This document shows, piece after piece, positions 1-64,000 of a stretch of DNA of 64,000 nt. The notes beneath the pieces are model-generated. The model was given only the letters and a program-made list of their open reading frames with translations, did not search any database and was not told the origin of the DNA. A program made the translations under genes and the position numbers. The number at the start of each line of letters is the position of its first letter. Within the stretch, counting starts at the first letter, position 1. Origin of the DNA: Trichodelitschia bisporula (Eukaryota > Ascomycota > Dothideomycetes > Phaeotrichales > Phaeotrichaceae); the NCBI GenBank assembly GCA_010356995.1, contig ML996707.1, forward strand, positions 186,001-250,000. Direction: 5' to 3'.

Positions 1-1
1 T

Positions 2-412
2 CACCTTGCCCTTCAGAACAAAGAGCGGGCGGATCGCGAGCTCAAGCGTGCCCTCGAGCTTGAGGCCAAGGTCAAGGAGGACAAGGATCGCGTGGCTGTG
101 ATCAAGTTAGTGACGCGGAGCCTGGACGAGGGCAATCCTGTCGATGTCGCCGAGGTCGCCGAAGCCATTGACCATAGCGTTCAGTGGGTCATCCAACAGC
201 TGCGTTTCGAGGGCGTCCTCAGTCATAAGGACTCTTCCTCCACCATCGTTACCCGCAACGGTATGATCGTCCGCATCGGCAAGGACCAGATCAAGGAGAT
301 GTACAAGCGCATCGCCCGCGATCTCGACAACGGCGCGTTTGGCGACGACTTCGCGCCGCTCGAGGCCATGGGCCATGTCCTTGCCGACATCGTCACTCGC
401 GACAACATCTAG
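2..412 (+). CDS. 3' end of an unidentified gene (136 residues visible)
   Basis: The frame is open from base 2 to a TAG at 410-412, so the gene begins outside the window. The visible part starts with a charged, probably helical stretch rich in Lys, Glu and Arg (about residues 5-28). A compact segment follows that could be a small helical or winged-helix fold; it contains QWVIQQLRFEGVL near residue 55. The protein ends in VTRDNI. I do not recognise the family. Codon use matches the neighbouring conserved genes, and no splice signals are needed to keep the frame open. Function is unknown; the coiled-coil-like start would suit an interaction role, but that is only inference. Confidence 0.6.
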   Translation, partial: HLALQNKERADRELKRALELEAKVKEDKDRVAVIKLVTRSLDEGNPVDVAEVAEAIDHSVQWVIQQLRFEGVLSHKDSSSTIVTRNGMIVRIGKDQIKEMYKRIARDLDNGAFGDDFAPLEAMGHVLADIVTRDNI

Positions 413-1476
413 ACTCCAGGACTTGGGACATCTTTCGGCGTTGGGACTTCATGATGTGTAACTTGGCACTGGGATGATCATCTATGGCGTTGAGATGGAT
501 TTATCCACGGACTTAGGATGAGTTTCTTCGGCTGGGTTCGGTTGCATGAAGGACGGAATGGATGGAATGGATGGCGTCTTTGATGTACACTAGCGACTGT
601 TTTTTGAGAGCACAGGCGTACGGCAATGCATGCGGATTCAACCTCACAGGCGTGAAGTGGCCTTTGACATCGGCATATCGCGACTACTAAACCCCGATAC
701 CGGTAGCCACACTTTCCCCACTAACATAAGTGTGCAGTAGGGCGAGGCATAATACCAATGTAACCTTGTGCTTAGTCCTCCGCGCCACTATGGGCTGCAT
801 CATCCGTGGGCTCTGGTCGTCGATGCGCCACGTCTGCCTTTTCACGTGAGGGCGACCAGGCGTTACTTAAACGGGACCTGTCCGCGTGGTTGGGGGCGAA
901 AGGAATGAGCGCCCGTATTCGCGTCTGCTGATTCGGATCCGGACTGGGTGTGAGCACCAGCCACACCGGGGGAGCTAAAAGATACCCACAGTAGGCTGTG
1001 CATCGGCGCCCAAGAAAGGCAACAAACCAAAATACGGTAGCCGAGATACAGTGGCCAAAAACTAAACAACAGCTACGAAGGATCAGACTCGGACTCTTTT
1101 CCCGACTTTGTTGGGCGAGTTGGAGTCGTTGCATTCGGCCGTTGCGGCCGCAGCCCTAACCCACGGACAAAGCCACGGACGGGGTGGAATCAGCCTTGCG
1201 GAGCTGAAGGATTCCGACCGAACAATGGATGGCGCGTGGCTGGTGCGCTGAGCCGGGCTTTGTGACTTCGCTGTCGACTGACTTCACTGCTGTGTGATAA
1301 GTGTGTCAAAGGTATAAAAGTGGTAGCGGCCTCTGGGATGTTTCTGGCAGCATCGCAAAGACACTTTCTCATCTACACTGCAATCAGACGACCAAAGGAT
1401 CTCATAGCCAAAAAGTCCCACATCTAAATACTCACATCCACACAACCGCACACCCATCATCCCGAACACCTTCATC
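413..1476. other. intergenic region
   Basis: I see no convincing coding sequence in these 1.06 kb. The first part is the probable 3' flank of the preceding gene. The last 170 bases look like a promoter and 5' leader, with a TATA-like box followed by a C- and A-rich leader that runs to the ATG at 1477. Confidence 0.5.
1313..1319 (+). promoter_or_regulatory. TATA box of the small cysteine-rich gene
   Basis: TATAAAA lies about 160 bases before the ATG at 1477. The sequence between is purine-poor and rich in CA, typical of a fungal 5' leader. Confidence 0.5.
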
Positions 1477-1731
1477 ATGTGCCTCTCCGTCAGCACCTGG
1501 CACGTCAAATGCCGCCATCGGGACCCGCAATATCTCGAGGAGTGCGACAAAAAAGCCAAGGGCAAATGCAAGGCGATCTGGGACGACGAGCGCATGAACT
1601 ACACCGACATCTGCAAAAAGTGCAAAGCCGGGATACTAGTGCTTATCAACCTTGAGGAGGTGGATTGCAATATCCGCGGCTTCGACCGTTTCAGTTGTCG
1701 CGTTCGGAACGTCTCGCCGTACGACACCTAG
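1477..1731 (+). CDS. small cysteine-rich protein, 84 aa
   Basis: This is an intronless frame with a clear TATA box and leader upstream. The product has eight cysteines in 84 residues (positions 2, 12, 21, 31, 46, 49, 64 and 74), including one CKKC pair. It has no hydrophobic signal peptide and many Lys, Asp and Glu residues. Short intracellular cysteine-patterned proteins that begin Met-Cys are common in Pezizomycotina, and most have no known function. A zinc-binding or structural role is possible but is inference. The gene converges with the MFS transporter, with only about 100 bases between the two stop codons. Confidence 0.55.
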   Translation: MCLSVSTWHVKCRHRDPQYLEECDKKAKGKCKAIWDDERMNYTDICKKCKAGILVLINLEEVDCNIRGFDRFSCRVRNVSPYDT

Positions 1732-1828
1732 CGCACGATGGGAACATGGGACACGGCAGTCGCATGCAGCCCATGATTACGGAGTTTGGCATTCCTAGCA
1801 CGCAGCTAGAAGAGCTGGTACAGACCGG

Positions 1829-3629
1829 CTACAGCAAGAATCGAAAGCCCTTCGCCGCCGCCTCGCCCGGCACCGCATTCACAGCCCCCTCGACAAACTC
1901 CCCGCGATCGAGGCGACGGTTCAGGCGCACGAGCATGGCACGCAGGAGGGTAGCCATAGCGATGGCCAGGAGGGTGGTAGCGGTGTTTACGGTCATGGCG
2001 ACAACTGTACAGTACGAGTTAGCCCGCACAGTCCTATTGTCTAACCAATAATCTTTTCCCACAATGCATGAGTGAGTGAAATGTAACGTACCATACCGCG
2101 GCGCCCCACTCTCGTAGTACATGTAGCTCGCCCAAATACTACTCGCATTGCTGACTGCATTGATAAGCGCCAGTGCTGCGGCGCGCTTCGCCGGTGGTCG
2201 CGGCATAGTGTTGCTGATCCACGCCAGCACGACGACGTACCCTGTGTACACGCCGGGCACCATGAGCATCATCGCCAAATAGCGGGGCGCCGTCGCCGTC
2301 GTCGCGGCCGCCAGTATAAACGCCACCATACCCACGCACAGCGGAATCACGACGTGGAAATAGCGCTCGCCCGTGCGATCCGCATGCCACGCGTTGCCCA
2401 TCGCCGTAATCACGGCTAGGATATACGGCGGTGCGGTAAGTAGGAGTGTAGGAATGGTCCCGTAGTTCAGGGTCTTGACGACGGTGGGGAAGAAATTCGT
2501 CACTGAGCCTGCGGATACGATGCCCGTGAGCATGGCCATTAGGACCCAGGTCTTTGCGTCTGTGACGGCGAGCCGGATGCCCCGCCAGAAGGTTTGATCT
2601 TCGGCGCTGGTCCAGTCTTCCGTACCGACGTCAGCTTGCAGGCGCCAGATTGCGAGTTGCCGCTCGGTCTCCGTGAGCCAGCTCGTTGTCTTTGGGAAGT
2701 TGGGCAGGATGAAAAAGGCGGCGAATGCGATGCCGACTGTGATGCTACCTTCGAGGATGAACATCCACCGCCAGGCGCGCAGCCCGTGGAGCATATCCAT
2801 CCCGCTGGTGATTCCGGCGGTTATGAGCCCGGAGAAGGCGCCGCTGATCAGGCTGCCTGAGTAGAGCATTGCGGTGCGTAGGCCGAGTTCTTTGCGCGTG
2901 TACCAGGCGGAGAGGTAGAAGAGAACGCCGGGCTGGGGGGTTAGTGGACGCAGGGATGGCAGGAGGGGAGTAGTACGAAATAGGCGGCTTCGATGAAGCC
3001 GAGGAAGAAGCGGCAGGCGATGAGTCCGCCGTAGGACTGCGTTGCGCCTGTGGCGGCGGAGATGATGCCCCAGACAATCATGCAGGCGGGGAGGTAGAGC
3101 GCTGGCATGCCGATTTTGTTGAGGAGGAGGTTTGAAGGCACTGAGGCGTTAGGATGAAGCAATGCCAGGACGAACGGGGAGATCCTCACCTTGCATAAGC
3201 AAGTACCCCACAAACAAGATACTAATACTCGTCTGCCCATCTTAGCTCCCACCCGTCAAATCTACCAACAACACCAACCTGATACTGCGTCCCAGTAAGC
3301 CCCAACTCATCCTGCAATCCCTTCCCACCCGGCCCCGCCAGCCTCGCCGCCGCAATATTATTCCGATCCAAATAATTCATGATATACATCAAAATCACCA
3401 TCGGCAACAGCCTAAGATCAATATTTCGCCTCAGCTGTACCTCCGCCTCCTCCCTCTCCTCTACGCTCATCGCCCTCACAAGCTCCGGCATCTCATTCCC
3501 CGAAACCCGCGCCTCGATGCGCACCTCCTCCTCATCACCCGCACGCGCTTTGTCTACGGACGGCGGCCGCGAAGGCATAATAGGTGTCGTGGAATCGACC
3601 GAGTCGGTGCTTAATCTCGGTTCGGCCAT
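1829..3629 (-). CDS. MFS transporter, Dal5/allantoate permease type
   Basis: This is a predicted plasma-membrane permease for an organic anion such as allantoate, ureidosuccinate, nicotinate or a vitamin. Five exons read 3629-3279, 3232-3190, 3140-2977, 2932-2092 and 2004-1829, giving 524 residues with 12 expected membrane helices. Family marks are LDRNNIAAARLAG near residue 95, the GTQYQTSISILFVGYLL join across intron 1, PSNLLLNKIG, and FFLGFIEAAYFPGVLFYLSAW across intron 3. All introns have GT-AG ends and CTAAC/CTAAG-type branch sites. A TATA-like box (3653-3660) sits only about 25 bases before the chosen ATG, so the in-frame ATG at 3578 could be the true start. The substrate cannot be read from sequence. 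Confidence 0.87.
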
Positions 3630-4211
3630 GGTGGGAGGTGGGCCGGGCGGGGTATATAAATCCCTGTGTGGACTCGGGAGCGATCGGCCACTTTGTGTGA
3701 CCCTGCACTGCGACCCGTGCACTGCAACGACAAGTGGCGGTCGATCGGCGAGTGCAAACCGGATGGGGGATTACAATCCGGTTGCTTGCCGGGATAGCTG
3801 AGAAAGAATAGGTTACCACAGTGCTGGTGGTCGACGGAGGGTTGCGCGGGTGACGTTGCGATAGCCTCGGGTGGACCCGAGGGCTCGGGCCGCTACGCTG
3901 GATGTGGAGGTGGACGGGAATGGTGCGCCACGACGTCATCACGCTTCGAGCCGTGGGGGGGGAGGCTGAACGTCCACAACTTGGCGCAGTAACGACAGAG
4001 CACACGAAGAACTGATCAAAACTAGCATAAATGCACGCAAGATGGTGTAAGGCGCCCAAAACGGAGTGATGAGCGGAACTGCAAGCATGAGGTCCATGCC
4101 ATTCAGTGTACTCCGGCAGCAACTCGGCAAAAGGCCGTTCAGTAAAATACAGATTGAATTAGCAAAGTAAGCTATGCTGCGTTTGTAAGTACTAATCTCC
4201 GATGAAAATGC
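3630..4211. other. intergenic region between two leftward genes
   Basis: It holds the promoter side of the MFS gene (TATA-like box 3653-3660) and the 3' flank of the SRA/YDG gene. I see no coding sequence in it. Confidence 0.5.
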
Positions 4212-6641
4212 TCATTTCCCGTGCCTTCTGCGGGAGGCATTCCCCACTCGATGCCGTACCCACCGCCCGAGTACCGGTACCCACCCAGTGTGTCTCGGTC
4301 CGGGCGACGTGTTGGCGGACATGATCTTCTCCACGTCCTCGGGATCGTGGCCCCCAAGAACCGTAGTGTCGTCCCCAATATCGCCAATATCCCCAAGCGA
4401 CTTCCGAACCGGTACGTCTTCCTTACGAATAAGCACCCCATCCCTCTCTTCATAACTACCATCAGCTCCCGTCCCCTCCCTCCTGACTCTCCTCCGCCCC
4501 CTCGGCTCCCGCTCATGATGCTCGCGCTGTTCCTCCCCGCGGCCTGTCAAAACCCTCGCGCCCCGAATCTCAAAGCTGACCCTCAAGCGCTGCCCCTGCT
4601 CCTCCCCACCCCCAAGATCCAGATTCGCATGCCCAACGCCGTGAAGAGGAATCTCACGGCCTGGCGGTGACTCCATCTCACGTGGCGACTCCGGGCCCAT
4701 TGCCAACATCTGGGCCAGGTCCACCGGTGAGCTAAGCGGCGTCTGCAGCAATGGCGATTCCGGGCCCATCGCCAGCATCTGAGTAAGGTCCATTGGCGAG
4801 CCCAACGGCATCCGCAGCGATGGCGAGCGAGATTCCCCTTCATATGTCGACTCAAGCTCCATGTCCTCCAGTGCCACCGCTTCTTCAAATATATCCTCCT
4901 CCTCCACCTCCTGCACGCCCGTAAGCTCATGCGCCTTCATCGCGCTCTTCAGCGCCTTGGCCTTTGTCTCGCCCGCCTCCTGTACTGGAGGCGCAAGTCC
5001 TCGCGCCTTCGCCCGCCGAGTGAGTTCCACTATCTGCGCCACCTCTTCGGCGCGCACCTCGTCGGCTTGCCGCATTCGGTGGCGTAGTTTGAACTCCTTG
5101 TAATCATCGAGTTCGTCTGCCGTCGGGTGTGCCTGGAACACAGAGGAGGGAATCGAGTCATCGCGCCGCATATGTACGTCAATATGCAGCGGCTCGCCCG
5201 GTCGGAGGGGGTGGAACGTCCAGCCGGTAACGCGGTGTCTGGTGGTCAGTCTAGCTGGAACACGGAGGAGTACTTACACTCCATCGTATCGAACCCCCGC
5301 CCGCGGCGCCCATAGACTCCCAAGTGACTGGCTACGCAGCACTCGTACCTCACACCGGCTGCGCCAGTCCGCCGCGGTCAGCCGCGATATTCCCCGCCCA
5401 CCCGACGTACAGCGGTACGTAAATTCGTCCGGCGTCGCGGCATTGGCCTCGGCGTTGCCAGTGAGCACGATAGCGTAGACGCCACTTGTATCGTAGCAAA
5501 TGCCGCCATCGAGTGTGCGCTCGTCGATGATGCCGGCACGAAAGGCGAGAGCCGGGTGAACCCACCATCTGTGGGAGTTAGCGAGGCAAGGTTGAGACGG
5601 AATACGCACTGCCCGACGTGGAAGCCTAGGCTGCCATGCTCGTAGGCTCTAGTGCTGTCTACGAGTCGTGGATTCTCCCGCTCGAACATGCGGATCATTT
5701 CCTGCTCGTTAGCCGCTGTCATCAACGGGCGCTAAGCCTACCTCTTTCGTCCCATCTCCTGGCGCAATCACTCCCCACAACCGACCGCCCGGCTCGAAAA
5801 GACAAACGCCAATACTTGAGATCTTGCCAAAGACCTCCTCAATCGCCTTAACGACGCGCTCCGCCTCATCGGCCAGACACGCCGGCCAGCGAGTCGCCTT
5901 GCCACACATCTCAGACACCGCAAGATGAATCCTGGAGAATCGCAGGATATCTCTGTTCAAAATCGGCGGGATCACTTGCTCGCCGTCGAGACGCGCCACC
6001 TCCTGATCTTCCAAGTCCATATACCTCAGCATGCGCTCCGATCTTGCAATGCGATTGTCCCGGTTGTCTCGCACAGCCCGATCGAACTGCGCCTGCAACG
6101 CTGATCCCACTCCCAGCAACCTACCACTCGCCCCGCTCCCTGTCCCAGCAGAACTGACATCCCCGCCAGGCACCGGACTACGCGCCCCGTTGCGGATCCG
6201 TGCCGACTCAGGACTCATATACCCGCTCTGGGACCACTCAGCGGCCACATGCCCTCTCGCCCGCCCACCTGCACGCCCACTTTTCATTCTGCGGCGCGGC
6301 GTACCAGGCGGACTCCGCGATCCACTAGCACCACTGACACGCACCTTCGCCGCTGGGCCCCCGCGCCGCGCATTCTGTGCCTCTATCAAAGCCTGTTCCC
6401 ATGCTTGGCCAAGTACGCCCGGGCGCTGGAGGGCAACGAGGAGGCTGTGAAGCGTGATCACGTCGTCTGGGTGCAAGGCGTTAGGGCCTTCCCGTGCGAC
6501 GAGTGGGTCGAGATCGTCGCGGATCCAGGCGGCGGTTGCGCGGAGGTGGTTCGGGGAGAGGATGTTAGCGGTAGTGGGAGGTGGGCCAGCTGGTTCGGCA
6601 ATACTTGCCCTCGCGGGGGGAAAGTTTGGGGCTCGTTCCAT
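4212..6641 (-). CDS. SRA/YDG-domain protein, 769 aa
   Basis: Four exons (6641-5742, 5701-5610, 5568-5278, 5238-4212) join with clean GT-AG introns to a protein of 769 residues. Residues 1-300 are Pro/Arg-rich and then helical. Residues about 310-450 match the SRA-YDG pattern: GFHVGQ, FRAGIIDE, a glycine-containing SGVYAIVLTG strand, DEFTYRCTSGG, a basic EVRVLRSQSL strand, WAPRAGVRYDG ending exon 3, and HRVTGWTF beginning exon 4. SRA domains bind 5-methyl- or hydroxymethyl-cytosine, or hemimethylated CpG, in DNA. No RING, SET or nuclease part is evident; the C-terminal 320 residues are acidic and low-complexity, with a near-repeat around LGSPMDLTQMLAMGPESP. A chromatin or DNA-methylation reader role is inferred from the domain only. 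The ATG at 6641 was chosen for its CACCATGG context. Confidence 0.75.
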
Positions 6642-6880
6642 GGTGGTGTGGATGTTGTTGGTGAGAATGGCACGGCTGCGGTGACGGTAGTGTATGAGGG
6701 GGAGGAGTAGCATCGGGGATAAATGGCGTGATCGATCGATGAAGGCAGCTTCCATCGGTGTGTGACGTGCCTTCTCTTCGTAGGTTTAGGGACAATGGGC
6801 CTGCACGATCAGCAAGGGAAGGCGAGACCAAGTCACCGATTCACTTTCCAAGTACAAGATGCCATGGTATCAATATTCGC

Positions 6881-9580
6881 CTACACATTGTTCTCCGTCC
6901 ATCCCTCTTCGAGCCCCATGTCTCTCACCATGTTCCAGAAGTAATCCTGGTGACTCCGAGTCCTAAAACTCGCATCGCGCACTCCGTCCTTGAGCATCCC
7001 ATCCGACGCCGCGATATCCCTCACCAGCTCTTGCGCCCTCACCCGCTGCCCAGCCTCAACCAGTGCGCGCACAACATCCGTCAGTGCAGGCCAGGCCGGC
7101 CGTCTTCCCTCGCGGCTCATACGCCCCAAAAATGCCATCGCATTACCAACGTCGCCGACGCGGGAATAGCCCTCAATCATACGGTCGTAGAACATGGAGT
7201 CGGTACGGCGATTCTCTTTACGGATCTTTGCCCACAGGGCGTCGACTGCAGCTAGGTCCGGCACCGGCTGCTGTTGAAAGAAGTGCGTGATGAAGCTCGT
7301 GTAGATATGGGGCGACGGCGCTATTCCTAGCGCGTCCATATGCGCGAGGATGGCCTGCGCAGCTGGCAGGTTTGTGTACTTCTTCAGCAGGCCGTCGATA
7401 AGCGTCGAGAAGACAAAGGTGTTGGGCTCAAGGCCGTGGGCCTGCAGCGCCTGCAGGACCGAGACAAGTAGCTTGGACTGCTCATCGAGGTAGGCGACCG
7501 ACTTCCCCGTGTGGCGGAAAATGCCGTCAAGGATGATGCCAAACGTCACCACATCGGGGTTGATGCTGAGACTCTGCATCTGCTCGAGCAGCTTAAAGGC
7601 TTCCTGGACATCGCCCTTCCCAAGGCACATGCGGATCAGAACGTTGAAGGTCACAGTATCCGGTTTGATACCGTACCCGCCAGCCCACCGCAAGATGCCC
7701 TGGATTTGCTCGGTGCGGCGCTTGACCGCCAGAGAGTTGATGACGACGTTCAGCGTCTCGGTGCTCGGCTTCGGTGCGTCGGGAAGATCGCCGATATCCT
7801 CGAACTTCAACGTTCTTTTCTTCTGCATGGAACGTTTCGCCGCTACTATCCAGGCCTCACTCATCTCGTTGAGCGCATGCAGGCCATGATCCACACGGTT
7901 CGAAGTCATCAGCCCATGGATGCGCGCCGTCCACGCTACCATATCCGGCGCCATCCCCGATGCTAGCATGCGGTGCCAGACGGATTCGAGGCTCTCGGCG
8001 TCTTTGATCTTACCGAAGCCCTGCATCATGGCCGTCCAGTGCGCAATAGTGGGCTTGACTTTGTGCTCAAACATGTGATTCCAGACGTCGACGGAGAAGT
8101 GCGTTTGGCGCAACCCGCAGGCAGTATAGAGAAACAAGCCATAGACCTTCGATGGAATCCCCTTTGAACCTTTGTTCGTGCGGAAGGCCTTTTGGGCGTA
8201 CTCCCACATTTTCTCTAGGCCCTGGGGGTCGCGGTTCTCCAACACGCGACCCAGGCGATTCGTGACTTGCTCTTCCAACGATCCCGCCTGTTCTGGAGTA
8301 ATGCCCTTCTTCTCGTTCAAGGCATCGAGTGATTGTGTACCCAGAGCGAGTGCAGCACGGAAGGGGGCATTGCCGACACGGCCGACGATTAGGCGAACGG
8401 CTTCTTCGTCAACTCTACAGAGGGACAACTTAGATTCCAAAGCGAATAAGGTGGACTCTAGGTCACAACGATAAAGGATTTGGGTGATGAATTGCAAAAA
8501 AGGGTCGTAATCGGCGGGCAGCTCGTGTTTCGATTTCCGCGCAACAAGCATATCAAACGTACAAACGGCAGCTGCCGCAAGGCTGCTTTGCTTTACGGCT
8601 GGACATCGCGTGAGCGAGTTGAAGATGCGGAACCCCACGTTTCTGTACTTAGGCCCGTGCCTGGGATCGAAGCGGACGGTCCTGGGGTCGGGGAGGCCTC
8701 TCCAGTCTAGAGAGTTAGGCTTACTCTCCTTTTTGGGATCAAAGTTTCGGCCATGTACTTTGTACATGAGGCTCCACACCGACAAAGTCTCATGGCCGAT
8801 TGCCACGACATGCCCAGAGGCGGCATTCTCAAAGCCGCCTTTGATCATCGGGGGAAGCAGATGCCAGAGCAGCGTGTCAAACATTGTGAAGGTCATGACC
8901 TGTAGATCTATCATCTTCGTGGCAACTTCCGTCGGGGTAGGGAAGCGGCTTGGGCTGTGACACCAGCTTGTCGTGAGGACCTTGAGAAGCCCCGGAAAGA
9001 CGGCCCGCTGCAGCTCTGTAGTGTCGGGAAGCACAGCCAGGGCGGGGCAGCCAGCCGAGGGGAAGTTCTCCACGAAGAACGACCATGCTGCGGTCGGCTG
9101 GTTGAGGAGGGCTTTCAGTTGATCCACCGGGGACCAAGTCAGCTGATCAGCTAGAGGTGATGTCTCCGGGGTCACCGGAGGCGCAGTAGCAGCATTTCGG
9201 GAGGATGGCTGGCTTAAGTGCTTGGTTTGGTCCACATCTTGAGGGTTTGTATCGACCGATTCCGGCCCAATGCTTGGAGAGAGTTCCTCCTCCGGCTCGC
9301 GGGAATAACGGGAATAGCGTCCGGGTGAGTTGAGCTTCGTCGCGACATTCTTGTTCGCAAACAGGTGGCTAAACTGGATCCACGTGCCGTCTCTCGGTTT
9401 TTGCGCAGGCTCTCTTGGAGGGGGCCTCTCACGCTCTGCTTCCTTGGTCGGTTCTGGCTTCGGCTGGTTGTTGGCGAGAGAGACGAATGATGCGCGCGAG
9501 AGCCTTTGTATTCGTAAAGTATGTTGGAGTCTTCGCAAGGCCTCTCTGCGGCATTCGGTGCAGACAGATGCTTGGAGCAT
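6881..9580 (-). CDS. pentatricopeptide repeat (PPR) protein, mitochondrial type
   Basis: One uninterrupted frame gives 899 residues from the ATG at 9580; an upstream in-frame ATG at 9631 would add 17. The first 40 residues are rich in Arg, Leu and Ser with almost no acids, as in a mitochondrial presequence. From about residue 480 to 860 there are tandem helical pairs of about 35 residues with PPR signatures such as PTIAHWTAMMQGFGK, PDTVTFNVLIRMCLG, PDVVTFGIILDGIF and PNTFVFSTLIDGLLKK. PPR proteins bind RNA in organelles, and fungal members stabilise, process or activate translation of single mitochondrial messages. Which message is bound cannot be told. The gene shares a 310-base divergent promoter region with the phosphatase gene on the other strand. 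Confidence 0.88.
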   Translation of the reverse strand: MLQASVCTECRREALRRLQHTLRIQRLSRASFVSLANNQPKPEPTKEAERERPPPREPAQKPRDGTWIQFSHLFANKNVATKLNSPGRYSRYSREPEEELSPSIGPESVDTNPQDVDQTKHLSQPSSRNAATAPPVTPETSPLADQLTWSPVDQLKALLNQPTAAWSFFVENFPSAGCPALAVLPDTTELQRAVFPGLLKVLTTSWCHSPSRFPTPTEVATKMIDLQVMTFTMFDTLLWHLLPPMIKGGFENAASGHVVAIGHETLSVWSLMYKVHGRNFDPKKESKPNSLDWRGLPDPRTVRFDPRHGPKYRNVGFRIFNSLTRCPAVKQSSLAAAAVCTFDMLVARKSKHELPADYDPFLQFITQILYRCDLESTLFALESKLSLCRVDEEAVRLIVGRVGNAPFRAALALGTQSLDALNEKKGITPEQAGSLEEQVTNRLGRVLENRDPQGLEKMWEYAQKAFRTNKGSKGIPSKVYGLFLYTACGLRQTHFSVDVWNHMFEHKVKPTIAHWTAMMQGFGKIKDAESLESVWHRMLASGMAPDMVAWTARIHGLMTSNRVDHGLHALNEMSEAWIVAAKRSMQKKRTLKFEDIGDLPDAPKPSTETLNVVINSLAVKRRTEQIQGILRWAGGYGIKPDTVTFNVLIRMCLGKGDVQEAFKLLEQMQSLSINPDVVTFGIILDGIFRHTGKSVAYLDEQSKLLVSVLQALQAHGLEPNTFVFSTLIDGLLKKYTNLPAAQAILAHMDALGIAPSPHIYTSFITHFFQQQPVPDLAAVDALWAKIRKENRRTDSMFYDRMIEGYSRVGDVGNAMAFLGRMSREGRRPAWPALTDVVRALVEAGQRVRAQELVRDIAASDGMLKDGVRDASFRTRSHQDYFWNMVRDMGLEEGWTENNV

Positions 9581-9893
9581 ACCTTGCTGATGTGATGGAG
9601 GGAAGATTTCCGATGCGCTCAGCAATGGCACGAGGTCGCGAGAAGGAGTTGATTGGAGTCGTGATTTCAGCGGAGAAACGTTCTTCCGAGATATTACGGG
9701 TAGCTCGAGACGAGAGTTCCAGCTCCACGACGCGTTTTGTCGAATACAGGAACAAACATCAATTCACTCGAAGGAGAATTTACTGGCTATTCTTATTTAG
9801 AGCTTCGCCGTACATCTCTCTCCAATTGAATAAGAAGCGCCCCCTACATCTGTTGTGAAGCCAATTGCATCTTCGCCACTCACCGCCTCTATC

Positions 9894-11666
9894 ATGGCCG
9901 CTCACATACCCAGAAGGCCGTACTCTCCCGAGGAACTGGACAAGCTCTATCCGAAAGAGCTCGAGCTGCAACTCGTGCAAGTAGTAGGTGCACCGCCCGT
10001 TTTGGGACGATTCTTTCGGTCCTTTCCAGGATTGAAGCCCAGACGTGCTGACTCTCGTGATAGCTTATGCGCCATGGTCAGTATCCGAACTTCAAATCTG
10101 TTTGGCAGCTTGAACAAACGTTGACAATCCAGGCGAACGCTCTCCCGTGTCACCTCGCTTCCAAAATGTAGGTACCCGTATTTTCGTGCGACCCTCAATC
10201 CCGTCCGACACAGACTGACCTCCAGGCCGGCCTTGCCCCTTGTAAGCATGTACCACCACTTATGTCCATCCTAATCCCCAAGTCTGGCCCTACTGCAATG
10301 CAGCCCGCTTCTTCACCAGCGCCATCATGTCCCAAAAAGACTGGTCTGAACACACCATGCTCCCCTTCCAGCGCCGCCTCGAGACCTTCGGCCGAGACGA
10401 CCTCCCCGTCCCGGCTACCGGTCCGAATGGCGAAACCCACGGCATCTGCCAACCGGGCGAGCTGACTGACGTGGGCCGACAGACAACCCTCGCGCTCGGA
10501 GAGCGTCTGCGCCGGCTCTACGTCGAGCAGCTCAGCTTCGTGGGTCTGCCGTCCCGGATGGGATGAAGCTGATGGTCTCAGTTGCCTGCGCAAATCGAAA
10601 ACGCTGACGCGTTTTACTTGCGCACAACGCCCATCCCACGAGCCCTCGAGTCCATGCAGCAGGCCTTTACGGGCATGTACCCACCCGGGACTCGCGCTGC
10701 CGATTTTCCACCCCCTCCTATCATCACGCGTTCGCCGGCGGACGAAACACTTTTCCCGAACGATAGCAACTGCAGGCGGTTTGCACACCTCTCGCGGGCG
10801 TTCGCCCAGCGCGCGGCCGAGCGCTGGAATGACACACCCGAGATGGAGTACTTGAACAAGGTGCTGGGCAAGTGGATGCCGGCGGAGTCAAAACGGATTG
10901 CGGTGGACTCGCGGCCGCGGCTGAGCGGCATCATGGACACGATTAATGCGACGGCGGTGCATGGCCCGGAAACAAAGCTACCCAAGGAGTTTTATGACCC
11001 CCAGGCTGCCGAGATTATCGACAAGGTGGCGATGGAGGAGTGGTACGCTGGGTATGGCGAGTCAAGGGAGTACCGCGCGCTGGGTATTGGGGCCCTGGCC
11101 GGGGACATGGTGGGCAGGATGGTGGGCAATTCGACTGGTGAGCTGGGCGCGACTCGGTTTGCCATTTCAGGCTGCCATGACACGACGCTGGCCGGCTTTC
11201 TGTCGGGGCTCGGAGCCTTTGATGGTGAGAAGTGGCCCCCGTTTACGAGTCATATCGCGGTTGAGCTTCTACGCGTGAAGAAGGATGCCGCACCCGAAGC
11301 TTCGAAGTCGACAGGGTGGTTTGGGCTCTTTGGAAAGAAGAGCACATCTTTACCTGTGCGCAAGCGGTCTGAGGAGCTGACTGATGATGAGCGGGCAAAG
11401 CTGGACGGGTACTTTGTGCGGGTGCGGTACAACGACCGCGTTATGACAGTGCCGGGCTGTCGTAAGGAGGGGAACCACCGTGAGGGGGATGAGAGCCTCT
11501 GCACCTTGGTACGTTAACCTCCCATGCTAACCAAGCACCGTTAACAGACCAGTCCGCCTTCAAAGCAATTGTCGACAAGTTTACGCCCTTGGACTGGAAG
11601 GCTGAATGCTCAGCAAACGTCAAGGGGCCAGCCTTCCCGCCAGAGAGACAGCCCGCAGGGTACTAG
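9894..11666 (+). CDS. histidine acid phosphatase with micro-exons
   Basis: Seven exons (9894-9980, 10064-10076, 10133-10167, 10226-10241, 10283-10539, 10582-11508, 11553-11666) encode 482 residues of the branch-2 histidine phosphatase superfamily, nearest to lysophosphatidic-acid phosphatase/ACP2-like enzymes. The catalytic histidine motif RHGERSP is built across exon 2 (13 nt) and exon 3. The joins read LMRHGERSPVSPRF and AGLAPFWPYCNAARFF without error. The proton-donor HD motif is present in ISGCHDTTLAGFLSG. No signal peptide is seen, so an intracellular or organellar site is likely. Natural substrate is unknown; small phosphomonoesters or lysophosphatidic acid are plausible from family knowledge. 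Every intron has GT-AG ends; the fourth ends AAG. Confidence 0.85.
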
Positions 11667-11997
11667 GGAACTGAGAGGACCCAAGACTGGAGGAGGGCTG
11701 AGGTAACCGCATTGCATCGCATACAAATTAGAAGGCCCCATGCAAGATAGACTCTTAAGTAACAAGAATCCCGCATATGCGCCCCGTATCTGCCTGCCCA
11801 ACACGGTTAGTCAGCCGGCCGGCGGCCTCCGCGCCCAACCCGCGCGCCACATGCCGATCTCCGCGGCGCCACAAGAAACTAATCGCTGACTCCGCTTCTC
11901 TCCCCGCACTCCAACTGCACAGCTTTAAAGTCTGCCACATCGCCACTCGCTCGCCTTCTCCGAGAGTTCAGATGTCCTGTACACTCTCCCAGCCACC
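11667..11997. other. intergenic region
   Basis: This short tandem spacer lies between the phosphatase stop and the molybdopterin gene start. A pyrimidine-rich stretch just before the ATG looks like a transcription start region. Nothing else is seen. Confidence 0.4.
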
Positions 11998-14511
11998 ATG
12001 CTCCGCCGCACACCCCTCCGCTCCTTCGCGACCTGCGCCCGCCGCGCGAAACCAGTCCCGAGCGTGCACCCCACGGGCCCCAGTGGCGACGCTGTGGTGC
12101 AGCCGCCGGCCGCCCGGCGGAGAGAGATGAAGCCGTTTTCGGAGTTTTTGACAGATGGATTCGGGCGGCAGCACAACTACCTGCGGATCAGTATCACGGA
12201 GCGGTGCAATCTGCGGTGTGTGTACTGCATGCCCGAGGGTGTGTTGCCCCACCCTCTCACCGAACCCCGGCTAACCAGAGCCAGAGGGCGTGCCCCTCTC
12301 TCCTCCCGCCCACCTCCTTACTACGCCTGAAATTACATACCTCTCCGCGCTCTTCGTCTCCCAGGGCGTGACTAAGATCCGACTCACGGGCGGCGAGCCC
12401 ACGGTGCGCAAGGATATCGTCCCGTTGATGCGTGGGCTGGGCGCGCTGCGTAGCCAGGGCTTGAAAGAATTGGCGCTGACGACGAATGGGCTGGCGTTGG
12501 GGCGCAAGTTGGATGCGATGGTGGAGGCGGGGCTGACGGGGATCAATCTCAGCCTTGACACGCTCGACCCGTTCCAGTTCCAGATCATGACAAGGCGGAA
12601 GGGCTTCGAGCGCGTGGTGGAGACTATGGACCGGATACTGGAGATGAAGAAGTTGGGTGCGCGGTTGACACTCAAGGTTAACTGCGTGGTGATGCGCGGA
12701 ATTAATGAGGCGGAGGTGGTGCGCTTTGTGGAGCTGGGGAGGGAGAAGGATGTCGAGGTGCGGTTTATCGAGTATATGCCATTTGGGGGCAATCGGTGGG
12801 CGGAGAAGAAGATGGTTTCGTACCGCGAAATGGTCGAGCTCATTCGGGCGAAATATCCGGATCTACACCGTGTCCGCGGACATCTCAACGATACCAGCAA
12901 AACGTACCAGGTGCCTGGGTTTGTGGGCAAGGTTGGCTTCATTACGAGCATGACGGAGAACTTTTGCGGCACGTGTAACCGCCTTCGGATTACGAGCGAC
13001 GGTAACCTCAAGGTGTGTCTACATGGCAATGCTGAGGTCTCGCTGCGCGACGTCCTGCGCGAGGCGAATGAAGGCCGACCTATCGATGAGGCTGCCTTCG
13101 AGGCCATGCGGGCGATTGAGCGGGAGCAGCAGCACTCTGGAATACTGGGTGATACTCCACTAGGATGGGGCGCGCGGGAGGCGCGACTGCTGGGTGTCAT
13201 CGGGCAGGCGGTGCGGCGCAAGAAGGAGAAGCACGCGGGCATCGGCCAACTGGAGAAGATGGAGAATCGGCCTATGATATTGATCGGTGGGTGATGCTCC
13301 TTTCCTCTTGGGTTCGGGTTACGCAGCGTTATCTTTGGCATATACTTGACTTTGGCCTGGGCTTGGGTTGGCGCTTTGGATTTAGGCTCAGGCTTGGGGT
13401 GCTTGCGTTGAGCGTGGAGATACCATATAGGATGGCAATGGCAGTTTTCGTTCACCGCTAACCTGTGCCGATGTCCCTAGATCGCGCTACTCGAACGCCC
13501 TGGAGCCATATCCCATCGCACCTTCTCAGCCCTTCCCTCCATACTCACCAACTCCGCTTTGCAAGCACCTGGATCCGCAATTCACGAAGGCAACAGGAGC
13601 CTGTAGACCCCGGATCCCGAAGGTCCTTCAAGCTCCGTAAAATGTTTCTGGAGTCGGTGAAACACTTCATCACTGAACTCGATGACCTTCTCCGCTTCGT
13701 CCGCTTGGCTCTCTTTGCCGTCTTGTCCAAGAAACAGGTCTCGGAAATGCAGGAACGGGATGTTTCGCCTGACGAGTTGGCAGAGGCGGTAGAGCGGGCG
13801 CTGACTCCACCGGCGCTGACTCCACCGGAACACGTCCTTGAGGAGCGCACGCTCGACGATCTGCGCACTATCTATTCCCCGGAATGGGGGCAATGGGTGC
13901 CGGGCCAGGGGTGCGAGTTCGGGGTTCAGGGGAAGGGGAAGGTGGATGGGCGGAGAGAGTTCTCTACGTCGTCGCGGCGGCAGAATGAAGGCGATGACGA
14001 AGCGGGGAAAGGGAGTCAACTGACGCACCTCACGCCCACCGGCACCGCACACATGGTGCACGTAGGCGGCAAACCATGGACCGCGCGCTCCGCCATCGCG
14101 TCTTGCGAAGTGCACTTCACGTCCGCAGCCACAATCGAGCTCGTCCGGTCCGCAGCACTGAAAAAAGGCGACGTTCTCGCCGTAGCGCGGATAGCGGGGA
14201 TCCAGGCCGCGAAGCTGTGTCCCAGCTTGATTCCGCTGTGTCATCCGATTCTAATTGATGGCGTGGATGTGGACGTCGAGGTCAATGAGGGGATGGGCAG
14301 ATACGGCGGTGTTCGGGTCAGGGGCACGGTGCGGTGTACCGGGCCTACGGGTGTGGAAATGGAGGCACTGTGCGCGGTCACCGGCGCTGCACTCGCGGTC
14401 GTGGATATGGTCAAGGGTGTTGATCGGGGAGTGAGGATTGAAGGCGTGGGCGTGGTGGAGAAGAGGGGTGGACGGAGTGGGGTTTGGAGGGCGGATGAGG
14501 GGACGGAATAG
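11998..14511 (+). CDS. cnxABC: bifunctional molybdopterin precursor synthase, MoaA-MoaC fusion (cnxABC/MOCS1 type)
   Basis: It makes cyclic pyranopterin monophosphate from GTP, the first step of molybdenum cofactor synthesis. Three exons (11998-12238, 12285-13286, 13481-14511) encode 757 residues. The MoaA half is a radical-SAM enzyme with [20 protein letters not shown] and the second cluster [20 protein letters not shown]. The MoaC half, about residues 590-757, has [24 protein letters not shown] and [12 protein letters not shown]. The start [16 protein letters not shown] looks like a mitochondrial presequence, and a second such stretch ([16 protein letters not shown]) opens exon 3. The second intron donor lies inside the codons for a terminal Gly-Gly-stop, so an unspliced message would end as free MoaA (see findings). 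In Aspergillus nidulans cnxABC is likewise a two-domain gene. Confidence 0.9.
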
Positions 14512-16222
14512 GCCCGTTTCATTGCTGTATATAGAGAGGCAGATGGGCTGTACATAATGGGCCTCCTCCTGCAGCGAGGCTACCAACGCTTGATATACTC
14601 GGTGCGATGTGTCTCTGGTGTCAGCCTCGCAATCTTATCTCTCGATCGGGATTAGATAAGATCGCCCAAGGGCTGATGGAAAAAGTAATGGCACCTCCCC
14701 TTGATAGTTATTTCCTTTAATTCGGTCAAAGCCTTAGCAACAGCCGGCCACAACACTTTTGGGGGGAGCCATCACTCTTTACATCAGCCCTACGGGCTGA
14801 GGGTTCTAAATTTAGACATCGGCAATCGGACCCAGCGGGCGCCGACCGATGGGCGCCCGACGCTCACGAAAGATCCACTGGCCGGCCGCAGCACATGGCG
14901 GATCAGCGCGGGTGAGTGTTGGCCGTACCGTATTTTCTGCATGACTGCTGTTCGGATGTCCGACGATTTGGATTTGAGGCCGATGGGCTACGGGAATAAG
15001 ATTACTGGTCTGGGCTATTTGTGAGGGGTATTTTTGCGTTGTGGTGTCGGTGTGCAGGGCTTTGGATTGCCCTACTTTAGCGATGCAAAATGTGCCCTAT
15101 TTCTAGGTTTGTGGGGTATTCCGAGGACACTGGAGTTTGGTACAATGGTGTCGCAGGTGTGCCTACGGACCTGGGCTGGGGGAGGCAGATAGAGTGTTCC
15201 CGCGGTTTACCCTTTGCGGGCGACATGTGGGGGAGGGGCAGGTTGGGTAAGGACACAGTACGATGTACCATCTACGCACGAAGTGATGTCGGATGCTCGC
15301 TGGTAATCGGGAGGCCGACTGGTTCGTCATGTCGCCCTTAAGTTAAGCGACCCGACGACTTGCAATGCGTCCTGATGGAAGCCGGGGGATTTTGCGAGCC
15401 GGTTGTGGCGGTGCGATATGTGCCAAGACTAGGCACCAGATGAGTTGCGCGTCGCGATACGTTACCCTACGGAGTATTGGGGAGGGGAAGGAAAGGCATT
15501 CGGGTGAGACTTCTGTTCGTTTGGAGTCGCTGTCTTTGCGAGTCAGTGTTTTGGTGAGCTTTGCGGGACAGCAATATGAGAGTGCGGGGCAGCGAGTGTA
15601 TAAAAACGGCAACGAGGGAGAAATTGCAGCACTCTAAACTAATGCTGCAATCTGATGCTGCGAAACAATCGTCCGGGGGAAAGTGGGGGGGGGGGCGACG
15701 GGTTAGGGAGGACGGAGGTGCGACATTCCCATGCTCGGTTTCTCGCCCAATCACATACCTTGACGACGAGCGCTAAGCCTCGGTGCGGTTTGAGCTAAAG
15801 CGAATGCAGCGTGTCTAATCCCTGCTCTAGCTCAACCGGTTCGGAGAGACGAGAGAGCCGACGCTGGGCTTGTGCCGCTTGGCCATACCAAAGTGCACAG
15901 CCCCCCCGGCTCGCTCGCTCTTGACCTTGACGCCGCCCTGTTCTCATCTCACTCTTTCCTCGTCTCGCATCTCACAACCTCTTCACACTCACCCAACCCA
16001 ACACTCTCATCACCACCATTTCTACCATCGCTACAACCACCAAAACCACCACAAGCAACCTTCGACATAACGATCCTGTACTCGTAGTGTAGGATAGTAG
16101 CCATCGGATTGGTGTTTTCCACCGCTGAAAGGCCACCAAACCTCAACTCCGCTGCTGGCTGACAGCCACCGTGCCATTGAACTTTCCTCTCTCCAAAGTT
16201 CCTACATCCCACACTACTCACA
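14512..16222. other. intergenic region and long 5' leader of the bZIP gene
   Basis: I find no convincing gene in 1.7 kb. A TATA-like TATAAAAA lies near 15599 with no good frame after it. From about 15950 the sequence is a CA-rich leader typical of a fungal 5' UTR. Several short upstream ATGs (for example near 15870) precede the main start, so upstream open frames may regulate the bZIP message; that is inference. Confidence 0.4.
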
Positions 16223-17851
16223 ATGGCCACCGCCATTCGCTCCTCCTTCAACTACCCACAATTCTCACAGCATCTCCCTCAAGCCCCATCTCATCTCGAC
16301 ATCCAGACGATCTACCAAGGGCACCAGCGGGTTGTCCAGCCGCAGGATCTCCGTCCAATTCCAGAAGGGGCACAATGGCAGCCCGCTCGCGATGCACAGG
16401 TCCAGGCTCCGTCTGGGTCCCGCTCCGTCTATGATCCCATGATGGGACACACATATAACATCCCGACAGCGCCTTCACAGAACTACACTGAGCATCGCCA
16501 GCACACTGGCATCCCACTCAAGTACGTCAAGCACGTACAAGATGAGGCGCCGCTCGGAGAAGACCTCTACAACTTCGACCAACTTCCGCCGCCGGTTCCG
16601 ATTCCCTATACCATGGGTGGGGGCCCCGCCTTCCCGTCGCATGGTCCTCCCATGATCCAGCAAGGCTTTCCTCCTTCATTCCAGTCGCATGTGAACAGCT
16701 CCAAGATCGCCCAGATCATTGCCTTTTTGGCCCCGACTTCCCAGGTACCGACGCCAAAGGGGGTTCAGGCGAAACGCGACAAGACGCCGGATGACGATAC
16801 CAAGATGCTGCAGAGCGAGGAGGGCAAGAAGCTGCCCAGCCGCCAGCGTAGGCAGATTAGGAACAAGCTGTCTGCGCGCAACTTCCGCGAGCGCCGCAAG
16901 GGTAAGTAACCGTCAGTAGAAGGAAACCAATGCTAACGGAAGCCAGAGTACATGAATCAGATGGAAGACCAGAACTCCCGTCTCCGTGCTGAGAATCGGG
17001 GCCTCGTCGATTTTACAACCGCATTGCTCCAACACCCCGCATTCAACGGCTATATCGACGATTTCGTCAAGGTTGCAGAGGAGAACGCTCGTAATCGCGT
17101 GCCCGACATTCAGAAGAGTGTCGAGCATCATGAGGGTTTCGAGCACGAGGATTTCGACGATGAGGTCACGCCGGCGCCGCAGTCCCAGACGCCCCAGCTG
17201 GAGTCGCTGCAGCCCCAGTTCTCGCAGCCTCAGCCCACCCAGATTGTGCGGCCGCTCCGTCAGCCCGTCATGTCGGGGTTCATGTCGGTGGATATGAAGT
17301 TCGATTTCAACGCCTCGATGACCCCGACACAGGAGTCTGCGTCGCAGCAACAGCAACAGAAACAGCACCAAGACAAACAGGTGCAGCAGCAACAGCAGCA
17401 GCAGCAACAGCAGCAACAGCAGCAGCAGCAACAGCAGCAACAGCAGCAACAGCAGCAACAGCACCAGCAGCAGCACCAGCAACAGCAACAGCAACAGCAA
17501 CAGCACCAGCAACAGCACCAGCAGCCGCAGCAACAGCACCGGCACCAGCAGCAACAGCAGCGTCGTCCATCTGGCCAGTCGCCCATGCAGTTCGACCCGG
17601 CTTTTGTCTGGCCGAACCTTGACATGACCCTTGAAACGGTGCCCGAAACGGCGATGCTGAGTGCGATAAGTGCGCCTTCTCAGGACGAGCGCATGTCATT
17701 CTCAAGCGTTCAATCGGCCTCGTCAAGTGTTGCCGGCGGTGACGTCGATTCATTTACAGGCGGGTCCGGGACCATTGATCCTTCAGCACTTACGGACCCG
17801 AGCCCGGACTTTGGGCTGGGGTATCCTATGGGCATGTTCCTGGAGCCTTAG
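16223..17851 (+). CDS. bZIP transcription factor with a long glutamine tract
   Basis: Two exons (16223-16901, 16947-17851) encode 527 residues. The intron splits the basic region exactly: RRQIRNKLSARNFRERRK in exon 1 joins EYMNQMEDQNSRLRAENRGL in exon 2. The N-x7-R DNA-contact spacing of the basic region and a leucine zipper of about four heptads are visible (residues about 210-265). Residues about 359-430 are almost pure Gln with some His, encoded by CAG/CAA triplets. The N-terminus and C-terminus are low-complexity, likely activation regions. The SARNFRxRRKEY form is widespread among fungal bZIP proteins, but I cannot name the orthologue or its targets. A CRE-like palindrome at 28861 is a possible type of site for such a factor. 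Confidence 0.85.
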
Positions 17852-18427
17852 GTGTGAGGTGCGGCGTCGCTTGGATGATGTGTGAATCAGCGTGGTCAAT
17901 TGGACTGATTTGGGCTGAAAATACGTACTAACGCCTGACATTTGGGTGGGTGTATGTTTGAGGCCGAGACGGTCCAGTTGACCCAACCTGGTGTGGATTG
18001 GGATTGGGAACGGTCTTTGGCGTTACTGGTTGAGCGTTGATTGTCATGTGCCACGGCTCTTCGCTTCTTGTCTATGTTGCGAGCTGCTACTCCTCGCTTT
18101 TTCTTGGTGTGTATGTTTCTCGTTTTTGGTTTGGCGTGACGGGTGGGATGTATACCTCCGTATCCCAAGAGCGTAATGGTTCAGTGATCCAGAGGGTTGC
18201 TGGGCGATGTGATCTGACGCCGCGGGATGTAAGTGTGGAGAAGTGATACTGCCGAGTGGATTGAAAGAATATACTCAACCGAACATATGAACTTTGAACC
18301 GTGATCGAGTGAATTGATGCCAATCTGGATTCGTCGACTCGTGATGTCGAGCTGGTACATGGCGATGTCGCAAGGCAAAAGATGAAAAGGCACCGCATGA
18401 GTTATGACCTTTCATAGGTAAAGTCCA
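17852..18427. other. 3' flank of the bZIP gene
   Basis: The base composition falls toward AT here and no frame looks coding. It is probably a 3' UTR and spacer. Confidence 0.35.
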
Positions 18428-18930
18428 TTACTTCCTCAACACACGGATATCACAGAGACCAAAGGCTGCTTGATATACTACGTACAATTTCGCCTCAGAG
18501 ACGACGCGACGCAACTCGACTTCGACCGCGCACGAACGCGTCACTGAGGCCCACCCAACGCGCCCGACGACACGACTACCAATGACTTGCCCGGGCACGA
18601 TGGGTCTTCCGTCGGGAAGAACGGCCTCGTCTGCGCTTGCAACAGGCGGTACTCGTACGTCAAGGCTCGACGGGTAAAGATCTAAATGCCGGCTAGCCGG
18701 AGCAGACGTCAGGCTATGAGCGGCCGTCAGCCCATACGTTGTCGAAAGGCCCACCAAGGCTTGGTTGTTGGGGAATGTGAGGGGCTAGAGTCGCTGCATG
18801 CTGTTACGTGGAAGTGGACGCGACTGCAAGGCTTGCGTGGTGCTGTGAGGACGTTGAGGGTGGATGCTGGAGCGGATGGGGAGGAGAGGAAAGGAGGATT
18901 CCGGCAAAGCTCTGGAGGGAGTTTAGTACT
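18428..18930 (-). pseudogene. possible remnant of a fungal trypsin-like/protease-domain gene
   Basis: Read on the minus strand, pieces in two frames resemble one protein. One frame holds PCSRVHFHVTACSDSS. After a change of frame comes STTYGLTAAHSLT, and near the end SEAKLYVVYQAAFGLCDI. The GLTAAH core and a final YVV-QAAF-DI segment recall a chymotrypsin-fold domain often seen in Pezizomycotina hypothetical proteins, in which GLT(T/A)(A/G)H surrounds the catalytic His. No clean splice set joins the pieces, there is no good start, and no PGDSGS motif is seen, so I treat it as a degenerated host gene or a poorly sequenced one. The assignment is weak. Confidence 0.28.
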
Positions 18931-19258
18931 GATGGAGCTAGGTGAGAAACTGGAGCTGCACGACTTACTCTGGCGCAAATGTGCCAGCTTGGATGCTTTA
19001 CCCGTCTGTCGACGTTGTTGAGCTCAAGGCTCACCTCACCGCTGCAGTCCGCCCTCATGATGGCCCAGGCGACAAGGCCGTGTCAGGCATCAGCCAAAAA
19101 AAATTCCCCGGCACTCCCGCAACTCCACATCCTCACACCCCGCCATTTGAGCCCCGCACTTTTTTCCTAAGTGCTGCTTTCGCCAGGTATCGTCTGTATT
19201 CCTGTCAGGTTTCCGCTGAGATCACGGTCGTGGATCACACCTCCCACATGCTGTCGCA

Positions 19259-22200
19259 TTGGCTCTCTCACTCTCCGTCCGCTCCATTCGCGCCACGCGG
19301 ACTCCTCCGCTGCTGTCTGTTTACCTGAGGTGGGATAGGAACAGGATTGAGCCGGATTGTAGGAGGGGAATCTGGGAGAAGATTCCACGGCGTGGAGAGA
19401 AGGCGGAGGCGAAGACGAGTGGGGAGGTTGCTGAACCTGTGCCGCGCGACACCGCATCACACCGCAAGCCGGAAGAGATCACCACCACACACCTTACCGG
19501 CGACAAATCTGTTACCGAACACACCGGTTGCGGAGAACCTAATCAGTACTGCGAATACGAACTCTCCACAGGGCGTACTCCAGCCGACGCACCTGCACCT
19601 GCTTCCTATCCCATAGTCGCCGAACCTTTCGCCTCCCGAGCACCACCGCCATCACGGTACCATACAGCCACGAGTATCACTACACCCACAAAAACCAGTG
19701 TCTACGGAAAGACCCCGTTTCACCCCAACATCCATAACGTTTGGGACTATTTTGACCTGCGGCGCGCAGCTCCGGATTTCGTGACTCGCGACTACACTGG
19801 GCGGCCAGATATTTTGAACACATCGGACAAGGCTTTGAGCGAATTCTACATTGCACGCACGCCGGCATCGGTTTTTCTGCAGCCCAACTACGGGCTGTTC
19901 AAGCGCAACATGGCGGATTCTACCAATACAGCCTCCGCAGGTCCTAGACCTAGTCTCTTTCCGCCGCTTTCACGTCTTCCCACTATGGATCCCAATCTCA
20001 GGGCCCGGGCCAGGGAGCGCATGTCGAGCTCCGTGAGCGTCATCACCGCCCCAACGGCAGATACACCCGGTGCACTGCTCTGTCTGCGCTTCGACAATGC
20101 TCGGTATCTGGTCGGACGAGTCGGAGAGGGTTCGCAGCGGGCATGTGTGGAGCAGAGCGTGGGTCTGAAAAAGGTCCGCGACTTGATTCTCACTGGCCGC
20201 GCGGGCACCGAAGGTGCTGGTGGTGTGCTTGGAATGATGTTGACGCTGGCGGATGTGGTCAGAACCTCGAGGGAGGATATGATCGCGAACGCAAAGGGGG
20301 CGGACACTGAGGAGAATCCGACGTTTTTGCGGCTCTATGGCGCCCCCGGTATGATGCAGATGGTGGCTACGGCAAGGGCGTTTATTTTCCGCAAGGGCCT
20401 GCCGGTGCATGTGTATGAAATGGAGGGCGAGGAGGTTGTGCGCAATGAGAAGGGGGAGTGGCTGCCGACGTGGGCGGACGACAATGTGCGCGTGTGGGCC
20501 ATGCCGATCGAGCCCGAGACGGAGCAGACCTCGGGACCGAGCCGCAAGCGCAGTTTCGACGAAGTCGACCCGGAGGTCGCTGCGCCGCGCAAGCGCACCA
20601 TCTCCCCACCGGATACTCCAGCCGCCTCCGCGACCCCCGACTTCGCAGCCTCCGAGCCCGTGGAATCAGACGCCGAGCGCAACACCCACCACGCGCAGAT
20701 CCGCGAGTCTGTCGTTGCCGACATGTTTTCCTCGACCTGGCGGCTTGACAGCCTGCAGGAGGTGCCGCTGCGCACCGTGCAGCGCCCGGCCGTGATCTGG
20801 GTCCGCGACCCGACTACCCGTGATTTGGTTAAGTATACCGGGCCGTACCCGGGGGAAGCGCCCTTGCCTGAGCCGGATATGAAGGTGTACATTCGCCGCC
20901 CTTGGCCGGCGGCGCTGATTAATGCGCTTCCGCCTACAACGCCCTCCCCCAAGGCCCTCAGCTACATCATCGGGACGTATCCGCGCCGCGGCAAGTTTGA
21001 TCGCGATGCCGCCGTGCGTCTCGGCGTACAGCGGGGCCCGGATTTTGGCCACTTGACCAATGGGCAGAGTGTGTTGAACAAGGACGGCAAGACGATCACA
21101 CCGGATATGGTCGTCGGGCCTGACCGGCAGGGTGGCGGCATCGCGGTCATCGACCTCCCGACACCGGACTACGTGGCGCCTACCCTGCGCCGCGCGGAGT
21201 GGAATGCGCCCGAGGTCATGCGCGGTGTAGGCGCGGTGGTCTGGATCCTGGGCCCGGGCGTCGCGGCCGTCCCCGCTCTGGCGTCCTTCATGGCGGACCT
21301 TGAGAAACGTGGCCTGCATAATATCGTCGCCTCGCCGGACACGTGCCCTAACCGGCTGTCCATGGTCCGTGCCGCACAGCAGGCGACACGCCTTGCGCTC
21401 CTTGACCCGGTCACGTACCCGGTGCCGCACTTCGATAATACGGTTGTTCCACAAGCTGGCGCGGGTCTGGCGCAGGACCGCGTCAGCGTGTTGCCTGAGA
21501 CGGCCATTCCCGCTGTCCCGGGGACGGAGATCATGCTTGAGCCACGGTTTGAGTTGCGCCACTTCACTGAGCAGCCTGATCCCCTGGCGCTGGATAACAC
21601 GCCGGACACTCTGGAGGCAATCCGACTCGCACGAGAGGCGCGGGAAGCCATTTCCCCTACCGAGCACAAGGCGTGGCGCGCGAGTCTCCCCCCCTTGGCC
21701 GCAGATACTACAGTCGTAACGCTCGGCACCGGAAGTGCACTCCCCTCCCGTTACCGCAATGTCAGCGCAACGCTCATCCGCGTCCCCGGCTGGGGCAGCT
21801 ACCTGCTAGACTGCGGCGAAAACACACTAGGGCAGCTGCGCCGCGTGTTCCCGCCTGCGGAGCTGGAAGAAGTCCTCAGAGACCTGCGCGGCATCTGGGT
21901 CTCCCACCTCCACGCCGATCACCACCTCGGCACCGTAGCCGTGATCCGCGCGTGGCGCGCCCTGGTTCATGGCTCCGGCACGACGCCGCGGGTTAGTTCC
22001 GCGGTGCTGGATTCAAAGGGCGGTGAGGAGGCGCGGAGCCCGTATCTCGCTGTTATGGCGGATGTGCGCTTCATGCATTACTTGTCTGAGTTTGCGGGGG
22101 TTGAGGACTTTGGGTTTGAGTACGTGCTCCCGCTCGCCGTGCGCCCGGGCCGCGTGGACCAGTCGGGGGAGGTGCGCTTCATGCTCCCGGCCCAGGGCGT

Positions 22201-23377
22201 GAGTATTCCGGTCCCGGCGGATGCGCTCCGCCGCCTCGTTGGCTTGGCGAATGTGCAGGCTTGCCCTGTGATTCACTGCCATGGCGCTATGGCTGTGGTG
22301 CTTTCCTGGCCCACCGCCGAGGGGACCGAGCCGCTCAAGGTTGCGTACAGCGGGGATTGTCGCCCTTCCCGGCCGTTCGCGGCATTGGGCAAGGGGGCTA
22401 CGCTCTTGGTGCATGAGGCGACGTTTGAAGAGGGATTGGAGGGGGAGGCGAGAGCGAAGAAGCATAGTACTGTGGGGGAGGCGCTGGAGGTTGGGAGGAG
22501 GATAGGCGCGCGGGCGGTGGTGTTGACGCATTTTTCGCAGAGGTATCAGAAAGTGCCTGTTGTTGAGGGGGCGAAGGGGGTTTGTGAGATTGGGAGTGGG
22601 AGTGAGGGGGTAGGGGATGACGGGGAGGGGGATGTGCGCACCCCGGTGGTGGACGAGGTCCTCCCTGCGTCGATGGATGATAACCCTATGCCGACATACG
22701 GCAATGCTCCGCCCGCCCAGCAGCCCACCACGGACTCGGACCCAGCCCCCGGCGTCGCAGGCCCAGGCTACGTCCTCCCGCCCTCCGACCCGCCCCTCCC
22801 CGTCGTCAGCGCCGGCATCGTAGAAGGCACAGGCGGGGCCGCGGGCACGCCGGTACAAGACGCATTAGCAGAGATGGACATTGACTTTGGGCCTGATCCG
22901 CGGGCCGAGTTGGAGGTGCTGCGTGGTGTGCGGCGGGGTGAGGCGCCGCTTGTGAAGGGGGTGGAGGGGCAGGTGGCTGTGCCGGAATCGCTGATTAGTG
23001 CGGTTAAGGAGTTGGGAGGGGAGGTTGTGCCGCCGGGTATTGCTGATGGGGTTGGAGGGGAGAATGGGGATGGGGAAGGGCATGAGTGGAGGGAGAGGGT
23101 GAAGGTTGCGGTTGCGTTTGATTATATGCGGTTTAGGTTGGGGGATATGGATTTTGTGCAGGTGGGGAGGGAGGCGGTTGGACGGGTGTTTGTTGTTGCT
23201 GGGGAGGAGGGGGAGGGGGAGGAAGAGGTTGAGAAGACGGTGGTGGAGGTTAAGGAGGAGAAGAAAGAGAAGAAGGGGAAGAAGAAGAGGGAGGGGAAGA
23301 AGGAGAAGAAGGGCGAGACGGGGAATACGCCGCTGATACGGGATATGGTGTTGGGTGACGGTGGAAATGGTGCGTAG
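19259..23377 (+). CDS. TRZ1: ribonuclease Z, long form (tRNA 3'-end processing endonuclease)
   Basis: One exon encodes up to 1372 residues. tRNase Z-L cuts the 3' trailer from precursor tRNAs in nucleus and mitochondria. The inactive N-terminal beta-lactamase half starts near residue 255 (SVITAPTADTPGALLCLRF). The active half starts near 822 with GTGSALPSRYRNVS and carries the zinc motif SHLHADHHLGTV (about 882), then LLVHEATFEEG (about 1050) and VVLTHFSQRY (about 1087). The usual start of this family would be near the Met at 20021, yet the frame is open for 254 codons upstream. Its first 25 residues resemble a mitochondrial presequence, and a dense stretch about residues 150-220 (including TRDYTGRPDILNTSDKAL) looks conserved. 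The C-terminal 280 residues are acidic and end in a Lys/Glu tail. Start choice is uncertain; identity is not. Confidence 0.88.
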   Translation: MALSLSVRSIRATRTPPLLSVYLRWDRNRIEPDCRRGIWEKIPRRGEKAEAKTSGEVAEPVPRDTASHRKPEEITTTHLTGDKSVTEHTGCGEPNQYCEYELSTGRTPADAPAPASYPIVAEPFASRAPPPSRYHTATSITTPTKTSVYGKTPFHPNIHNVWDYFDLRRAAPDFVTRDYTGRPDILNTSDKALSEFYIARTPASVFLQPNYGLFKRNMADSTNTASAGPRPSLFPPLSRLPTMDPNLRARARERMSSSVSVITAPTADTPGALLCLRFDNARYLVGRVGEGSQRACVEQSVGLKKVRDLILTGRAGTEGAGGVLGMMLTLADVVRTSREDMIANAKGADTEENPTFLRLYGAPGMMQMVATARAFIFRKGLPVHVYEMEGEEVVRNEKGEWLPTWADDNVRVWAMPIEPETEQTSGPSRKRSFDEVDPEVAAPRKRTISPPDTPAASATPDFAASEPVESDAERNTHHAQIRESVVADMFSSTWRLDSLQEVPLRTVQRPAVIWVRDPTTRDLVKYTGPYPGEAPLPEPDMKVYIRRPWPAALINALPPTTPSPKALSYIIGTYPRRGKFDRDAAVRLGVQRGPDFGHLTNGQSVLNKDGKTITPDMVVGPDRQGGGIAVIDLPTPDYVAPTLRRAEWNAPEVMRGVGAVVWILGPGVAAVPALASFMADLEKRGLHNIVASPDTCPNRLSMVRAAQQATRLALLDPVTYPVPHFDNTVVPQAGAGLAQDRVSVLPETAIPAVPGTEIMLEPRFELRHFTEQPDPLALDNTPDTLEAIRLAREAREAISPTEHKAWRASLPPLAADTTVVTLGTGSALPSRYRNVSATLIRVPGWGSYLLDCGENTLGQLRRVFPPAELEEVLRDLRGIWVSHLHADHHLGTVAVIRAWRALVHGSGTTPRVSSAVLDSKGGEEARSPYLAVMADVRFMHYLSEFAGVEDFGFEYVLPLAVRPGRVDQSGEVRFMLPAQGVSIPVPADALRRLVGLANVQACPVIHCHGAMAVVLSWPTAEGTEPLKVAYSGDCRPSRPFAALGKGATLLVHEATFEEGLEGEARAKKHSTVGEALEVGRRIGARAVVLTHFSQRYQKVPVVEGAKGVCEIGSGSEGVGDDGEGDVRTPVVDEVLPASMDDNPMPTYGNAPPAQQPTTDSDPAPGVAGPGYVLPPSDPPLPVVSAGIVEGTGGAAGTPVQDALAEMDIDFGPDPRAELEVLRGVRRGEAPLVKGVEGQVAVPESLISAVKELGGEVVPPGIADGVGGENGDGEGHEWRERVKVAVAFDYMRFRLGDMDFVQVGREAVGRVFVVAGEEGEGEEEVEKTVVEVKEEKKEKKGKKKREGKKEKKGETGNTPLIRDMVLGDGGNGA

Positions 23378-23927
23378 ACAGATCGGCATATCGCGGCGTT
23401 TTTGTGTATGTAACGATACCGTAGATGTGGGAGGGCGGATATCTCCCCTTGAATATAATGCATTGTACATGTCCGGTTGGGGATGTGGTGAGGTTGGGCA
23501 AGGCTGGCGCCTGTGTAATGCAATGCATTGCGATGGCTTATGTGACTGACTTCCCCTTCAGAGATTCCCTTCCGCCGATAACGCACTTAAGACATGTGGC
23601 ATATGACATTATGCACCCGGTCACATCTTGCTCTGTGAATCACTCCAGAAACAAGATCAAGATGCAAATCATCCCCATCTCCGGAATCCCAGTCTACCTT
23701 CCCAAAGCGGCTAGTCCGGCCGCATTCCCGCAACCACACTCCAAGGGCTCCATCCTCCCAATCTATCTTCATCAATGCCCGCCCGCGCATGCTCAAAGCG
23801 CCCAGCCCACGCGCGCAATACGCGTCTGGCGGGGCAATCTCGGCCACGGAAGTGAGCACTATCGCCCCGCGGGGCCGATATATATCACGTCCCCGCGCCG
23901 CACTCAGGATGGCATTCATCGTTGACC
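23378..23927. other. intergenic region with GH92 promoter
   Basis: No gene is seen. A TATATAT-type box at 23878-23885 lies 42 bases before the GH92 ATG. Confidence 0.45.
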
Positions 23928-26530
23928 ATGGCCCCGGGACGGGCCGTACTTGCGCTCGCGCTGCTCGGCGCTCTGCTTGTACGCTGCGGACATGCGAAGG
24001 AGCAGGCACCCGCCTTTGATCCATTGGACTACGTCGACCCGCTAATCGGAACCGGCGCCGACGGTACGAACTTCAGCGCTTCAGCGCTCCCCTCCTCCCC
24101 TCCTCATATCCTCCCGCTAACACCACATCACAGGCCACGTCTTCCCCGGCGCCACCCTCCCCTACGGCCTCGCCAAACCCGGCGCCGACACCGACAGTTC
24201 CGACAACCAAGGCGGGTTCGCCTCCTCCCCTCCAGCCAACATAACCGGCTTCAGCATCTTACACGACAGCGGGACAGGCGGCGCGCCCTCTTTGGGAAAC
24301 TTCGCGCTCTTTCCGCATGCCAGCTGTGCGGGGGGCGTGCTGGAGCGGTGCGTGTTCAGCAAAAAGGCGCGGAAGACGGGGTATGTGAACGGGAGTGTGG
24401 TGTCTAGACCTGGGTATTTCGGGGTGAAGTTAGCGACGGGCGTCGGGGTGGAGATGAGCGCGACGAGGAGGGCGGGGTTATTCAGGTTTTCGTTTGAGGG
24501 TGAGGGGGAGCGGAAGGGCGGCCCGGTGCTGGTGATGGATTTGACGGATTTGAGCGATAGTCGGCAGGACAATGCCACTATTACGGTGGACAGCCGCGGC
24601 CGCATGACGGGGGGCGGCGTGTTCAAGCCGAGTTTTGGGTCTGGGAGCTATGCTGCGTTTTTTTGTGCGGATTTTCAGGGGCCGGTGGGGGAGAGCGGGG
24701 TTTGGATTAATGATCGGGCGAGTAGGGCGGTGCGGAATGTTACGGTGAGTAGGAGTATTAATAATTATCCGCTGCCTGCGGGGGGGTGGGTTGGGTTCAA
24801 GGAGGGGACGAGGGAGGTTGTGGTTAGGGTGGGGGTTAGTATGGTTTCTAGCGCCAGGGCGTGCGAGAGTGCGGAGGGGGAGATTCCGGGGTGGGATTTT
24901 GAGGGGATCAGGGCAGCTGGAGAGGCGGCGTGGAGGGAGAAGATACGCCCGATTAGGGTGAGCGAGGAGGGCGTGGAGAGGGATATGCTGGTCAATTTTT
25001 ACAGCGGGATATATCGCACGATGGTCAATCCGCAGGACTGGACGGGGGAGAATCCGCTCTGGAGCAGCACGGAGCCGTACTTTGACTCGTTTTACTGGTA
25101 TGCCCCCCCCCCCCCCCCCCCTTAGTTTTCAGTGCTAACAGCGGTGGGGCAGTCTATGGGATAGTTTCCGCAGCCAGATTCCGTTTTTGGTTTTATTGGA
25201 CCCGAAGCAAACAGCCCGCATGATCCGCGCCCTCATCGACATATACCGGCACGACGGCTGGCTCCCGGACTGCCGCATGTCTCTCTCGCGGGGCTACACG
25301 CAGGGTGGGTCGAACGCGGATATCGTGCTCGCGGACGCGCACGCCAAGGGCTTAACCTCCGGGATCGACTGGGAAGCAGGCTACGCCGCCGTGGTCAAAG
25401 ACGCAGAGATCGAGCCCTTTGACTGGTGCTGCCATGGCCGGGGTGGGCTGGACAGTTGGCACGAGCTCGGGTACATCCCGGTTGGCGATTTCGATTGGAA
25501 GGGCTTCGGGACGATGACGCGGAGCGTGAGTCGCACGCTGGAGTATGCGTACAACGACTTCGTGATTGCGGGGATGGCGGCGCGGTTAGGGGGCCGGGAG
25601 GGCGATGTCGAGAAATACACGCGCCGGAGTGGGGGGTGGTTGAATCTGTTCAACCCGTCTATGCGCAGCGCTATCAACGGGACGTCGACTAATTTCACCG
25701 GCTTTTTCCAGCCGCGGTACGCGAACCGCACGTGGGGATATCAGGACCCGCTGAAATGCAGCAATATCGATCCGAATCCGAATTCGGTGTGTAGTTTGCA
25801 GAATACTGGCGCGGAGACGTTTGAGTCGAGTGTCTGGGAGTATGGGTTCTTTGTCCCGCATGACCAGGCTACGCTTATTGGCACGCTGGGCGGGCCGGAG
25901 ACGTTCGTTCGGCGACTTGATTTCTTGCACGACAGCAACATTACCTACATCGGGAATGAACCGGCGTTTTTGACAGTCTTTCAGTATCACTACGCCGGCC
26001 GGCCGGGGCTCAGCGCAAAGCGCGCGCACGCGTACATCCCGTCCTCCTTCTCCCCGACACCAGCCGGCCTGCCCGGGAACGACGACAGCGGCGCAATGGG
26101 CTCATTCCTCGCCTTCGCCATGATGGGCGCATTTCCCAACCCTGGACAAGACGTCTACCTCCTCACGCCTCCCTTCTTCGCCAGCGTGAGCATCACCTCG
26201 CCTCTCACTGGCAAAACGGCCACGATCCGGAATGCCAACTTCGACAGCACCTACAAGGCTATCTACATCCAGAGTGCGACGCTAGATGGGGCGCCGTACA
26301 CGAAGAATTGGATTAGGCATGATTTCTTTTTGAGGGGGGGGACGTTGGTGTTTGTTTTGGGACGGAATGAGAGTACGTGGGGGACGAGGGAGGAGGATTT
26401 GCCGCCGAGTGCGGGGAGGTATGGATATGAGGTGAGGAATCTGACGGCGAGGGTGAGGGCGGGGACGGTGCGGTATAAGTATAGTGAAGGTTTGGAAGCG
26501 GGTCAGCAGTATTGGGGGGCGGGGAGGTAG
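23928..26530 (+). CDS. GH92 alpha-mannosidase, secreted
   Basis: Three exons (23928-24063, 24134-25097, 25153-26530) encode 825 residues. The start carries a clear signal peptide (MAPGRAVLALALLGALLVRC then GHA). Early motifs are YVDPLIGTGADGHVFPGA and FSILHDSGTGG. Intron 2 is bridged as DSFYCLWDSFRSQIP. The catalytic-acid motif WHELGYIP lies near residue 468 and the general-base/calcium motif GNDDSGAMGS near 675; MSLSRGYTQGGSNADIVLAD is also typical. GH92 enzymes are calcium-dependent exo-mannosidases that trim alpha-1,2 (some alpha-1,3 or 1,6) mannose from N-glycans or mannans. Intron 2 (25098-25152) contains an uninterrupted run of 19 C. The next gene is a mannosyltransferase in the same direction, 426 bases away. 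Confidence 0.92.
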
Positions 26531-26956
26531 GGCGGCGGCCTGCTGGTGTCGATGTTGTGATGGGCTGCGTTACACAGCGCCGCCGTTCGGGATCTCATCC
26601 GTAATTGAGTGGAATGCAAGATTTAACGGATCAATAACGCGACCATTGCCATGAATCGTGAACCCCTCGTCGCAAGCATTGTAGCCTCGAGCCTCCACCC
26701 TACCCCACCCGACGAGGCTGAAATAAGCTCAGCCCGCCATCCACCAAACGCCTCATCCCCACACCCTGCCTGCGATTGGCTAGAACATCGTGGGGCTGAT
26801 AGCTGGCGCCACCGACTTGCACGACATCGCACAACAACTAAAGCTGCACATCTACAACTCAGGACACACAAAAACCGCTGCCGCCCGGAATCTCCCCCGA
26901 AGCCCAAGTATGCACAATGTGAAGCGGCTTTCACAACCCACCTCACGAAAATCACG
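26531..26956. other. spacer between GH92 and GT71 genes
   Basis: An in-frame ATG at 26651 would add 102 residues to the next gene, but the sequence after it looks like a leader (rich in CA, low-complexity product). I therefore treat it as promoter and 5' UTR. Confidence 0.4.
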
Positions 26957-28360
26957 ATGCGCCTCACCCTCCCCCGCCTGCTCCTCTCCGCCCTAGGCCT
27001 CACGATATTTACCATCCTGTATCTCTCGCACCCGCGCCTGAACGCTGTTTACACATACACCTATACCCCCACTCCCCCTCCAGAAACATCTTCCCCCATC
27101 ATCAGCGCCTTCTTCCAGCCCTGGGCCCTCCTAATCCACACCACCAAACCCCCTATCTCACCACTCCAGATCTTCTGGCCCGCACAAAACATCCCCGTCA
27201 CCCCCTCCTCCCCCCCCCGCGGCCCAGCAGCCGAAAACCACCTTGACCTCTCCGATGCCGACATAGCCAGCCTACGCGCCGCGCACGCCACCTTCCGCAC
27301 CGCCCTCGACCAGCTCGACCCCTCGACCATCTCCCCCTTCACCGGCGTGGGCATCGTCCTCGTCGCAGGCGGAGAATACTTCGGGCCCGCCCTCGTGTCC
27401 CTCGCCCTCCTCCGGCAAGCCGGCTGCGACCTGCCGGTCGAAGTCTTCGTAGCTGATAACTCCGAGTACGAGTCCGCGCTGTGCGAGATCGAACTCCCAG
27501 CCCTGAACGCGCGGTGCGTCATCCTGTCCGAGTATCTCACCTTCAGCGCCAACTCGGAGGGGAAGACAGCGCACCTCGCGGCGACGCATTACCAGCTCAA
27601 GTCCCTCGCGCTGCTACTAAGTTCCTTCGCTGAAGTTCTATTTCTAGACAGCGACTCCCTCCCGCTCCTCTCCCCCGCCGCGCTCTTCGCATCGCCCGCC
27701 TACACCGACACGGGGCTCATTTCCTGGCCCGATTTCTGGGTCCGCACCGAAGCAACCGCCTTCTACTCCGTCGCCAATATCTCAGTCCCCACAGACCTAC
27801 CACCCGCGAGCGCGGAGGCGGGCCAACTCCTCGTCGACAAGCGCCGGCACCTGAAAACGCTCCTCCTCGCCGCGTACTACAACGTCTGGGGCCCGGGGTG
27901 GTACTACCCTTTGCTCAGCCAGGGCGCGCTGGGCCAGGGCGACAAAACGACCTTCGAGGCTGCTGCGGTTGTGCTGGGCATGCCGTACCACCGCGTGCAG
28001 ACGCCGGTAAGGGCTGTGAGTCGCGTCGTTGATGGGAAGGAGAGGGGGAGCGGGATGGTGCAGTTCGCACCTGGCCCCGAGGCGGGAGTGGCGTTTCTGC
28101 ATGCGAATACGCCGAAGATGAATGCCGGCCACCTTGTTGATGAGGGGGATCTGGTGGATGGTGTAGGGAGGCATTTGCGGCTTTGGGGGGGGGAGGAGGA
28201 GCAGGTAGCACTCTTTGGCGAGGATTTGGAGAGGAGGGTTTGGGGGGTGCTTGTGGAGGGGGGGTGTAGGCTGGAGGGGGTGGTGGAGGAGTGGAAGGGG
28301 CGGGGGGGGGTATGTGGGCGGTTGAGGGGGCATTGGGAGGCGGTGTTTGGGGGGGAGTGA
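26957..28360 (+). CDS. alpha-1,3-mannosyltransferase, MNN1/MNT family (GT71)
   Basis: This is a single-exon Golgi type II membrane protein of 467 residues. The start at 26957 gives a short basic tail and a membrane anchor (RLLLSALGLTIFTILYL), which fits the family better than the upstream ATG. The catalytic domain shows GVGIVLVAGGEYFGPALVSL, LPVEVFVADNSEYE, HYQLKSLALLLSSF and the metal-binding DxD in VLFLDSDSLPLL (near residue 229). It ends the core with QGALGQGDKTTFEAAAVVLG. Members add terminal alpha-1,3-mannose to N- or O-linked mannan from GDP-mannose. Acceptor choice cannot be told. It lies just after, and in line with, a mannose-removing GH92 gene. Confidence 0.87.
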   Translation: MRLTLPRLLLSALGLTIFTILYLSHPRLNAVYTYTYTPTPPPETSSPIISAFFQPWALLIHTTKPPISPLQIFWPAQNIPVTPSSPPRGPAAENHLDLSDADIASLRAAHATFRTALDQLDPSTISPFTGVGIVLVAGGEYFGPALVSLALLRQAGCDLPVEVFVADNSEYESALCEIELPALNARCVILSEYLTFSANSEGKTAHLAATHYQLKSLALLLSSFAEVLFLDSDSLPLLSPAALFASPAYTDTGLISWPDFWVRTEATAFYSVANISVPTDLPPASAEAGQLLVDKRRHLKTLLLAAYYNVWGPGWYYPLLSQGALGQGDKTTFEAAAVVLGMPYHRVQTPVRAVSRVVDGKERGSGMVQFAPGPEAGVAFLHANTPKMNAGHLVDEGDLVDGVGRHLRLWGGEEEQVALFGEDLERRVWGVLVEGGCRLEGVVEEWKGRGGVCGRLRGHWEAVFGGE

Positions 28361-28967
28361 GGGGTTCGGACTTGGGGAGCCGGGAGGTATCGTGGGCTGG
28401 ATTTACTGGGTATGGGTTGAGGCGTTACTGGCTCGAAGGAGCGTCTAGTGATCTCGATGGTGTTCGTTTGATTGGAAATCGTCTGGCCGGGAGGCCTACG
28501 CGGACGTACTACAGTACGTGGCGCATCTCGTGGGTAGCGGGTCTTCCACCAATGGATCTTGCCTGACTTATCGCAGTACCAGAGTATAGGCCGCACGTGA
28601 CTATGGTGCAATTGTCAAGAAGGGTTGCAGTACGCAACGCCTTGACCTGCCGATATCGCCAGTGTATGTGGTGTCGGCTACCGGATTATATTTTCGGGCC
28701 GATGGAAAGATCAAGTGCCGTCTGCAGTTGCCAATGGACGCCCTGGTGGTATTGAATTCACCATCAAGCGTAACTAGCTTCGTGACTTCAAAGAATAGCT
28801 GAAGTTGATCGGCACAGAGTGTTAAACACCGCAGAGGAAGTAACCTCCATGCCAAGATCATGACGTCATATATCACGACGTCGTCTCAACCTCCACCGAG
28901 CAACAACGACAACCAAAAGCGTAAACAGGCAACACAACGCAAGCACAACGCAAGCACGCCGCACCAA
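28361..28967. other. intergenic region with a CRE-like site
   Basis: No coding sequence is convincing here. The last 110 bases contain a perfect TGACGTCA palindrome followed by an ATAT box and a CA-rich leader. Confidence 0.4.
28861..28868 (+). promoter_or_regulatory. CRE palindrome (bZIP/ATF site)
   Basis: TGACGTCA is a perfect ATF/CREB site. It overlaps a TATA-like ATATAT immediately downstream and lies about 107 bases before a small ATG-started frame. A second ACGTCG follows within 20 bases. Confidence 0.4.
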
Positions 28968-29138
28968 ATGAGTCAGATAGTTTCCACAGGAACCGTAGGA
29001 ATGATTCTAGTGGCATTGATAGCGGGTCAATACCGCGCAGACCGTCCCGTTAGCATAACAATACCCCGAGCTCCATGCCTTTCCCCCCCGCGTAACGACA
29101 CCACCACCAACACCTGGACCCTATCCTCCTCCTTATGA
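28968..29138 (+). CDS. small open frame, 56 aa, possible membrane peptide
   Basis: Support comes mainly from context: a CRE site, a TATA-like box and a CA-rich leader precede the ATG. The product has one short hydrophobic segment (VGMILVALIAGQY) near its start and a proline- and threonine-rich end. No homologue is recognised. It could equally be a first exon of a longer gene or a chance frame. Confidence 0.22.
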   Translation: MSQIVSTGTVGMILVALIAGQYRADRPVSITIPRAPCLSPPRNDTTTNTWTLSSSL

Positions 29139-29421
29139 ATAGATTTGCCTCTAGGGCTAGCGATACACCCCCACCCGCCCCCCCTAGCGAAACAACCAGT
29201 CAAACTCAACCGCAAAATCCCCCGTCTGAATCGGCGGCAGCACAGGCGCCGTCTCCGTAATCGGCTGCGGACTATCCGCCGCCCACCAACTAGCATCAAG
29301 TCTAACCTGCGTGCCAATCAGGGCCTCCCACCTCGGGCGCTGCACCAGCGCCATTGCCATCGCCTCATCACGGGCACGGATGCGCTCCGTTGAAAAACTA
29401 CCAATTGTCAGAAATCCCTTG

Positions 29422-31483
29422 CTAAAACAGATGCGTCAGGTCCCCGACAGAGCGGGTACGAGACGCGCGCCGCACGGCCCGGGGCGGCGGCGAGGGCGGC
29501 GGCAGAGACGCTGTTTCAGCCTCCGGGGCGGGGACCAGCGTACCGGACTCGGCCATAGGGCTGCTGGAATACGAAAGTCGGTCCTGTGACGGGCGCGAGA
29601 AGCGCGCTTCATACCTCATCCAGGTGCCGAGGAAGACGTCCTGGCGCACGATTTCGTAGGCGCGGTCGAAGACGGCGTTGGTGAATGACGCTGGGATCTG
29701 GTCGGGCGAGACGGTGCTCTCGACCGAGGCGGCGGGGAAGGTGTAGAGCTTTTCGACGGCAGAGGCTACGCGACGCTGGGTGTCGGTCATGGTGGACACG
29801 CGTGGACCGGCGTCTTCGCCTTCCCATGGCGCTATTACGTTGATGTTTGTACTCTTGGTGCTGAGGTTGCTGCCCGGCGATGAGGGGAGTTCGTCGGGAT
29901 AGTGCTGGTATCGTAGCGTAGCGAAGATTTTGGCGAGCTCGTTGAGGGTCTTGCTGTCGATGTTGATGCACAGCTTCGCCGTCACGGGGTCGACGAGGCG
30001 GAAGAAGATGAGTCCTGCCTCTTCGAAGCGCTGTGTCTGCTCCTCGGGGCTGAGCATCGGCGACACCTTGAGGGCGTCATCCCACTTGGCCTTCCAGTCA
30101 CGCACTTCCTTGATGAAGACGATGTTCTCAGCCGTAAACTCGCGCTCGGCCGCCCAGTGCAGCAGCGGATCGATGTTCTTGGCGATCTGCATGTCAAGCG
30201 AGGCCATGCTGTACAGAGCTCGGTTCTTTGCACGAGTCGACTCCGGCTCTCTGGCGAGGCCGATCCGCTGAAGCGTGCGGCGGGCCATCCTGCTGTCCCA
30301 CCACGGGAAGAATATGGCGGCAAACTGCATGGCGATCAGTCCGGGTAGAAGCCTGTGGCGTGAGGATTCCATGAGTAATCTTGATCATACGAAATATTGC
30401 AACATAGAAGTACTTACCAGCCCGATGGCACGAACCACTTGTTAATGTTGGCGAGAGCAGGCCGATCAGAGTAGACGAAGACCAGCCAGAGCGGGGTGCC
30501 AGGCAACCTGCTACAATTAGGACAAGTAAAACTGCACGCAAGACACCATCTCACCCAGCAACAATGGCAAGTCTCGTCTGCCAGGCCCAGTAGTGAGTGT
30601 CGTGGATGTGGCGTATGCGGAGGAGAAGCGCAGGGCCAAAGACAGCCGCCCACAAAAACTGCCAGAAGACAGAGGGAATCCTGCCATCATCGCCCGCGCG
30701 GTCAGCCTACGCACACCTGACTTTTGGTTCCAAGACTTCATCGTCCAGATCCAGCTCCGAAGTCCAGTCCCCTTTCGGCCCAAAACCTACCACTCTGTTC
30801 CCCTCCGACACCGCCCCGCATCAACGTGCGATCCGAACAGACCCCAGCCGGCATGGAAGCGGGTCGAGCCGAAGAATAGCACGAGCGTCACCAGCACCTT
30901 CCCTTCGTTAGCCAAATGAGGAAGTGGCGAGCATCGTGCCTACTTGAACCGTCATCCCTACGCATATGCCAACGTATGTCCGGTGCACGGCACTTTGCTG
31001 GCGCCACCACTCCCGCCAATCCCCCATAAGGCTGAAGCGCAGCCTCTTTCCCCCGTACCGGCCTTTGGACAATTCCTTCTGGACATCATAATACGCCAGC
31101 AGGCGGACATTGGACGCTTTACGCATTAGCCTACCGCTCCCTCACCACCCTTTATCAGCAACGAAAAACTTACCTTGGAACAACGCCACCCCCCCCGGCA
31201 GCAAAATACTCATGATCCAAAACTCCCATCCGCACTTGAACGCGCCGTTCAGCGGATACGCCAGCAACACCAGCACCAAATAGACATGCAGACTGGCCAC
31301 TACGGCCACCGTGGTCCCGAACCCGCGCATGCGCACTGCTAACGTGTGCCGCTGCGTCCACAGCGCGAATAGCCCGCCGGTCACGGCGACAGTATGCATC
31401 GCCGCGAAGATGATGTAAAACACACCCAGGGCGTCGAGGTTAGGCGCCTGCCAGTCATGGCCATCGCGGGGCCGGAGAGCCAT
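29422..31483 (-). CDS. seven-transmembrane receptor with C-terminal RGS domain (GprK-like)
   Basis: Six exons (31483-31174, 31116-30944, 30897-30791, 30680-30555, 30507-30418, 30352-29422) join in frame to 578 residues. Seven hydrophobic helices are visible: FYIIFAAMHTVAVTGGLFAL, TTVAVVASLHVYLVLVLLAY, FWIMSILLPGGVALF, VGICVGMTVQVLVTLVLFF, PSVFWQFLWAAVFGPALLL, LAIVAGLPGTPLWLVFVY and LLPGLIAMQFAAIFFPWW. Residues about 340-510 form an RGS-like helical domain (FTAENIVFIKEVRDW, FRLVDPVTAKLCINID, VRQDVFLGTWMRYEARF). In Aspergillus the GprK class combines a receptor with GTPase acceleration on G-alpha, so sensing and signal shut-off sit in one protein. The ligand is unknown. The tail is Ser/Pro/Arg-rich, a likely phosphorylated region. 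Confidence 0.85.
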
Positions 31484-32452
31484 CGCTCTCGTCGATTCTC
31501 TCGTATGCAAACAGATGGCGACTTGCAACAACACCAAAGGTAAGACGCAAAAACCCCTCCTCACATTCCCCACGGCATCCCGCCTCTAAAACACCCACAG
31601 AAGCCCCCCCCCACTCCACCCCTCGCCCTCGCACCCCCTCCTACCGCCGACCCATCACCAATCGTCCGTACCACATCCGTGTAACCAGCGTCCGCGGCGA
31701 ATTTCCGTGTGCCATCAAACTCACTTCGTCCAAACCCGCATGCCACGATGTGGAAGTGGCAATACCACCGTGCGCCCTCACTCTCATCTTGTTACGGCCA
31801 CACTCCCACACTCACACACGTATACACACAAAAGGGCCTTGCGTCGACGGCGCCCACCCGCTCGGGAACGGCGTGCATGCAGATGCGGCCGCCCTTGCGT
31901 CGGCAATGGCGTTACAGTCACGCTACACCCCTTGCAGAAATGCTGAGGACAATGGAAAGGAAAGGAGGGCTGGTTGTGCTCTTTGATTGGCGCTGTAGGG
32001 AAATCTGGGCGTGGTGTCATCTCGTTTGCCTGCCTTGCCTGCCTTGTCTGCCTAGCCCGCTCGCGATGGGTTGTGCAAAGGAGACATGGTGGTGTCTACA
32101 ATGGCGATGCAAAGGGTATCTTGGATAGATTGCGCCGTTTTTGCTCATTAACAGGCCAGTCAATGGCTTCGTGAATAATGCACATCTCAATGTCTTAGCT
32201 ACGACAGGAGTTCCCTTTGCCGTCAAACCAACTCTGCAACGTCTGGCACCCTGAACCTACGAGCGTGTGAGCCAAGCAGTCACCAGCACATCATCACGAG
32301 CACCACATCATCTCATATACCACCACAGGGCAGGGGCGTACTAGATTTTTGGAACTGCTGTAGCGATGCTGACAAAGAGCCTCATGAGCCCGTAAACTGC
32401 ATACAACCCGGAACACCCCAAACGGCAACACCCATGACCGCAGTAAGCACGT
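31484..32452. other. intergenic region between two leftward genes
   Basis: About 970 bases with no convincing coding sequence. It includes the upstream region of the 7TM-RGS gene and the 3' flank of the ribosomal protein gene. Confidence 0.4.
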
Positions 32453-33185
32453 TTACCGATTGCTCTTGGCGACACGCTCCAACTCGTCCTTCTTCTTGAT
32501 GGCGTACGAGTTGCTGCTGCCCTTGGCCGCGTTGATCAGCTCTTCAGCAAGGCACTCAGCAATGCTCTTCACGTTGCGGAAGGCAGCCTCGCGCGCACCG
32601 ATGGTGAGCAGAGCGATGGCCTGGTTGACGCGGCGCAGAGGCGACACATCGACGGCCTGGCGACGGACGGTACCAGCAGAGCCGATACGGGTGCTGTCTT
32701 CGCGAGGGCCGCAGTTGACGATGGCATCAACGGCAACCTGGATGGGGTTCTGGTCCGTCATGATGTGGATCTGGCGGGTCAGCCGCGTTCCCTCACTGGA
32801 TCCGGTTCACTCACGATCTCGAAGGCGTGCGCCACGATGCGGACAGCCATCAGCTTCTTGCCGTTGTTGCGGCCGTTCATCATCAGAGAGTTGGTGAGAC
32901 GCTCGATGATCGGGCATTGCGCCTTGCGGAAGCGCTTGACGGCATAGCGGCCAGCAGAGTGGGAGACGTAGACGGGGGAGCGGATCTGGATGTAATCGCT
33001 GCAGGACGTTAGCCATGCGCCATAGAGCTCCCATACTGCACCCACGTCAGAGAGATGTCACGGATCTCAACATCCTCATAGCTCCACTTGTTGAACAGCT
33101 TGACGCTACCGATCTCATCGGTGACCTCCTTGGGGAGCATGGCATAGCCAGTCGGGCTCTCGACCTCAATTTCGCCTTCAGACAT
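32453..33185 (-). CDS. RPS5: 40S ribosomal protein S5 (uS7)
   Basis: Three exons (33185-33046, 32998-32815, 32770-32453) encode 213 residues, the usual length for fungal uS7. It binds the 18S rRNA head next to the E-site tRNA. Diagnostic segments are [20 protein letters not shown] across intron 1, [54 protein letters not shown] and the invariant end [18 protein letters not shown]. Intron placement early in the gene is common for ribosomal protein genes. A neighbouring reading as mitochondrial S7 is excluded by the eukaryote-specific N-terminus. Confidence 0.96.
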
Positions 33186-33904
33186 GGTGTCGGTAGTTTT
33201 GGGGGAAACGCGCTATTGCCGTGACGATTCGTCCGCAGGGGAGTCCTCAAGTGATTTTTGTCAGCAATATGGCGCGCGTTGGCGTAGTTGTGGGTGAGAG
33301 TCGACAATGGTTGTTTTGGTGGTCGAAGGCTTTTTCGTCGATGGAAGATGTGGGATATTCGCTTAGCGTCGTGGTCTTGGCGAGCCTGTGTGTGGGTCTG
33401 TGCGTGGATGAAAGGCGCGTTAGGCGCGCGTCTGGCTACTGCCCCTGCACCGCGCCTAGTGACGACAGGAAGTCGCGACCATTTCCACTTCACATCGGAC
33501 GACATATCCTGCTCATCACCAATTTTATCGCTGTCATAAAGGCTGCCACTTTAGCCAAACAGCATACCAAAGCACGCTTGTACTATTGTAGGGTCAATGA
33601 AAGCCAGGACATGAGTTCGCTAAATCAACAACTGTCGTTGCATTCATGGCATATGTACATAAACTTATCAATCCGCCCTGCAATCATCTGATCTTGCCGA
33701 ATTACACCATGTAGCTCGTCAACCTTTTCTATCTTCGACCATTACTAACAGGCCGGTTCAGTTTATGAGAGATCGACTTATGGCTTCCTTTGTGCCTTCC
33801 AGTGTACTCTATCCTCCCAGTCCATCCCAGCCGGCATTTGGTGTCATCGGGAACGTGTTTTTACGTGGACGATGCTGACATTGTAACTATCTACTGTTCC
33901 CTTT
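33186..33904. other. intergenic region
   Basis: It holds the promoter side of RPS5 and the 3' flank of the dehydrogenase. No gene is seen. Confidence 0.4.
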
Positions 33905-34828
33905 CTAGTACTTCAGCCCACTAACCGCCGTGACACCGGCATCGACGGGCAAGATGACACCAGTACACCATCTGGCTTCATCACTCGCCAGCCACTTCAC
34001 CGCACTCGCAACGTCCCAGGCATCCCCCTCCGTCTTCAACAAACTCCTGTCCCGCCTCGTGTTCCTCATCTCCTCACTCATCCCCTCTTTGAACATCATC
34101 GGTGTGTACACCATCCCAGGGCACACACAATTAACCCTAACCCCCTGGTGTGCATGCTGCGCCGCCATCGCGCGACTCATATTCACGACAGCCCCCTTCG
34201 CCGTCGGATACAGCAGACTCGGTGTACCTCCTCTCAGTCCCGCAACAGAGCCGAGATTCACAATCGAACCGCGCCAGACTGGCCCCGTAGGCGGCATATG
34301 CTTTGGCAGCGGATTCGCGGCCAGATGCGGCAGCGCATACTTCGCCATCTGCGCCATGGCCGTGACATTGAGCTCCAGCGCCTTTGCCCACGCGCCTGCA
34401 TCCAGCGTCTCCGCCGTCCCAGGCGGACCAATGACGCCCACCACATTAACCAGGACATCGATCCGACCCCACTTCTCGATCGCAAATGCCGCAGCAGCCG
34501 CACAGTCTGCATCGGATGTGACGTCGGCTTTGAAAGGCAACGCGGTCCCGTAGGCTGTCCCGGGGTGTGCGCGCGCGTCAGCCTGGATCATGGCGACAGT
34601 CATTTCTGCAGCCGGAAGCGAAATGTCGATGCACACCACATTGCACCCTGCAGCCGCGAGGAGCATGGCGATAGCACGCCCGTTGCCGAGGTACGTTCCA
34701 TGAGCGCCGGCACCGGTGACGAGCGCGACGTGGCCTGCGAAGGACGGGTCGGGGCGTGCTGGGAGGTTGGCGAGGAGTTCCGCATCTGTGAGGAGTTCAG
34801 TCTCTTTGAGGGGCGGCGGGGCGGACAT
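33905..34828 (-). CDS. short-chain dehydrogenase/reductase (SDR)
   Basis: This is an NAD(P)-dependent oxidoreductase of the classical SDR type, 307 residues from the ATG at 34828. It has the cofactor motif TGAGAHGTYLGNGRA, an NVVG in place of the usual NNAG, the catalytic serine in SIVNLGSVAG and the YPTAK active-site Tyr/Lys, then VNCVCPGMVYTPM. The C-terminus VILPVDAGVTAV is typical of bacterial-like and fungal secondary-metabolism SDRs. The substrate is unknown. The frame stays open for a further 289 codons upstream and runs into a Gag-like sequence (separate entry), so the natural start is uncertain; 34828 was chosen because family homology begins about 30 residues after it. Confidence 0.8.
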   Translation of the reverse strand: MSAPPPLKETELLTDAELLANLPARPDPSFAGHVALVTGAGAHGTYLGNGRAIAMLLAAAGCNVVCIDISLPAAEMTVAMIQADARAHPGTAYGTALPFKADVTSDADCAAAAAFAIEKWGRIDVLVNVVGVIGPPGTAETLDAGAWAKALELNVTAMAQMAKYALPHLAANPLPKHMPPTGPVWRGSIVNLGSVAGLRGGTPSLLYPTAKGAVVNMSRAMAAQHAHQGVRVNCVCPGMVYTPMMFKEGMSEEMRNTRRDRSLLKTEGDAWDVASAVKWLASDEARWCTGVILPVDAGVTAVSGLKY

Positions 34829-35695
34829 TTTGGCGGAGGTAGGCGGGGGTGGGGGTTTGAGGGGAGCGGGGCTCGGGGGAGTGAAGGCGAGGCTGAGGTA
34901 GGGGTAGCCGGGCGAGAGCGGGGTGCAGGGGGAGGCCGCCGAGGTCGGACTGGGATTATGGGCCGGGATGCAACCAATGCGAGCAGCGGGTGGACCCATG
35001 AAAGCGACGGGTGAACCTTTACCCACGACGGGCGAACCATTGCCAACGACGGGCGGACCATTGCCAGCGACGGTCGAAAGTTTGCTGACGACCGAAAAAC
35101 TATTTCCAGCGACCGATGGAGTGCGAACGATGGATGAAGGTCCGGACTTGGCCTGCGGTTGCGCTTCGAGCTCTGCGACCATCGGCGAGGAGCGAAACGC
35201 AGGATGGATGTAGTCCTCCTCCAGATCCTTCTTAATATCGCGGGAATGAGGCGCGAAGATCTCCTGCAGCGTGTGGAACTGCTGCGATGGGGTTCCGCAT
35301 TCGACAATCAGTTCACGCATGATCTTTGCGATGGACGTGTTGATGAAGATCATTATTTTGGCCCCAATGCGGTTCTGCTCAGTGGTCCATTCATGCTGGG
35401 CAAGCCATTGCTGTTCGAACCATTGGCTTGTATTGCCATCTTTTGGACCTGGCGGCTTCAGCGCGCGCTTTTGCTCCGACCAAGGATCGTCGAAGTCGGC
35501 CGGGAGTCGGTTCGGTGAAGTGTCGATGAGGTGTTTACCCCCAACGATGTTGACGTAGTTCCTCAGCTGGCTGCACCAGCGGTACCACTGCTTGCCCTCC
35601 TGCAAGATCAGGCGGTTGTCGGAGAACCGCTCCATGGTTGCTGCTATCGCAAACTGCGGTTTCGAGTTGTTCGGATTTCCGGGAGGCGGCAACAT
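34829..35695 (-). mobile_element. fossil Ty1/copia-type Gag-like sequence, open into the SDR frame
   Basis: The first part (about 35190-35632) has the look of a copia-superfamily Gag/UBN2 domain: a KQWYRWCSQLRNYV opening, several spaced tryptophans, an alternating Ile/Met helix (AKIMIFINTSIAKIMREL) and QQFHTLQEIFAP. No protease, integrase, reverse transcriptase or flanking long repeats are seen, so this is only a fragment of an element and not an intact one. The rest (34829-35185) is a Pro/Gly/Val linker with a short tandem repeat. The whole stretch is one frame with the downstream SDR, so it may have been taken up as part of a host gene, or may simply be a remnant lying beside it. A TATA-like box lies near 35813. 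Age cannot be judged. Confidence 0.42.
34995..35115. repeat. short tandem repeat, unit about 24 bases
   Basis: About four to five imperfect units contain ACGGGCGAACCATTGCC-like sequence. Translated on the minus strand they give repeats of the form VVGNGSP. They lie in the linker between the Gag-like part and the SDR. Confidence 0.6.
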
Positions 35696-36299
35696 TGGTG
35701 GCGTGGTGGTGATGAATCGAGGCAGCTGTTGTAAGGAAGCGCGAAGCTTCAGCAGCTGAGTGTTGTTGGTGTTGTTGGGTGGAGTATTTTTCGGGTGCGC
35801 ACCTGGAGCTCACATATAAACGGTGAGTTCGCTCCTTGGCTAACTCCCACAGCGTTGCCAGTACAACTAAATGTTGCAATCGCGGGCAACAAGTTTGCTG
35901 ACTTCTTCTCCCATGTTTGCGCGTCGATATCTTGTCCCGGGTCCGGCATGTGGACCACCCTTCCGTCCCACGTGTGTGGGGAAGGGGGTCCGAGGCTGAG
36001 GCGAGGCTAGCTGCTATACGACTGCTATGCGGAAGCGGTCTTCCTCCACTGAGCCGTGTCGCTATATTGATATTGGGCTGCTAAAGCACCCTTTCACTCC
36101 GCCCTATAGCCTTACGGCCGCGGCCGCAAGGGCCCATCTGTGATATCCCCCGCGTGGATACTAAGAGTGTAGGGAAACTTTTGATCGTCGGCGTAAGGGA
36201 GCTGAACGTGGATATATATGTAGTGAATGGAAAAGCTATCGCGTAATCACCGGAAGCGTCCAGAGCGTAAGGCACACATAGCACACATGGTACTAAGGC
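35696..36299. other. intergenic region
   Basis: About 600 bases between the Gag-SDR frame start and repeat copy 1. A TATA-like TTTATATG on the minus strand lies near 35813. I see no gene, and no long terminal repeat that I could define. Confidence 0.35.
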
Positions 36300-36545
36300 A
36301 TCATACTTACGACTGGATGGAGCATATCAGTCTGGAGAAGGCGCCATGGTAATGGAAGGCGCATATGATGTAATATGCGCACGTTGGGAGGAGGGAGCAT
36401 TAGAAGATGCTGGGCACGCACCTATATATTTCTCTCGAGCGTCCCTGACTGTCTCCTGTCGTTTGTCTTCTTGCGATCTATCACTTCACACCGTAGCCAT
36501 TGTACATCCAAAGCTTATCCTTCCATTAAACGAGTCCAATTAGAA
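36300..36545 (+). repeat. dispersed promoter-like repeat, copy 1
   Basis: This copy shares with the five others the order GGAGCAT..., a TGCGCA..GATG block, a TATA-like stretch (here TATATATTTC), a pyrimidine-rich stretch with TCTTCTTG, then CACTTCACACCGTAGCCATT and CCTTCCATTAAA. It is closest to copies 4 and 5. It lies between the Gag-SDR frame and the hypothetical gene at 36828-38029. Confidence 0.6.
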
Positions 36546-36827
36546 ACTGAACAATACCACAGCAACCCGAAGCAATGAGCGCACAAAATCCCCCCTCCCC
36601 TATATCCAAGCGATCGAACCCCCCCATACTCGCCTCACCATCCATCCTCGCCCTCATCCCCTGCGACATACCACTCAACAACCGCGCCCGCCCCCAGCCA
36701 CCCCGCTCCCATCCGCGCCCCTCTTATCCAACACCGCGCGCACCGCAGCCCAGCGCCTAAGCCCCGGCAACCGACCCGAAGCCCGCGGCGCAAAATGCCC
36801 GTCTCCCGTCCCCCTTGCGCGACTCTT

Positions 36828-38029
36828 CTACCCAGGCCTCGGCGGGAAGGCATACACGCCTCGCACGGCGCCGTTACTCGGCCACGGATCCGGGGTTTCG
36901 CGCTCCGAAGTCACGAATCGCCGGATGCGCTTCGGATTGGGCGGTCCGTTCCTCTTCGTGCGAGATTCGACGAACCGTGGACTCGCGTCTGGGGGCAAAG
37001 TGCGCTTCCGCTTCGGACTCGCGTCCGGTAGCAAAACGCGCTTCCGCTTCGGACTCGGAGGTCCGTTCCTGCGATCCCCGGCAAACTGCAAAGTTTCGTC
37101 CGGTGACAAACCGCGCTTCCACCCGCCCACTCTGCCCGCAGTTACGGTTCCGGATGCACCGCTCGCCCCGCCCCTACCAGCCTGTTCAGCCGCCCGCACT
37201 GCCCGCGTCAGCGCAGCCCCTCCCCGGCAGCCCCTTACTTCTCTTCGTGTCCTCCACGGCTTGCGTAAACTCCTCCCACTTCCTCTCGAGTCCGGCCTGG
37301 CGCACTGCTTCCGGGACCGTCCAGGCAAAGGGGACTACTCTAGGCGTGGCACTGTCGGGTGCGGAGGCGCGGGCTGGCATATTGTCGTCGGGAGTGGCGG
37401 TTGGCGAAGCCGGGACGCTGCGGCCAGCAGGAGCAAGGGCGCGGTGCGGGTCGGGTTGGGACGTAACGGCGGAGGCGGAGGAGGGGCGGGATGTGGGCGA
37501 GTGGCTGCGGCGGTGGACGGAGGAGCTGGTTGGCCAGGGGGTGCTGGTGATGGAGGGGAAGGAGGGGGAGCGGGGTTCGGTTTGGGACGTGACGGTCGTG
37601 GGGGAGGTGGAGCGGGAGGTGGACGACTGGGTCTGGCTGGGGCGGTAGGGGACGGGGGGGCTGCTTGGTTGGTAGGAGCTGCTGAAGGAGTGGGGGGGGG
37701 GGGGAGCGAGTGGGGGAGATGGTGATGGTGGGGATGGATAAGGACTGTGTGATGCGGTTGGGATGAGATGAGTGGATGGACGGCGAAGCGGGGGGGGGGG
37801 GGGGGGGAGCGAGTGGGGGAGATGGTGATGGTGGGGATGGATAAGGACTGTGTGATGCGGTTGGGATGAGATGAGTGGATGGACGGCGAAGCGGTGATGT
37901 TGGGTATGTATAATGACTGTGTGATGTGGTTGGGATGAGATGAGATGAGATGGATGGACGACGAAGAGTTGGATGAGAGAATAGAGGCGCTGAGGAGGGG
38001 ACCGGTTGATATGGTTGTAGAAGGAGCAT
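36828..38029 (-). CDS. proline/serine-rich nuclear-type hypothetical protein
   Basis: This gene shows only when frames are read without demanding an ATG. From 37690 down to 37239 the minus frame reads Ser/Thr/Pro-rich protein (SSSVHRRSHSPTSRPSSAS, a repeated VTSQxxPxR) and then a denser VVPFAWTVPEAVRQAGLERK WEEF segment. A 40-base GT-AG intron (37238-37199, branch CTGAC) joins it to 37198-36828, which holds RNGPPSPKRKR repeated as SPKRKR(V/T)LxPDA, a likely nuclear localisation array. Upstream, two tandem minisatellite units encode RRPSTHLIPTASHSPYP repeats. The ATG at 38029 opens that part. The frame agrees across the units only if the 18-base C tract at 37790-37807 differs by one base, so either the tract is mis-sequenced or the gene is broken. 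No homologue is recognised, and the 3' end could have further exons. Confidence 0.5.
37692..37970. repeat. minisatellite, period about 103 bases
   Basis: Two nearly identical units, each beginning with a G tract (13 and 18 G) followed by AGCGAGTGGGGGAGATGG, and a third degenerate unit. The period is 103 bases by the positions of AGCGAG at 37705 and 37808. It lies inside the proline-rich gene on the minus strand. Confidence 0.85.
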
Positions 38030-38400
38030 TGAAGTCAGGAAGGCGCATACTAAGAGTCATGGATGTACTGTAATGTGAGCATGATAGACGGAAGGAGCAA
38101 AGGAGGATACTCGGCATTAGGTATTTAAGTCTTGAGAGTCTCTTCCCCTCTTCCTCTCTTCCTCTCTTCCTCTCTTCCTCTCTTCCTCTCTTCCTCTCTT
38201 CCTCTCTTCCTCTCTTCCTTTCTTCCTCTCCTTGTCTTCTTCTTCAATCTTCAGCTTACATAGTTGCCGCTAAACGTGTTGGAGCTCTGCTCCCCTCACC
38301 TGTACGCTCGAGGGCGCCGTTGCTTTGGATGGAGGTTCGCGGGTAGTAACAATGGAGGGCGCGGGGAGCGAGGACAGGCCGGTTCGTCGCTAATGCAGGT
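38026..38400 (+). repeat. dispersed promoter-like repeat, copy 2
   Basis: It is the longest copy with copy 6: both run from GAAGGAGCATTG through GAGCATGATAGA.GGAAGGAG, GGTATTTAAGTCT (TATA-like), GAGAGTCTCTTCC, TTCAATCTTCAG, GTTGCCG and GAGCT.TGCTCCC.TCACC to GGACAGGCCG. An internal (CTCTTCCT)n microsatellite of about 90 bases (38140-38230) has expanded only in this copy. Its left edge overlaps the start codon of the gene on the minus strand. Confidence 0.75.
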
Positions 38401-38643
38401 GGTGTACCGGACTATACATCGTCAACGTCAACGCCCATCCGGAATGAACACACACCACGTGCCAAACGGGGAGGATTATGCACTTAGACGAATAGATACA
38501 CACTATACAATATCCAACCGACACCACCACCACCACCAACAAAAACCGCACCGCCCCAAGAAAACCATCCAAAACGCCCCCTAACTCCACATCCCCCCCA
38601 GCACCAGACATCAGCATCCACCGTTCCAAACCCAATGTCCTGC

Positions 38644-39660
38644 TCAAGCAGCCTTAACAACCGCCTCCCCCCTCCCCTTCGCAATCCAAAACCCCTCCAT
38701 CTGCCCCTGAATCCGGAACCACATCTCGACAAGCTCGCGATCAATATCCCCCTTATTACCCGCATCCCAGAACTTGTCATGCAGCGTCGCGGCCCCATTC
38801 GCCACATCCTTGAGCATCGGGAAATTCGCATTCCACTTGCCTGGCGGGAAGCCCTGCCAGGGCATCCGGCCCGCGCGGTCGTGCACGCTGTTCAGCAAGC
38901 TCTGCTCCATCATCCCGCTGTCGAAGCTGCCCGGCGTATTCAGCTTGTCGACGTAGTAATTGAAAAGCTCCTTATCAGGCCTCAGCATCAAGAACCCCCC
39001 ATTCAGCATCCCCTCCCCACTCGGCGGCACAGGATGCTCCCACCCGCCATTATCCGTCACACCTGACAAGAGATAATTCGCCGGGGGCTCCAACGGCGCC
39101 TCCGCGACCCCCACAGGCCGCTCCTTGGTCTTCATAACGTGCATCGCCGCCGGCTCATCCCAAATATCGTCCAATGGCTTCGTAAGCAACATATCGTTAT
39201 CGATATACAGTATCCGATCCCAACGCGTCTGCTCAAACAATCTCAGCTTCGTAAACTGGTCTGCCCAGCGCTCCTGCCCCGGTGTTGCCCAGTTATTACT
39301 CGGCGTCAGGTTGGCGACGGGGACTACGATTGCGCCGTCTTTTTCGAGGATTGCGCGGCGGCCGGCGGATACGTGCGGCGGGACGAGCACGAGGAATGGC
39401 AGAGTATGCTTCATTCTCGTTTCGGGCCGGTGCAGGAGTTGCCAGGCGAGGACGCGGGTCGCCGTGAAGTACGGGTCTGGCAGGTCGTCGGAGACCATGT
39501 GCGTGCTGTAGAAGGTGGCGTAGGCGCGGCGTGATTGGCCGTCTGGCAGCGGGTCGAGGGCGTTTATGTCTGCGGCGGGCCAGGAGGGGCGGTAGACGCT
39601 GAAGATTAGGGTTATGGTTATGAAGGCGGCGAAGGTGAGGAAGGCGGGGCGGGGGGGCAT
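38644..39660 (-). CDS. Golgi type II glycosyltransferase, GT8-like
   Basis: A single exon encodes 338 residues. The N-terminus is a membrane anchor (FLTFAAFITITLIFSVY). The catalytic domain shows FLVLVPPHVSAGRRAIL, QFTKLRLFEQTRWDRILYID with the metal-binding DND in YIDNDMLLTKPLDDIW, GMLNGGFLMLRPDKELFNYY and MMEQSLLNSVHDRAGRMPWQ. This is the GT8 fold seen in glycogenin, galactinol synthase and fungal GlcNAc transferases (Gnt1-like). Donor sugar cannot be told; a role in glycan or lipid glycosylation in the Golgi is the family expectation. The full set of motifs and a normal length suggest an intact gene. Confidence 0.82.
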   Translation of the reverse strand: MPPRPAFLTFAAFITITLIFSVYRPSWPAADINALDPLPDGQSRRAYATFYSTHMVSDDLPDPYFTATRVLAWQLLHRPETRMKHTLPFLVLVPPHVSAGRRAILEKDGAIVVPVANLTPSNNWATPGQERWADQFTKLRLFEQTRWDRILYIDNDMLLTKPLDDIWDEPAAMHVMKTKERPVGVAEAPLEPPANYLLSGVTDNGGWEHPVPPSGEGMLNGGFLMLRPDKELFNYYVDKLNTPGSFDSGMMEQSLLNSVHDRAGRMPWQGFPPGKWNANFPMLKDVANGAATLHDKFWDAGNKGDIDRELVEMWFRIQGQMEGFWIAKGRGEAVVKAA

Positions 39661-40639
39661 GGTGGGCGTTTGTTTGGCGCCTGGGCCGGGTGACGGGCGA
39701 CGATGCGCGAAGGGGGAGGATGCGCGGAAGAGGGAGGATACGTTTGAAGGAGTGATGATGGGTTTCCGAGGTTGTTGAACGGAGGTAGGAAGAGGAGCGG
39801 GCGCGTGTGGCGGGCCGACGAGTTTAGTACTCGATCTTTTGCCGTCGCTGCGACTTTCAGGGGCAGCGCCTGTCGGATTTTCAGCTCAGGGGACGTGTGC
39901 GGGGAGGCTGCGCCATGCGGGAGGGGCTTGGTAGGGCGGGATGGTGGCGGGTCCAGAACCTTTAGGGGAGTCGAGGAGCGGCAGCGATGAGAACGAGAAG
40001 AAGGGGACACGATGAGATGGTGACAGTGAGATGGTGACAATGATGTGCTTTAAAGAGCCTCTTTGCTGGCGGGCGGCCTAATGGGGGGGGGGGGGGATGA
40101 AGTGTTTGTACTGCGTAGATCCCCGGCTTCACTGGCTAGGGCCTCATTGGTGCGGATGCTGGTGCTAGCTGGGATGGGGAGGGGGGATTGGTGGCGTTTG
40201 TGCGAGGGGGCGTGATTTTGATATGAGGTTTTGGTGTCGATATGGCGGGTCGAGATCGAGTTGTCACCATGGTGCCTGTGAATGTCATTACTCGTGCCCA
40301 CAGCCCGCTCCTCGTCTTTGTCCTCCGCGCGCAGCCAGCGACACCCGGCACCACTTCGTCGAGGAAACAGCAGACAAGAAGACAATCGAGCGGGGAGAGA
40401 GCACACGACCAGAACGCCAGGTAACATCGAAGAAAGCCACCACCACGCGACGTACAAAGGCGCGCAGCTGCATCTCCTTCCCCCCTACCTCTCGTCCATG
40501 CATCACAAACGTCACCCACACGACCGCACAACCTCATAACCGTAGGAAGGCGGCAAAGCGCAGACAGACGGATACATCTGTACATGTCCGCCTTTTGTAG
40601 TCCCACCCGCGCCGTCGTGCTCCCTACGTCGTTCCACGT
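39661..40639. other. intergenic region
   Basis: No convincing gene. It includes the GT8 promoter side and a run of 14 G at 40083-40096. Several long frames on both strands lack any conserved look or splice support. Confidence 0.35.
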
Positions 40640-40900
40640 GTGCAACGTGTTCTAGAACTAGGCCCTTGCCGTGTTCCCACGCTGATGCAAGGGGTGGACC
40701 GTTATGGGAGTGGGGCTCTGCACGTGCGAAGGGGACTGTGAGATGGAGATTGAGGGGAAAGATAATGAGGAAGAGACTCTCACGAAGAAATGCACGATGC
40801 TGCCAAGTATCTTCCTATTCCTTCCTCGTATCATGTGCACATCCCATCATGTTCATCAGATAAGAGTGCTCCTTCAATGTCAACATCAGGCCGTTGGTGA
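40640..40900 (-). repeat. dispersed promoter-like repeat, copy 3 (inverted)
   Basis: On the minus strand it reads GAAGGAGCAC, GTGCACATGATACGAGGAAG, GATACTTGGCA, GAGAGTCTCTTCC, TTCGCACGTGCAGAGCCCC and finally GGGAACACGGCAAGGGCC, collinear with copies 2 and 6. It is the only copy in this orientation. It lies after the 3' end of the large hypothetical gene. Confidence 0.65.
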
Positions 40901-41048
40901 ACCAATCTATAGAGTACCATTACCCCACTGTACTGATGTCACCTCACCACTGAGTTCATATCCAACGAACCTCATATTGACCTCCTCTACGCCTCAACAT
41001 CCAAACCACCAACCAAACCACCAACCAAACCATCACCGCTTACCTTCA

Positions 41049-43561
41049 TCACGCCAGCCTCACCCTCTTCCCCCCCCCCCTCTCCTCCCCCACCTCCTCC
41101 TCCGCCATCCTCTTCGTCGCCGCCCTCGTCACCCTCCCCTCCTCCTCCTCCTCCTCCTCCTCCTCCTCCTCCTGAACCCTCACCCTCCGCTTCCCCTTCT
41201 TACCCCGCAAATACACCTCCAAATCCCCCAAATGGACCGCGACATTCGACGGCGAGCTACTAGCCCGTACACGCGCACCCCGCGTCTCATTGCGCGCAGA
41301 CTGCATCCCCCACCCCAGCGTCGTCTGATACGGGACCTCCGGGCCAGGACGAAACGCCTTATCCCCAGTGCCCGGCATCTCCCCCACCTTCGCCAAAAAT
41401 ACCTCCGCAACACGCGCATCCTCGCCTTCAACCCTCGCACCCCATCTCCCCCCCGGCTCGCGGCTCAAACTCCGCACATCAACAGCAACATCAACCCCCG
41501 CCTTCACCAGCTTCTTAAAATCCATAAACCGCTCCAAGCAGTACAAATGCACATACCCAGCCACAACCAGCGGATCCACAGACTCACCAAACCTTCCCCA
41601 CCGCTCATCAATCGCAACCCGATAATGCCCCGGTAGAATCGTCCCTGGGAGACCCGCCTGGCGTATCGGACAGCAGTCAAACCGACACTTTGCCGAGCCT
41701 GCCGTGGGATACCGCCTTATCGCATCCGCAGGCGTGCGCTGGATCCACAGCGTCGTCTTCGCCGGATTCCTTACGATAAACGCCCATATCTGCTCCGGCG
41801 TGTACGTGGCATTGCGCAACTCACCTCGTTCCGTGTACACATACTCCCTCTCCCCATATGCCCACGCCTCAGGCTGCGGTGGGATCAGCGGGTACGCGGC
41901 GTTCACATCATACGTCGCGATTTTGCGCGTCCGCGCACTGCGCCCGGACGTGCTGCGGTTAGCACGGATCCAGGGGCGCGTCGGCGACGTGCTGGGTGCG
42001 TAGCTCTCCTCGGACGAGATGCTGGGCACACGGAACTTATCCTGCGCGTTCTGCACCCTCGGGGTCGATGCGGGCGCGTAGCTCTCTTCCGACGAGCTGC
42101 TAGGCACGCGGAACCGCGCCCTGACCTTCCTGGCTCGCTCGCTGGGGGGGTAGGGGTGGTAACCCACCTCGGAGCTGCCGGGCGTGCTGTAACTCTGGGA
42201 CCCGCTGCTCGCCGCGTAGTGCCCGGATGACGCCACCGTCTCGCCGCTCCCCTGCGACGACACGCTGGGTACGCGGTCCGTGTGCTGCGGTAGCGAAGGC
42301 ACCGAGCTCGGGGACACCCACATGCTCTCGGACGCCGGCGATAGCGCTGCCCTGCGCTCTGCCTCGAGCCCGACTTGGAGCGCCCACCATGCGTTCGTTG
42401 TCGCTGTGCGGGGCGAATCCGTGAGCCCGGGGAGAGGCTCGCCCTCGCGCGCCATTGGGTCGATGACGGCTTGGGCTAGGGTCTCTAGGCGCGCTTGTTC
42501 GGTGGCGTGGGCTGTGCTGGAGGGGGCGAGCCAGCCGTACCATTTTGCGGCGTGGGGGTGGTTGGCGGGGAGGGGGTGTTGGGTGGAGGCGTGCTGGGCG
42601 GCGAGGTGGGCGAGGTAGGTGGCGAGGGGGTTGGGGAGGGTGGTGTCTATGGCCCAGGGGTCGGTGGGGTCGGTTGAGATTGGGGTTTGCGAGGAGGAGT
42701 GACTCGTGGAGGATGAAGTGCTCGGGGCGCGGAAGGTGCGGCCTGGCTCTGTGGGGGGGAGTGTGATGNNNNNNNNNNNNNNNNNNNNNNNNNNNNNNNN
42801 NNNNNNNNNNNNNNNNNNNNNNNNNNNNNNNNNNNNNNNNNNNGGGGGGGGTAAGTAAGGTCGGCCGAGATCGGTGGTTGGTCGGTTACGAAGGGTTCGG
42901 TCGAGATCGAGGGTCGCTGGGAGGCATGAGTTGAGTCGGCCGAAGTGCTCGGGTCGCCGAAGATGTGGTTTCGCTCTGCGGTTGGTAGATAGGATGGCAG
43001 ATATGACGTGCCGAACGCCGGCGAGACGATGGCGGGTAGTTGGCCGGGGTACTCCGCCGCGACCCTGGTGTCTACCCCCAACCTCGGGCGCGCCTTGTGC
43101 GGGAGCGGGCGACACGGCTCGGTCAGCAGCCAAGGCGACGGCCGGGGCGGTTCGGGCGGGTATATCTCGTCGCCCAGCGCCTGCATCTCGTATTGCCATA
43201 GCTCCTCGGTGAGGTTTGGGAGGGCCTGCGACGTGGGTATGTATTGTCCGTCATCTCTGTGTGTGAAGGGGCGTGGCTCTTCGCTTTGCGTGGGAGGCGG
43301 TATGGACGGCGAGATGGGCGCGTACGAAGGTCCATCATCTCTGTAAGTGAAGTCGATTTGCTCATCGGCTTGAGTGAAGGGCGGCAAGGGCGGCGACATG
43401 GGCACAGGGAGAGGTCCATCATGGAAGTAGAAATCCTTTTCGGCTTGAGTGAGGGGCGTCCTGGGGGGTGAGATGGGCTCTTCGCCTTGCCAGGGAGCGA
43501 ACACTCGGTCGCGGAAATCGGAGAAGGAAAAGGGGAGCGAGTTTTCTGGGTTGCTTTCCAT
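41049..43561 (-). CDS. large hypothetical protein, lineage-specific look
   Basis: One gene split by an assembly gap (42769-42843). The start at 43561 (MESNPENSLPFSFSDFRDRV) opens a Pro/Ser-rich half with repeated TQxEE.xxFTxRDDG segments. After the gap the frame changes by the nominal gap length, so the true gap length is unknown. The second half contains repeated FRVPSxSSEESYAP units, then a folded-looking domain of about 180 residues with IWAFIVRNPAKTTLWIQRTP, CRFDCCPIRQAG, LPGTILPGHYRVAIDE and YVHLYCLERFMDFKKLV. It ends with a 12-residue Glu run and basic tail. The cysteine set CRFDCCPI..C may bind metal. I know this domain only as an unnamed region in Pezizomycotina hypothetical proteins; no function is proposed. 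Confidence 0.7.
42769..42843. other. assembly gap (75 N)
   Basis: Unknown bases inside the large hypothetical gene; flanked by a G run on its right side. Confidence 0.98.
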
Positions 43562-43794
43562 GGTTGATGTTGGTGTGTGGGGATTGGTATTGACGTCTGG
43601 ACTCGGCGCTGGCGCTGACGCGTCTTATGGGACGAGGCATAAAGAACAATGCTGATTGTGAAGGATAAGGGGTGGGTTATTCGCGAGTGTCCTTTGTACC
43701 CGCGGGGACAAAAGTCCGATTGGGGACAATTCATTGTCTCTGCGACTTCGAGTCGAGCTTTGTTGAGGGCGTCAAGGCTGATAGCGCTGGAAGA

Positions 43795-43995
43795 AGATGA
43801 TGGGGATATGAGGCGGAGCATTGTGGTGGAAGGAAGGAGCATACTTACTTGAGGAAGGGACACAGTGATGTGTTCATGATAGGAGGATATCCGCCACATC
43901 GTGTACTCGGCCTCGAGCATCTCTCGACTCTCTCCTCTTCGTCTTCTTTCAACCTTTCACTTCATACCGCATCCATTACATGCACCAAGCCTATG
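43795..43995 (+). repeat. dispersed promoter-like repeat, copy 4
   Basis: It has GGCGGAGCATTG, GTTCATGATAGGAGGATAT, a TCTCGACTCTCTCCTCTTCG pyrimidine stretch, and CACTTCATACCGCATCCATTA ending CCCATTAAA. It is nearest to copies 1 and 5. It stands about 235 bases upstream of, and head-to-head with, the large hypothetical gene. Confidence 0.6.
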
Positions 43996-44207
43996 TTCCC
44001 ATTAAAAGCAGCAATAGAACTAGGAGCGGGAGCGGGAGCATCGACATCACGGACTTCACGATGTCACAGACACACAGTTCAACGGTTGATTTCTACCCGC
44101 CTACGACCCCTGACGGCCAATCCGCCCCCCACCCCTCCTCGCCTATGCGTAAACCCATACTCCCCTAACCCGCCGCTCGATACCCGGTATGCGTGTGAAA
44201 TCCAGTT

Positions 44208-44343
44208 CTAGTTCGGGCACGTCTGCAATTCACCATTAGCATCTATCCGCTCTAGAAAGCAATGTAGTACTCACAGCACCGCACGAAGAGCAAGACTTGG
44301 ACCCGTCAGACGCGGCGCCACAAGTGGGGCAAGCGGGATGCAT
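44208..44343 (-). CDS. 27-residue cysteine-rich peptide gene, metallothionein-like
   Basis: Two exons, 44343-44275 and 44222-44208, are joined over a 52-base intron with GTGAGT donor, TGCTAAT branch and TTGCAG acceptor. The peptide starts MHPACPTCGAASDGSKSCSS and ends CGATCPN; its five cysteines are at 5, 8, 18, 21 and 25, as two CxxC pairs and one more. A TATA box lies about 110 bases upstream and a typical CA-rich leader runs to the ATG. Fungal copper metallothioneins are of similar size (Neurospora 25-26 residues) but are denser in cysteine, so this may be a metallothionein relative or a minimal zinc knuckle. The proper promoter, leader and intron argue against a chance frame. Confidence 0.55.
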
Positions 44344-44453
44344 GATGCTGGTATGGAAGTTGGGAATTGGTTGTGGGATCTGTAGTTGCAGTGTATGGAG
44401 TGGTGATGTCGTGGATGCAGGTGGGGTACGAAGCACGCCGTGGAGTGGAAGCC

Positions 44454-44462
44454 CTATTTATG
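44454..44462 (-). promoter_or_regulatory. TATA box of the cysteine-rich peptide gene
   Basis: On the minus strand CATAAATAG lies about 112 bases before the ATG at 44343, followed by a CA-rich leader. Confidence 0.5.
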
Positions 44463-45441
44463 CCCCGCACCCCGCTACGGAGCGGGGTCAGCTGCACCAG
44501 GCTAGGCCCCCACCGCGATGGTAAGCGAGCGGCTTCAGCTTATCGCAGGGCGGCTGAGGGGAGCTTATTGGTTGGGAAGCAGAGGGCGTGCTTCCGGTGT
44601 GCTGGATGGGGCAAGTGACAAGTGATGCGAACACGTGCGTGATGGGTGGGATGTGCGGGGTAAGACTTCATTGCATGGGGTTTTCGCTGTATCTCGCTCT
44701 ATAGCACATATGAATACGAGAGACGTATCATCCGTAGAAGGGGAGCTTCCGCATGAGGGTAGGAGCAGCGACATCGCTCTACTCCGATCTACAGCCGTAC
44801 CAGTCCTCAATCTAGAACTAGATATCCACCATCCAACGCCTTCCCAGTCATGAAGGATGGCTAGACAGGCTTGAAACGGAACACCACCACCCGTGCGCAG
44901 CCTTGCAGCCAACCCCCCACTACCACATTCCACACATCTATCTCCACCCCGCCATCCAACCGCCCAGACATTGCAACGCCGTTCCCGGGCCAGCCCGCCC
45001 CGATCGGACCAGCCACTCGCACGCCAGGCCAGCCTGCACGCCAACACCAGCCTTGCGCCTTGCGGCGAGCGCTAAGCGCCGGCCGCGCATCACGACGACT
45101 TGCTCTTGGGATAGACGATTTGCCCTGGCGAGACCGAATAACCGCAGCAAAAACCACGCGATGAATGTCCGCGTCTACGGTGATCGTCACGGCGTGGCGC
45201 GGCGTGCAGACCTTGACGTAGCGGCAACCGAGCAGCCACCCATGTTGCACACCGTCGTCGGTGCGGCACCAAAGGCCAGCCCTCCCGCGCCCAACGCGCC
45301 GGCCGTGGCGGAGTATAACCGGACTCAGCCTTGAATCCAACAGCAAGGGATGATACTTGATCCTTCGCGCGGTGGTGATAAACAGGTCTTGCGCGCCCGC
45401 GCCCGCGCCCTTCGCCCTGTTTTCCCATCTATAGCTCCATA
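44463..45441. other. intergenic region
   Basis: About 1 kb without a gene I can support. A minus frame (44861-45454) is open for 197 codons in GC-rich sequence but has no recognisable motif or start context. Confidence 0.35.
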
Positions 45442-46546
45442 ATGTCAGCATCACCTCTCACCCCCCCTCTCACCCCTCATCCCCCCCCTCTCCGCCCCTC
45501 CTGTCCCTTCGGCGGCTCATACTACGCCTGCACCACCGGCGCCCGCTTCGTCGGGTGCTGCACCAGCAACCCATGCAACGCCAACGGCTGCGTACCCAGC
45601 GCGCTCCTCGGCGCGAGCTGGAATGCAGCGGATAATGCTACTTTCGCCGATCAGAAGTGCGCGACTGGGCTGTTTTATACGTGCAAGAAGACGAGTCCGC
45701 CGTTTTGGGGGTGTTGTAGGGGGAATCCGTGTCAGGACGCGGGATGTGCGACGAGTAATCTGGCGCCCGCGGTACTGGCGGATGATTCGGGGGCCGCGGC
45801 GCCGTTTGTGAGTGCTGCGACGGGGTCGACGGTGGTGGGGGCGGCGGTGGCAACGAGTACGGCTACGAGTACGGCCACGCCGGGGGCAGGGACGCCGGGG
45901 AAGGCGGAGGGGAGTGGAGGGTCGAAGTCGCATGTCCCGATCACGGTTGGCATTGTCGTCGCCGGCGCAGTACTCATCGCCCTCGTCCTGGGGTGGATAT
46001 ACTACATCCGGCGGCGGACGTCGCTGCGCAAGAAGGAATTCGAGGCCAGCGCGTTTGTCACATCCCCTACGCTCGGTGGAAGTCCGATGCCACCCAAAGG
46101 TGAGCCCGAAATCCGGTCGACGACCGCGCTGACGAGCAGACACCTACCCCTCAAGTCCAGATTTCGTATCCGCGCCCGCACACGGGCAGCAGATGGCGCC
46201 GGCTGAGCTCCCGGGTGTTACTTTACCGACAGATGTGCAGGCGAATGCCGCTAGTCCGCAGTTCAGTTACACGCTAAGTCCGCACACGACTTGCGGCCGT
46301 AGTCCGCAGCCGAGTTGGGATGGGCCGTCGAGTATGGGCTCGGAGGCGGGGATGGCGTTGTCGAATCCATCGAGTTTGACGATCATCGGGAGCAGTCCGC
46401 AGATACCGCAGCCCGCGAGCGCGGTGTCGGAGCTGGAGGGTTCTGCGTGTTATGTTCCTGTGGTGATATCGCCGAGTGCTGCGAATGCGCCTGAGAGGCC
46501 GAAGTATGTTGCGTATCAGCCGCCGGGAGTGGGGAATCGGTTTTGA
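45442..46546 (+). CDS. one-pass membrane protein with two cysteine-rich modules
   Basis: Two exons (45442-46099, 46161-46546) encode 347 residues. Two copies of a module lie at residues about 21-50 and 72-105: C..G.(Y/F)Y.C, then (F)(V/W)GCC..NPC...GC; compare ARFVGCCTSNPCNANGC with PPFWGCCRGNPCQDAGC. A Ser/Thr/Ala-rich stalk follows, then one membrane helix (VPITVGIVVAGAVLIALVLG) and a basic stop-transfer RRRTSLRKK, and a 150-residue cytosolic tail rich in Ser/Pro. There is no signal peptide before the first module, so the single helix probably sets topology. The layout, with an outside cysteine head, glycosylated stalk and long tail, suits a wall sensor or adhesion protein; this is inference. 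The module is known to me only as an unnamed repeat of filamentous ascomycetes. Confidence 0.72.
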
Positions 46547-46632
46547 GGGTGAGGGGCGTTGGGGTGTTGGGACGCTGCCTTTGTATAATAGTTAATGGTT
46601 AATACGCTCGCTCGCTCGAGGAAAGAGCTTCA

Positions 46633-46639
46633 CGCGAAA
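46633..46639 (+). promoter_or_regulatory. SCB-like element (CGCGAAA)
   Basis: It matches the yeast SBF consensus CRCGAAA about 235 bases before the next ATG. A CACGTG E-box lies 45 bases downstream. Functional meaning is inferred from yeast only. Confidence 0.25.
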
Positions 46640-46870
46640 AGAACGAAGCCCATGATGCACGATCCAATCGCGCTTTCACCAACCGTCACGTGACCCCTCG
46701 CGTGTTGCCCTGGTTTCTCGTGTTGACGTCGCCCAGCCCCAACACCACGCAAAAGCCCCTACCCAGCACCCATCCAAACCGCACCACCACCACCACCACG
46801 ACGAAACCCACCGCGACATCGTGCTTCACCAACCCATCTACCGGACAGCGCACAACCACCAAGATACACG

Positions 46871-48913
46871 ATGGACCGTCCCCCCGTCTTCTTCCCCGCC
46901 TCCCCAGGCACGCCCCTCTTCTCCCTCTCCCCGGAACGCGTCAACGGCACGCGTCCCCCCTACTCAGGGCCCGTCAACGCATCCCCGGAGTTCGCGAAAC
47001 ACGATTACGGTAAGAGCGACTTCAATAACTCGGCGTTTAACACGCCTTCTTTTGGGAAACCGGACTTTAAGCCGGAGTTCGGCAAGCCCTCCCTCAATGC
47101 CGCGTCTACCATCGACCCCTTCGTCATCACTGGGTCCCCGTCCTGTGTATCGGCTCTTGGGTCACCTATTCGGGGTACTTCGTTGCTGGGGTCGCCGAAC
47201 CGCGGGCACTCGCGCAGCGGCAGCGCTGCGAGCGCGTCGGACGCGCATGTCCAGGGTATGGTGGCGCGGTTTGACGCGCTGAGTATTCGGGACTGGAAGG
47301 CCAGCGGGGAGTTAGCCATCAAGCGCGCGGAAATGGCGCGGGAGATGGCGGAGCTAGAGCGCGAGAAGCTGAAAACCGAAGTCGATGCTCTCACGGAGGA
47401 GCTGCGGAAGGTGCGCGAGGAGGCGCGGCGGGTGAAGAAGGAGCTTGATGAGGCGAGGGAGGAGAGGAGGAAGGGCGCGAAGCGGATTGAGGTACTTGGG
47501 GTAGGTTGGAAATGGGGTTACTGGGGTTGTGCTAATGTTGACCAGGAGGAGTTGGCGCGTTCGAAGGAGACGCAATCGAAAGCGACCGGCATGTTCGAGA
47601 AGGAGGTCAAGAAGTGCCGCAAGGAGGCGTATAAGGCGTCGACGGCGCTGGTTAAGACGGCTGAGGAGCTCAAGAGCGTGCGGAGTCAGTTACTCGTCGC
47701 GCAGGCGGATTTGGCGAGTGAGAAGCAGCGCTGCGCGAAGCGCGAACAGGACGCGTTCACGGCGCAGTATCGGCTCGTTGAAGTGCAGGAGGAGCTGGAG
47801 AGGGCGTGGACGCAGATGAAGGTCTTGGAAGAAGAGCGCAATGCGCTGAAACACACCCTACACCATGAGGAGGTAGCCCGCATCGCGGCTGAGGGCATGA
47901 TCGCGCTGCCCACCATCGACGAAGACGACTTCCTGCTCTCCTCGCCCTCGAAATCACCCCGTAAATCGCCGACAAAGCAGCACAGCCGCGGAAACTCGGA
48001 TAAGGAAAACGTGGTCCCGCTCGCAGGGCTTGAACTCAAGCTCCTAGAGGAGGATTTGGCACTTGAGCGGCGCCGGCGTGAGAGCGCGGAGGACCAGATC
48101 GAGTTCATGAAGATGGAGTGCCAGTTCTTGGTCTGCTCATGTCGGATTGCGGAGGGACGGGGCGGGCGGTATGTGCATGATGCGAGCTTGGTGGAGGAGA
48201 TGGAGCATATTAAGCAGACGCTGCCGCTACCGCTGCCGCGTGCGCCGAAGGAAGAGCACAGGGACGAGCACGAGGATACGCCGATGGAAGACGCCTCTCC
48301 CGCCGCCGAGGAGGACGACCACCTGCTCATCAACTTCACGGACGCGCCCGAAGTCCAGGCTCCGTCGCGCACCCAAACCTCCGCCCTCGCAGATTCTCAA
48401 CCTCAACCGATCCCAACCACGACTCCTGCCCCCATCATGCACGCCGAAATCATCGACATCCCGCTCCCCGCCTCTCCCACCACCTCGCCCGAAACCACTC
48501 CCTCCCCCCTCTCCACCCCCACACTCGCCCCGCAAACCCCCTCCAACGTCGAAATCCGCACCATAACCACGACAACCACGATACCCATAACTTTCTCTCC
48601 GCACCCGAGCACGCTCATCCAACACGCCCCCAACCACGCCGCGCCGCACACGCCCAGCGCCGGCACACCGGCGTCGCCTTTCCCGGCCCCGAGTACGGCG
48701 GGGAAGGCGTTCAAGCCGGATGGCACGCTGGATCGCGCGGCGGCGCTGGCGCAGATACAGGCACGGCGGGGGCGGGCGCGGAGTATGGCTCTCGGTACCG
48801 CGACGCCGAAGAGTGTGCGCGAGGAGGGGGTGGGGGTGGATGGACGGCGGGATGTGAGTGCGCCTGTGCTCAGGGTCAGGTCGAAGAGTCGGACGAGGGG
48901 GGTTGTGTGCTGA
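46871..48913 (+). CDS. coiled-coil protein, possibly spindle-pole-body associated
   Basis: The frame is open for 680 codons. Residues 1-115 are low-complexity with FGKPDFKPEFGKP-type repeats. A short conserved-looking segment HVQGMVARFDALSIRDWK is followed by long coiled coils (about residues 150-320 and 385-440) rich in Glu, Lys and Arg with heptad Leu. The C-terminal 240 residues are Pro/Thr-rich. The VARF-LSI-DWK segment followed by a Glu/Arg helix recalls proteins annotated as spindle-pole-body formation factors in Pezizomycotina; I am not certain of that. A probable intron of 45 or 54 bases ends at 47545 (branch GCTAAT, acceptor CCAG); it has no stop and is a multiple of three, so both spliced and unspliced messages stay in frame. 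Confidence 0.7.
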   Translation: MDRPPVFFPASPGTPLFSLSPERVNGTRPPYSGPVNASPEFAKHDYGKSDFNNSAFNTPSFGKPDFKPEFGKPSLNAASTIDPFVITGSPSCVSALGSPIRGTSLLGSPNRGHSRSGSAASASDAHVQGMVARFDALSIRDWKASGELAIKRAEMAREMAELEREKLKTEVDALTEELRKVREEARRVKKELDEAREERRKGAKRIEVLGVGWKWGYWGCANVDQEELARSKETQSKATGMFEKEVKKCRKEAYKASTALVKTAEELKSVRSQLLVAQADLASEKQRCAKREQDAFTAQYRLVEVQEELERAWTQMKVLEEERNALKHTLHHEEVARIAAEGMIALPTIDEDDFLLSSPSKSPRKSPTKQHSRGNSDKENVVPLAGLELKLLEEDLALERRRRESAEDQIEFMKMECQFLVCSCRIAEGRGGRYVHDASLVEEMEHIKQTLPLPLPRAPKEEHRDEHEDTPMEDASPAAEEDDHLLINFTDAPEVQAPSRTQTSALADSQPQPIPTTTPAPIMHAEIIDIPLPASPTTSPETTPSPLSTPTLAPQTPSNVEIRTITTTTTIPITFSPHPSTLIQHAPNHAAPHTPSAGTPASPFPAPSTAGKAFKPDGTLDRAAALAQIQARRGRARSMALGTATPKSVREEGVGVDGRRDVSAPVLRVRSKSRTRGVVC

Positions 48914-49204
48914 ATGTAAGCCACGGGACGGGGAGAACTGAGTGTGCTAGTGGGCGTGCTTGAGACTTGGGCAACTGGATCCTCTTTGATTTCTACGTGC
49001 TGGGTTTAGGGTAGGGCATAGCGTGGAGTTTGTAGGGTATGGATTCGGGGATAGATTGGCGCTGGAGGGGTGGGGAGCTTGTTACTGGTTACTACTTCTT
49101 ATTTGACTTGTTTACTACCTTTCGTTACTTGGTGACTGATCGTGGTGTCTGACATTGTGATGATGATGTACGCGGTAAAGGTGATGCAGTACATCTGACC
49201 TTGA
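48914..49204. other. 3' flank of the coiled-coil gene
   Basis: AT-richer spacer without a coding frame, ending at repeat copy 5. Confidence 0.35.
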
Positions 49205-49480
49205 AACAGATGATAACTGGATATAGGCATGATGAAAGAGCATTGCTGGATAGGAAGGGACGGGGCGCAAATGGTGTAATGTGCGCATGATGAGGGGAAG
49301 GAGGATCGGAGGACATTTGCCACATGACGTACTGTATCTGAGTGGCGAACATCTCTTGACTCTCTTCTCTTGATCTTTCATCATCATCTTGACTCTCTCC
49401 TCTCTTCATCTGTCATCAACTCTTCACTTCGCATCGTAGCCATTTGCACGTCCCACGCCTATTCTTCCATTATGAATGGT
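49205..49480 (+). repeat. dispersed promoter-like repeat, copy 5
   Basis: It contains GAAAGAGCATTGC, AATGTGCGCATGATG, GGAAGGAGGATCGG, TCTCTTGACTCTCTTCTCTT with an internal duplication of the pyrimidine block, and CACTTCGCATCGTAGCCATT with CTTCCATTATGAA. It is nearest to copies 1 and 4. Confidence 0.6.
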
Positions 49481-49714
49481 AAGCTAGACGCTATCGCAGC
49501 CTGTCACGAATACATCCACATTCCAACCCAGGGTATCATCTCCAGCCACTCCTCAGCGTCCGTCCCAACCAAATGTATCACGCACAGGAACTGTCCCCCC
49601 TCAGATATGCCAGATGGGGCATATCAACATCATCCCCAATAGCGAACAGCGGCCAGCAGCCCATGCGCAGCTTGACTTCAGCCCGTCATCAGTTATAAAT
49701 CAACCGTCCGAATC

Positions 49715-50693
49715 TCACTCCCCTTCCTCCATATTCTCCAACACCCCCTCCAACGCCCTAACCTCCTCTTCTCCCCCTCTCCTCCCCCCTTCCGGCCCAA
49801 CCCCTCCCCTCCTTTCCAACGCTCTCCTAGCTTGCATCTCAACATACGCCCTCCGCTCCCTACTCTCCAATCCCTCACTCGCCTCCCCAGCATCCCTAAA
49901 CACCCCAACCCTCGCCCTTAACTCATCCACCAGCACCCGCAACGCCGGCACTTGCGCAAGCACAAACGCCGTATTCTGTCCCAGCGGCGCCCCCCCCCCC
50001 CCTCCACAACCAACCCCCCCACCGTGCCCTGCGTCAAGAACCCAAATCCTTCCCCTCCATTATCCCCACCACTAACCAACCCCCTCACCCTCTCCAAAAC
50101 CCTTTCATTCCTCCTCGCCTCCGCCTCCAGCCCCGCATTCAACCTCTTCGCCTCCTGCACCCTGCGCCTCAACTCCTGCACCCTATCCAGACTCACCCCG
50201 TCCTGCCCATCGAGTTGCAGCCCCTCGTAATGTGGTAATCGTACCCAGGGCGCGAGACCGGCGGGCACGGCGAGCACGTTGCGCAGCGCGTAGATTTCGA
50301 GTTTGTCGAAGTTTATGTCTATGTTGGCGGTGAGGAGGGTTTCGAGTTGGTGTGCGCCGTTTTCGATTTCGGCGCGGGCGGCGGTGGGGGGGTCGGTGGG
50401 TGGGGGGGCGGTGGGCGGAGGGTGGGTAGAGGAGGAAGGGTTGGTGGGAGCGGAGGAGGGGGGCACGTAGTCCGTGAAGCCCAGCGCGCCAGGCGGGGCG
50501 CTTAAGAGGCCTGACTCGGCGGCGTCGATGGCGCGGGAGGTGAGTTCGTTGATTGTGTTTATTATATCGTCGAGGAGGGTCTGTTGCGCGGGGTTAGGGT
50601 GGCTTATGAGGATGTGGGGGGAGGGCGTACGAGGGGCGTGTAGCGCAAGTGCTCGGTCAGCAGCGCGGTTTCGAGGTGCTTGGTTGAGGACAT
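49715..50693 (-). CDS. MTW1: kinetochore protein Mis12/Mtw1, frame shifted at a homopolymer
   Basis: Mis12/Mtw1 is a core subunit of the MIND/Mis12 complex that links the inner kinetochore to Ndc80. Exon 1 (50693-50631) encodes MSSTKHLETALLTEHLRYTP, and a 50-base intron leads to exon 2 at 50580 (TLLDDIINTINELTSRAIDA). Family marks continue with GAHQLETLLTANIDINFDKL, EIYALRNVLAVPAGLAPWVR and LPHYEGLQ, then coiled coil. At a run of 12 G (minus strand, 50001-49990) the frame changes; the conserved-looking continuation QNTAFVLAQVPALRVLVDEL and RRAYVEMQARRAL lies in another frame and ends at 49715. A one-base length error in the run is the simplest explanation for an essential gene. The 63-base G tract stands about 110 bases upstream. 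Confidence 0.83.
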
Positions 50694-50801
50694 GGCGGCA
50701 TGCGAGATGGGGAGTGTTGAAAGCGCAATTGAGATCGCGAGCGACTTTGCGCATTGCGGTTGGCCGGGGAAGACGCGGCGCGTAAACATGCGGTTGCCGG
50801 G

Positions 50802-50802
<1 letters not shown>

Positions 50803-50865
<63 letters not shown>
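50803..50865 (+). repeat. uninterrupted run of 63 G
   Basis: Pure poly-G in the upstream region of the Mis12 gene. It could form G-quadruplex DNA, or be an artefact of two-colour short-read chemistry, in which absent signal is read as G. Confidence 0.9.
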
Positions 50866-51677
50866 CGAATGATGTTCCGGGGTATTTGACCTAGGGAAGA
50901 TTTTCGCGGCTGACTACTTCTCCGTCACGACGAAGAGGAGAGAGAAGGTGGACCAGACTGACTGCATAGGCCAGGAGAAGGCTTGAGTATTGCCGTCATC
51001 CCTTGATCGGACATGGTTGTCCTCGGCTCTTTCACTGTCGCCCAGGTGGAGACGATATCACTCTCTCCTAGAGGAAGACGAGAGCACTCTCCCTGGATGG
51101 AGACGACATCGCGGACTCCCCGCTCGGCCTCGTCCATGTCGAAATGTCATATCGGCCAGCAGAGTATGGCATATCAGCCAGCAGAGCATAGCACAAAGCT
51201 CGCCTCTCCCCCATCCCCCATCCCTTCCCCCAAAAGCACCGCACATTCTTAAGTTGCCCGCCCCATCCCTCGGGAAGACCAACGGCGGTCAATGTAGTCA
51301 CCGTGCGCAGACCAATTCTCCCCTCAACCGCGTAGCCCGCATTCTGCAGGTCGCGAATAACGGTTCGAGGGAGTACGCCGCCCATGGGACCCTGGGCGCT
51401 TTCCCATCTCATTCTGAGTGTCTACCCGGGAAGCGCTGGGGTTCCGTGGCGGTACATACGTGATGAGATAGTGGAGAGTTGGAAGTTGGGGTGGGATATA
51501 TGGATGTAGGGTAGCAGTGTAAATGGCAAAGCAGATCAATTCCTATACCAGATGCCCATGCCGCAATTTGCCCACCATCCCCAGCGCAAAAAAATAATCC
51601 CCCTCAATGCAACAACCGCAGAACCCATTCCTCCCCCTCCAGCCCACCATCCACCCTATCCCCATCTACCCCCGCCC
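50866..51677. other. intergenic region with a 22-base tandem duplication
   Basis: No convincing gene. ATATCGGCCAGCAGAGTATG and ATATCAGCCAGCAGAGCATA stand in tandem near 51145-51188. A minus frame (51068-51412) has a moderately protein-like stretch but no start or splice support. Confidence 0.35.
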
Positions 51678-52688
51678 TCACGCCCCCTCAACATCAACCC
51701 CCTCCACCTCCAACGCAACACTAGCCCCAAACACACATTCCCACGCCGTCCTCACCCCGCCCCCCCTGCGTTGAAACTTCCCCGGAAACATACGCCACAG
51801 CAAATCCACATCCCCCCTCGCCACCCTGTATAACATAACAACGCGCACATCCGCCCCCACCGGCGCCCGTCCCTCAACACTCAAACAAAGCTCCTTCAAC
51901 GCGCGATCCCCGCCCCAGCGCCGAAAACGCTCGACTACGTCCGCACCCTGCGCCGCATGCCCCGCCCACCCCACCATCCTGAGGCACACGTGTACTTCTT
52001 CCAAGCTGGGGTAGTCGGCCATGAGGCTGCGGCCCGGGGCCGTGGAGGAGAGGTACCCGGTCCAGAGGGCGCGCACATCTCTATCCCTAACCATTAATCT
52101 CAAACTCTTTAACATCCGTGCTTGCGCCCTGTTATGTGCGTACAGGAACATATTCGCGTCGGAGGGATGCGCGAAGGATAGCGTGTTCTTGGCGTAGAGC
52201 AAAGGCCATGTTTCGCGGTGCACGGCGCGGCATACCCGCAAAAGGGGTGTACATATTCCGGCGGAGAGGTTGGCGATGGGCCAGGGGATTGCCTCCGCGG
52301 CCGTGAGACAGTGAGAGTAGATGGCGTCGCGCAGTTCGCGGGGGAGGCGGAAGAGCGGGCTTGCGCGGACGCCGGGGTCGTGGGACCAGGACTCTGGAGA
52401 GGGAGGGGCGTCGGGCATGGGGACGTCGACGGAGGGGGGGGTTGTGAGGGTGGGGGAGGGTTTGGGACTCGGGGCCGGGGGGGCGCGGTGGCGGGTTGAG
52501 TGGCGCTGGGGGGGGGTTGTTGTGGGGGAGGGGAGGGGGGGTGTGCTGGGTGCGGGTGTTGATGATTGTGGTTGTTGTTGGGCGCCGGGGGAGGGGGAGG
52601 GTTGCCAGTGTAAGGGGGCGGAGACGTCGAGCATGTCTTCATCTGAGGGGGGCAAGGAGAGCGCAGACTCATCTGCCGGATAGGCCAT
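51678..52688 (-). CDS. F-box-like (DUF7730/2EXR-type) protein
   Basis: A single exon of 336 residues. Residues 1-110 are Pro/Ser/Thr-rich and disordered. Then comes SPLFRLPRELRDAIYSHCL, a short F-box-like helix pair, followed by CTPLLRVCRAVHRETWPLLY and AKNTLSFAHPSDANMFLY, the usual order in a very large Pezizomycotina family. The rest is a mixed alpha/beta region with LMVRDRDVRALWTGYL and LKELCLSVEG. Such proteins are thought to be substrate adaptors of SCF ubiquitin ligases or structural relatives; targets are unknown. The frame is intact and ends normally. Confidence 0.72.
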   Translation of the reverse strand: MAYPADESALSLPPSDEDMLDVSAPLHWQPSPSPGAQQQPQSSTPAPSTPPLPSPTTTPPQRHSTRHRAPPAPSPKPSPTLTTPPSVDVPMPDAPPSPESWSHDPGVRASPLFRLPRELRDAIYSHCLTAAEAIPWPIANLSAGICTPLLRVCRAVHRETWPLLYAKNTLSFAHPSDANMFLYAHNRAQARMLKSLRLMVRDRDVRALWTGYLSSTAPGRSLMADYPSLEEVHVCLRMVGWAGHAAQGADVVERFRRWGGDRALKELCLSVEGRAPVGADVRVVMLYRVARGDVDLLWRMFPGKFQRRGGGVRTAWECVFGASVALEVEGVDVEGA

Positions 52689-53857
52689 GGCGATGCCGTG
52701 AGGATGTCAGTGATGTTGTAAAGATGGTGGTTACGCCGTCGGCGTTGCGGTGCTCGGGTTCGTTTGTCGAGGGCCTTGTGGATATCGCGCCGCAGATAGG
52801 TACGATAGTGAAGGTGTTGGATATTATGGTCGTTGTGACGAGGTGGGGTTGGCGAGGATCTGTTGTGTTCGGGGTTCGGTTACGGGTCTTGCTGGCGAGG
52901 GCGGCGTGTACCTCGTCGCAGGCAGGCAGGCAGGAAGGGAAGCGGTGCGTTCGTCCTTCTCCTCGTGCTCGTCCTCGAAGCCTCACTCTTCCTTCTCGTC
53001 TCGTCCTCGTAACCTAAAGCCATTAGCCCCATCCCACCCTCCCAGCACATTCAAACTCACCAGCCCGTTCCTATCTCCACAATCCACAAGTCCTCAAACC
53101 CAGTAATCTCACACAAAAAAAAGCACCAACAGCCAAAGACCTCCAGCTTTAGAAAGCAGTAACGTAGGAAACGCAGGACGTCAGTATCACAGTCTCCCAA
53201 ATCAAGCGTTACAGCCCACGTATGGGGACCGGATCACAAGCCGGCCGCCTGAATGACAGGGGTGCAACGGCGGGGCCGGCACCAAGGCGCTAGAGCGACT
53301 TCGCGTCCCCGCTAAGCTTCTTTCCGCTAGGTGGGGTATGTATCCGGCGCTAGCCGTATCGGGAGTTGGTGATGATTTTCGTACGCAGTATGTCGGGGTT
53401 GCGAGTATTTGGCGGCGACGTGTTGTTGTACGGATGTAAAGGGAAAGGTTTAGTTCTGTCTTTGCGTCTAAATTTATGGTACGACTAGTCAATGGCTCGG
53501 CGGATTTCTCTTCACCCTCTCGGCAGTGGCGTCACTCGGCATCGCATGCACCATGGATCGAGATATCACTCCAGCAGCCCGTCAACCTTTCCCATCACCT
53601 CCCTGCCATCAACAAAGTCCATAACAAGCGTTCCATTTGCACCGGGTATGAAACCATCAAAAAAAGCCGTCAACCACAACAGCAGCAACAAAGACAGGCA
53701 TAAAAACTAGCCACACCCACCCTCAATCACCACCCACAACCACCACCCTCGCAAAGGCCTTTAGTCTATAACCCTCAGCAGCCAGCCACAAAAATTGCCA
53801 TCCATCTACCAATCCAACCCGCATGTTACTTTTCTTCATCCCCATTCTACCACTCCC
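52689..53857. other. intergenic region
   Basis: About 1.2 kb between two leftward genes. I see no coding sequence or repeats worth naming. Confidence 0.4.
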
Positions 53858-56308
53858 CTACCGGAACCTCGCCGTACACCGCCCCATCACCTCGCCCTGG
53901 CACACAAGCTCAGCATTGAACTCCGACCCATCAAGAGTGAGGTAAATATCAAAGTACACGCGATAAAACGTGCCCTGCGGCGTATCCATGCGCTCAAAAT
54001 CCTTCTCCAAATTCTTACGCGACAAATCCGACGTAAGCGTCACAACCTCCTTGATCCCTACACAACATTAGCCCCAATCCCACCCCCCAATGTTCTCTGA
54101 GCACTTACGTGGATCCTTGGTATACTCCGGACACACATCATCATCACACGCATACAAAATATCCTCATACATCAAAGTCGCCCCCGGAGCCACCTGGCGG
54201 AAAAAGCTAACCTTGACTGGCTCACCGATCTTGACCCGCTGCCCCTTTTGCACGAAGATCTGCCGCGTGTACTTGCACCGGTCCTTGCCGTCGAGACTCG
54301 GCACGCGATACTGCTCCGGGTGGTGGCCCTCCTTGAACGGCTGCAGCGTCGCCATGAGGTAGTGCCGGCGGGCGACGCGGTGCGTCACGATGCGCTCCGT
54401 GATGCCCGCCGTTACGGCGCCCTTGACGATGGCGGCCACCGAGTCCATGGGCCGCACCACCTTCGACTGGTACTGCGGTGGCACGTGCAGCTTGATTTGC
54501 TGGAAGAGATACTCCGAGGCGCCGAAACCGCCGACGACGAGCACGTTCTACACGTCTTAGCCAATCGCTTCACAGCTTCGCAGACAAATAAAGCTTACCT
54601 GTAGGTTCCGATTCTGCGCCTGAATCGCAATAATCTGGTTCCGCACCAGCTCCAGAATGCGATTAACCACCGGCTCAAAGCACTGCAGAATCTCCTCGTT
54701 CGTAAACGTCATGTAGCCCTCCTCGATACCCGCCTCGGGGAACTCGGCCTCGATGCCCACGTCCACAGCCCACTTCTGCCCGTTGTTGCGGAAGTCCGCC
54801 TTGATGCGGTTCTCAAAGTCCATGATGCACTTGGCGTACACCTTGCCCGCCGTGCGCGATCCGTCCGGCAGCTTCATCTTACGGATCTTGGCGCGCAGGA
54901 TGTTGCTGAAGTTGCGGTTGAGCGCCGTACTACCGCACGAGTCACCCGACCCGGCTGTGCACTCGGCGACGCTGAACGGCTGCTCCTCCTCCACCTCGTA
55001 CGCGATCAAATCGACGGTACCGCCACCGCAGTCGACGATCAGCACCGCATCGTGGATCTTGAGGTTCAGCAGCCCGGTCTTCGAGCAGAACATGGCCGCC
55101 GCCTCGGGCTCGGTAATGAGCTGAAGGCGGTTGTCGTTCTCGTCCCGCAGGAAGCCAGCCTGAATAGCAGCAGCGCGCGTGGCAGCCTTGGCAGCATCGT
55201 TCCAAATAGCCGGCACGGTCAGGTAGTAGCGGATATTGCGCTCCTCACGGTTGAAGACCTCTCCCAGCGTCTTCTGAAGCTGGTTGCGCATCGCCTGGCG
55301 CAAATGGAAAAGGTAGTCGGCCGCCACGTCAATCTCCGACTTGCCAGGCGGCAGCGGGGGCAGGTTGATCGGGTCGATGTACGTGTTACCGCTAAGCATA
55401 AGCTGCAGCTTGAACCACTCGACCTTTTGCACGCCGGGCTTCGGATATCCGGTTGGCGCAAGCGCATCCGCGATATCAGGGCCCCAGCCAACGACCTTTT
55501 GGTACTGGTCGTAGTAGAGGACGGTCGGGATCTGTCACGTCAGCTTACGTATTCCGTCCCGTGCAAAGTCCCGTCTCACCTTCTGCTTCGTCTGGTTCCC
55601 CGCACCTGGCCATTCCGTTATTATGTCCTCCTTGGCTTCGGTGTTGGTCGCAAAGGCAAAGGCAACACCTGAGAAGGTGGTTCCCTGTAAATTTTAGTTG
55701 GAGCTCGGTCTGGTACACCGGTGGACACCCACAAAATCAATGCCCACAATCAGTTGCGCCTTGCTCCGGCCAGCACCCTCGACCTCAGCAACGGCACCGC
55801 CTCCCGCGCGCCCGTAAGGGCCCGGCACCTGAGCTTGGGGTACGCCATATCCACCGTAACCGGCGGGCGGAGGCGGTTGGTGGCCATATCCCGGTGGCTG
55901 CGGCGGCTGGCCGTAGAGCTGCTGCGGTGGGTAGCCGGCGGGGCCCGTAGCCGTGTTGATGGGCGGAGGAGGCATAGGCGAATGAGTGCGGCCCGGAGCG
56001 CCAAGGGGAGCACCGGGTGGGGCGTAGGTGTAGGAGGGCGGACGACCGAGGGGGTTCTGAGGATTCATGGCCGGGTTCGGTTGTTGCGGCTGCTGCTGTG
56101 GTTGCTGCTGCTGTTGCTGCTGCTGTTGCTGCACCGGCGTGCCGGCTTGCGTGGGCAGCGAGGTAGTCGACGAATTTGCGACACTGGTGCGAGCCGAGGC
56201 GGAGGCGTTGGAGGCGGAGGTGAGGGGCGGCGGGCTGGTGGTGTGGGGAGGGGTCTGATTTTCCGATCTGCGTAGGGAGCCCAGAAGGGTTTTGAATGAA
56301 GACGGCAT
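53858..56308 (-). CDS. Hsp70-family actin-like ATPase (HSPA12-like) with Q/P-rich N-terminus
   Basis: Five exons (56308-55733, 55684-55580, 55531-54599, 54547-54109, 54057-53858) give 750 residues. ATPase motifs are in order: VGIDFGTTFSGVAFAF across intron 1 (phosphate 1), LITEPEAAAMFC (connect 1), LIVDCGGGTVDLIAYEV (phosphate 2, about residue 390) and NVLVVGGFGASEYLFQ (adenosine, about 540). Like HSPA12 proteins it lacks the canonical peptide-binding domain and C-terminal EEVD. The first 185 residues carry a Gln run (about 60-75) and a Pro/Tyr/Gly-rich region resembling prion-like domains. Substrate is unknown; such proteins are multiplied in filamentous fungi and some are tied to self-recognition or stress, which is background and not shown here. 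Confidence 0.86.
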
Positions 56309-57575
56309 GAAGGTTTGGGGGGGGGAGGAGGTGTGCGTCAACTTTGTAGTAGGAGGAAGGCGCGGCGGGCGTTCGGGCTTCCTTATTGCGACTCTGTCTA
56401 GGCAAAGAGGCAGACACGAGGGAGNNNNNNNNNNNNNNNNNNNNNNNNNNNNNNNNNNNNNNNNNNNNNNNNNNNNNNNNNNNNNNNNNNNNNNNNNNNN
56501 NNNNNNNNNNNNNNGAGAAGTGAGGAAGGAACGAGGCAAGCGAAGACTTGGGGGGGGGGAGCTGGGTAGGTGGAAAGGTTTGTGTGTAAACGGTAGGCTT
56601 AGAAGTAAGAGATACGGGTATGAGAGACAGCAGCCCACAGGTGGTGGAAGCTGGGGCTGGATGCGCGGGGGAGAAAGCACCTGCGCGAGGGAGAAAGCAC
56701 CTGCGCGAGGGGCACGAGCGGGCGACACTATTCTCTGCTTTGAGCTTCGGGTGTCGTTGGGGACAGTTCCCGAGACGCGATGTTGGATGCAGTAGGGTAC
56801 GTGTCTCTGCGCGTAGGAAAGGAGATCGATGAGAGGCCTGTTCGTGCCAGGAGGAAGAAAGTGAGAGGATAGAAGGAGAGAGAGAGAGGTGGAAGGAGGG
56901 GTGAGGGCGAGAGGTGTGAATGTGGGAGACGAGAGAGCGGGGGGTGGAGGCGGGGGGTGGGGAGTGTGGGCGAGTGAGAGTTGGTGGTGGGGGGGAGGGA
57001 ATAGCGTTGGTGAGGCGCTCTCTCGTTCTCCCGTGAGCTGAGAAATCTTGAAGAGTGAAAGCGAGAGACAAAGTCTGCCGATGGAGATCAGATAGAGTAA
57101 TGGAATACTTCTCAGTCAGCCTGCACAATCTGCTGCTGTGTGCTGTCTGCTGTGGCTGTCACTCTGGTGGTGATGTCTTTCTCGTGGCCCCGCTCGACGT
57201 CTGCTCGTTCACTTCATTCACTTCTCTCTCAGCCGTTTTTTTGGGGGCTGAAGCTTGCTGGGAAGAACGCCTCTCAGGCACGACATCACCCACGACTCTC
57301 CACACTATCCACACTTTCCGGTCAAGCAGCACCTTTCACCTGGACTCTTTGGCTGACGGGTGAGCTCAGGCCTGATGCTAACACTTAGTTACATAAGGCT
57401 TGCCGCCTGCAGGCGCTTTTTCGCAAATTGCAACACGCGATGCACGAAGAGAGCAGCAAAGAAGAAAAGGAACCTCACGCCGTTGAAGAAGACCAAGCGC
57501 TCACGGCGGGGCTTAGACGCACAGCCATCATCATCAGAAGGGTGTTTAAATATCCCCGGCGCGCATCCCGCTTCT
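56309..57575. other. 5' region of the Hsp70-like gene and spacer
   Basis: It includes a 90-base assembly gap (56425-56514), a tandem duplication of GAGAAAGCACCTGCGCGAGG (about 56672-56716), and strongly purine-rich sequence (GA/GGA tracts, 56860-57010) that would read CT-rich on the gene's strand, as expected near a transcription start. Confidence 0.4.
56425..56514. other. assembly gap (90 N)
   Basis: Unknown bases in the probable 5' UTR of the Hsp70-like gene. Confidence 0.98.
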
Positions 57576-58135
57576 TCAAGACTTTCGGGCTTGATCTCGA
57601 TACGAACCCCTCCTCTCGCTTTCCCGCCTTCGTGCCGACACCTCACACGCACGAATCTCGGCCTCGCCGTCAACCGTCGCCAAAATGCAAACGCCCAACA
57701 CTGCACGACGCTCAAGCTGAATGCTGACAGCGTGAAGCCGAATGCATTCAGCCGCTCCTGCTGGTGCCTTGGCACCCCATTGGCCCAACCGTGCTGCTTC
57801 TGCTTGCTGCTGCTGCTGCTGCTGCTACTTCTGCTGCTGTGGAAGCCGATGAGCGGAGCATGCTGTGCTGCATACATCAGCAACTGCAGCCTTTCAAAGC
57901 GGTCGTCTTTCCGGCCAACACAGCGCGGCTCTGCTCCTCATCACCCGTTCCTGACACGATTGATGCCCAAACCCAACTCTCGCAAGGTCGGAATATGGTG
58001 GGACTTGGCGCCAAGATTGCTCTTCCCGTTCCTCTGGGCTGGGGAAGCATTCGTCGAACCACTCTCCGCCACCGCCATTTCGAACGTCGTGGGATCGAGG
58101 ACTGCATTACCCGACGCCGCGGAAAGAGCTGCCAT
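57576..58135 (-). CDS. hypothetical protein, three exons, 154 aa
   Basis: Found by joining minus-strand frames. Exon 1 is 58135-57958 (MAALSAASGNAVLDPTTFEM, ending TLRELGLGIN). A 51-base intron with GTGTCA donor and AAAG acceptor leads to exon 2 (57906-57707), which continues HDRFERLQLLMYAAQHAPLI, then a run of eight Ser encoded by AGC repeats, and RLNAFGFTLSAFSLSV. A 48-base intron (branch GTTGAC) leads to exon 3 (57662-57576): AEIRACEVSARRRESERRGS and the stop. All phases agree. Protein-like character in all three pieces supports the model. It reads as a small soluble helical protein; no family is recognised, and an upstream exon is possible. The (CTG)n repeat seen on the plus strand is simply the serine tract. 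Confidence 0.5.
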
Positions 58136-59082
58136 GAAGGCCGGCTGTACCGGCTGAATTCACAATTCACAAACAGATACACGGCTCAGCGTTGGCGGAG
58201 AAGTCGGTTAACCCACCGAACTTTTGTCAGCCGACGGGCTTGAACGCCTCTGGCCTGTTGATGACGCAAGGTCCGTACCGTAGAAGCTACCTGGGACCTC
58301 TATGATGGACGACTCGATCGTCTTCAAAACTCGTCCACGGATGCTGAGCATCTGCCTGTCGCAGAGGAGATCTTTGCTAACAACCCAGTGGATTTAGATG
58401 CGAGTCCATCGGACGCTACGCTATCAACCGAGGGGAAGCAACATTCTGATAAGCCATAGCTATACGAAGAGGAGCTGATCGCTACACCCCTACCTCGAGA
58501 CCTTGTTCTCTGTCGGTAGATGGCGTAGGTAGGATATGGCGATTGGCTCCTCTTCGTGCGGCTGTAGCTCATTACAATGTTACTCTGCCTGTGCAAATAG
58601 AAATCCGCAGCCCATGCACCCTCGCACTTCATGACCCATGGGCAACTAGCGATGAGAACCTTCTGGGGCGCCCCTCTCGAGTTCCCCAACGACCTTCCTT
58701 TCCGCAATTGGCCTTTGGAAGGTGTTCATCGCTCGCTGTCCATGGGTCATGGAATTTGAGGGTGCATGGGAGCTATACTTAGGGCCATTGAGTGCTCTGT
58801 TGGTCTATGCCGTCTCAATGGCTGCAACCATGGCAGCGTCAAATGCCGTGTTCGAAGTATTGAAACACGTTTATAGAGCGTGAGAGTGGTACAACGAAAG
58901 CCGTTTAGACTAGAACAATCTAGAATTCTGGAATTACTCCATTGAACGGAATGAGGCCGATGTCTTTTGGCTTTTGAAAGGAAGTGGCTGTGAGAGAAGT
59001 TGTTGATCTGAGAAGCCTGCACACCCGGTGCCGTCCTTGTTTATGGCACTGACAACTTCAGACTCGACATCATGTGCCTTTT
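58136..59082. other. spacer with a coding-like remnant and a hairpin
   Basis: Around 58280-58460 on the plus strand a stretch reads like protein (TWDLYDGRLDRLQNSS, AEEIFANNPVDLDASPSD) but has no start, partner exon or known family. The rest has no coding look. A long inverted repeat is listed separately. Confidence 0.3.
58611..58770. repeat. long imperfect inverted repeat (60-base arms)
   Basis: Arms 58611-58670 and 58711-58770 pair over most of their length around a 40-base loop; CCCATGCACCCTC pairs with GAGGGTGCATGGG, CATGACCCATGG with CCATGGGTCATG, AGCGATGA with TCATCGCT, and CCTTC with GAAGG. It could be a foldback element (MITE remnant) or a hairpin RNA locus. Confidence 0.75.
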
Positions 59083-59405
59083 GATGTAGGCATGGAAGGA
59101 GCATTGTGATGTCAAGAAGGTAACATACTGAGGATCATGAAGTAATGAGCGCATGATAGAAGGAAGGAGTAAAGGGGGATACTTGGCATTGTGTATTTAA
59201 ATCTGAAGAGTCTCTTCCTCTTCCTTTCTTTGTCTTCTACTTCAATCTTCAGTTTACACAGTTGCCGTTGCACGTTTTAGAGCTTTGCTCCCTTCACCTT
59301 TGCTTATGATGCGCAACTGCAGCTCTCTCTGCGATTACTTGCAAAGTTCTTTCTGCAAGATGCCAGGGGAACGCGGACAGGCCGTCAGTATGCTAAAGGA
59401 CTAAA
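59083..59405 (+). repeat. dispersed promoter-like repeat, copy 6
   Basis: Collinear with copy 2 over about 320 bases: GGAAGGAGCATTGTGATGTC, GAGCGCATGATAGAAGGAAG, GGATACTTGGCATT, GTATTTAAATCT (TATA-like), GAGTCTCTTCCTCTTCC, CTTCAATCTTCAG, ACAGTTGCCGTTGCACG, GAGCTTTGCTCCCTTCACC and, further on, GGGGAACGCGGACAGGCC. Confidence 0.75.
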
Positions 59406-60396
59406 TCCGTCGTATGACAGCAAGTAACGCCAGGGTCAACTTTCGAGTTTGCACCTTCTGTCGCACGGTTTGCGCCTTCCGTCTCAAACTCTTAGGAGAG
59501 ACGTCACCCTCAGTCGCTAAGTTCTATATGCATCTCGAACCATGAACCGATATGCCATGTCAACCATCTCAAAAGTTTAGGCCTTGACAAAGGACGACGA
59601 AAGCTTCATGTATGTCATGTAGGGCATCGCAGGTGACGAGTACAACAGCCTCGTCCTCACCCGTCATCACTCTCACCCAGCAGCAGTAAACAAAGTAATA
59701 GCATCCCAGCCTCAGATTACCCGACGATCTACCTCGCCCACTCCGCGTTCGACCCAAAAACAGCACCCGCCATCCGGAATAATTCGCCATCCCCACCCAC
59801 GGCCCACGAGTCTCACACCCAACCCACGCCCTCCAAAACCGCGTTTCAAAATCCCCGGTTCCCACGCCGCACCCACCCACCCGCCCGCCGACCTCGTCTA
59901 TCGCGCGCAGTCCGCGCAGCTAAGATCATGCGCTTGCCACCAAAGCTTAGACGCGCGGCGTGCCTCAGGCGCGCCGACTTGCGTAGCCCTGTCAGCCCGA
60001 AAGTGCTGTTTCGCACTGTCATTTATGTTTGACGTGGGTGGGCGAATGAGCGTGTTGCGCGGGGGGAGGATCACTATATGTGTTTCCTGGAGTGGCCACA
60101 AGGGCTGGGGCATGAGGGTTGGAGATGGGCAGGATGCGATGGGGCTGTGGCGTGTGGGTTTTATCCCCGACGGGGTGGCCGCGTCAAGAGGGTGTAGAGC
60201 GGCGCAGCTAAGGTCTGGTGTTTGATGCGAGGCGTGGTATAAGGATTGGCGACTTCTTGACTCTTCGATGTTGCAGCGGAGTTCGAGACGGAGGAGCGAT
60301 TCGACCTACGAAACGAAACCGTTCTTCTCCCTGGGTTTTGTTCTGCAATTGCACAGCCGCTACGTCTTGGGTTTCGCACGCTAAGCGATCGCCACT
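59406..60396. other. intergenic region
   Basis: No gene I can support. The end of the region is the promoter and leader of the GPI-anchored protein gene. Confidence 0.35.
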
Positions 60397-61087
60397 ATGC
60401 ATTTCAACGCTTTCCTCGCTGGCGTCGTCCTTGCGGCGGCCCCGTTTGCTGCGGCTGATGCGCCGACTGCGACGGATGCTGGCGCCGGCATGACGCACTC
60501 GCCGGGCATGAACCATAGGAAGAACGGCGCGTGGGCGTCGTACATGGCGACCGCGGACCCGGTAAAGGTATGTCCAGGACGCCGTCATACTCACCCCCAT
60601 CTCCCGAACACCCCACTCACGAAAGCAGGTCGCAACCCTCAAATCCGACCTCCACTCCCTACACTCCAGCATGCACGCCAACCCCATGTTCACCAGCATG
60701 AAAGCCGTCATGGCCACCGCAGCCCCCTCCTCGTGGTCCGAATTCGCACGCACAAACCCGCAATCCGCGCACCAGATGCTTAAATCCAATCCGCCGGATT
60801 GGTACAAGAGCGTGCCCGCCGATGTGAAGAGCTTTATGAGTGAGAATCGGAAGGCGGAGAAGAGTGTTTTTAGTAAGGACCTTGGGCCGTTGCCGACGGG
60901 TGTGAGGGAGGATGGGAAGCATGGGGATAAGGGAGATAAGGGGGATAAGGGGGGGCCGTCGACGACGGCGAAGGCGGGTCAGAATCAGGCGCAGCCGGCG
61001 GGGCAGAAGAGTGAGGCGGGGAGTGTGGCAGTTGCGGCGAGTGCGGCGTTCCTTGGAGCGTTGGGGATGGCGATGTTGATGATGTAG
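60397..61087 (+). CDS. secreted GPI-anchored protein, 209 aa
   Basis: Two exons (60397-60567, 60629-61087) joined by a 61-base intron. The N-terminus is a signal peptide (MHFNAFLAGVVLAAAPFAAA). The middle contains MHANPMFTSMKAVMATAAPS and a motif NPPDWYKSVPADVKSFMSEN that recurs in small fungal surface proteins (PxWYxxLPxDVxxY type). A hydrophilic Lys/Asp/Gly stretch with GDKGDKGDKGG repeats follows, then a Ser/Ala region and a C-terminal hydrophobic tail (SVAVAASAAFLGALGMAMLM) that would be replaced by a GPI anchor. It is predicted on the cell surface or wall. No enzymatic motif is visible. Confidence 0.75.
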
Positions 61088-62404
61088 TTGCGGATGGGGG
61101 TAACCGGTGGTGGCCGAGGGTGAAGTGAGGGGTTTGGGAAGCATTGGAGAGGAGATAGTGCTGGTGGTCGCTTCGAGGGTGGAGTGAGGAGTTTAGGAAG
61201 CATGGAGGAGGGAACTTGGTATTGGTGAAGGCTTCGAGGCCGCGGGATCGGAAAACGGGATCGAATTTGCTCTTCCGGCGTTTCGGGAGTCTGGAACGTT
61301 CCTCGGATGAGAACCAAACCACGTTCTTTAACTTTGATGAGCGGGACGAACGGCCGGGCGTTGGGCATATCTGGGTGTTTGATAGTCTGTACCTCTACCC
61401 TCGTTTAGCATTGGCGTTTTTGCGGTAAAATCAGCGGTCTTTAGGCGGGTGGGGAATACTAGATGTTTGAATCGGATGTTTGCGCTGATGATGTGCGATC
61501 GAGACTGAGAATGTAATATCGTGCTTGGTGGGCATAGGGCATGCGTAGATGACAACCCCGAGCATTGGCCATTGTAATATGCGGCGCGCCGTCGGCGGGT
61601 CGTGCCGACGACTTGAGCACATTACTGTGGTAATTAGCTACGAGCACGTCTTTCCAGCGTCACCCGATTCAAAGGTCGCGATGAACGGCGATGCACAGCC
61701 TCCGGCCCTGGGGTTAGCGCCCAGGTGTCACGTAATGGTACTGTCATTGGTGGGGTAGATGTTCAATACCAAGCAGAGCTCCCTCCTCATGACGCGCTGA
61801 AGAGGTCGTCAACGCTCGGCACCCCGCTACCCTACCCCGCTGTAAGGCTGAGCATTGCGCGCGGGCAATGACGCCAAACCTGTCACTCCGGTTCTAGATG
61901 TCAGCACTATGGCCGCGGTCGGGCGCTAACCCGATGCGTAGTATCAACCCCAAAGCAGCACGTCTGGGCCCAATGCTTCGCACGGTGGCCAGAAGGTTCA
62001 TCTCGGTTTTCGCATTGCAGGTCCATTACCGGGCTGAGGAAGAGCACGTTGTTGAATTATCACCTCATTGGGCTCATTTCTTTCACCATGAAGGGAGGGA
62101 GTCTGGGTGTTGTGGATAGAGGGTGGTATGCGCTGAGAGTACGATTTTGGGAGAGGATCGTGGGTTGGTGGGTGGGATCGAGAGTGTGAGTTTGGGGGGT
62201 AATGTCTGGTCGTTAGGACTGAGGGACCGTTAGCGCTGGTCTAGAGCCGAGAAGCTAGAAGCTCAGCCTCGCGAGGCAGAGGACTACCGAGTCGTCGAAA
62301 CGGATATAAAAGAGCGTTACCATCTCACCTCCAGTATCCCAACCATCACTCTCCATTCCACACCTCCACACACCGCAGCTTCCTTCCCTCCATTCGCACC
62401 AAAA
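61088..62404. other. intergenic region with the fasciclin promoter
   Basis: No gene is seen in 1.3 kb. A TATA box (ATATAAA at 62304-62310) stands about 95 bases before the fasciclin ATG, followed by a CA-rich leader. Confidence 0.45.
62304..62310 (+). promoter_or_regulatory. TATA box of the fasciclin gene
   Basis: ATATAAA about 95 bases upstream of the ATG at 62405. Confidence 0.55.
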
Positions 62405-63372
62405 ATGCAGCCCCTCACCCTCCTCCTCCTGGCCGCCACAGCCAGCGCCCAATCCCTCGCCTCAGTGCTCACCAACCCCGCCGTCTCCGAGCTCGCGGCG
62501 GTGCTCAGCGCCTACCCTGCCATCGTCAAGACCCTGAGCGGCGCAAAGGACATCACGATCCTGGCCCCCGCCAACGGCGCCCGCGGGCTCCGCCAGTTGG
62601 CCGGCGCGGCCAAGTACGAGAAATACGCGCCCGGGCTCACGGAGGCCACGTTGACTTACCACGTGCTCAAGGGCGCGATCCCCGCCTCCGCGGTCCCGGC
62701 GAATGCGTTCGTTGAGACCCTGCTTACGAACGGGAATTACTCGGCTGTGACGGGGGGCCAGCGCGTGCAGGCCACGAAGAAGGATGGGAAGGTTGTGTTT
62801 ATCTCAGGTGGAGGCGCGAAGTCGACTGTTACCGCGGCGGTGAGTAGGTTGGGGTGTTTTGGGACACGGGCTGACTTCGACAGGATATCAAGTTCGACGG
62901 GGGGGTGATTCATCTGATTGACGCCGTGCTGCAGCCGCCGCAGGCACCCAGCATCGTCGCGCGCGCGGGCGGGCTGACGACCCTCGCCTCGACGCTGGCA
63001 TCGCAGGGGCTGGCGAAGACGGTGGATGGCTTGAAGGGGATTACGATCTTTGCGCCTACGAACGCGGCGTTCGATGCTGCGTCAGGCCTCATCGAGACAT
63101 TGTCCAAGGAGCAGTTGGCGGGTGCGCTGACGTACCATGTCGTCAAGGCTGTGGCGTACAGCACTGATGTCAAGGATGGGCTTGAGGTGCCGACTGTGCA
63201 GGGGAAGACGTTGAAGATTACCGTGAAGGGGGGGTCGGTGTATGTGAACAAGGCGAAGGTGATCAAGACGGATATTTTGACGAAGAACGGGGTTGTGCAT
63301 GTTATTGATGGGTAAGTGGTTCTTTCCTGGGAGGGGACGCTGGCTAACAGATGTAGTGTCCTGACGCCGTAA
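62405..63372 (+). CDS. secreted two-domain fasciclin (FAS1) protein
   Basis: Three exons (62405-62839, 62884-63311, 63357-63372) encode 292 residues; the last exon is only 16 bases and supplies the end GVLTP. The signal peptide is MQPLTLLLLAATASAQ. FAS1 domain 1 (about residues 18-157) shows KDITILAPANGA, LTYHVLKGAIP and GGVIHLIDAVLQPP, with the usual Asn-x-Ala reduced. Domain 2 (about 162-292) shows GITIFAPTNAAFDA, LAGALTYHVVKAV and TKNGVVHVIDGVLTP. FAS1 domains mediate cell-surface adhesion and matrix contact. No GPI signal follows domain 2, so the protein is probably released or wall-bound without an anchor, unlike several fungal relatives. Confidence 0.9.
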
Positions 63373-63445
63373 ACGGTCGACGCGAAGGGGATGCTGGATA
63401 CTGGGTGATGGCCATTGGCTTGTATTCTGCTGTACATATCTCGCG

Positions 63446-64000
63446 CTACTTGATGTCCGCGCTGCTCACGACTGTGCCGAAACAGTCGGCCAATTCCAGT
63501 AGCACAATCTATTCCGTTAGTTTTACGTTCTCAACCATGCGGACTGCTTACCCTCGTGACCTCATCCCCCGACGCACCGGGGATATCCCGATCCCCAATC
63601 GCATCCCCAGCAATCACAACATCAAATCCCAACTGATACGCCTCGCGCGCCGTCGTCGATACACACACATGCGCCTAAAAACCAACCATCAGCCCCATCC
63701 CCACCCCGCGACCTCACCATAAACCTACCATATACCCAACCAGCACCACCTTCTTCACCCCCTTCCCCTCCAGTATCTCCTTCAACCCCGTCCCCGCAAA
63801 GCTCCCCGGAAACTTCTTGCTTACAACCGGCTCGCCTTCCCTCGGCGCCAGTTCGTCAAACTCCGCGGCCAGCGCCGTGCCGGGCGTAAACACAGGCGCG
63901 CCGTCCGGGACCTCGTGCGTGATGTGCACGACGTGCCCGCCCGCGGCACGGTACCGCTCTAGCAAAGTCTTTATGGCGGGCCGCGAGATGTCTAGGTTCG
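63446..64000 (-). CDS. isochorismatase-like cysteine hydrolase, 5' end outside window
   Basis: Three visible exons (64000-63729, 63674-63552, 63508-63446) encode the last 152 residues. The nucleophilic cysteine sits in the family motif bridged by the intron: VVLVGYM joined to [18 protein letters not shown]. The rest reads [30 protein letters not shown] with the catalytic Lys, and [14 protein letters not shown]. The family covers isochorismatases, nicotinamidases, biuret hydrolases and ureidoacrylate hydrolases; the missing N-terminal Asp and the absence of clear metal ligands prevent a closer call. It converges with the fasciclin gene, with about 70 bases between stops. Confidence 0.85.

Follow-up and report, generated by a model that had tools for sequence, protein, structure and literature searches.

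Results

A MoaA–MoaC gene with three exons

The window analysed in this study is a stretch of 64,000 nucleotides (64 kb) from Trichodelitschia bisporula, and all coordinates are positions within it, on the + strand unless stated otherwise. A gene of the cnxABC/nit-7/MOCS1 type occupies positions 11998–14511 (+) and was modelled with three exons at 11998–12238, 12288–13286, and 13481–14511. Its N-terminus (19 residues, 11998–12054) is presequence-like by composition, as residues 1–30 carry a net charge of +6 and not a single acidic residue. The CxxxCxxC motif of the radical SAM domain, which was read from the sequence and is accompanied by a Pfam Radical_SAM match, lies at 12205–12228. The first intron (12239–12287) comprises 49 nt, and an alternative acceptor at 12281 would also preserve the frame. 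Exon 2 (12288–13286) encodes the remaining MoaA domain and closes with base 1 of the first of two terminal Gly codons. It is followed by the last intron (13287–13480, 194 nt), hereafter the switch intron, by a fusion linker without a Pfam match (13481–14013), and by the MoaC domain including the stop codon (14014–14511).

Upstream of the gene, an out-of-frame ATG at 11972, 26 nt ahead of the start codon of MoaA, begins a reading frame that runs across this codon; it would be relevant only if transcription began upstream of 11972. An antisense open frame of 401 codons (12271–13476, − strand) runs opposite the MoaA exon and is probably a by-product of codon usage. A GH92 glycosidase gene at 24121–26530 is interrupted at 25125/25139 and thereby falls into two open frames; a short intron is the presumed cause. 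A comparison of intron lengths was dropped, as the open-frame joiner, which proposed 11 candidate introns in the window, proved unreliable. It missed intron 1 of the MoaA–MoaC gene, where it placed a false intron of 337 nt, and it placed another one on the opposite strand. Therefore, we make no claim on intron lengths.

The Gly-Gly-stop codons of MoaA overlap the 5′ splice site

The first-pass annotation of this DNA had proposed that the last intron opens one base into the codons Gly-Gly-stop. Both the coordinates and the reading proved right. The codons GGT (13286–13288), GGG (13289–13291), and TGA (13292–13294) overlap the donor GTGGGT (13287–13292), and the intron continues to a branch-like CTAAC (13458–13462) and the acceptor TAG (13478–13480). 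The reading frames also agree with the two products that had been predicted from this arrangement. Without splicing of the last intron, the gene encodes a protein of 415 residues with the C-terminus NRPMILIGG, so that MoaA ends exactly at Gly-Gly. Upon splicing, the junction G|AT encodes Asp in place of Gly-Gly, a junction stretch of 15 residues is read through, and MoaC follows in frame up to the stop codon at 14509–14511, resulting in a protein of 756 residues.

In the 64-kb window, the string GGTGGNT with the remainder of a stop codon occurs five times on the + strand, which contains 3511 GT dinucleotides, and twice on the − strand. Thus, a Gly-Gly-stop at a donor is unlikely to arise by chance, and the conclusion gains weight from the residues preceding it, as these align with the conserved MoaA tail described below. 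A second GT is present at 13291; its use would shift the frame and add about 52 other residues after Gly-Gly. Furthermore, the MoaA stop shares its last base with an ATG (TGATG, 13292–13296), which opens a frame of 55 codons (13294–13461) ending within the branch-like CTAAC. This frame terminates 9 nt upstream of another intronic ATG (13471–13473), which shares its reading frame with MoaC, as stated by the annotation, and has a C at position −3.

The unspliced frame ends with the conserved MoaA tail

The C-terminal Gly-Gly gates the chemistry of MoaA. To place the tail among relatives, the window MoaA, devoid of its N-terminal part, was aligned with eight plasmid MoaA sequences picked from the 40 records listed among 279 plasmid records with a match, and we scanned the genome_contigs set with an alignment. 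The scan returned at least 596 stretches, of which at least 591 were confirmed as relatives, and the best 80, all bacterial according to their record titles, were kept. The ending M-x-x-x-Gly-Gly-stop was found in 80 of these best 80 loci; the scan pattern was set at the RxTGGEP motif, away from the tail, and the ranking query itself ended in Gly-Gly, which makes a slight bias possible. All eight aligned plasmid MoaA sequences end in Gly-Gly-stop, as does one further plasmid locus, and M329, G333, and G334 are invariant in all nine rows of the alignment. When the window MoaA was used for scanning, 46 pattern matches in genome_contigs and two in viral_contigs were obtained, none of which was confirmed. 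Judging from the conserved tail of its relatives, the unspliced frame thus stops at precisely the point expected for the C-terminus of MoaA.

The domain content agrees with this assignment. The unspliced product matches PF04055 (Radical_SAM, E = 9.5e-29), including the CxxxCxxC motif, and PF06463 (Mob_synth_C, E = 1.4e-36), and it carries the terminal Gly-Gly that is lost in the spliced frame. The best match of the MoaA half is TIGR02666 (moaA) with 270.3 bits, a score just under the cut-off of 284.05 that was obtained for a query without the N-terminal part. The PF01967 (MoaC) match spans the full profile (positions 1–136 of 136), and TIGR00581 (moaC) scored above its cut-off. As described for N. 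crassa nit-7 in the consulted sections of PMC7232280, Gly-Gly and stop are encoded by an intron, removal of which results in an in-frame fusion. The same source calls the double glycine functionally relevant for NIT-7A. The consulted parts of PMC5352715 contain nothing on the MoaA tail.

Single matches for MoaA and MoaC in the assembly

The 25.65-Mb assembly contains a single Mob_synth_C match and a single MoaC match, both within this gene, and a protein search of the assembly placed the MoaC match here again. If MoaA needs its terminal Gly-Gly, the enzyme should, given the single MoaA match, be translated from mRNA in which the beginning of the switch intron is retained. The molybdenum cofactor pathway is probably in use, as MoaE, MoCF_biosynth, a sulfite-oxidase-like gene, and a xanthine dehydrogenase/aldehyde oxidase-like gene are present in the assembly.

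One gene with Oxidored_molyb/Mo-co_dimer domains was found, and this is the sulfite-oxidase-like one. Its two Mo-domain open frames, which were scored to the exclusion of any flanking cytochrome b5 part, reached 96.6 and 108.2 bits for sulfite oxidase versus 36.5 and 65 bits for nitrate reductase. A nitrate reductase was not detected in the 25.65-Mb assembly. NirB (TIGR02374) gave three matches, all confined to profile positions 27–280 and none above the cut-off (best score 118.4 versus 578.35 bits), and the nitrate transporter (TIGR00886) gave seven weak matches, again none above the cut-off (best score 44.3 versus 311.7 bits); both are bacterial models, the best candidates were scored exon by exon, and the assembly may be incomplete. 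Apparently, nitrate assimilation is absent from T. bisporula.

The donor is not weak in U1 pairing

We considered that the need to encode Gly-Gly forces a poor 5′ splice site, but this idea was rejected on the basis of the pairing energy with U1. The duplex amounts to −9.4 kcal/mol for the switch donor, compared with −5.6 kcal/mol for the donor of intron 1 and −14.0 kcal/mol for the consensus, all values being energies only, computed with plain uracil instead of pseudouridine. Retention is therefore not predictable from the splice site, as the donor is not weak by this measure. Among the 12 possible GGT-GGN-stop spellings, the three containing GGG pair best with U1, and the gene uses one of them. 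In the 80 bacterial moaA ends (the best 80 of at least 591), the Gly-Gly codons start with GGTGG in 25 cases and with GGTGGG in six. The spelling GGT-GGG-T of Gly-Gly-stop is a fair donor in itself, and the site thus keeps both of its functions.

RNA structure as a regulator was rejected as well. The intron with its flanks folds like shuffled sequences (z = 0.01), 95 of 200 shuffles being at least as good. A search of positions 12900–13700 against Rfam (E up to 1) retrieved HOTTIP_1 alone, on the other strand and with 19 bits versus a gathering score of 50, which we take as a chance match. Thus, neither the donor nor the fold nor the Rfam search hinted at what determines retention.

The fusion linker contains two presequence-like stretches

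Between the splice join and the onset of the alignment to solved MoaC, the fusion has 178 residues. The beginning of the last exon had been noted to resemble a mitochondrial presequence. In terms of composition this holds true: the respective 14 residues (13552–13593) fall in a 30-residue segment whose net charge (+7, with two acidic residues) exceeds that of any other in the fusion. However, an internal signal need not be sufficient for import, since N. crassa NIT-7AB without its N-terminal signal stayed cytosolic according to the consulted sections of PMC7232280.

A second stretch of 11 residues (13951–13983) sits ten residues before MoaC and is a candidate mitochondrial processing site. The motif R-x(0,1)-F-[AS]-[ST], picked after the sequence had been viewed, was found three times in the fusion versus 0.07 times expected from 2000 shuffles; it occurs at the N-terminus and in both linker stretches. 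Neither the octapeptide-type processing motif (one found, 2.6 expected) nor R-x-[FYL]-[AS] (two found, 1.3 expected) is enriched in the fusion. Because the motif was chosen post hoc and the looser motifs are not enriched, we offer the site as a suggestion. It would fit the cleavage after import described for N. crassa (PMC7232280) as well as the internal targeting motif and cleavage described for human MOCS1AB (PMC9607355).

Discussion

Two probable products from one gene

The first-pass annotation had suggested that the fungus chooses between free MoaA and the fusion by retaining or splicing the last intron. This proposal is supported by the anatomy of the junction, by the conservation of the tail, by the finding of one match each for MoaA and MoaC, and, by analogy, by the genetically tested precedent of N. 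crassa nit-7 (PMC7232280), and we consider it very probable that one gene gives rise to two products in this manner, with the fusion carrying MoaC into mitochondria. From a single detected gene of the cnxABC/nit-7/MOCS1 type, one pre-mRNA would thus be turned into two products. If the intron is kept, translation would stop right after Gly-Gly, releasing a free, catalytically competent MoaA (GTP 3′,8-cyclase). If it is removed, Gly-Gly is lost, and the MoaA half of the resulting MoaA–MoaC fusion would be expected to be inactive, serving mainly as a carrier of MoaC into mitochondria. MoaC (cPMP synthase) would then be freed by cleavage of the linker, plausibly at or near the 11 residues preceding the MoaC domain. 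By analogy with N. crassa, we infer the use of both mRNAs, the inactivity of the fused MoaA half, the import, and the cleavage, whereas the presumed position of the cleavage site is drawn from the linker sequence itself.

A bicistronic reading of the retained mRNA, in which MoaC is additionally made from ATG 13471 by reinitiation, would account for the in-frame position of this codon and for the presequence-like stretch downstream of it, and traces of MOCS1B arising in this way have been described for one human mutation (PMC9607355). The annotation had likewise regarded a separate MoaC as possible. The in-frame ATG stands, but its use is the weaker part of that claim: another ATG overlaps the MoaA stop, its 55-codon frame ends just ahead of ATG 13471, and the C at −3 also speaks against it. 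Moreover, the consulted sections of PMC7232280 report that NIT-7B made from an internal ATG in N. crassa is not mitochondrial and that NIT-7A plus NIT-7B do not restore wild-type-like growth. We therefore regard a contribution of reinitiation as unlikely.

Constitutive splicing would reduce the Gly-Gly-stop at the donor to a relic or a coincidence and would require the fused MoaA to be active without a free Gly-Gly. It is favoured by the U1 pairing of the donor, which is stronger than at intron 1, and by a branch site and an acceptor that look sound. However, the tail matches the M-x-x-x-Gly-Gly-stop of all 80 bacterial MoaA loci (the best 80 of at least 591), the underlying string is rare among the GT dinucleotides of the + strand, the genome lacks a second MoaA match, and both forms are required in N. 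crassa according to the consulted sections of PMC7232280, which makes this explanation very unlikely. The formation of free MoaA from an mRNA shortened at an intronic poly(A) site, instead of full retention, is compatible with the sequence and would yield the same MoaA ending in Gly-Gly, but we consider it highly improbable, as none of the six A-rich hexamers sought occurs in the intron and the non-spliced form of N. crassa was measured with intron-including primers and found among sequenced 5′ RACE products (PMC7232280).

Under the preferred reading, namely the choice between retention and splicing of the switch intron, the question arises what the choice is for. In N. crassa, the non-spliced nit-7 form rises under nitrate induction (PMC7232280). 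That an increase of this kind applies here is unlikely. The Neurospora nitrate logic may not hold for T. bisporula, because a nitrate reductase was not detected in the assembly and the NirB and transporter matches stayed under their cut-offs; if nitrate assimilation is absent, nitrate cannot be the signal for the switch in this fungus. A wider proposal, to which we give somewhat less than even weight, is that the switch has been kept without nitrate assimilation and that its purpose is not a nitrate response but the supply of two mitochondrial enzymes, MoaA with its Gly-Gly and MoaC delivered by means of a discarded MoaA half, the latter being released at the presequence-type site of 11 residues directly before the MoaC domain. 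Should T. bisporula indeed lack nitrate assimilation, the switch is separated from nitrate regulation, and what determines the retained fraction becomes directly testable.

Comparison with known systems

In the literature searched, PMC7232280 (Wajmann and others 2020) was the sole paper recognised, by title and beginning of the abstract, as dealing with the fungal splice forms of this gene; it credits the two-transcript model of nit-7 to its reference 7. The comparison with N. crassa nit-7 given here is based on the published description. Reference 7 of the nit-7 paper, the source of the two-transcript model, is reportedly Probst 2014.

The two fungal genes share the order MoaA then MoaC, an intervening intron coding for Gly-Gly and stop, and the choice between free MoaA and the fusion (PMC7232280). 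According to the consulted sections of that paper, the non-spliced nit-7 mRNA yields NIT-7A, whose double glycine is encoded by intron 1, and the spliced mRNA yields NIT-7AB with an inactive A domain; NIT-7AB is imported and subsequently loses this domain. A nit-7 variant unable to make the form spliced at 1460–1696 showed no significant growth on nitrate (PMC7232280). The genes differ in that nit-7 has a single intron (1460–1696, 237 nt) with a second variant lacking 1469–1696, whereas the gene of T. bisporula has two introns with a switch intron of 194 nt, and in that the unspliced form of N. crassa is induced by nitrate, whereas genes for nitrate assimilation were not found above cut-off in the assembly examined here. 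Provided that nit-7 is numbered from its ATG, its intron, too, would start in phase 1 at 1460. According to PMC7232280, a bicistronic transcript has been discussed in the literature for Aspergillus nidulans cnxABC, a homolog of nit-7.

Human MOCS1 likewise produces free MOCS1A and the MOCS1AB fusion from one gene by alternative splicing (PMC9607355), in agreement with the annotation. The splicing takes place in exon 9 of MOCS1, in contrast to the retention of a whole intron proposed here, and within MOCS1AB a mitochondrial targeting motif precedes MOCS1B, which is freed by cleavage (PMC9607355). For N. crassa, the mammalian import model fails according to the consulted sections of PMC7232280.

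As the mechanism has been published for N. crassa nit-7, the gene described here is a further example and not a new mechanism, and it extends the Neurospora case to another fungus. It illustrates how the same nine bases can accommodate both a 5′ splice site and the codons of an essential C-terminal motif. To the Neurospora case it adds that nitrate assimilation is apparently lacking and that the linker contains two presequence-like stretches, one of which is a possible release site for MoaC.
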